From a virus, in IMG/VR virus record IMGVR_UViG_3300032265_002047, positions 1 to 31,760 of that record: a stretch of 31,760 nt of DNA; one strand, 5' to 3'. How positions within the stretch are numbered: the first letter of the stretch is position 1; each line of letters opens with the position of its first letter. Of this stretch, positions 1 to 31,760 are shown in pieces. The notes under the pieces were generated by a model. That model saw nothing but the letters and a program-made list of their open reading frames with translations, was not told the DNA's origin and ran no database searches. A program made the translations under genes and the position numbers.

Positions 1-575
1 CCGTGATATTTCCAACCATCTCCACTTGCTTCTGCACCATTACCCATTCTATTGCCGTACACTTTATTTGCAATCTTTTGTGGGTTTCTTTCGTATGCTT
101 TTGCGTCTGCTTCTGTTGGGAAATATTTCTTAAAGATACCATTTAAACCCTTTGCTGAATAGTTTAAGTTCTCTTGTGTTAATTTGAATCCGCCGCTTTC
201 ATGTCCACATTGTGCTAAGAAATGAGCCAATCTTAATGGAGTATTGATTTCAAATTTAGATGCTACTTCTGGAATCATTGCTATAACACTATCAGGAATA
301 TGTCCTTTTAATGTATCTAACTTTAATCCAGTTGTGTTAGCTACCGGTACAGATGCTGCTACTGGAGCTGGTGTTGGTGCAGCTGCTGGAGCTGTTCCCA
401 TTATTTTGTTCCAAGTACCATCACCTACGATACCATCTGCTGTTAATCCGTTCTTTGATTGGAAAGCTTTTACTGCTTCTTCTGTTTTAGGTCCAAAGTT
501 ACCAATTGGGTCTAAACCTAATTTTGTTTGTAATTGTTTGACATTATCGTTGTTGTCACCTCTTTTTAATAACAT
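1..575 (-). CDS. Endolysin: peptidoglycan-binding domain plus GH19 muramidase/chitinase-like domain (partial)
   Basis: This reading frame starts at ATG 573-575 and stays open to the left edge, so the C-terminus is missing; about 191 residues are visible. Residues ~3-60 form a PG_binding_1 repeat (KRGDNNDNVKQLQ, then GNFGPKTEEAVKAFQ and DGIVGDGTW). An Ala/Pro-rich linker (~61-80) follows. From ~90 onward the sequence matches glycoside hydrolase family 19: AHFLAQCGHESGGF, with E126 as the expected catalytic acid, and later YGNRMGN...GDGWKYHG, the conserved segment near the substrate cleft. Such enzymes cut the peptidoglycan glycan backbone at lysis. No signal peptide is visible, so a holin or other export route outside the window would be needed. 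A late-promoter-like motif lies 14 nt upstream of the ATG and overlaps the stop codon of the preceding gene. Confidence 0.9.
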   Translation of the reverse strand, partial: MLLKRGDNNDNVKQLQTKLGLDPIGNFGPKTEEAVKAFQSKNGLTADGIVGDGTWNKIMGTAPAAAPTPAPVAASVPVANTTGLKLDTLKGHIPDSVIAMIPEVASKFEINTPLRLAHFLAQCGHESGGFKLTQENLNYSAKGLNGIFKKYFPTEADAKAYERNPQKIANKVYGNRMGNGAEASGDGWKYH

Positions 576-589
576 AGTAATATATTTTA

Positions 590-599
590 CTATAAATAT
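590..599 (-). promoter_or_regulatory. Candidate late promoter of the endolysin gene
   Basis: Minus-strand ATATTTATAG lies 14 nt upstream of the endolysin ATG. It matches the motif found before seven other genes in this window. No TTTG element lies about 20 nt further upstream. It touches the stop codon of the upstream gene. Confidence 0.5.
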
Positions 600-1015
600 T
601 ACTCAGTTGTAGTTTTCCCCTCGCTGAAATCAATTACTTCGAAAACTCTTGTTTGAATCTTCTTAGTTCCTTCCGCATTTGTTAGGATTATTGAGTTTTT
701 GAATTTCTGCCAATTGATTACAAATGATGTATCTAATACCCCACCATTTTCTTCTTTAACTAATTCGTTAAGAGCATTTATAGTGTATAAACTATTAGAT
801 TCTTTCTTTCTATGTATTAAGATTGTGTTTTCCAACGGAGTATCCGGTTGGTGTGCAGTATCTATATTATATGTAATAAACAATTCCTCTAAATTGGACT
901 TGTTTTGTAGTATATAAATGTAGTTGTAGACTATGTGATAAGTCTCTCTTATTTGTTGTAGAGTGTTTTGTAACTCCTCTTTTGTTGTAAATGTACAAAG
1001 TAACTGTGTCTTCAT
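599..1015 (-). CDS. Conserved T4-like phage protein of unknown function
   Basis: A 138-residue soluble protein without signal peptide or membrane segment. The segments NTILIHRKKESNSLYTINALNELV and ENGGVLDTSFVINW (each quoted only in part from the frame) resemble, from memory, an uncharacterised protein found in T4-like marine phages; I cannot confirm this without a search. The sequence is charged, with a C-terminal tail GKTTTE. The start ATG at 1013-1015 is preceded by AGGAAGG, which sits unusually close to the ATG. An ATATTTATG promoter-like motif lies 25 nt upstream. It sits between the giant 1434-residue protein and the endolysin, in late-expressed territory. Function not assigned. Confidence 0.7.
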   Translation of the reverse strand: MKTQLLCTFTTKEELQNTLQQIRETYHIVYNYIYILQNKSNLEELFITYNIDTAHQPDTPLENTILIHRKKESNSLYTINALNELVKEENGGVLDTSFVINWQKFKNSIILTNAEGTKKIQTRVFEVIDFSEGKTTTE

Positions 1016-1040
1016 CCTTCCTCTTGTTTCTTTTATTACT

Positions 1041-1049
1041 CATAAATAT
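1041..1049 (-). promoter_or_regulatory. Candidate late promoter of the 138-residue gene
   Basis: Minus-strand ATATTTATG is 25 nt upstream of the ATG at 1015, within the 63-nt gap after the 1434-residue gene. It is a one-base variant of the motif seen at other late gene starts here. Confidence 0.4.
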
Positions 1050-1078
1050 CAAAAATCAAAAGGAAGGGTAAAATCATG

Positions 1079-4000
1079 TTATTTTCCAGCTTGTCTATTG
1101 GATTTTTGTCTAGCATCAGCTTTACTTGCCACACACCCTCTAAGACCATCCCCAAGTTTCTTTTCAACTTTTTGAGATGTTCCCGCCGTTCTCCATGTAT
1201 CTTCTGCTAATGTTACAGTACCTTTACTATTTTTAATTAAAATAGCATGTGATACAGGATCTAAAGTACATCTTTCAACTAAATGTTTATTTAAAGCTGC
1301 TCTATTTTCAGCTTCTGATTTTTTAGGATTTGATTTAAACCCACTTAATTCAGACATACAATCTCTAAAATCTGCCGGTGTAGTTCCTCTAATACCTGTA
1401 ATTGCTCCTAATTTTTTATCATAATTGGTAATCATTAAATCCAAATGCATTGAGTGTATTACAGTAGTAACATATGCTTGTTTATGAGGTCCATTTATTC
1501 CCTTTTCTTTACCAGGCCACGTTTTTAATGCTTTATCAGCTGATTCAATTGCACGAACTACATTTTTATGTACTTTAGCAGTTAATTCCTTTTCACTATT
1601 TTTATTTTCAACAGCTGCTTGAATTCCAGCTGAATTAAATTTTATACTATCTTTATATTTTCTAATATATTTTGGGTTTTGTCCTAATTCACCCACTTTA
1701 GTTAAAAGTTTTCCAAATTTTTCATAAGATGGATTTTCACCTGCATCAAGTTGAGATTGTACATAGTTTTGTGCATATGTCATCCATCCTAATAATTTTG
1801 TAGGAGGGTATTTTTTACCCATTTTTTCCTTTAACCATTTATTAAACTTTGGGTCATCTTTTAATGCATTAGTATATTTTTTCAATTCAGGAGTTTCTAA
1901 TACCTTTAAAAAATTAGAATCTATTTTAAAATTTGCAAACTCTCTATTTGTTGCCATTTTTGCGTCAGATACATCAGCAATACCAGCATCAATTACTTTA
2001 ACAACTTTAATAGCTACTTTAGGGTCAAATTGTTTTTTAATAATATTAAGCATATATGCAGGTGTTGTATTTCCCCAAATATCTGCTAAATCATCTTGCT
2101 TTTTATTTGTTATACTAAATACACAAGTTCTTCCTTTCTTATCAAATCCAACAACCATTGTATCATGAAATCCTAATTCAGTAAAAGCATCAATTTCTCC
2201 TGAATAATGTTGTATATCTTCTTGATTTCCTGATTGTTTAGCTTTTTCTAATTTATCCTTTAAGTGATTTAAAATACCTTCATCATGTCCTTCTCCCTCT
2301 ATTGTATTTGATTGAATAACAACATATTGTTTTGTAGTATCTATATCACTTTCATTTTCAATTAAACTTTTTGTAGATAATGCACCATCAAATATAGCTT
2401 TAGCCCAAGCATCAAATGCATCTCTATCACTTCCAAATCCTTGCTTGCCTTCTTTAGTCCATATTGAATCTGGATTAGATGATAATCTTTGGAATTCTTG
2501 TTCACTAAATGCTAATCTTGCTCCTAAATATTCAATAACCTTTTCTTCATCTTTAGGTAATTCATATCCTTTTTGAATAGCTATTGTATTTATTGCTTTT
2601 TGGAATCTTGGTTTCTTTTCTTTAATTTGTTGCATTTTAGCATTTACTGCTTCTATATTATCATCAACAAATCCCTCATACCCTCTTTCTCTTAAAGTAT
2701 TTACCGTTCTACATACTCCAGCTTCACCATAAGAAGCAACAGGACCACCCATTCCAGAGACACCAATATCTCTATTGTGCAATAAATTATCATTACATTC
2801 CGTCAATGCTGTTAAATCTCCGTTATCCAATCCGTCTTTTACTTGCGAAGGTGTTACCGTTGGTGCTATATATCCTTTTGGAAATTCTTTTTCTTTTTTC
2901 TTTTTCCCAGTTGTTTTTTGTGATGGCTCAGCCCCTATTCTTTTTTGATATTCTGGGTCATCATATAATCCTGCTCTTTTAACATCCGGCGTATCGCTTG
3001 AGTTTCCTTTCTTATCTTTTAGTTTCATTGCTGCTATATATGCCGGATGTTCTTCAGGATACGCAATTGCCGATGAAAATTTAATTGTGTGCGCTTTTCC
3101 TTTTACATCCATATATTTTACATCAGGATTATCTTGCTTTGGTTTTGCTTCCATTAATAACATAGATTCTGAAACCATTTCATCAACTACTTCTTTAATT
3201 AGTTTTGCAAATCTTACGGATATCTCATTTATATATTGCGAATTTTCATTTTTCATCATATTATTAACCAAATCAACATGCCCTTCACCTGCAATACTAA
3301 TAGGTATTTTGCCTTTTGCTTTTAATTCTTTTGTTTTTTCTAATAAATTTTCATCTCTTACTTTATTGAAAGCAACTTGAATATCATTTACTTTAGTTTC
3401 TTTATCACCATTATCTTCTGGAAATGATAATCTATATAGAGTATCTTTATCTTCATCGGTTGGATTGTCCCAATTTTCTATTTGAGGTAATCCAGCTTCT
3501 TTTGCTGAATTTTGTAAAAATTGTTTTCCCTTATCATCTAAATAATCATCTGGACTCATAGTATCAGTACCTTCACCCTGTCCAATCATACTAGCCCAAT
3601 TACCTGCTTTTATTTCAGTATCACTAAGACCTGTTTTTTCTTTTTGCTTTTGATATAATTTAGATTGGTCATTATGCACATCCATATCATCACCATCCCA
3701 ACTATCTATACCAGCTCCTATTTTTTTAAATTGGTTAGCAGCATGTGCTACTTCATCTTGAAATTCCATTTCTCCATTTTCACCACTTGCCCCACCTTCA
3801 CCTAAAAATACAATATCTTTCCATTTATCTTTTGGTATAGATGATTTAACATTATTAATGATATCATCAACCATTTTTTTGTTTCCATGTTCAACACCAA
3901 ATACTTGAGCACCATCACCGTAATCAATTGATTTTATTTCTTTACCAGATAAATTTCCTTTGAATGTTTTTGATTCACCTTTTATTTCTTTTGGAGTATT

Positions 4001-5383
4001 ACCACCTTCTTTATTAGCATCTGCTTTTTTAACAGCCACACCCATATCTTCTGCAAACTTATTACACATTGGAATTGCATCTTTGATATCCATATCCAAT
4101 ACGGTTGTTTTCATTGGTATCTGAGCATCTGGATGTTGTGCGTTATAAGCTACAATGGCAGCCCATCTATGGTGACCATCAATTACAAATCCATCTCTAC
4201 TTACATAAATTGGTGCTGTAATATTTGGATTTTTTGGGTCTTCTTCTAACGCTCCCATCATACCAACTACTTTACCACCAACTAAATCTTTTTGTGTTGC
4301 TTTTAATTTATCAGCAGGTACTTCGGTTTGTAATACTTTAATACCTTTTTCTTCCAACATTTTTTTAAATATTGGTTCGGTATCTACTTCACCATTTTTA
4401 TCAGTTGGCATACTTGCTGCTCTACTACCAGGAACTGCCTTTCCTTTAAATTGTGGCATTTGGTCTCTTGGTATTCCTAAATTATCATCACAATATAAGT
4501 TTGTACCAGGTACAGTTATATCACATAAATTAATATCAGGAATTGGTTGATTATTTTCTTTTGCTTTAGCAACTATTCTTTGAACCTGCTTTATATCAGT
4601 ATTAAATTTTTCCAATTCTTCAGGTTGTACACCATCTGGTATATCAGTTCCACCACCAAATGTATCCGGGTCAGCCTGTGGCATTTCAGTATTTACATCT
4701 GCTGCAGGAATTGGTTTAAATTCTTCCGTTTCTTCCGTTGGTTTTTGTTTTTCTCCACCAGAAGGATGCGTTATAACATTTGCATCATTTGCTTTATCAG
4801 CTTCTTTATTTGTATCTGCTATTTTAGCTAATGTATCTTTTTCAATATCTAATCTACTTGTCATTGCCGGGTCAGCAGTGAACATTGCTTGAGTTTGTTT
4901 TTGCTTTTCTTTTTCAGCATCTTTTGCAGAAGCATCATCACCACCTTGTGCCGGTTGGTCACCATCTGCTTTTTTATCTCCTGCTACTGGGGCTTCTGCT
5001 CCACTCTTACCATCTTTCTCACTTCCCAAATCTTTATTCAAAGCATTTCTTTCATCACTTCCTTCTGGTGGTAATAAATTTTCAGCTGCCTTTCTACCAG
5101 GATGTTCTTTTGGTAATCTTAATAAGTTACCAACTAATCCTTTCTTTTCACTTCCATCATTTGATTTATATGGAATTTCTTTATTAAGGATTGAGTTCTT
5201 AAATTGTTTTTCTTCTTCTTCTAAGTTTTCTAACAATTCATTTTTAATAGAAGATAGACCCATCTCAGAAAGAATAATACCCAACTCGTTTATATGGGTT
5301 GGGTTCTTTGGGTTTGGCATACCATCATCAATTCGATATGCCCATTCCGATAGTATTTCGTTAATTAATTCAGATACACTCAT
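1079..5383 (-). CDS. Giant multidomain phage protein with ParB/sulfiredoxin-like motif
   Basis: A 1434-residue protein, one of the two largest genes in the window. The N-terminus (EWAYRIDDGMPNPKNPTHINEL) resembles, from memory, a module at the start of several T4-like marine phage virion proteins. Residues ~60-90 carry a segment ending LPKEHPGRKAAENL, and a similar one (YPEEHPAYIAAMKL) recurs near residue 770, so the protein may be two concatenated modules. Residues ~100-260 are a hydrophilic Ala/Asp/Glu/Lys-rich linker. Residues ~345-450 contain PIYVSRDGFVIDGHHRWAAI, the DGHHR signature of ParB/sulfiredoxin-fold proteins. FLGEGGASGE (~520) and ISIAGEGHVDLV (~700) weakly recall TraB/esterase-type motifs. 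The C-terminal ~600 residues are not recognised. It ends 2 nt before the nuclease gene's start side and is likely co-transcribed with it. A virion or injected effector role is inference. Confidence 0.75.
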   Translation of the reverse strand: MSVSELINEILSEWAYRIDDGMPNPKNPTHINELGIILSEMGLSSIKNELLENLEEEEKQFKNSILNKEIPYKSNDGSEKKGLVGNLLRLPKEHPGRKAAENLLPPEGSDERNALNKDLGSEKDGKSGAEAPVAGDKKADGDQPAQGGDDASAKDAEKEKQKQTQAMFTADPAMTSRLDIEKDTLAKIADTNKEADKANDANVITHPSGGEKQKPTEETEEFKPIPAADVNTEMPQADPDTFGGGTDIPDGVQPEELEKFNTDIKQVQRIVAKAKENNQPIPDINLCDITVPGTNLYCDDNLGIPRDQMPQFKGKAVPGSRAASMPTDKNGEVDTEPIFKKMLEEKGIKVLQTEVPADKLKATQKDLVGGKVVGMMGALEEDPKNPNITAPIYVSRDGFVIDGHHRWAAIVAYNAQHPDAQIPMKTTVLDMDIKDAIPMCNKFAEDMGVAVKKADANKEGGNTPKEIKGESKTFKGNLSGKEIKSIDYGDGAQVFGVEHGNKKMVDDIINNVKSSIPKDKWKDIVFLGEGGASGENGEMEFQDEVAHAANQFKKIGAGIDSWDGDDMDVHNDQSKLYQKQKEKTGLSDTEIKAGNWASMIGQGEGTDTMSPDDYLDDKGKQFLQNSAKEAGLPQIENWDNPTDEDKDTLYRLSFPEDNGDKETKVNDIQVAFNKVRDENLLEKTKELKAKGKIPISIAGEGHVDLVNNMMKNENSQYINEISVRFAKLIKEVVDEMVSESMLLMEAKPKQDNPDVKYMDVKGKAHTIKFSSAIAYPEEHPAYIAAMKLKDKKGNSSDTPDVKRAGLYDDPEYQKRIGAEPSQKTTGKKKKEKEFPKGYIAPTVTPSQVKDGLDNGDLTALTECNDNLLHNRDIGVSGMGGPVASYGEAGVCRTVNTLRERGYEGFVDDNIEAVNAKMQQIKEKKPRFQKAINTIAIQKGYELPKDEEKVIEYLGARLAFSEQEFQRLSSNPDSIWTKEGKQGFGSDRDAFDAWAKAIFDGALSTKSLIENESDIDTTKQYVVIQSNTIEGEGHDEGILNHLKDKLEKAKQSGNQEDIQHYSGEIDAFTELGFHDTMVVGFDKKGRTCVFSITNKKQDDLADIWGNTTPAYMLNIIKKQFDPKVAIKVVKVIDAGIADVSDAKMATNREFANFKIDSNFLKVLETPELKKYTNALKDDPKFNKWLKEKMGKKYPPTKLLGWMTYAQNYVQSQLDAGENPSYEKFGKLLTKVGELGQNPKYIRKYKDSIKFNSAGIQAAVENKNSEKELTAKVHKNVVRAIESADKALKTWPGKEKGINGPHKQAYVTTVIHSMHLDLMITNYDKKLGAITGIRGTTPADFRDCMSELSGFKSNPKKSEAENRAALNKHLVERCTLDPVSHAILIKNSKGTVTLAEDTWRTAGTSQKVEKKLGDGLRGCVASKADARQKSNRQAGK

Positions 5384-5385
5384 TA

Positions 5386-6027
5386 TTACTTAAATTTGAA
5401 TCCAGTCAATTTTTCAACATCAGTTACTAATACTTTATGTGAATTTACACCAGTTGGTTTATCAGTTGTATTATTGAAAATAAATGCTAAATATTCTTTT
5501 GATTTTTTAACATAAATAACTTTCCAACATTGTGTAGGAACTGCTACTTTATCCGCTCCAATTGTTTTAGCAACACCAACACTTCCACACCATACATGCA
5601 CCGAATCATTTGTTTTTGCTAAATCTCTTTCTAATACCTCTACCGATTTCCAATCTCCCGCATTTAAACTATGATATTGAGCAGTCATATTAGAAAAATA
5701 AAAACACTCATCTTGAACTGCTGGAGTTTGGCATTGGTTTTCTGCTGCTGGCATATTGTGACCTCTATCAGTTCCACTACCTACATAATCCGCACCTAAG
5801 TTTGTTTCGTTAAGTAATTGTGGGTCTGGCTTAAAATTATCTTTTCTAGCCAATGGTTTTTCACATCCTACTTTAGCTTTTGTAATCCACCACTCAACTT
5901 CAACAGGATATTTTTTAGATTTACTGAATGTAGTTGTGTAGTTTGTGTGTTTGATTGTTACCAAGTCCTGTGCGTTCCCTAAAACAACGATTAATGTAAA
6001 AAGGAATAAACCGATAATTTTTTTCAT
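5386..6027 (-). CDS. Secreted DNA/RNA non-specific endonuclease (NUC family)
   Basis: A 213-residue protein of the Serratia-nuclease (beta-beta-alpha metal) family. Residues 1-20 are a classic signal peptide: MKK, a hydrophobic core IIGLFLFTLIVVL, then GNAQ as the probable cleavage site, a form common in Flavobacteria. The catalytic motif is DRGH at 87-90 with H90 as general base. The metal-binding segment LNAGDWKSVE supplies N122 and E130, matching Serratia nuclease N119 and E127. All expected active-site residues are present, so it should be an active Mg-dependent nuclease cutting DNA and RNA in the periplasm or outside the cell. A promoter-like ATATTTATAG is 23 nt upstream of the ATG, and the 1434-residue gene follows after 2 nt. 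Export of a phage nuclease is unusual; possible roles are viscosity reduction at lysis or degrading competing DNA. Confidence 0.93.
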   Translation of the reverse strand: MKKIIGLFLFTLIVVLGNAQDLVTIKHTNYTTTFSKSKKYPVEVEWWITKAKVGCEKPLARKDNFKPDPQLLNETNLGADYVGSGTDRGHNMPAAENQCQTPAVQDECFYFSNMTAQYHSLNAGDWKSVEVLERDLAKTNDSVHVWCGSVGVAKTIGADKVAVPTQCWKVIYVKKSKEYLAFIFNNTTDKPTGVNSHKVLVTDVEKLTGFKFK

Positions 6028-6050
6028 ATTATTGTATATTTTTGTTTATA

Positions 6051-6060
6051 CTATAAATAT
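6051..6060 (-). promoter_or_regulatory. Candidate late promoter of the nuclease operon
   Basis: Minus-strand ATATTTATAG is 23 nt upstream of the nuclease ATG, in the 38-nt gap after the polymerase gene. There is no -33 TTTG and no convincing terminator hairpin beside it. Confidence 0.5.
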
Positions 6061-6065
6061 GTTCA

Positions 6066-7349
6066 TTATAGGTTTCCATAAGTTTTTCCCCAATTAGCTT
6101 TGATAGGGAAACCACCTTCCTCTATGATATCTTTCAAATCCTTAATACAATTCTGGTCTACATCAGTTGGAACATCAAAAAGAAACGAATCATAAGTATA
6201 TAAATTTAATACGATTCCTGTTCCATCGATATAATCTAATATAGTTCTTATCTTATCCACATTCATTTCAGTTTCTACCGCTTGTAGTAGATAGTTGAAT
6301 ACTTTTTGTGGGTTTGGGTCCTCAATCCAATCTAAAGGAATAATACGATGAGGTGTTTGTAGGAATCCTCTCTTTTGAGTTTCCATCCACAATTCATCTA
6401 TATAATCAGCTACGGCGTTGAAATATGGAATTTGCTTAAAATCATCATCAATACCACCATATAGTAATTGGAAAGTAATTCCTTTTGATTCATCAATACT
6501 ACATCCATATTGTTCCGCTAACCATTGGTGTACATTACCTTCCGGCATATCGAATTTAACCAACTTACCAATTAGGCGAGGGTGATATGCGTTATAATCC
6601 ATTTGTAGGTATATCCCATCGGAAACAAAACAATCCCTACTACCATCCGATTTATTAAGAGCGGCATAGTTCACACCACCATGTCTATTCGAAGGTCTAC
6701 CCGTTACGGTGAAAGGGTTGTATTCGGTATATACTTTGTTATTTAATGAAAGGTGTTTGGAAGCTTGTGGCCATCTATCAGTAAATTTTTCCCTATCGAC
6801 CCGAATCCCAAATCGTTCAATTCTCGATAAGGTTGGTATGAATATATCATTATACCAATTATAAGTTTTAGATTTTTGTTTCCAACATTTTGTTAATGCA
6901 TTCTCAATTACTTCACATAATTTAAGAATGGGAATGGATTGAATGATGTCCTCTTTGTAACCCCTGTGTAAAAGGGGAGCTACTAAGTGTTGTAACGGTT
7001 GAGAGTAATCTATGGTTTCACCGGTCTTTAAGAAATGGGCTGTATCAACATCATTCAATCCTTCCCTAACATTTGTAAATGATTGTAGTAGCTTTTTCTT
7101 TTGGAATACCCACTTTTCTCCGGCAGTATTTAAAACATCCCCTATTTCCTCATTAGAGAGTGATAGAGAGTCTGTGTGTTGTTGTGGTAGAATATATCTA
7201 TCTGTCAAAGTTCTTACGAATATGAAGGAGATATTGGTGTTATTTGGGTGTTTATCATTATCCACCCACATAGGATACCAAACCGATGCTTCATTATCTA
7301 ATAAGTCCTTTAATTTATTAAGTTCTTCGATATTTTCTATTATTATCAT
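6066..7349 (-). CDS. Compact, divergent family A DNA polymerase
   Basis: A 427-residue protein related to the Pol I palm/fingers region. Visible are a TGRPSN segment (as in TGRLSS of Pol A), motif A as QMDYNAYHPRL (~250, with the metal-binding Asp), motif B as SKGITFQLLYGG (~288-297, with the Lys and YG) and motif C as TYDSFLFD (~385), which keeps the Asp but replaces the usual HDE with YDS. The first ~190 residues look like a degenerate proofreading domain (KKKLLQSF, VDTAHFLKTGE, LSRIERFGIRVD) in which I cannot find the DxE exonuclease residues. Full Pol I-type phage enzymes are usually about 550-900 residues, so this one is short. It sits among late genes, not replication genes. Its ATG overlaps the stop of the upstream gene (ATGA), indicating translational coupling. 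Activity is uncertain. Confidence 0.8.
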   Translation of the reverse strand: MIIIENIEELNKLKDLLDNEASVWYPMWVDNDKHPNNTNISFIFVRTLTDRYILPQQHTDSLSLSNEEIGDVLNTAGEKWVFQKKKLLQSFTNVREGLNDVDTAHFLKTGETIDYSQPLQHLVAPLLHRGYKEDIIQSIPILKLCEVIENALTKCWKQKSKTYNWYNDIFIPTLSRIERFGIRVDREKFTDRWPQASKHLSLNNKVYTEYNPFTVTGRPSNRHGGVNYAALNKSDGSRDCFVSDGIYLQMDYNAYHPRLIGKLVKFDMPEGNVHQWLAEQYGCSIDESKGITFQLLYGGIDDDFKQIPYFNAVADYIDELWMETQKRGFLQTPHRIIPLDWIEDPNPQKVFNYLLQAVETEMNVDKIRTILDYIDGTGIVLNLYTYDSFLFDVPTDVDQNCIKDLKDIIEEGGFPIKANWGKTYGNL

Positions 7350-7591
7350 TTTTTATTTTTTTCAGCTCTTGCTTTTTCTAATATCGATTGTTTCTTTTCT
7401 AATTTTGCCTGCTTCTGTTTTTGTTTCAAATCCTTAATGTAGCCGGCTGGATATTTGTTTTCAACCGATATTGGTCCATTTGGAAACTTATTTAAATCAT
7501 ATTTCCAAACCGATTCAAATCCATCATCATCTTTATAAACCACTTCAAACTTTTTTGGTTTATCTTTCATTGAAGGTTCTACTTTAGCCAT
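7346..7591 (-). CDS. Small charged protein, unknown function
   Basis: An 81-residue, strongly lysine-rich protein. The N-terminal half (FEVVYKDDDGFESVWKYD) looks like a small beta-structured segment, and the C-terminal third (KQKQKQAKLEKKQSILEKA...) is a basic helix that may form a coiled coil or bind nucleic acid. It starts 2 nt after the rimK-like gene's stop, and its TGA overlaps the ATG of the polymerase gene in the form ATGA. This arrangement supports a coupled three-gene operon. No family recognised. A link to the neighbouring polymerase is only suggested by the overlap. Confidence 0.65.
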   Translation of the reverse strand: MAKVEPSMKDKPKKFEVVYKDDDGFESVWKYDLNKFPNGPISVENKYPAGYIKDLKQKQKQAKLEKKQSILEKARAEKNKK

Positions 7592-7593
7592 CT

Positions 7594-8475
7594 TTATAAT
7601 TTATATGATATATAATCTGCTATTAAATCAGCAACATTAACTTCACAATAAGTTTCAAATCCTTTAAAGCCGGGTGCTGAATTTGCTTCGCATACTCTAA
7701 ATCCTCTATCATCAAATAGTAAATCCACTCCTGCTATATGTAAGTTTAATACTCTTGCAGTTTCTCTTGCTATGAAATCAATCTCATCTGTCAATTCAAA
7801 TTTCTCACCTGTTCCACCATTAGTTATGTTTGCTCTAAAATCACCATCAGGTCCAATTCTTTTCATTGCCCCAATAACTTTACCACCAATAACTAATACT
7901 CTTAAATCTTCACCGGGTTTTAATCCTAAATATTCCTGAACGATTAAGGTTTTTGATGTTCCCAAACTTCTAATAAATTCCATCAACTTACTAAAGTCTC
8001 TCCTTTTTTCACAAAGATAAACTCCCTTACCATAACTTCCAGTTACTACTTTTACTACACAAGGGAATCCAATTCTATCTTTCACAATACTCTCATCAAC
8101 AGGGTATTTAACCACCATTGTATTTGGAATAGGAATGTTATGTTGTGAAAGTATTTGAGAAGCTTGTAACTTATCAGCAACTTTTTCAATTGGGTCTGCT
8201 GAATTAATACATAATACTCCTGCTTTTTCTAATTGTCTTAATAATGCTAACATAAAATCGTTAGTACCACTTCCAGTTCTTACTAATACAATTTTTGGCA
8301 ATTCAATAGTTTCACCATTATATAGAATACCTTCTGCAATATGTTTATCAACAATAATATCAAAATTATCAGGTTGAACTATTTTTGCAGTTATTCCTTT
8401 TTTTTCAAAGCTTTCCAACAATCTTTTGTTTTCAAATTCCGATTCAGTATGTTTAGAAAATACCCAAACTTGCAT
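7594..8475 (-). CDS. RimK-like ATP-grasp ligase
   Basis: A 293-residue ATP-grasp enzyme of the RimK family, close to the length of E. coli RimK (300). Visible are the pre-ATP-grasp region (1-95), the ATP-binding segment CVVKVVTGSYGKGV (139-152), IVQEYLG (178-184), GDFRANITNGG (211-221, as in the RimK GDFRSN loop), and the metal ligands D251, E263 and N265 in VDLLFDDRGFRVCEANSAPG. RimK adds glutamates to the C-terminus of ribosomal protein S6; relatives ligate amino acids to other peptides or cofactors. The substrate here cannot be read from sequence: host S6 or a phage protein are both possible. It has its own host-type promoter that overlaps the tmRNA terminator, and it heads the operon with the 81-residue and polymerase genes. 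Confidence 0.9.
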   Translation of the reverse strand: MQVWVFSKHTESEFENKRLLESFEKKGITAKIVQPDNFDIIVDKHIAEGILYNGETIELPKIVLVRTGSGTNDFMLALLRQLEKAGVLCINSADPIEKVADKLQASQILSQHNIPIPNTMVVKYPVDESIVKDRIGFPCVVKVVTGSYGKGVYLCEKRRDFSKLMEFIRSLGTSKTLIVQEYLGLKPGEDLRVLVIGGKVIGAMKRIGPDGDFRANITNGGTGEKFELTDEIDFIARETARVLNLHIAGVDLLFDDRGFRVCEANSAPGFKGFETYCEVNVADLIADYISYKL

Positions 8476-8490
8476 AATAAATTATTTTTA

Positions 8491-8522
8491 CAAAGATACA
8501 AAAAAAATCCCAAACTACCAAA
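8491..8522 (-). promoter_or_regulatory. Bacteroidota-type promoter for the rimK operon
   Basis: On the minus strand TTTG (8519-8522) is followed by exactly 20 nt and then TATCTTTG (8491-8498). This fits the Bacteroidota housekeeping consensus TTTG-N19-21-TAnnTTTG in full. It lies 15 nt before the rimK ATG, predicting a very short leader. The -33 element lies inside the tmRNA terminator hairpin. Confidence 0.75.
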
Positions 8523-8536
8523 TAATAGTTCGGGAT
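8507..8536 (-). terminator. Rho-independent terminator of the tmRNA
   Basis: Minus-strand stem ATCCCGAACTA / TAGTTTGGGAT (11 bp including one G-U) with an 8-nt loop, followed by a run of eight T (8500-8507). It begins 5 nt after the tmRNA 3' end. Confidence 0.88.
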
Positions 8537-8541
8537 TGTTG

Positions 8542-8962
8542 TGGAGATGAAGGGACTCGAACCCTTGTCTTACAAAGTAATCATAATACCAGAGATTCAC
8601 ACGTTTAGGATAATGATTTAATCTTACAATCATTCCAAAAGAATTGGGGCCGTATGGCCTACCACCATTCGATTTTCTAGATGAGTTTATGGTGTGTTCG
8701 AATCACACCCTCATAACGGAGTCTCATTCTTCCTACTCGTCTATCCGTAGTGTCAGTTCACATTCTATTTAATTGTCCCATGATGTGTACGGGAGTAATT
8801 AGGCTGCTACAGCGTAATCAGCACCTACGAATGCCATAAGGTCATCGAAGGTCATAGTTGACATTTCGTCAGTTATTGTTTTGTACAGATTTAAAGAGGT
8901 CTAGCACATATCTCTACGTGTGGTACTACCATTCTCATTGCAATCAATTCCATGGCATCCCC
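8542..8962 (-). ncRNA. ssrA: Phage-encoded tmRNA (transfer-messenger RNA)
   Basis: The tRNA-like ends are clear. The 5' end GGGGATG (8956-8962) pairs over 7 bp with the 3' CATCTCC, with one G-U pair, followed by discriminator A; CCA is not encoded. The T-arm reads AAGGG-TTCGAGT-CCCTT. The 5' side continues with GGAATTGATTGCAATG, as in bacterial tmRNAs. The internal mRNA-like segment ends in a frame encoding ...GADYAVAA-stop, the expected hydrophobic proteolysis tag. The length of 421 nt is slightly longer than typical (~350-400). Terminator and promoter flank it. It would rescue ribosomes stalled on broken mRNA, which is plausible when the phage degrades host transcripts. It needs SmpB, which is not in this window and probably comes from the host. 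Phage-borne tmRNAs are known but uncommon. Confidence 0.92.
8799..8870 (-). other. tmRNA tag reading frame
   Basis: The frame ends GAT TAC GCT GTA GCA GCC TAA (DYAVAA-stop, TAA at 8799-8801). No in-frame stop occurs for at least 30 codons upstream. If the resume codon is GAC at 8868-8870, preceded by TAACT, the tag has 23 residues: it starts DEMSTM, runs through TFDDLMAFVG and ends ADYAVAA. Most bacterial tags have 8-15 residues, though mycoplasma tags can reach about 27. The exact resume codon is inferred. Confidence 0.65.
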
Positions 8963-8973
8963 ATATAATTATG

Positions 8974-9005
8974 TAAATATACTAAAATAATTTGAATCTA
9001 CCAAA
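8974..9005 (-). promoter_or_regulatory. Promoter of the tmRNA
   Basis: On the minus strand TTTG (9002-9005), 20 nt, then TATATTTA (8974-8981), and the tmRNA 5' G at 8962 after 11 nt. This matches the Bacteroidota two-element consensus except for the final G. The -7 box also resembles the ATATTTATA late motif, so the RNA could be read by both systems. Confidence 0.6.
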
Positions 9006-9008
9006 TTA

Positions 9009-9365
9009 TTATTTAGAAAATTGTAAAAGATTTGGAAGATATAATTCTATCTTTGGCATTACTTTTGATACAAGTAGTAATGATTTTTTATTTGAATCCA
9101 TAATAGATTGATAATCACCGGATACTCTCCAATCCAAATCAGTTGTTATATAAAGTGGTGAATTTTGATAAGAACTAATTTCATCTTTAGATACTTCATA
9201 AATAAATGAATTTATATCATTTGTTTTTTGTACAAAATATCTTGTTATATACCCAATTTTATAATCATCATCGGTTGGTGATGGGACATGTGTAATTATT
9301 CGTTTACTACGAAATACATCTTTATTATTTTTATGTATAGTATCGTATCTATATATAGAAATCAT
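9009..9365 (-). CDS. Conserved phage structural-region protein, unknown function
   Basis: A 118-residue protein encoded 2 nt after the baseplate hub gene and clearly in its operon. Features include YITRYFVQKTNDINSFIYEV, DLDWRVSG and a C-terminal KVMPKIELYLPNLLQF. From memory similar proteins sit beside baseplate genes in T4-like marine phages, without assigned function. No signal peptide or membrane segment. Position argues for a baseplate or tail-assembly role. The tmRNA promoter starts within a few bases of its stop codon. Confidence 0.7.
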   Translation of the reverse strand: MISIYRYDTIHKNNKDVFRSKRIITHVPSPTDDDYKIGYITRYFVQKTNDINSFIYEVSKDEISSYQNSPLYITTDLDWRVSGDYQSIMDSNKKSLLLVSKVMPKIELYLPNLLQFSK

Positions 9366-9367
9366 AA

Positions 9368-12139
9368 TTAAAATGTTAACTTTTGTTTTAAGTATCCACC
9401 TTTTGGATAATTTTTACCAACGGTAGGTCCACTTCCATCAAATTTAATAGTACTATCATTATTTGCTCCAATAGAACCAAGTCCAAATATAACATTATTT
9501 TGATTAATTTTCCATTCTTTTGCTTCTTTAGTTTTAGTTCCTTGATTATCTCTACTTTGAAATACTCTATATTCACCTGTAACCGTAGTGTACCAATTCA
9601 TTCCTGCAATTGAATGTTCTACACCTGTTATTTGAAAAATTCCATGGTCTGTGTATTGTTTTGGAATTCCAATTATACTAAACATATCACCTCTTCTCAT
9701 TCCAGATGTTCCTAAAACTTTAAATGTATATTTTATTGGAAGTGGATGTGATAAACCTCCTTTATCTGCAAATGCATTTTGTTTAAGTAAATCCAAATAA
9801 GAAGTATCATCATAACAATAAACCCTATAATATTGATTAAATACATCCAAAGATGCTAATCTATCATTCCCATCCCCAACAACAATTTCAACCATTGGGT
9901 CAATTGATATATCAATTTTTTCTAAATTTGAAGTTGCGTTATTTTGCGCTTTTGTTTGCTTATCGGTTTTAGATTTTTGATAACTTGCTAATATTTCGGC
10001 ATTACCAGATTCTATACTAGTTCCTAATTTTTGATTTCCTGCACTAAATTTTTCCGTATATGTTAAAACAACTTTTCCATTTTCATCTTTGATTGTATAA
10101 GTATCGTACCAACCTTCTCCGGCATCTTGTACGTGTTTTTGTTCACTTGATGATTTATTCCAATCTATACCCGTTTTATCTATTTGAGGCTTATCTCCTT
10201 CACCATTATTAACATCTTCTTTTTTTACATCATTTCCAAATACGTCTTTTCCCGCTTCGGTATAAATTTTATCTTGTCCATTAATTTGAACAGCGTTTAC
10301 AAATAAATCAGGATTTTTACTAAAAAATGAATTATCACTAACATTAGTATATCTTTCATTTGGATTTGTTGCTAATTGCAATCTTTTACAAACTAAATAA
10401 TTTACTAATTCACCAGTTAATGACAAATCAAGTGTAGATTCTAAAAAAGGTGATGAAGTGCCAGAATGATGAAAATATTTTACACCATTCGCTTCGTTAC
10501 CCAAATTACCAACCCAGTTTTCGTCAACTACCGTTAATTTTACATTTCCATTTTTACTATCAGAATCATCTTCTACAATTTGAAAAAACCAAAATGAATT
10601 CACTGCCGCCGTCATTTCATTTAATATATCTAATAAAATTTCTCTTATGTTTTTATTTGGTTGTACAATTTTTTCGCAAAACATATCAAAATTTACATAC
10701 AAATCTTTAAGAAATCCCCAATATCCTGGCACTTCATCAAACATAATTCCTTCATCGCGATTTTTTTTAAGTGGTTCGTATTGTACAAAATCAACACCTG
10801 TTCCATTTGCATGCAATAATACGGGTTCATATGTACTCGGCTTTCCAGCAGTAGGCGTAACTTTTATATTTCCTTCATCTAAAAATTCATATTTTGCACC
10901 ACCAAAAAATAAAACTCCAAAGTTAGGAATAACTCCAGGTATTGCTAATGCTTTTTTATTCGTTGAATACATATAAGGAAAAGCACCTATCCTAGCATTT
11001 TCAATATCAATTTTTACATTTACATTTTTTTTACCAATTTTATACGCACTTAAACTACCATTATTGTTTAATATTTCCATAGCTAATCGCATAGAAATAT
11101 ATCTTTGTTTAGATTGTAATTTATCTTTTTTATATGATTCCGCTTTTATACCATTTTCGGGTTTATCCGCATATGGCCAATCTGTAATTTTTAATTTATC
11201 ATCAATTACATCATCAAAATTTATAAAATCTTCTTTACGCAATTTAAATTTACCCGCATCTAAAATATTTTTTATAACTTTTATTATTCTTGTAGCCGGT
11301 AATGAATTAAACATTTTTCTAAATCTTCTTTTTTCAGGAGATGTTTCTTCTGCTCCAAATAAAGAAGCTCCATATGTATCAGTATCGGATTGTTTATCTA
11401 TAACTTTACCATCTGTACCTGTTTGTAATATTTGCTGATGTGTTTGTAAAAATGTTGGTAATCCCGGAGCGCCTCTCATTCTTACTTCAAGATTATATGT
11501 ATCACCTTGTGATGAAATATTACCACCAACTATAAATCCTAAAAAACAATCCCAATCACCCTTTGAAGATACTCTCCAATTGTGCAATTCATTATAATCT
11601 AAATTTCTTTGTGCAATATTATCCACAATTCCCTTTGCTCCTATACTAGTTCCATTTGAATTTGTAGTTGTAATTAAGGCGGTTGCCGCTTGGTCAGTAT
11701 TCCATCCATATTCTACTGCTAAAGAATAACCAGGTTGTAAGAAATATTCTTGCATCATTTCCAATTGGTCTAATGAAAAACAATCAATTGTTAAAGTTGC
11801 TTCTCTAGAAATTTGGTCTTTTCCTTCTTTAACACTAAATCCCGTTACCAACGGTGTTGGTCTTAATCCTCTATCGTGTCCACCTAAAACGGCTTTTCCA
11901 TTAAAGCTTTTACCCAAAACTCCGGTCATTCTTTCATTACCATATATAGATTCACCTGCTGCATCAAACATTGGTAAATCATTATTTGATGTTATTATTA
12001 ATCCTTGATTTCCTTTAACTACTGCTCCTGAAAATACTCTTATAAAAACATTATGTATTGAGGCATAATCATTTTGTCTTTTATAATTTACAAGATTTGA
12101 GTATATTTTTTGGTCGATATTTGTTAATGATGGGAACAT
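9368..12139 (-). CDS. Baseplate hub protein (gp27/gpD-like)
   Basis: A 923-residue late structural protein. The N-terminal ~190 residues include VTGFSVKEGKDQISREATLTIDC and MMQEYFLQPGYSLAVEYGW, a pattern of a beta-barrel hub that positions an axial channel. The C-terminal part (GDMFSIIGIPKQYTDHGIFQITGVEHSIAGMNWYTTVTGEYR, quoted as the span ~845-890) is characteristic of phage hub proteins related to T4 gp27 or P2 gpD. A hydrophilic Lys/Asp/Gly-rich region lies around 660-760. No lysozyme domain is visible, unlike T4 gp5. It follows the LysM protein by 1 nt. Order tape measure, tube-proximal protein, LysM protein, hub matches simple contractile tails. Function from context and motif, not from a search. 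Confidence 0.75.
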   Translation of the reverse strand: MFPSLTNIDQKIYSNLVNYKRQNDYASIHNVFIRVFSGAVVKGNQGLIITSNNDLPMFDAAGESIYGNERMTGVLGKSFNGKAVLGGHDRGLRPTPLVTGFSVKEGKDQISREATLTIDCFSLDQLEMMQEYFLQPGYSLAVEYGWNTDQAATALITTTNSNGTSIGAKGIVDNIAQRNLDYNELHNWRVSSKGDWDCFLGFIVGGNISSQGDTYNLEVRMRGAPGLPTFLQTHQQILQTGTDGKVIDKQSDTDTYGASLFGAEETSPEKRRFRKMFNSLPATRIIKVIKNILDAGKFKLRKEDFINFDDVIDDKLKITDWPYADKPENGIKAESYKKDKLQSKQRYISMRLAMEILNNNGSLSAYKIGKKNVNVKIDIENARIGAFPYMYSTNKKALAIPGVIPNFGVLFFGGAKYEFLDEGNIKVTPTAGKPSTYEPVLLHANGTGVDFVQYEPLKKNRDEGIMFDEVPGYWGFLKDLYVNFDMFCEKIVQPNKNIREILLDILNEMTAAVNSFWFFQIVEDDSDSKNGNVKLTVVDENWVGNLGNEANGVKYFHHSGTSSPFLESTLDLSLTGELVNYLVCKRLQLATNPNERYTNVSDNSFFSKNPDLFVNAVQINGQDKIYTEAGKDVFGNDVKKEDVNNGEGDKPQIDKTGIDWNKSSSEQKHVQDAGEGWYDTYTIKDENGKVVLTYTEKFSAGNQKLGTSIESGNAEILASYQKSKTDKQTKAQNNATSNLEKIDISIDPMVEIVVGDGNDRLASLDVFNQYYRVYCYDDTSYLDLLKQNAFADKGGLSHPLPIKYTFKVLGTSGMRRGDMFSIIGIPKQYTDHGIFQITGVEHSIAGMNWYTTVTGEYRVFQSRDNQGTKTKEAKEWKINQNNVIFGLGSIGANNDSTIKFDGSGPTVGKNYPKGGYLKQKLTF

Positions 12140-12140
12140 A

Positions 12141-12431
12141 TTATTGTATAAAGTTTCTTACTATTCCTAAATAATTAGTTGGTATTCTTAAAATTGTACC
12201 TTCTTTTAATCCTAAAGGCGCTGTATGTATATTATTAGCAGATGCTATTACCCACCAATAAGATGATTCACCATAATATTGATATGCTAATGCATCTAAA
12301 CGGTCACCAGTTTCGGTAGCCACATAGATATCATCATCTCTTAATGGAATATTTGGATATATCTTTGATTGATATACCTCTCTACCATCAATTGTTTTTT
12401 TAGTTGGATTATTTTCGTATCTACTTATCAT
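12141..12431 (-). CDS. Small LysM-like baseplate protein (T4 gp53 / P2 gpX type)
   Basis: A 96-residue protein with a single LysM-like module: VATETGDRLDALAYQYYGESSYWWVIASANNI (residues ~38-70), followed by PLGLKEGTILRIPTNY. Small LysM proteins in contractile-tail clusters, such as P2 gpX and the LysM part of T4 gp53, act as hub or wedge adaptors rather than as cell-wall binders. It is tightly packed between the 688-residue baseplate gene (2 nt) and the hub gene (1 nt). No signal peptide. The assignment is well supported by motif plus position. Confidence 0.8.
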   Translation of the reverse strand: MISRYENNPTKKTIDGREVYQSKIYPNIPLRDDDIYVATETGDRLDALAYQYYGESSYWWVIASANNIHTAPLGLKEGTILRIPTNYLGIVRNFIQ

Positions 12432-12433
12432 AA

Positions 12434-14500
12434 TTATTGAGTAGGTATTTTATATACAGTGTTATCAAAAGTAGGAGGTGTTTGTCCAGCTTTTTGTAAT
12501 GCCCTTTGAATTCTATCATGTGCAGCTTTTGCTTGTGGGTCTGCATCTGGATTTTTAGGGTCATAATATCCAGAATAATTTGTTGTTGTTACCGTTGCAG
12601 GACTATAATTAAAATTCTGCTGTGTAGTTGGTATAACTGTTTGTGCAATCATCGGTTTAGTAGGTGGTACTTTTAATACCTCAACATTAGCTGCACCAGT
12701 ATTTGCTTTTTTACCATCTGTTCCAGTATTTCCAGCTGTCTTTCCATCCGATTTTCCACCTGGGTCTGCTTTTGGTTCTTTATATAATCCAGAAGGTGAT
12801 AAATTATTATTTTTTTCAAATTCATTTTCCACTCCTAATGGTGTTTCGCCAAATCCATATTTTCTCAATCCAAGTGTATTACCTTTTTGTTCAACAAATT
12901 TAAGTGTTACTGCGACATCAATTATTTTTGGCAATTTATAGTTCTTAGTATATGCATCAATACCAATTTCCCAATTATAGTTATCATCTACCGTATAAAT
13001 CAAAGATTCAATAAAACATTCTTTATTTTTATACATATTGCCAATTGTTACTTTTAAAAACGGTGGAATAACTGCACCAGATGCTGTATATTGCTGTGGA
13101 TAAGTTAAGCCCGTTAAAAATTGCAATCTTTCCCAATTTGCTTTTAATTCAATTGGAGATAATGAATATATTTTAAAATTAAATTGAGCCGTTCTTTCAT
13201 GCGAAGTATATGTATAAAAATTAAATGGATTTCCAATCATTTTTTGTGAATCCCAAGTTGGAGAAATTGTTTCAATAAGTCCAGTTATAGTTCCTACAAA
13301 ATTTGCCGCTACTTTATTTGCAATTGAAAAAAATCGTAATGGTATATAATCAAAATCATCTAATGTAGTTTCTGTTCCTGTTTTTTTAGATTCCCCATTT
13401 TCACTTTTATACGATACCGTTTTATTTATAACACTGGTATATCCGCCTCTATGTGGTTCATCTGTCCAATTTTCTACCGATGGATTTGTACTATGACCCA
13501 ATTCAACTACATTAAATAGTTTTTTATTATATCTTGCATCACCATCTTGTGAATATTTTTTTTGTTTTCTTTTTTGTATTATACTTCTTTCAGGAAATCT
13601 ATCATCGGTAAAAGTATCAATACTAATCAACATAGATGATAAATCATGTCTACCAGCTTCATTTTCATTTAATTGGTCTATTTTATCGCTGTATGTTGAT
13701 ATGTTTGATGTTTGAAAATCTCTTACAAAAAGAAGGTCATTAAACTTCATTGCGTTATCATTACCAGTTCTAAAACCAATTTTTGAATACTTTCTATTAG
13801 TAACATATGTTAATCCCGAAATATCTCCATTTGCAATTCCTTCTTTTCTACTTCCTAATAAAAGATTTTTAAGTGCACTTTTACCAGCATCAGCAGCTGC
13901 TCCTAATAAATTTTTTCCAAAATCTTCAGGCTTTCCTTTGATACCGGCTTGTAATATTTTTCCAAATATACTACCAGCTGCATCTTTCTTAATTTTTGCT
14001 AATGTTGATGGTGTTTCTAAAACTGAATTTGCTAATGTTTCTCCACCACCGCCTTTACTAAAATCACTATTTAATACTAATTTAGTTGGTATGATAGTTT
14101 GTGGTACTCCTAATTTTGCACCAATTGTATCTATTAAATTTGTAGCACTTTTAATAAATCCACCTAATAATCCATTTGAACCACCACCATTTGTGGCTTC
14201 CTTCATAGTATCTACAATCTTTGTACTTTGTAATGTAAATTTAGCAATATCTTTACCATATAAAACCGGTGCCGATAAATCTCCTAAGATTCTCAATCCT
14301 GTTGTTTCTTCTTCAATTAAAGTTTCAGTACCCAATACACCATTCTTTCTTCTATTTGTATTCCATAGTTTGAATGGACCACTTTCTAATCCACCAGTAG
14401 ACATTTCAATATCCTTACTATTTTGTACGGCATATGTTTGCTGTGCAGTCTTACCGTTAGCTAATGTTTTGGTTTTAAATAATTCTTCTAATGATGGCAT
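12434..14500 (-). CDS. Large baseplate/tail-tube-proximal protein
   Basis: A 688-residue structural protein encoded directly after the tape measure. Residues ~415-520 show the pattern YTYTSHERTAQFNFKIY, then WERLQFLTGLTYPQQY, PPFLKVTIGNMY and WEIGIDAYTKNYKLPKIIDV, which is typical of phage baseplate proteins that cap or initiate the tail tube and precede a LysM protein (PBSX XkdP-like position; T4 gp48/gp54 by role). The N-terminal ~230 residues are Gly/Ala/Lys-rich and contain GGLLGGFIKSATNLIDTIG-like hydrophobic stretches. The C-terminal ~110 residues are a low-complexity Gly/Lys/Thr/Pro/Gln tail. The exact T4 counterpart cannot be decided here. Confidence 0.65.
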   Translation of the reverse strand: MPSLEELFKTKTLANGKTAQQTYAVQNSKDIEMSTGGLESGPFKLWNTNRRKNGVLGTETLIEEETTGLRILGDLSAPVLYGKDIAKFTLQSTKIVDTMKEATNGGGSNGLLGGFIKSATNLIDTIGAKLGVPQTIIPTKLVLNSDFSKGGGGETLANSVLETPSTLAKIKKDAAGSIFGKILQAGIKGKPEDFGKNLLGAAADAGKSALKNLLLGSRKEGIANGDISGLTYVTNRKYSKIGFRTGNDNAMKFNDLLFVRDFQTSNISTYSDKIDQLNENEAGRHDLSSMLISIDTFTDDRFPERSIIQKRKQKKYSQDGDARYNKKLFNVVELGHSTNPSVENWTDEPHRGGYTSVINKTVSYKSENGESKKTGTETTLDDFDYIPLRFFSIANKVAANFVGTITGLIETISPTWDSQKMIGNPFNFYTYTSHERTAQFNFKIYSLSPIELKANWERLQFLTGLTYPQQYTASGAVIPPFLKVTIGNMYKNKECFIESLIYTVDDNYNWEIGIDAYTKNYKLPKIIDVAVTLKFVEQKGNTLGLRKYGFGETPLGVENEFEKNNNLSPSGLYKEPKADPGGKSDGKTAGNTGTDGKKANTGAANVEVLKVPPTKPMIAQTVIPTTQQNFNYSPATVTTTNYSGYYDPKNPDADPQAKAAHDRIQRALQKAGQTPPTFDNTVYKIPTQ

Positions 14501-14512
14501 CTTTTATTATCT

Positions 14513-16933
14513 TTAATGTGGTCCTCCTAATTGAAAAAAGTTTCTTGTTGTTTTTGAAACGCCTTGTGCTTGTACGGTATTTAATTTTTGTGAATCTACA
14601 TAAAAATTTGAATCTTTGTTCATTATAACATTTGCTACATTATCCATTCTACTTGCTAACATTGCCAAACCGTTTCCAATATTTCCACCAGCACCATTTG
14701 CTAAAGCGTTTGATAATCCTGGTCTAGCTATTATATCATCTGATTTATCAAATTGATATGCTTGTCCTTTTGCCATAAGTACTGGGGTATCATCTCCACT
14801 TGCTAATTCAAAATCATGTGCCTCAGTTGGGTTACTATTCATTGCAGAAACCAGTCCAGCAACTACACCACCAGCTAATGCTAACCCAATAATTCCACCA
14901 GTACTTGCCAACCCACCAAATATTTTTGCAACAGCTGCAGAAAACGCCGATTCTTTTTCAGCAACTGATAACGCTAATCCTCTTGTTTCTAATCCTAATG
15001 AACGAGCTTGCATTATTAATATATCCTGTTCTAATGCAGCTCGTATTGCAGTTTGTTTTGCAGCAATACTGGATTGTATTGCCATAGCTACAGCATAACC
15101 AGCGGCTATTCCCAATACAATTTTTACAGCGGTCATATGTTCCGCAAGGAAACCAAATATTTTACCCAAATCTTGCATTATTGGTAAAAACACACCCCCA
15201 ACTTGTACAGCTATTGCTTTAAATTGGTTTCCCATTTCCGTAACTTGGCCATTTACTTTATTTTGTGCTAAGAATACATCTGTTTGCTTTTTTAAATCGC
15301 CATCCTTTATTTTAGTCAAATCCAATCCTAATTCTTTGGCTTTCATTGCAGCTTCTCTTTCTTCTTTTGATAAATGTGATAATTTATTTCGAATTCCAAT
15401 CTCTCTATTAACTTGTTCAACACTCATACCAGCTGCTTCAGCCAATGCTTTTTGTGTAAAATAATTTTGTTTAGTAAAATCACCACTTCTTTGAATTTGA
15501 TTTAAAGTTTCTTCAGTAGCTTCGGCAAGTTTTCCTTCCATTGCCAATGCTCTAGCTCTATTCAAATTAAATTGACCACCTACAAATGTAGCCGCAGTTA
15601 ATTCACTTCCAATATTTTCTTCAAAATTTAAAAGATGTTCTGCAGTTTTTGCAAGGTCATCTAACGATACACCTAATTTTCTTGCTTCAATTGCTTGCTT
15701 TGTCAATAATTGTATATCTCCGTGGAAAAATTTAGAAGTAGTTTCTGCACTTTTTGCAATTTCTTCTAAAGTCTCTCGAGGTGATACTTTATTTGCAACT
15801 GCCAAATCAGTAACCTGTTGTTGAATACTCGCTGCAGTAGCTGCACTCAAATGTCCAACTTGTTCAAATATACCTTGAACTTTTGCAGCATTTTCAGCAG
15901 AAAGACCAGTTGCTTCAGTTACAGCAGTTAATGCTGTTAAAACTCCTTTATCCAAAGTAGCAGAAGTATCACTAAACACGTTTCCTAATTGGTTTGCAAC
16001 TTCTAATACTTTTGCAGAATCCAATCCCATTTGTCTGAATTCTTTTTCTATTTCATGGGCACTTTTACCAACTTCTTTCATCATATCTCTGGTCATACCA
16101 GTATCAATTCTGAATTTTTCAGCAGCTTTATCTAATTCTGAAAATACTTCCGCTGCGGCTCCTAATAATAAAAAAGGAAGTATATAAAAAGAAGCTTCTT
16201 TAATTGCTTTTCCAAATTTTTGAGCACCATCAACCATATTACCAAGTTCAGGTGGTAAATCGGCTTGCATATCGCTAAATGCTTCTTGTAATTTATTTAA
16301 CCTTTCTTGTGATTTTACCTGTTTTTCTTGGAATTGATAATTTTTTCTTAATAAATCTTGTTCTTCTTTTGAATATCCAACTATTTTCTTTTCAAATTCC
16401 AATCGTTTTATTAATCCTTCTGATAATTTAAATGTTTCTTTACTTGTTTCTTCAGCGGTTTCTAAAAATTCATCCTGTTGTTTGTAGTAAAGCGCAAGTA
16501 ATTCATTATTTTTTGCAAGCTCATCGTCTTTAAGTGTTAATCTATTTTTTTCTAATTCTTTAATTTTAAAAACAATATCAGCAAGAAATTGATTAGCTCC
16601 TTTTTGTGTAATAATTTGTGCTCTAGTTTTTATATCTAATCTTGAAAATAACTCATCTTCTTTTTTAAGATTATCATTCACTTCATCACCCAATTCAACT
16701 TCTGCTTTTTTATTTGCTTTTCTTTTTTCATTTTTAGCAATTCTTTTATCATCCAAATCTATTTGTTTTTGCAGCTCTTTGGTAATTTGTTTTTCAATTT
16801 CGATTTGTTCGCGCAGTTTTTTGGCATGCTTTTCATTCGAAATAGCCATTCTTTCATTAAGAACATCTATTCGTTTATTAGCTAATTCAATTTCTTTTAA
16901 TGTATCTAACCTTGTATCGTTTACAGCTGCCAT
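14513..16933 (-). CDS. Tail tape measure protein
   Basis: An 806-residue protein with a long N-terminal coiled coil (residues ~8-220, rich in Lys/Glu/Gln/Leu), then a region resembling the phage tape-measure minor-tail domain with hydrophobic segments (SFYILPFLLLGAAAEVF at ~245, and VKIVLGIAAGYAVAMAIQ and GGIIGLALAGGVVAGLVSAM near ~620-700), and mostly helical sequence between. Its position after the tail-chaperone pair and before baseplate genes is the canonical one. With the usual rule of about 1.5 angstrom of tail per residue, it predicts a tail near 120 nm, slightly longer than T4. The start ATG at 16933 lies 15 nt after the preceding gene, without its own promoter motif, so both are probably one transcript. 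Confidence 0.88.
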   Translation of the reverse strand: MAAVNDTRLDTLKEIELANKRIDVLNERMAISNEKHAKKLREQIEIEKQITKELQKQIDLDDKRIAKNEKRKANKKAEVELGDEVNDNLKKEDELFSRLDIKTRAQIITQKGANQFLADIVFKIKELEKNRLTLKDDELAKNNELLALYYKQQDEFLETAEETSKETFKLSEGLIKRLEFEKKIVGYSKEEQDLLRKNYQFQEKQVKSQERLNKLQEAFSDMQADLPPELGNMVDGAQKFGKAIKEASFYILPFLLLGAAAEVFSELDKAAEKFRIDTGMTRDMMKEVGKSAHEIEKEFRQMGLDSAKVLEVANQLGNVFSDTSATLDKGVLTALTAVTEATGLSAENAAKVQGIFEQVGHLSAATAASIQQQVTDLAVANKVSPRETLEEIAKSAETTSKFFHGDIQLLTKQAIEARKLGVSLDDLAKTAEHLLNFEENIGSELTAATFVGGQFNLNRARALAMEGKLAEATEETLNQIQRSGDFTKQNYFTQKALAEAAGMSVEQVNREIGIRNKLSHLSKEEREAAMKAKELGLDLTKIKDGDLKKQTDVFLAQNKVNGQVTEMGNQFKAIAVQVGGVFLPIMQDLGKIFGFLAEHMTAVKIVLGIAAGYAVAMAIQSSIAAKQTAIRAALEQDILIMQARSLGLETRGLALSVAEKESAFSAAVAKIFGGLASTGGIIGLALAGGVVAGLVSAMNSNPTEAHDFELASGDDTPVLMAKGQAYQFDKSDDIIARPGLSNALANGAGGNIGNGLAMLASRMDNVANVIMNKDSNFYVDSQKLNTVQAQGVSKTTRNFFQLGGPH

Positions 16934-16948
16934 ATATGAATACTAATA

Positions 16949-17197
16949 TTATACTTCTAAATCTTTATCAGAAATTAACCCAGATGCTACTAATTTTTTC
17001 CAAGTTTCTGGGTCTTTTTGTTTTGCTTTTTTTAAATAAGGTATATAAGATTTACCTATTTTTTCCATATCATTATCCAATTTTTTTAATACAGGATCTG
17101 TATTAATTACGTTTTGCAAAGATGTTGGTTTTTTTTTACCAAACCATCCCCAAAATTCATTAATCTTTTCTTCCGATAATTTATATCTTTTTGCCAT
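16949..17197 (-). CDS. Small Lys-rich protein before the tape measure, unknown function
   Basis: An 82-residue, basic, helical protein starting MAKRYKLSEEKINEFWGWFGKKK and ending LISDKDLEV. I chose ATG 17195-17197 over the upstream ATG at 17242. The longer version would read through the promoter motif at 17223-17232 and begin beside a terminator, and its extra 15 residues look like translated promoter DNA. The gene is 15 nt from the tape measure start. No known domain. Position suggests a tail-assembly or tape-measure-associated role. Confidence 0.75.
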   Translation of the reverse strand: MAKRYKLSEEKINEFWGWFGKKKPTSLQNVINTDPVLKKLDNDMEKIGKSYIPYLKKAKQKDPETWKKLVASGLISDKDLEV

Positions 17198-17222
17198 TTT
17201 ATATATGTTTACAATTATACTT

Positions 17223-17232
17223 CTATAAATAT
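17223..17232 (-). promoter_or_regulatory. Candidate late promoter of the tape measure operon
   Basis: Minus-strand ATATTTATAG is 25 nt upstream of the chosen ATG of the 82-residue protein. It lies 13 nt downstream of the hairpin terminator at 17245-17285, a clean terminator-promoter boundary. Confidence 0.55.
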
Positions 17233-17244
17233 CCATATACAAAA

Positions 17245-17285
17245 AAAGTTAGGATTTTGAGAAATTATCTCTTTATCCTAACTTT
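17245..17285 (-). terminator. Hairpin terminator overlapping the end of the tail chaperone gene
   Basis: Minus-strand arms AAAGTTAGGAT and ATCCTAACTTT (11 bp) enclose a smaller GAGA/TCTC helix, followed by a T-run (17241-17247). The 5' arm encodes the last residues of the 73-codon frame (SKVRIKR-stop). Confidence 0.82.
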
Positions 17286-17486
17286 AGATGGTGTAGAAGC
17301 TGTTTTTGTTTGTTCGTTTTCTTTCTTTTTAGCTTCTATTAATCTTTTATAATAAAATAATCTTAATTTTGTTGGCATTTTGTATAGTTCCATCATAGTA
17401 AATCCATTACCATAATTAACCATATCAAAAATTTGAGTGTGTAAATCTACACTATGATTCGGACTTAGGCCAAAAAAACCCCACAC
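17265..17486 (-). CDS. Tail assembly chaperone-like second frame (frameshift extension)
   Basis: A 73-codon frame in the +1 frame relative to the 252-residue gene, overlapping it by 35 nt. It opens just after an in-frame TAG, and its only start near the beginning is GTG at 17484-17486. The protein contains DLHTQIFDMVNYGNGFTMME and YKMPTKLRLFYYKRLIEA, helical and charged, ending KVRIKR. This size, overlap and position between tail tube and tape measure match the short downstream part of phage tail-assembly-chaperone pairs (lambda G/GT, P2 E/E'), which are made by programmed frameshifting. Either independent GTG initiation or frameshifting would express it; I favour frameshifting at the T7 run, giving a ~314-residue fusion. 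Confidence 0.7.
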   Translation of the reverse strand: MWGFFGLSPNHSVDLHTQIFDMVNYGNGFTMMELYKMPTKLRLFYYKRLIEAKKKENEQTKTASTPSKVRIKR

Positions 17487-18210
17487 CTAAAGTGATAAGA
17501 GCCTCCTCTATCTCTCCATCCGCATGTTGGTAATTAAATTTCATATCCATATCTGGTGATATTTTTCTAGCATAATCTCTCAATGCTTTACTATCTCTAG
17601 CTAACATATTATTTACATATTTGTTAATACTTGCTAAATCAGTTTTACCATCCACAGATTTAATCATATATCTTAAACGAGTTGTAATATCAGATGAACT
17701 ATCTTTGTTTAATTTTTCCAAAGCAGCTATATCTTTATCAATTAATTTTTCATCACCATGTGTTAATAACTTAAATGTTAATTTTGTACCAGATGGTGTT
17801 GTAAATTCAAATTCATTTTTATTTTTAAATAATGAAAAATCTATTTCTTTTGTTTGTATTTTAGATAAATCAACACTTCCTTCTATGGTTGTTTTTGCAT
17901 AGTTTGAATAAAATTCAAAATTATAATCAGGACCATATCCTAATAAACGAGTTGCTAAGATAATTGCGTTTTTATCACCATTAATAATATCATCAACATT
18001 TATATTATCTACAATGATTGATTCAAATAACTTATCTAACACTACACCCTTTTTAATAAGGTTTGAAGATGATAAGATATCTTCTTCTTTTGCAGTCATT
18101 AATTTAATTGTAATCTGACCTGATGATAATGGATGTTCTTTAGGATAAACTAATCCTTTTGATGGTAGGTCTAATACTTCTACCGGAAAATCGTATTCTT
18201 TTTGTGTCAT
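17452..18210 (-). CDS. T4 baseplate-hub/tail assembly chaperone-like protein
   Basis: A 252-residue protein with the N-terminal signature EVLDLPSKGLVYPKEHPLSSG and IKLMTAKEEDILSSSNLIKKG, which I recognise as the T4_baseplate family (T4 gp26/gp51-type; Pfam PF12322 from memory) widespread in T4-like phages. It lies directly after the tail tube and before the tape measure, the slot held by tail assembly chaperones in other tailed phages. The last codons GGG TTT TTT TGG overlap the 73-codon frame at a slippery run. It has a promoter-like GTATTTATA 21 nt upstream of the ATG and no Shine-Dalgarno site. The family match and position both support a role in building the tail around the tape measure. 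Confidence 0.78.
   Translation of the reverse strand: MTQKEYDFPVEVLDLPSKGLVYPKEHPLSSGQITIKLMTAKEEDILSSSNLIKKGVVLDKLFESIIVDNINVDDIINGDKNAIILATRLLGYGPDYNFEFYSNYAKTTIEGSVDLSKIQTKEIDFSLFKNKNEFEFTTPSGTKLTFKLLTHGDEKLIDKDIAALEKLNKDSSSDITTRLRYMIKSVDGKTDLASINKYVNNMLARDSKALRDYARKISPDMDMKFNYQHADGEIEEALITLGVGFFWPKSES
17472..17478 (-). other. Candidate programmed frameshift site (T7 run)
   Basis: The minus strand reads GTG GGG TTT TTT TGG in the 252-residue frame. A +1 slip (or -2) on TTTTTTT puts ribosomes into GGC CTA AGT, the frame of the 73-codon extension, within the 35-nt overlap before the zero-frame TAG. RNA polymerase slippage on the same run is an alternative mechanism. Confidence 0.55.
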
Positions 18211-18231
18211 AAACTTTATTGTTTTTGTATA

Positions 18232-18240
18232 TATAAATAC
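18232..18240 (-). promoter_or_regulatory. Candidate late promoter of the tail chaperone gene
   Basis: Minus-strand GTATTTATA lies 21 nt upstream of the ATG at 18210 and 27 nt downstream of the hairpin terminator at 18268-18290. Confidence 0.5.
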
Positions 18241-18267
18241 ATTGTTTTAAAAAAATTGAAATAAAAA

Positions 18268-18290
18268 AGGGATACCTTTTGAGTATCCCT
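18268..18290 (-). terminator. Terminator after the tail tube gene
   Basis: Perfect 8-bp stem AGGGATAC / GTATCCCT with a 7-nt loop, followed on the minus strand by TTTTTT (18263-18268). It starts about 20 nt after the tube stop codon. The other flank is also A/T-rich, but no plus-strand gene needs it. Confidence 0.88.
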
Positions 18291-18310
18291 TATTTTTATC
18301 TTTGTTTTTA

Positions 18311-18799
18311 TTAGTATTCTAAGATAGCGTAATCGTAAGTTAGAGTTAAAGTAATCATAGCTGGGTCATTTGAACTGAAGTCTAATTCACCAAATTGAGC
18401 TTGGTTAATATATGCTCCTTTAATTTTCCATTGTTCAACTTTATCACCTACTGGTCCTAATAGATACAAATCGATATCTTTTTTATAGAAATCTGCGTAT
18501 CCATCTCTACCAGTGATTGATTCGTGTGATAATCTCACCCACTCCATTACTGATTGTGCCGCTGATGGAACAATTGGGTCATAAAGAGTTATTTGGATAT
18601 CTTGCCATTCACCTTTACCTTTCAATTGTCTTTTTACGTTGATATGGTCTAAAGTTACCTTTTCAAATTGAATTGAAGGTCTATTAGCTGTTTTAACCAT
18701 ATAACCAGGTACACCATCCCATTCCATGATGAAACGATTTTTCATCTTTGGTTCGAAGTTCGTATAGAACATTTTATCAAACTCTAATATTTCTGCCAT
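18311..18799 (-). CDS. Tail tube protein (T4 gp19-like)
   Basis: A 162-residue protein, almost exactly the length of T4 gp19 (163). It has the N-terminal pattern YTNFEPKMKNRFIMEWDGVP followed by FEKVTLDHINVKRQLKGKGEWQ and a C-terminal ITLTLTYDYAILEY, typical of T4-type tube subunits that stack as hexamers inside the sheath. It follows the sheath gene and precedes the chaperone pair. It has its own promoter-like motif 23 nt upstream, a Shine-Dalgarno AGGAA 6 nt before the ATG, and a strong terminator after the stop, consistent with separate high-level expression of a major virion protein. Confidence 0.9.
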   Translation of the reverse strand: MAEILEFDKMFYTNFEPKMKNRFIMEWDGVPGYMVKTANRPSIQFEKVTLDHINVKRQLKGKGEWQDIQITLYDPIVPSAAQSVMEWVRLSHESITGRDGYADFYKKDIDLYLLGPVGDKVEQWKIKGAYINQAQFGELDFSSNDPAMITLTLTYDYAILEY

Positions 18800-18805
18800 T
18801 TTTTG

Positions 18806-18810
18806 TTCCT
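18806..18810 (-). promoter_or_regulatory. Shine-Dalgarno site of the tail tube gene
   Basis: Minus-strand AGGAA with 6 nt to the ATG. Most genes here lack such a site; only tube and sheath, both high-copy virion proteins, have one at ideal spacing. Confidence 0.6.
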
Positions 18811-18822
18811 TTTAATTTATAT

Positions 18823-18832
18823 TAATAAATAT
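18823..18832 (-). promoter_or_regulatory. Candidate late promoter of the tail tube gene
   Basis: Minus-strand ATATTTATTA, a variant of the late motif, 23 nt upstream of the tube ATG in the gap after the sheath stop. Confidence 0.45.
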
Positions 18833-18852
18833 CTCTTTGTTACTTTTTTGTA

Positions 18853-21171
18853 TTATGCTGAGAAACTTGCTCCAGTTGGTAAGATGTTGAAATCAATTAC
18901 GATGAATTCAGCAGTCTTAGCAGGTTGTAAGTAAATTGCTCCAGCTAATATGTTTCTATCAATCACATCAGGTGTATTGTTTGATTCATCCATTACAACT
19001 CTGAATGCGTATAAACCTTGTCTTTGTTGGATTGCCTCTAAATAAGGGTTTACAGTATTCAAGAACTTCTGACGAGTTGTTGATGTATTTTGTTCGAACA
19101 CTAAGTAACGAGATGTAGATGCAATGAATTTTTTCATAGTGATAAGTAATCTTCTCACATTGATTCTATCCAATGCAGATGCTTTATCTTGTAAAGTCTT
19201 TTGTCCAAATGCTACAATACCTTGACCAGGGAAAGTTGCGATTGGGTTTACTTTGTTTTCATATAAAGTATCTCTTTCAGCGTGTGTTAATCTATTTAAT
19301 ACACTTACTGCTCCGGTAATACCACCTCTATTTAAACCAGCAGGTGCAAACCATTCAGCCGCCAATCTATCGTTACTTGCAAATACAGCAGGTAATAAAG
19401 TTGAAGGTGGAACAGAAGTTAATTTATTTGTATTAGTATCAATTGTTTTAACCCAAGGATAGTAAGTAGCTACATAGTTAGAATCTACAGCATTTGCTTG
19501 TTCAGTTGCATCGGTGATTAAATCATCAATTGCGTTAAAATCAGCAATGTAGAATGCATCTTGTCTACTTTCAACCATATCAATTACAGCAGTAGTTACC
19601 GCTGGATGTAAACTTCTTACAATACCAGGAGTTGCTACTAAGTTAATATCCCATTCATCAGGATTTGATACAGCGTTAATTGCTTGTGTGTATGCTAATG
19701 TACCAGTAGATGTTCCAGTTGAACAGTTAAATCCTTGTGTGTTAGCTGCACTAATATCCATTCCTTTGTTAATTGGAGTTGTTGGATTCATACCATCATA
19801 TCCTTGTTGGAATGCCAATACAAATTGTCTTTTAACCATATCAGCTGCCGATGAACCAGTCATTACATAGTTCAATTGAGAATCAAAAGCAAATGGTACA
19901 TTCGAACCAGTTTCTGCGTTTTGTGGTATAGCTTTAAGATAGTTTGTGTTATCAGTTGCAGTGAAATCAAATCCACTATAATAAATTGGAGATGATGAAG
20001 TATTACCGATTGAGTTAGTTTGGTAAGCTACTGCAGGTATTTGTTTTGCTAAAGTACCATCACCACAATAAACTGGGTTTGTGTATTCGCCATGTCCGAA
20101 TGGAGCTGCTGAAATTGGATAAGAACCCGGTCCAGCTAAATCTTCATTATTCATTACTTCAACTCTGATATATGCTGATTTATTTGAGTAATCACCATGT
20201 TCAGTTATTTTACCATTTGAATCAATAGTAATATATCTATCACCAATTTTTCTAGCAATATAGTTTGGAGAAGCAGGGTCTAAGTTTACATTGTTAAATG
20301 TTTCATATACAACTTTTCTCTTATCATTATCAGCGTATCCTCTAATAGTTACAGTAAATACTGAATAATCAGTTGCACCATCTTCACCAGCTGCCTTTAC
20401 ATTTGAAATAGCAATTTTAAATTTAGTATTATAAACATCACCATGTCCTAAAGTTACAAACTTAAATAAGTTATATCTTTGACCACTTATTAATTGTGAT
20501 TGAACTACTGGAGTTTCAGCTGCATAATAACCATATGTATAATCTTGTGTAGGTAATACAGTTCCAGTTACTACAATATCTTCGTTAACTGAACCAGTGT
20601 AGTTTCCTGCAATATTCTTAAAGTAGTTATATGCGTATGCTTTCTTAGAACCAAATGGGAATTGACCAAATACATCATTTAAATCATTTGTATCTGATGA
20701 TAAAATCGATGCTGATGTGAATATACCAGATGCAGATAAAAAGAATGAACCATCTTTTGATTTATCGGTTACAATAGTTGCTCCGGTAAAACCATAGTTT
20801 TGATATCCTTTATCGGTATTATATAATACACCGATTAATTTTGTTCCTAAACTTGCATTAGTAGAACCACTAGCAAAGATACCTAAAGGTGCTACTTGTG
20901 TGTAACCACCAGTTCCAGCTACTCTTACGATTGTTGCTGTTCCAGCTTCTGCTAAATAGTTTTGTACTGCATATTCAGTATAATAAGTTCCATCAGGTGT
21001 TCCGAAAATATTTTCGAACTCTGATTGTGTTCTCACAATAGTTGGAACAAATGCAGGTCCTTGTTTAAAAGGTCCTATAAATGCTGCTCCGATTTCTCCT
21101 ATTCCTTGTTGTAAGAATGATAGGTCATTTTCTCTTGTGAATACGCCAGGTGATACGATTCTTTCTGCCAT
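18853..21171 (-). CDS. Tail sheath protein (T4 gp18-like)
   Basis: A 772-residue contractile sheath subunit (T4 gp18 has 659). The N-terminus AERIVSPGVFTRENDLSFL and IGAAFIGPFKQGPAFVPTIV is highly characteristic of T4-type sheaths. The C-terminal domain (INVRRLLITMKKFIASTSRYLVFEQN, AIQQRQGLYAFRVVMDESNN, YLQPAKTAEFIVIDFNI) is the conserved handshake region that links neighbouring subunits. The middle (~130-480) is a variable, probably surface-exposed beta-rich insertion rich in Thr, Ser, Asn and Gly, which explains the extra length. It has a GGAGA site 6 nt before ATG, a 58-nt distance to the promoter-like motif, and an upstream hairpin. It proves that the tail is contractile. Confidence 0.96.
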   Translation of the reverse strand: MAERIVSPGVFTRENDLSFLQQGIGEIGAAFIGPFKQGPAFVPTIVRTQSEFENIFGTPDGTYYTEYAVQNYLAEAGTATIVRVAGTGGYTQVAPLGIFASGSTNASLGTKLIGVLYNTDKGYQNYGFTGATIVTDKSKDGSFFLSASGIFTSASILSSDTNDLNDVFGQFPFGSKKAYAYNYFKNIAGNYTGSVNEDIVVTGTVLPTQDYTYGYYAAETPVVQSQLISGQRYNLFKFVTLGHGDVYNTKFKIAISNVKAAGEDGATDYSVFTVTIRGYADNDKRKVVYETFNNVNLDPASPNYIARKIGDRYITIDSNGKITEHGDYSNKSAYIRVEVMNNEDLAGPGSYPISAAPFGHGEYTNPVYCGDGTLAKQIPAVAYQTNSIGNTSSSPIYYSGFDFTATDNTNYLKAIPQNAETGSNVPFAFDSQLNYVMTGSSAADMVKRQFVLAFQQGYDGMNPTTPINKGMDISAANTQGFNCSTGTSTGTLAYTQAINAVSNPDEWDINLVATPGIVRSLHPAVTTAVIDMVESRQDAFYIADFNAIDDLITDATEQANAVDSNYVATYYPWVKTIDTNTNKLTSVPPSTLLPAVFASNDRLAAEWFAPAGLNRGGITGAVSVLNRLTHAERDTLYENKVNPIATFPGQGIVAFGQKTLQDKASALDRINVRRLLITMKKFIASTSRYLVFEQNTSTTRQKFLNTVNPYLEAIQQRQGLYAFRVVMDESNNTPDVIDRNILAGAIYLQPAKTAEFIVIDFNILPTGASFSA

Positions 21172-21177
21172 TTTATT

Positions 21178-21182
21178 TCTCC
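21178..21182 (-). promoter_or_regulatory. Shine-Dalgarno site of the sheath gene
   Basis: Minus-strand GGAGA with 6 nt to ATG, the best ribosome-binding site in the window, in front of the sheath. Confidence 0.65.
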
Positions 21183-21229
21183 GATTTGTATTTTAAGTTT
21201 GTATTTATTATTAGATGTAAAAATACACA

Positions 21230-21239
21230 TATAAATATA
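21230..21239 (-). promoter_or_regulatory. Candidate late promoter of the sheath gene
   Basis: Minus-strand TATATTTATA lies 58 nt upstream of the sheath ATG, giving a longer leader than the other units. It follows the hairpin at 21246-21290 by 6 nt. Confidence 0.5.
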
Positions 21240-21245
21240 ATGAAA

Positions 21246-21290
21246 ATATCCAAAACCATATTTTTGTTATAATAATACAGTTTTGGATAT
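21246..21290 (-). terminator. Probable terminator upstream of the sheath gene
   Basis: 11-bp perfect inverted repeat ATATCCAAAAC / GTTTTGGATAT with a 23-nt A/T-rich loop, followed by TTTTC on the minus strand. It is 31 nt after the stop of the 132-residue gene. The large loop makes it weaker than the other terminators, and it could also be a leader or operator structure. Confidence 0.6.
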
Positions 21291-21320
21291 AAATTATTAA
21301 ATATTATGTAAACTCCACTA

Positions 21321-21719
21321 TTAATGTGGAACAGGTGCAACATAATCCGTAGAACCAGAAGTAGGTGACCAAGGCATATCATCAGAAAATACATGTTGAT
21401 GATTTGTAAGTCTAGCATCAATTTCTTGCTCTATTCTATATGAGATGTGCTCCCAATATCCAGCAGCTGAACCACTTACTGTATTTTTAATCCAATCCAA
21501 TACAATATCAGCTGTAAGTTCTTCATACGGTATAAAACTACCAGTTTCTACTGCTTTTAAATCAAATGGAGTTGCTCCGTGAAAAATACCGGTGTTACCA
21601 TCTTCATCTTCTCCGGTTACTTGCCATTGCGTACCAACAATTACATTAGTTAAATCGCCAGTTCTTGAATTTTGTTTTCTTAAGGAATTTAATTCCCATT
21701 TTATGTCTCTAATTGCCAT
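21321..21719 (-). CDS. Conserved phage protein next to the sheath, unknown function
   Basis: A 132-residue acidic protein. NVIVGTQWQVTGEDEDGNTG, FHGATPFDLKAVE and FIPYEELTADIVLDWIKNTV recall a widespread uncharacterised family in T4-like marine phages, in which a small beta domain is followed by a D-V-x-x-W-I helix. The C-terminal EQEIDARLTNHQ is also typical in my memory of the family. The tail TDYVAPVPH is variable. It has a promoter-like motif 18 nt before the ATG and a hairpin after its stop. No function is established; a virion component is likely from position. Confidence 0.75.
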   Translation of the reverse strand: MAIRDIKWELNSLRKQNSRTGDLTNVIVGTQWQVTGEDEDGNTGIFHGATPFDLKAVETGSFIPYEELTADIVLDWIKNTVSGSAAGYWEHISYRIEQEIDARLTNHQHVFSDDMPWSPTSGSTDYVAPVPH

Positions 21720-21737
21720 AATTTATTGTTTATATGT

Positions 21738-21746
21738 TATAAATAT
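21738..21746 (-). promoter_or_regulatory. Candidate late promoter of the 132-residue gene
   Basis: Minus-strand ATATTTATA is 18 nt upstream of the ATG at 21719, just after the stop of the downstream halogenase. Confidence 0.5.
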
Positions 21747-21754
21747 ATTGTTTT

Positions 21755-23266
21755 TTAAATTTTTCCATTTTTAATATCATTTATAAATTCATTGTGTGTA
21801 TAAAATATATCAGGTACATCACTGTAAAGGTTTCTCATATCTTTGTACATACTTTCCAAATTTACTTTTAAGTTAGCATTTTTTATAGTATCATCGACCA
21901 CTTCTTCTGATATGAGACCTAATCCTGCTAATAACCAGCTCCACACACCCCATCCACTAGCCGATACAATACCCGAAAAATCTTTAAATGCAGGTACTCG
22001 ATTTTTACATAATTCTAAAACTTCTTTATTTCTATCTGTTATTTCTAAATCATATTTTATGTATTTCCAAAACTCACTATCTTCTCTACGGGTCATATAA
22101 TGAATTTGAATAAGGTCTTTATAATCATCTATTGTTTCTGCAAAGTTTTTATTAAAAAGATTTCTATTATAATCGGTTAATGTTTTTTCTTTTGAATAAT
22201 GTAAATACGATGAACAAAATTGTTCTAATGCACTACAAGTATTATGAATCGATGTTGCTTCTAATGGTTCTAAAAAATGTGAACTTAATCCTACTGCAAA
22301 TACATTGCCTATCCATGCTTTATCACATCTACCTGGATTGAATGCAATGATTCTAAACTTATCTATTTTTCTACCAGTAATTTCTTGCAATTCTTTATAT
22401 GCTTGCTCATCTGATATAAATTTATCCGAGTACACATATCCACACCCATATCGTTCTTTGGTAGGAATTTGCCACATCCAACCATTTGGTAATGCTAATG
22501 CTAAAGTTTCAGGTACTATTGTTTCATTTGGTTCATATTGCCAAAAATAAGTAAGTGCTTTATTAACAGGTAACCATTTTGAATAATCAACCCATTCGGC
22601 TCCCATAGGACCTATAAGTGCTTTACTAAATCCGGTACAGTCAAACCACATATCAGCTGTAATTATTTCGCCCGTTTCTTTTAATTCTATACTTTTTAAT
22701 TCACCATTTTTTATCACCAAATTATAAACTTCCGAATCTATATGTTTAACACCATTTTGTAAAGCAACTTCTTTAAAATATTCACCAACTTTATATGCGT
22801 CAAAATGATATGAATAAGAAGCTTTTGGTTGCCCATCCCCTCTATATACAAATGGAATTTTATTTTGTTTCCATAAATGCATACAAGCCGATGAATCGGT
22901 TGCTATACCATATTTTAAAGCAATAATATAATCTAAATCTAAACTGTCTAAATATGTTTTTTGAGGTCCTAATGGTTCATAAAAAGATTCATCTTCGCCA
23001 TGCCAATTCTTACAATGAATACCCATTTTTATAGTTGAATTGGTTTTTTTGTGAAATTCTTTTAAAGAAAGGCCTTTAATATTTTTTAATCTATTTTTTA
23101 AAGTATCAACAAAACTACCAGTCGAACCTTCACCAGCTCCTATAATTCCTAATTTAGAACTATCAATAACGGTAATGTCATGCAAAACATTATCCGATGT
23201 TCTATTAGCTAAATATAATGCAGATAACCATCCTGCAGTACCACCACCTACTATAACAATTTTCAT
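21755..23266 (-). CDS. Flavin-dependent (tryptophan-type) halogenase 2
   Basis: A 503-residue FADH2-dependent halogenase. Visible are the FAD motif VGGGTAGW (6-13), the second flavin loop GAGEGSTG (43-50), the catalytic lysine K80 in STIKMGIHCKNW (equivalent to PrnA K79), the halogenase signature WMWQIP (263-268; WxWxIP) and FLEPLEATSI with E336 (equivalent to PrnA E346). These enzymes make HOX from halide, flavin hydroperoxide and oxygen and pass it along a tunnel to the lysine. Related genes occur in marine myophages; the cyanophage Syn10 enzyme VirX1 has been characterised as an iodide-preferring halogenase. No flavin reductase is present here, so host FADH2 supply is implied. It is 4 nt from the second halogenase gene. 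The natural substrate is unknown. Confidence 0.93.
   Translation of the reverse strand: MKIVIVGGGTAGWLSALYLANRTSDNVLHDITVIDSSKLGIIGAGEGSTGSFVDTLKNRLKNIKGLSLKEFHKKTNSTIKMGIHCKNWHGEDESFYEPLGPQKTYLDSLDLDYIIALKYGIATDSSACMHLWKQNKIPFVYRGDGQPKASYSYHFDAYKVGEYFKEVALQNGVKHIDSEVYNLVIKNGELKSIELKETGEIITADMWFDCTGFSKALIGPMGAEWVDYSKWLPVNKALTYFWQYEPNETIVPETLALALPNGWMWQIPTKERYGCGYVYSDKFISDEQAYKELQEITGRKIDKFRIIAFNPGRCDKAWIGNVFAVGLSSHFLEPLEATSIHNTCSALEQFCSSYLHYSKEKTLTDYNRNLFNKNFAETIDDYKDLIQIHYMTRREDSEFWKYIKYDLEITDRNKEVLELCKNRVPAFKDFSGIVSASGWGVWSWLLAGLGLISEEVVDDTIKNANLKVNLESMYKDMRNLYSDVPDIFYTHNEFINDIKNGKI
22540..22594 (-). repeat. 55-bp perfect repeat, copy in halogenase 2
   Basis: This 55-bp block is identical to 24578-24632 in the other halogenase. 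It encodes WVDYSKWLPVNKALTYFW. The flanks differ at once. Confidence 0.9.
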
Positions 23267-23271
23267 ATTTT
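23241..23271 (-). repeat. 31-bp perfect repeat at halogenase 2 start
   Basis: Identical to 25291-25321. It covers the first nine codons (MKIVIVGGG) and 5 nt upstream of the ATG. Confidence 0.88.
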
Positions 23272-25316
23272 TAACTTTCGATAAATACAGTTAATGTCAT
23301 TCTACCATCATTTATATCATTACCAAATAAATCAGCCGGAGCATGTAATATATCTGATGGATACAATACAAATCTATTATAAATGTTTTCTGCTAACTTA
23401 GTTTCTTTCATATCATCCGAACTAAGTAAAGTACCACCATTAGGGTCAGCGTTTGGAGTTAAATAAACTATACCAGCCCAATTAGAAAGGTCTTTATGAA
23501 ATCTAATTTCTTCAAAAGAAGGATAACATTCTGTTTTTGTTTTTTCTAAAGCATAATGAAAATGTAAAGATAAAAATTTACCTGCCAATTTTGGATTTAA
23601 TTGAGAAATTTTCTTATACATATAATTTACAAGTTCAGGATATTCTTCCATTGTAATTTCTCCTCTAAATCCTTTCCAACCAGCACCAGCTACTTCCTGA
23701 TGTGATTTAAATTTATGTTTTAATGCTAACTCTCTGATTGCATCTGGTTGGTCAAAAAAATCATCTTTAATTATTAAACCTTCAAATGGATTATTACTTG
23801 TTTTTCTTTGTATTTGTTCTAAAAATTCATTATGAGACCAATATTTTTTCATATCTTTCACATAATAAGTGTACAATTTATTCCAAGCTTCATCAGAACC
23901 AGTATTTAATCCATGATTCCACAATGTATCCGCACACACTCTTTTTGTAAGATGTCCTAATCCACTTAATATAAAACTAGTAACAGCCCATCCACCAGAA
24001 CCAAAATGATTATCAAAATCTTTATAATTTGGGCTCCTGTATTTACATATATCAATTACATCAATTACATTTTGTAATTTAGGTACTTCATTTTTGTAAT
24101 ATTTCCAAAACTCACTATCTTCTCTTTTTGTCATATAATGGTGTTGAATTAATTCTCTATATGAATCAATCATATTTGCAACAACTTTATTATATTTTTT
24201 TATAGCAGTTGGATATAAAGTTTTTTCAATTTCAGCATCCAAATAAAAATTAGAAAATAAATCAAGCTGAACTATTGTTGAATGTATTGAAGTTGCTTCC
24301 AATGGTTCTAAAAAATGAGAACTTAGTCCTACAGCTATTACATTATTTTTCCAAACATTTTCTACCCTACCGGCATTAAATTCTATAATTCTATTTGGTT
24401 TTATTTTTCTTCCTGTAATGTTTTCTAATTCGTTTTGAGCTTCTTCATCGGTTATAAATTTATCAGAATAAACATAACCACATCCGTATCTTTCTTGAGT
24501 AGGTATCTGCCACATCCAACCATTAGGCATTGCCCATGCTAAAGTTTGTGGTTTTATTTCTTCATCTTTTTCATAAGGCCAAAAATAAGTAAGTGCTTTA
24601 TTAACAGGTAACCATTTTGAATAATCAACCCAACCACCATCAACAGCATTTATTAATTTTCTACTAAATCCAGTACAATCAAACCAAAGGTCTGCTATAA
24701 TTGTTTCATTTGATTCTAGTAAATCAACACCTTCTATATTACCAGTATTTGGATTTACATCAATTTCACCTACTTCCGAATCAATATATTTAACACCATT
24801 TTTAAGAGCTACTTCTTTAAAATATTGACCAACTTTGTGAGCATCAAAATGATATGAATATCCGCCTGTTGGATTAAAATTAATTGAATAAAAAGGAACT
24901 TTATTATTTTCCCACATAGGTCCAGTTGGTGATGCTAAATAAGATTCACCATATGCTGTTGCTAAAAGGAAATCAATATCAGCGCTTTCAACAAATGTTT
25001 GAGTTGGTTGTAATGGTTCAAAAAATGATTTTCCATCCCCATTCCAATCTTTACAATTAATTCCTAATTTTATAGTTGCACCCGTTTTTTCTGCAAATTC
25101 TCTTTCGGATAAACCTTCTAATCTTTTTAATTTTTTATTTAAAAGTTCAAGCAAAATACCTGTTGAACCTTCACCTGCACCAATAATAGGAATTTTAGAA
25201 CTTTCTATTACAGTAATATCATATGGAATAACTCCATCAAATCTTTTATTACGATTTGCCAAAAATAAAGAGGCTAACCACCCCGCAGTTCCACCACCTA
25301 CTATAACAATTTTCAT
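23271..25316 (-). CDS. Flavin-dependent halogenase fused to a 2OG-Fe(II) oxygenase-like domain
   Basis: A 681-residue two-domain enzyme. Residues 1-~510 are a halogenase parallel to the downstream gene: VGGGTAGW (6-13), GAGEGSTG (46-53), K83 in ATIKLGINCKDW, WMWQIP (267-272) and E340 in FLEPLEATSI. Residues ~510-681 look like a DUF6445/prolyl-hydroxylase-type 2OG-Fe(II) oxygenase: FHKDLSNWAGIVYLTP gives the HxD iron ligands H607 and D609, LYPSDILHAPADLFG gives the distal H658, and NDGRMTLTVFIE gives R672 for 2-oxoglutarate. The HxD Asp argues for hydroxylation, because 2OG halogenases have Gly or Ala there. It sits between the fibre proteins and the second halogenase, in one operon. A joint hydroxylation and halogenation of one substrate is inference. 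Confidence 0.88.
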   Translation of the reverse strand: MKIVIVGGGTAGWLASLFLANRNKRFDGVIPYDITVIESSKIPIIGAGEGSTGILLELLNKKLKRLEGLSEREFAEKTGATIKLGINCKDWNGDGKSFFEPLQPTQTFVESADIDFLLATAYGESYLASPTGPMWENNKVPFYSINFNPTGGYSYHFDAHKVGQYFKEVALKNGVKYIDSEVGEIDVNPNTGNIEGVDLLESNETIIADLWFDCTGFSRKLINAVDGGWVDYSKWLPVNKALTYFWPYEKDEEIKPQTLAWAMPNGWMWQIPTQERYGCGYVYSDKFITDEEAQNELENITGRKIKPNRIIEFNAGRVENVWKNNVIAVGLSSHFLEPLEATSIHSTIVQLDLFSNFYLDAEIEKTLYPTAIKKYNKVVANMIDSYRELIQHHYMTKREDSEFWKYYKNEVPKLQNVIDVIDICKYRSPNYKDFDNHFGSGGWAVTSFILSGLGHLTKRVCADTLWNHGLNTGSDEAWNKLYTYYVKDMKKYWSHNEFLEQIQRKTSNNPFEGLIIKDDFFDQPDAIRELALKHKFKSHQEVAGAGWKGFRGEITMEEYPELVNYMYKKISQLNPKLAGKFLSLHFHYALEKTKTECYPSFEEIRFHKDLSNWAGIVYLTPNADPNGGTLLSSDDMKETKLAENIYNRFVLYPSDILHAPADLFGNDINDGRMTLTVFIES
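24578..24632 (-). repeat. 55-bp perfect repeat, copy in halogenase-oxygenase gene
   Basis: Identical to 22540-22594, although the two genes otherwise differ at many positions. It points to recent duplication, gene conversion or very strong constraint. Confidence 0.9.
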
Positions 25317-25321
25317 ATTTT
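25291..25321 (-). repeat. 31-bp perfect repeat at halogenase-oxygenase start
   Basis: Second copy of the block at 23241-23271, spanning the start codon region of the fused gene. Confidence 0.88.
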
Positions 25322-25326
25322 ATATT

Positions 25327-25602
25327 TTATAAATCAAAACTAGCGCTAGTTATCATTTCATATGTAACTCTAAATGCGGCTGTAAATTCTTCTTCGTTTG
25401 ATTGCAAAACCGGCTCACCCATTCCAACTGCTCCTATTGATAACGATGAACTAAATGATTGTGCCATACCTTGAAATGGTCCACTCATACCTTCACTAAC
25501 TACAATACCTTTGTTAAACATATTTTCAGTTACACATGTCATTTTTTCAGTATTAAAATTTAGTTCAAAGTAAGAACTTCCTTGTTTGTAATATTTTTTC
25601 AT
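25327..25602 (-). CDS. Small protein between fibre genes and halogenases, unknown function
   Basis: A 91-residue protein starting MKKYYKQGSSYFELNF. The middle (MSGPFQGMAQSFSSSLSIGAVGMGEP) is rich in Ser, Gly and Met and is low in charge; the end is FRVTYEMITSASFDL. There is no signal peptide or obvious membrane helix. It lies 10 nt before the fused halogenase and 15 nt after the Tyr-rich protein, so it is almost certainly in the same operon. Not recognised. Confidence 0.6.
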   Translation of the reverse strand: MKKYYKQGSSYFELNFNTEKMTCVTENMFNKGIVVSEGMSGPFQGMAQSFSSSLSIGAVGMGEPVLQSNEEEFTAAFRVTYEMITSASFDL

Positions 25603-25617
25603 TTTATATATTTTTTA

Positions 25618-26172
25618 TTAATAAGCCGTATAGTTTTCTACATATATCGTTTCACCGGATGATGCCGTCCAATATGTTTCTCTATATACATATGTAGGTT
25701 CATACACATTAAACAAATAACCTCTATAAGTTGAATACACAAATCTAGTAGATGGAATACCACCATTTCCCCAACCTACATTACCATCAAAATATGCGTA
25801 CATTTGGTCTCCAGCTCTAGCTTGATGTGCATATGACCATTGATTATACCAAGCCCATGCATCTGCTATATAATCATATTGAAAATTCCATCGTCTTACA
25901 CAAGTATCAGCATCGGCATTTCCTTCATATAGATATTGGTAGCAGTTTATATAAGAACAACCATGACAATATCCCCACCAATCACTCCAAGCATATCCAT
26001 CATTTGTTTTACCACCTACATATGCTCCATAAGGTCTACGTGATGAAGCATCATTTATACCAAAATAATATTGATTACGAGCATGGTAAATTGACATTTC
26101 ATAATAGTAATATCCTCTACATTCTATATTAATATCAGAAGCCGCAATCGTTGTTCCGTCAGGTAAAGTCAT
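25618..26172 (-). CDS. Tyr/Trp-rich small virion (fibre-associated) protein
   Basis: A 184-residue protein with about 31 tyrosines and 9 tryptophans, some 22% of residues, and 5 cysteines including CHGC. The N-terminus MTLPDGTTIAASDINIE resembles the LPxSGxIS-x-x-DINVE opening of many phage tail or virion proteins. Beyond residue 20 aromatic stretches alternate with small residues (GYYYYEM, AWSDWWGYC, AWAWYNQWSY, YVYRETYW), suggesting a compact beta structure with an exposed aromatic surface, perhaps for binding glycans. It lies among fibre genes and upstream of two halogenases. Being a substrate for them is a hypothesis only. Confidence 0.7.
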   Translation of the reverse strand: MTLPDGTTIAASDINIECRGYYYYEMSIYHARNQYYFGINDASSRRPYGAYVGGKTNDGYAWSDWWGYCHGCSYINCYQYLYEGNADADTCVRRWNFQYDYIADAWAWYNQWSYAHQARAGDQMYAYFDGNVGWGNGGIPSTRFVYSTYRGYLFNVYEPTYVYRETYWTASSGETIYVENYTAY

Positions 26173-26178
26173 AATTTA

Positions 26179-26610
26179 TTAAATTTCTTGACAACCAGTA
26201 TAATAATCAGTAGTTAAAAGGTGTCTATATGCCTGTGCCATATGGTCTAATTCAGATGGTACTTCTAACATAAATTGACATCTATAATCCATACCAGGAG
26301 TACCAATACTAACACCATGTTGATTATCAGATGCATTCATACCAATAAATCCTATTGGTTTTGCATTTGTATCTCTTGCATTTTTATCTTTCCAAACAGT
26401 TACGCCAAGTTCAGCCACATATCCAGCTGCCCAATATACTTCAGTACCTTCACCTCTATCTACATTAGTTAATCCATCCGGTCTAGATGAGTCTGGTGGT
26501 ATTGGATGGTCTGCTACTCTTTTTTTGATTGTAATGTTTGTTACTACATGATATGCGTTTTCAGCTACCAAACCAGTTCCAGGTAATTCGTAATCTCTTA
26601 ACAGTGCCAT
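26179..26610 (-). CDS. Conserved fibre-operon protein, unknown function
   Basis: A 143-residue protein starting MALLRDYELPGTGLVAENAYHVVTNI. The segment PDSSRPDGLTN and VAELGVTVWKDKNARD follow, and the C-terminus is HLLTTDYYTGCQEI. From memory, similar short proteins with the opening LPGTGL occur beside fibre genes of T4-like marine phages. It is encoded 3 nt after the large fibre gene and 6 nt before the Tyr-rich protein. Likely a structural or fibre-attachment protein; not proven. Confidence 0.7.
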   Translation of the reverse strand: MALLRDYELPGTGLVAENAYHVVTNITIKKRVADHPIPPDSSRPDGLTNVDRGEGTEVYWAAGYVAELGVTVWKDKNARDTNAKPIGFIGMNASDNQHGVSIGTPGMDYRCQFMLEVPSELDHMAQAYRHLLTTDYYTGCQEI

Positions 26611-26613
26611 AAT

Positions 26614-29600
26614 TTATCCTTTATTATTAAATATCATTTCTTTTAATTTTTCTATTTCAGCCTTTAATTCTACAATTTGATTTTGTTGTTCTTTAAATGC
26701 TTCAATAAATAGTCCTGCAAAGTTTCCATAATGAACACCAAATTCATCATTTACATCATCATATGTCACAACTTCTGGGAATATTTGGTTAACTTCTTGT
26801 GCAATAACACCGGTTTCTTTTTTGCCGGCATTTATACCAGTAACATTGTACATTTCATCCTGTATTCTATCGTAGTAAACTCCTCTTAATCCCAATACTT
26901 TATCCAATGCGTTATCAATCGTTACTATATTAAACTTTTTACGAGCATCAGAATACGCCACAATGTTACCGGTTGCATAGATACCACCATTTACATACAT
27001 ACCATATGAAGGTGATGTAGAAGATGTACCGATACCAATACAGTTATAAGGCCAATAGTGATAATACATCCATCTACCTGCTTCATAGTATATACCACCA
27101 TTACCACCACCATCAAACATTAAGTTTGGAGTATATCCGGCATTCATACTCATACCATAGTATCCGTTTCTATTACCATCATTTCTCCATCCAGAATATG
27201 ATGATGCGTAGTTAGGATACCAGTGAGCTCCATTATAACCAGTGTATATACCCGTTGTTTGGATATAGTTCCAGTTATATGTACCCATATAGTTATTAGT
27301 ATTTGCTACTTCAAATAGCAAACTACCCATATCATGGTTGTTATACATTCTTATACCCTGATAACCATAGTAAGCTCCTAATTTAATACCAGTGTGATAT
27401 GCAATTCTCACATCAGGATAAGGATAACCCCAACCACCGCCTTCTTGGAACATATTATATGCATCGTTACCTAAACCAGAATCTCCACCCGGATAACGGA
27501 AACCATATCTTCTACATTCAATAAATTGTTGTTGTGAAGTACTATTTGGGTCAACATACCAAGATGTATCATCTCTATCATAAATGATATTTGGACGAGT
27601 ATCATACAAATAAGTAATATTACCTGAATAGTGGTTGATATAAGTTGAGTATCCGTTTTGACAATCTAAGTGTAAGTTACCATTTGTTACAACCGCAGAA
27701 CCATAAGAGTTAGGTCTACCATTTGAACCCACATACATATATGCTCCCCAAGATGGATTAGGTCCATGTAATGCACCACCTCTAATTCTTAATGCAGCAT
27801 CAGATGTAGTGTTAGGGTCTAAATAATATCCACTATCATTGTTATCATAAAATATAGGTGCAAAGAATCCACCACCATAATCCATTTGCGCTACAACACC
27901 ATTATTAAATCTCCACTGCATTATATCTCCAGCATCATCACCCCATCCAATAACTGCGTTATAGTCATTATAATAAGAACCTCTTGAAACTAATCCAAAC
28001 ATTACACCATCCGAAGAACGAGTTACATGCAATCCATAAGCTTCGGCCGGTAAATACATTGGATATGAACCTAAGAAATGGTCATATCTACCAATCCAAG
28101 CCTGGTCATACCATGCATATCCACTACTACTTGTTGCTTGTCTTTGTACAATCGCACCTCTAGCTAATAATGAAATACCAGAAGTATTCAAATCCATATA
28201 GTATGTAGTATCATCACTATCATACTGATATCCAGTTCTTAATTGGTTATTATAAAATACGGTTGAGAATGCACTTTGTGCATAAATTTCTAAACCAGCA
28301 CTCTGCATTTGAATTCTACCATTATATCCTGTCAATGGTGATAACCACATAAAGTAGTTATTATCATTTGATTGAATTTGTAATGCTGATGTCCAAGCTC
28401 CTGGATAAGAACCAAAGTTAATTTCACCTTGTCCTTCTGAGTATATTGATAATGCTCTAGTTCCAGATGATGTACCAGAAGTTCTTACTTTTAGATATCT
28501 TAAATATGTGTAATCGGTAGGGTCAACTCTCCAACCACTATCATTTGCATCATAGTAAATTGGTGAATACATTGAGTTACCCGTTTGTAAATAGTTGTTT
28601 ACATTCACATAGTTACCACCACCATAAATTTGCATTGTATCATTTACAGTGTATCCACTACCACCATAGAAATATAAGTTACCAGAAGTACTAAATCTCA
28701 TATATGATGTACCAAATCCGGTATTAGGTCTACTGAAATAATATCTATTTGTAGAACCATCATTATATGAGTTATCAATATTAAATCCAAATCCCGCCCA
28801 ATCCCAAGTGTTACCAGGTTCAGATGCCCACATTAGTAAACGAGATTCACCAGTACCTGCTCCGTTATTTACTGCTCTTAGACTAACAGCAAATGTAGAA
28901 TCACCATGTGTGCCCCAAACATGCAATCTCTTACTATAATCTTGGTCACCAACTGCTAAATATTGTACTCTCGATGAACCATAAGGGTCTAAACGATAGT
29001 TAGTATTATCATAATCGTAGAATACAGGAGCTCTCATTGAACCATATGCAGATAAGTTTGCACTATAATCCAAAATTGCTCTTTCTTGTGGAATATCAGT
29101 ACCAGTTCCAGAAGTACCAACACCAGATTTAACACCAAATGATAAATAAGAACGTTCAGAACCCGGTGTGTCTTGATATCTACCACCAATCCAAATATGA
29201 GGTGCTACATCATAACCAGTACCACCACTGTAGTTTAATAATCCATTTATTGCAATACCAGCATAATATGGTGATGATGGACCTGTTCTAGTTGTATATG
29301 GTCCAATAACAATATTATAGGTATTTGCATTCATTTCACTTTCACCATTTGTAAATGATGAAACTCTCATTCTACCACCTGCATTATTTGCTGAGTTTGG
29401 TTGTATATTACTTAAGTTAAGTCTGTACATACGTGATTCACCATCACCATTCCAGAAATAGCCAGTATTATTTGAATCATAAATAAATGGTACTCTTAAG
29501 TTATTTGCAATTCTTACATCACTATCTCCAGCACCAACACTCATTAATTCAGTTGATGTTACACCAGGGGAATCTGCAAAAAATCTAGTACCACCATAAG

Positions 29601-31760
29601 AAGGATTACCACCAATTTCAACACCGGTATGCCACCCCATTACCAAACGAGTATGAGTTGAATACCCGTTGTTGTATGCAGATTTTGCGTATAATAAATA
29701 ATAAGGTGTGTTATCACTTCTTTGTCCCCAAGTGATACCATTCATTTGTCCACCAGGGTTTGAAGGGTCACCAGTTGCACTTGATAAGTTTATATGACGA
29801 GTTGTACCAGCTCCAGTTCCTTTTTGGAATAAGAATGTACCACCATTATCGTAGTATGTATCAGTATATAAAGAAGGACTTCTTAATGAAGTTACAGCAG
29901 TAAAATCACCATTATAGTTTAATTGTGCTTTTGCAGTACTCCAATCCGAACTACCTGCTCTAGATGTATAGAATAAAATGTTATGGTTTTCAGAAGATGT
30001 GTTACCTACGGTTTGCCAGTGTCCAGCATACAATCTTAAATCGTTACCATAAGTTCTAATCATACCATCATAGTTGCTAGTAATACCTAATTCAAGTGAT
30101 GGATAATCACTTAAACCAGATACTTTAATAGCAACAGTACCATTAGCATTACTTCCACCAGTTGCTGCTAAGAATTTACTATAATTTAATGTGGATGCAC
30201 CTGCTGCATCTAAAAAATATGTAGTATTATCACTATCGTAATAAATTGGTGAATCCATTCTATTATCTGCAATATATTGGAAACTTCTATTTCTAGGATA
30301 TCTACCACTATCTACTGCACCAAATGATGTTACAAGTGAAATATCCCAACCATCATCCCAAGTATCTAATGCAACATTATTAAATGTTGCTTCAAATTCT
30401 TCAACAATACATGCAGGATAACTCCAACTAGTATTAGTTTCACCAATCCAAATACAACAATAACCTCCCTGATTACCAAATCTAACTTGATATGCAGGTG
30501 AACTTAAATCACCTACAACAGATGCTGCCATATTTACCCAATATCCACCACCATAATTATATCCACTAATTAAATAAGTCCAAGAAGTTCCATCTGAATA
30601 GTTATAGATGGAAACTCTCATTTTCATCATAGTAGAACTATAACCTTGTGGCAAACGAATTTTAAATGCCCCAGTTGTACCCCCACCATTATAAGAATAA
30701 GATGCTCCACCTGGTCTTAATATTGTTGTTGAGTTTACAGTTGATGATGTGCCAGTTTGTAATCCTAATGCACTATTAATCCATAATCTACTTATATTAG
30801 AAACACTTGATGGTTTTAAATTATATGTTGCATTTGCATTATCATAATATGTACCCCCTACATACAAATTACCATCAACAGTAAGCCCTACGTTAGTATG
30901 GATAGTACCATTCCAGTTAAAATAGTTATTACCACTATTAAAATATATAGCGTTGGAAGGATAGAAATTAGTTGCATATACCGTATTAAATGTAGGTGAA
31001 TCAGATGTTCTTACATTCTGATTCATATTATATGCGTAAGCTTGGTCAACACTATTTAATAATTGTTGCCATCCAGCCCAAGAAGTATTACCATTACCAA
31101 GTCTAGTCCAAAGTCTTGCATTATCGGTATAAGCTATTTCAAATGGATAACCACCTGTCATATCATTTGCATTACCATATTTTCTCCAATACATTACACC
31201 ATTGTAAGTACCACCATCATTTAATCCATTTGTAGAGTTTGTTTTAAAATCAAATCTAATTACATTGTTAAATGAGTTTGGATTATCAGCAGTTCCTCTA
31301 GTATCTTGTGAATAAACACTATATGCGTATGTTGCTTGTAAAGAAGTACCAGCAGTGTTACCACTTTGGTCTAATATTGTAGTTCCCGCAGAATTCTGAA
31401 CAACACCACTACTTAATTTTAAATTACCCGCTAATGTTAATGAGTTTAAGTTAGATGTTGCGTTATTAATATAATAAGTTGTTGCACCACCTACATAGAT
31501 TGTATTACCAGTTACATTACCATTTACAAATAAATCAGTATCAGCGTACCATCTACTATTAGCTTCATTCCACACAAATTGTCTTGTTGCTGAAGCGTTT
31601 CTCTTAACTTCAATACCACTATCAATTATAACAGGAGCACCACTACCGGTTGCTGATGAGTTAAGAGTTACTATATTATCGTTTAAATAAACATTTGTTG
31701 TATTCAAATAAGTTGCAGTACCACTTACAGTAATATTACCAGTAATTGTTGTATTACCAA
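26614..31760 (-). CDS. Giant tail fibre with C-terminal S74 chaperone domain (5' partial)
   Basis: The frame stays open to the right edge, so the N-terminus is missing. At least 1715 codons are visible; the TTG at 31705-31707 is an internal codon. The body is Gly/Asn/Ser/Thr/Tyr-rich and contains seven or eight YDxxDTxYxxDPxxTS-type units, at about residues 290, 490, 745, 895, 1055, 1165, 1290 and 1380 (numbered from that TTG), separated by variable beta-rich inserts. Such units are common in marine phage fibres. The C-terminal ~115 residues are a Peptidase_S74 intramolecular chaperone: [11 protein letters not shown] with Ser and Lys for self-cleavage, [46 protein letters not shown] and a final coiled coil. 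The chaperone trimerises the fibre and then cuts itself off. Probable receptor-binding fibre. Confidence 0.92.

What the first reader, a model, noticed from the sequence alone, without database searches (positions are those of the whole stretch)
17452..17486. Candidate programmed +1 (or -2) frameshift in tail assembly chaperone genes
A 35-nt overlap between the 252-residue gene and the 73-codon frame contains GGG TTT TTT T. The second frame opens right after a TAG and lacks an ATG. The pair sits between tail tube and tape measure, where tailed phages make a frameshifted chaperone. I know of no description of this in the T4 gp26/gp51-like family. The product would be about 314 residues.
Basis: partly seen in the sequence, partly recalled or inferred. 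Interest (0 to 1): 0.75.

Follow-up and report, generated by a model that had tools for sequence, protein, structure and literature searches.

The report
Ribosome frameshift in T4-type tail chaperone
A phage tail-assembly gene ends in a conserved "slippery" run of Ts where ribosomes very probably skip one base forward to make a longer second protein, in a T4-related phage group whose famous member, T4, has been described as lacking this trick.

Summary
On the minus strand, a 252-codon gene (18210..17452) overlaps by 35 nt a 73-codon +1 frame (17486..17265), with GGG TTT TTT TGG in the overlap. All 124 scored relatives (63 groups at 80% identity) keep the +1 overlap, a UUU-pyrimidine shift codon and a homologous C-terminal domain. 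In 25 of 63 groups the +1 frame has no ATG/GTG/TTG before the site; in 17 it opens only 6 nt before it. Sites without a long T-run exist (TTT CTT TGG, TTC TTT TGG, TTT CTA, TTT CGT), which argues against transcriptional slippage and -2 shifting. The short protein is a T4 gp26 homologue; the added domain matches the short gp51 of cyanophages, a family that also includes the T4 gp51 C-terminus. Best explanation: +1 programmed ribosomal frameshifting that makes a minor long tail assembly chaperone (314 aa). New here: a GGAGG element, selected at synonymous positions, about 29 nt upstream of the shift codon, in phages whose genes lack Shine-Dalgarno sites (0/63 at the gene's own start, 54/63 at the shift). 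No expression data exist; efficiency and the element's role are inferred.

The parts
17452..18210 (-). 0-frame gene, 252 aa, T4 gp26-type short tail assembly chaperone (TAC-N)
   Evidence: phrog_150 baseplate hub E=1.1e-7; PF12322 T4_baseplate E=2.4e-4, below cut-off; T4 gp26 and gp51 hit the same two families; predicted fold pLDDT 90, top structural match HK97 tail assembly chaperone 2OB9 Z 4.5
17265..17486 (-). +1-frame ORF (73 codons) coding the C-terminal extension domain; domain proper 17477..17268
   Evidence: homologous +1 ORF in every untruncated locus of this clade; coding-type substitution pattern by +1 codon position 0.25/0.15/0.46; profile match to short gp51 of cyanophages E=1e-5 to 2e-7
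17472..17478 (-). T7 run = shift site; 0-frame codons TTT TTT T(GG), +1 codon TTT then GGC
   Evidence: 62/63 groups have TTT TTT, TTT CTT or TTC TTT at this place, the exception having AAC TTT C
17502..17506 (-). conserved GGAGG (Shine-Dalgarno-like) element upstream of the shift codon (here 26 nt lie between it and the second TTT; 29 nt in most relatives)
   Evidence: 54/63 groups have it near the site; Glu codon GAG 52/54 versus 0.05-0.45 at the other conserved Glu columns; third-base G 45/57 versus 9% in the gene body
17452..17489 (-). overlap region from the +1-frame stop TAG (17489..17487) to the 0-frame stop TAG (17454..17452)
18311..18799 (-). tail tube protein (gp19-like), upstream neighbour
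   Evidence: PF06841 E=1.6e-11; phrog_4542 E=1.3e-31
18853..21171 (-). tail sheath protein
   Evidence: PF17482/PF04984, phrog_23 E=4.5e-72
14513..16933 (-). probable tape measure protein (806 aa), downstream neighbour
   Evidence: no family match; assigned by position: relatives immuto and LIS04 are annotated tape measure at the same place

Best explanation
[quoted passage not shown] Most ribosomes read the gp26-type gene to its stop and make the 252-aa short chaperone (TAC-N). A fraction slip one base forward at a Phe UUU codon followed by a pyrimidine (here UUU UUU U), peptidyl-tRNA-Phe re-pairing with UUU (UUC in some relatives). They then read on in the +1 frame to add a 68-residue helical domain, giving a 314-aa long chaperone (TAC-NC). 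By analogy with lambda G/GT, the short form would coat the tape measure protein and the added domain would recruit tail tube subunits. Shown here: the overlap, its conservation, coding selection on both frames, lack of start codons, shift-site invariance, homology to T4 gp26 and to short gp51. Inferred: that the shift happens, its rate, the exact shift codon, and the chaperone function.
For: 124/124 scored loci keep the site within a +1 overlap. In 63 groups at 80% identity: TTT TTT TGG 35, TTT TTT TAC/TAT 21, TTT CTT TGG 4, others 3; no ATG/GTG/TTG before the site in 25 and not even a near-cognate start in 21; in 17 the +1 frame opens only 6 nt before the second shift codon. The last Phe-Phe and the Pro codon are nearly frozen at synonymous positions (TTT 60/61 and 57/57, CCT 60/61). 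The +1 domain evolves as protein (0.25/0.15/0.46 by codon position). Isolates show the same arrangement, mostly unannotated: Flavobacterium phage immuto, Microcystis phage Mel-JY01, Bacillus phage SP-15, Listeria phage LIS04, Streptococcus phage GXN1. Family and gene order. A ends at phrog_150 position about 235 where T4 gp26 ends, and T4 gp51 continues to 280; fusions of L046 and L047 align to position 273-274. Sites lacking a long T-run.
Against: No expression data. The A-site codons (UGG, UAC) are not rare and are not stops, so what makes the ribosome pause is not explained. No strong downstream RNA structure (mean z -0.6 to -1.3 against mononucleotide shuffles). The window itself has an in-frame GTG at the start of the +1 frame. 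The structural match to HK97 gp13 is weak (Z 4.5), and T4 gp51's own C-terminus alone matches the domain only at E=0.047.
Confidence: 0.88

Rival explanations
1. Transcriptional slippage: RNA polymerase stutters on the T7 run and some mRNAs lose one U (or gain two), which joins the two frames.
For: A run of seven Ts is the commonest site (116/124 loci have a longest run of 7).
Against: The arrangement persists where the longest T-run is 3-4: TTT CTT TGG (4 groups), TTC TTT TAC, AAC TTT CTA, TTC TTT CGT and the TTC TTT TGG clade L217-L231. Longer runs, which would slip better, are almost absent (one locus with 8).
Confidence: 0.06
2. Independent initiation or termination-reinitiation: the C-domain is a separate small protein started at GTG/TTG or an internal ATG, helped by the GGAGG element.
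For: The window has an in-frame GTG at the frame opening; GGAGG lies upstream; cyanophages, KVP40, L226 and L232 carry the domain with its own ATG.
Against: 25/63 groups have no ATG/GTG/TTG and 21 no near-cognate start before the site. GGAGG is too far from the window's GTG (15 nt) and its spacing to possible starts is not conserved. The FF[GT]L...[NH/DY] start of the domain is conserved although an internal ATG start would skip it. Where a real separate start exists the frame is different, and L226 has lost the shift site.
Confidence: 0.05
3. -2 ribosomal frameshifting (same final frame, one extra residue).
For: -2 and +1 reach the same frame; -2 is known in phage Mu-type tail genes (own knowledge).
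Against: No -2 re-pairing in TTT CTT TGG, AAC TTT CTA or TTC TTT CGT, whereas UUU-Y +1 re-pairing holds in every group.
Confidence: 0.03
4. Sequencing or assembly error in the homopolymer breaking one real gene.
For: Homopolymers are error-prone.
Against: Same T7 in a 99%-identical contig from another sample (L002) and in over 100 loci plus complete isolate genomes; the 0-frame stop is always kept a few codons downstream.
Confidence: 0.005

Closest known systems
Lambda G/GT and P2 E/E' tail assembly chaperone frameshifts
   Same: Gene between tail tube and tape measure; short protein plus frameshifted long form; slippery site near the end of the first frame.
   Different: Those shift -1 on XXXYYYZ heptamers; here +1 on UUU-Y. 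The short protein is of the gp26 family (252 aa).
T4 gp26 and gp51 (PF12322, phrog_150) and their Kyanoviridae/KVP40 relatives
   Same: Same protein family; A corresponds to gp26; the added domain corresponds to the C-terminal part of gp51, which cyanophages and KVP40 encode as a short gene after gp26.
   Different: T4 uses two separate paralogous genes. The cyanophage-type loci carry the domain in the -1 frame behind an invariant T TTT TTC (80/80), usually with an ATG near the stop.
Haloarchaeal myovirus HSTV-2 tail chaperone, 'very likely +1' (PMC5009743)
   Same: Predicted +1 shift in a myovirus tail assembly gene.
   Different: Archaeal virus; site not compared here.
prfB (RF2) +1 frameshift
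   Same: Y-U-U followed by U, P-site tRNA re-pairs one base forward; SD-like sequence upstream.
   Different: Here a sense codon, not a stop, is in the A-site, and GGAGG lies 26-29 nt upstream instead of 3 nt.
Influenza A PA-X (UCC UUU CGU) +1 shift
   Same: tRNA-Phe slipping from UUU to UUC; GXN1 has TTC TTT CGT and L047 AAC TTT CTA.
   Different: Eukaryotic ribosomes; resemblance of the site only, from own knowledge.

Membership tests
Frameshifted tail assembly chaperones (lambda G/GT type) | Gene pair between major tail tube protein and tape measure protein | tested here: met
   Sheath, tube, A, C-domain, small ORF, then the long tape-measure-like gene; immuto and LIS04 annotated tape measure at that place
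Frameshifted tail assembly chaperones (lambda G/GT type) | Second frame overlaps the first and has no start of its own | tested here: met
   25/63 groups have no ATG/GTG/TTG before the site, 21/63 no near-cognate start
Frameshifted tail assembly chaperones (lambda G/GT type) | Conserved shift site in the overlap | tested here: met
   124/124 scored loci, 63/63 groups
Frameshifted tail assembly chaperones (lambda G/GT type) | -1 direction on XXXYYYZ | tested here: not met
   Downstream domain is in the +1 frame
Frameshifted tail assembly chaperones (lambda G/GT type) | Short protein has the TAC-N fold | tested here: inconclusive
   AlphaFold model pLDDT 90.4; best PDB match by VIA-align is HK97 gp13 2OB9, Z 4.5, 86 residues, 3.8 A; Foldseek prob 0.47, E 0.78
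Frameshifted tail assembly chaperones (lambda G/GT type) | Two products in a fixed ratio, absent from the virion, binding tape measure and tube | not testable with these tools
   needs protein experiments
T4 gp26/gp51 family | Sequence match to PF12322 / phrog_150 | tested here: met
   window phrog_150 1.1e-7, PF12322 2.4e-4 below cut-off; relatives L047, L048, L049 pass PF12322
T4 gp26/gp51 family | Added domain homologous to the gp51 C-terminus | tested here: met
   Profile-profile with short gp51s of cyanophages/KVP40/T4: E=1.2e-5 (prob 81) and 1.9e-7 (prob 94); T4 gp51 C-terminus alone E=0.047
T4 gp26/gp51 family | Short and long forms from separate genes, as in T4 | tested here: not met
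   One gene plus an overlapping +1 frame
prfB-type +1 frameshift | YUU-U re-pairing at the P-site | tested here: met
   61/63 groups have UUU or CUU followed by T, the +1 codon then being UUU
prfB-type +1 frameshift | Stop codon in the A-site | tested here: not met
   TGG, TAC, TAT, CTA or CGT
prfB-type +1 frameshift | SD 3 nt before the shift codon | tested here: not met
   GGAGG at -34..-30 in most groups, -31..-27 in the window
Transcriptional slippage elements | Long homopolymer conserved | tested here: not met
   Sites with T-runs of 3-4 keep the arrangement

The most novel reading that the evidence does not exclude
The GGAGG element is a new kind of +1 frameshift stimulator: an anti-Shine-Dalgarno contact (or another ribosome contact) acting about 26-29 nt upstream of the shift codon, kept in phages that otherwise start their genes without Shine-Dalgarno sites, so that this motif serves recoding rather than initiation. 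Together with the same Phe-Phe site being used for +1 here and apparently -1 in cyanophages, it would show frameshift direction switching within one chaperone family.
Probability: 0.35. Interest if true: 0.78.

Novelty: new variant of a known kind. Interest (0 to 1): 0.64.

Why it matters
T4 has been the listed exception to the chaperone frameshift of long-tailed phages. It gives named isolates (SP-15 on Bacillus subtilis, immuto on Flavobacterium) in which the idea can be tested. It also corrects annotation: the C-domain is unannotated or called hypothetical in these genomes. The conserved GGAGG, in genes without SD initiation, makes a specific question about +1 stimulation testable.

Tried and rejected
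-2 shift, transcriptional slippage, own start codon and assembly error were each tested against the relatives (see rivals). A hairpin between GGAGG and the shift site (ATCCC..GGGAT) was examined: 29/61 groups can form 4 or more pairs and one free pair shows a weak excess (34 versus 27, p 0.018), so it is not claimed. Downstream structure showed no strong signal. Initiation at the Ile codon 8 nt behind GGAGG was rejected: the codon is AUC/AUU/AUA (ACU in the window) and its frame leads to a short peptide. Foldseek for the C-domain gave nothing, and sequence search against PDB gave nothing for either part. The best Foldseek rows for A (serpins) are chance at E 0.1. tblastn of the C-domain alone in phage records found only immuto, weakly. 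No RNA family in Rfam matches the site. The 2022 Virology paper on T4-like chaperones was not available.

Full report
1. Observation. The minus strand carries a 252-codon gene (18210..17452) and a 73-codon frame (17486..17265) that opens directly after a TAG and overlaps it by 35 nt. The overlap reads GGT GTG GGG TTT TTT TGG CCT AAG TCC GAA TCA TAG in the 0 frame; the second frame (GGT TTT TTT GGC CTA) is +1. The 13-mer GGGGTTTTTTTGG is unique in the window against 0.01 expected. The +1 frame lacks an ATG before the site but has ATGs inside the domain.

2. What the genes are. The window is a whole virus record. Order: sheath, tube (gp19), A, C-domain, a small ORF, then an 806-aa gene at the tape measure place. 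A matches phrog_150 'baseplate hub' (1.1e-7) and weakly PF12322. T4 gp26 and gp51 are both members of these families; gp26 ends at profile position 235 of 282 and gp51 at 280. A and its relatives end at the gp26 position, and fusions of L046 and L047 align to 273-274. So A corresponds to gp26 and the frameshift product to gp51. The C-domain profile matches the short gp51s of cyanophages, KVP40 and T4 (E 1.2e-5 to 1.9e-7). Independently, Sullivan et al. 2010 noted that cyanophage and vibriophage gp51 lack the first 200 residues (PMC3037559), which fits a C-domain-only gene. AlphaFold models: A pLDDT 90, C-domain pLDDT 84, all helical. The best structural match of A by VIA-align is the HK97 tail assembly chaperone 2OB9 (Z 4.5, 86 residues): weak, but the expected protein.

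3. Conservation. 43 close loci and 80 more distant ones were read. All 124 scored loci keep a shift site inside a +1 overlap. Clustered at 80% identity there are 63 groups: TTT TTT TGG CCT 34, TTT TTT TAC CCT 19, TTT CTT TGG CCT 4, TTT TTT TAT CCT 2, and one each of TTT TTT TGG CCA, TTC TTT TAC, AAC TTT CTA, TTC TTT CGT. A further clade has TTC TTT TGG (L217-L231). The common rule is UUU followed by a pyrimidine, so that tRNA-Phe can re-pair on UUU or UUC one base forward. In 25 groups there is no ATG/GTG/TTG, and in 21 not even a near-cognate start, between the +1-frame stop and the shift codon; in 17 the frame opens 6 nt before the second codon of the pair. The domain is under protein-coding selection in the +1 frame (substitution frequency 0.25/0.15/0.46 by codon position). 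At the site TTT is used 60/61 and 57/57 and CCT 60/61, where other conserved Pro columns have CCT at 0.18-0.43; this is what dual coding requires.

4. Isolates. Immuto (Flavobacterium), Mel-JY01 (Microcystis), SP-15 (Bacillus), LIS04 (Listeria) and GXN1 (Streptococcus) have the +1 arrangement, the C-domain being unannotated or a truncated hypothetical protein in most. KVP40, cyanophage Bellamy, Atu_ph07 and 80 cyanophage-type contigs instead have the domain in the -1 frame; in the cyanophage-type contigs T TTT TTC is invariant (80/80) and an ATG usually lies 5 or 14 nt past the stop. L226 and L232, near the immuto group, carry the domain with its own ATG in another frame, and L226 no longer has the shift site: a natural contrast.

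5. A new cis element. GGAGG lies at -34..-30 from the second shift codon in most groups (-31..-27 in the window). The Glu codon there is GAG in 52/54, while other conserved Glu columns have GAG at 0.05-0.45; the third base before it is G in 45/57 across codons for different amino acids, against 9% in the gene body. Selection is therefore on the nucleotide sequence. These phages do not use such sites for initiation: 0/20 window genes, 0/63 starts of gene A and 4/237 ORF starts, but 54/63 at the shift. The distance is too long for the known SD effects on frameshifting (3 nt in prfB, about 10 in dnaX; own knowledge). Its role is open. A hairpin between it and the site would shorten the distance, but support for one is weak.

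6. Mechanism. Best supported is +1 programmed ribosomal frameshifting (0.88). Sites without a homopolymer make transcriptional slippage and -2 unlikely; absence of starts makes independent initiation unlikely. Function by analogy with lambda G/GT (described in PMC5009743) is inferred. Not shown: that the shift occurs, its rate, which of the two YUU codons is used, what pauses the ribosome.

7. Known or new. Frameshifted tail chaperones are a known kind; +1 has been proposed for a haloarchaeal myovirus. [quoted passage not shown] 2022, cited, not readable here). PMC12846349 cites the same paper for poly-T -1 signals in T4-like phages, so the -1 variant may already be described. I found no description of the +1 variant or of the GGAGG element in nine literature searches. 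Hence: new variant of a known kind.

Noticed in passing
window 8541-8962, minus strand: A tmRNA gene in a virus contig (Rfam RF00023 78 bits; ARAGORN tag DEMSTMTFDDLMAFVGADYAVAA). Whether it bears on stalled or shifted ribosomes is unknown.
   Followed up: no
window 21755-23266 and 23271-25316, minus strand: Two adjacent tryptophan-halogenase-like genes inside the virion gene region (PF04820 4e-92; phrog_2928 2e-102); the second has an extra C-terminal part matching phrog_1644 and phrog_274.
   Followed up: no
window 7594-8475, minus strand: RimK-like protein (phrog_2599, ribosomal protein S6 glutaminyl transferase, 9e-32), next to the tmRNA.
   Followed up: no
L136-L215, L134, L135: Cyanophage-type gp26 genes end in an invariant T TTT TTC (80/80) with the gp51-like domain open in the -1 frame; a few (such as L204) have no ATG until 53 nt past the stop, so -1 frameshifting may be used there too.
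   Followed up: partly
L226 and L232, around the 0-frame stop: Relatives with the C-domain as a separate gene with its own ATG in another frame; L226 has lost the UUU-Y site.
   Followed up: partly
window 16949-17242, minus strand: Small ORF (97 codons from TTG) between the C-domain and the tape measure; small ORFs sit at the same place in Mel-JY01 and LR756508.
   Followed up: no
L045 5854-5964, L046 5749-5985, L131 4821-4940: Public annotations give the C-domain of immuto and SP-15 truncated internal-start genes, and that of Mel-JY01 an overlapping hypothetical gene; LIS04 has none.
   Followed up: yes
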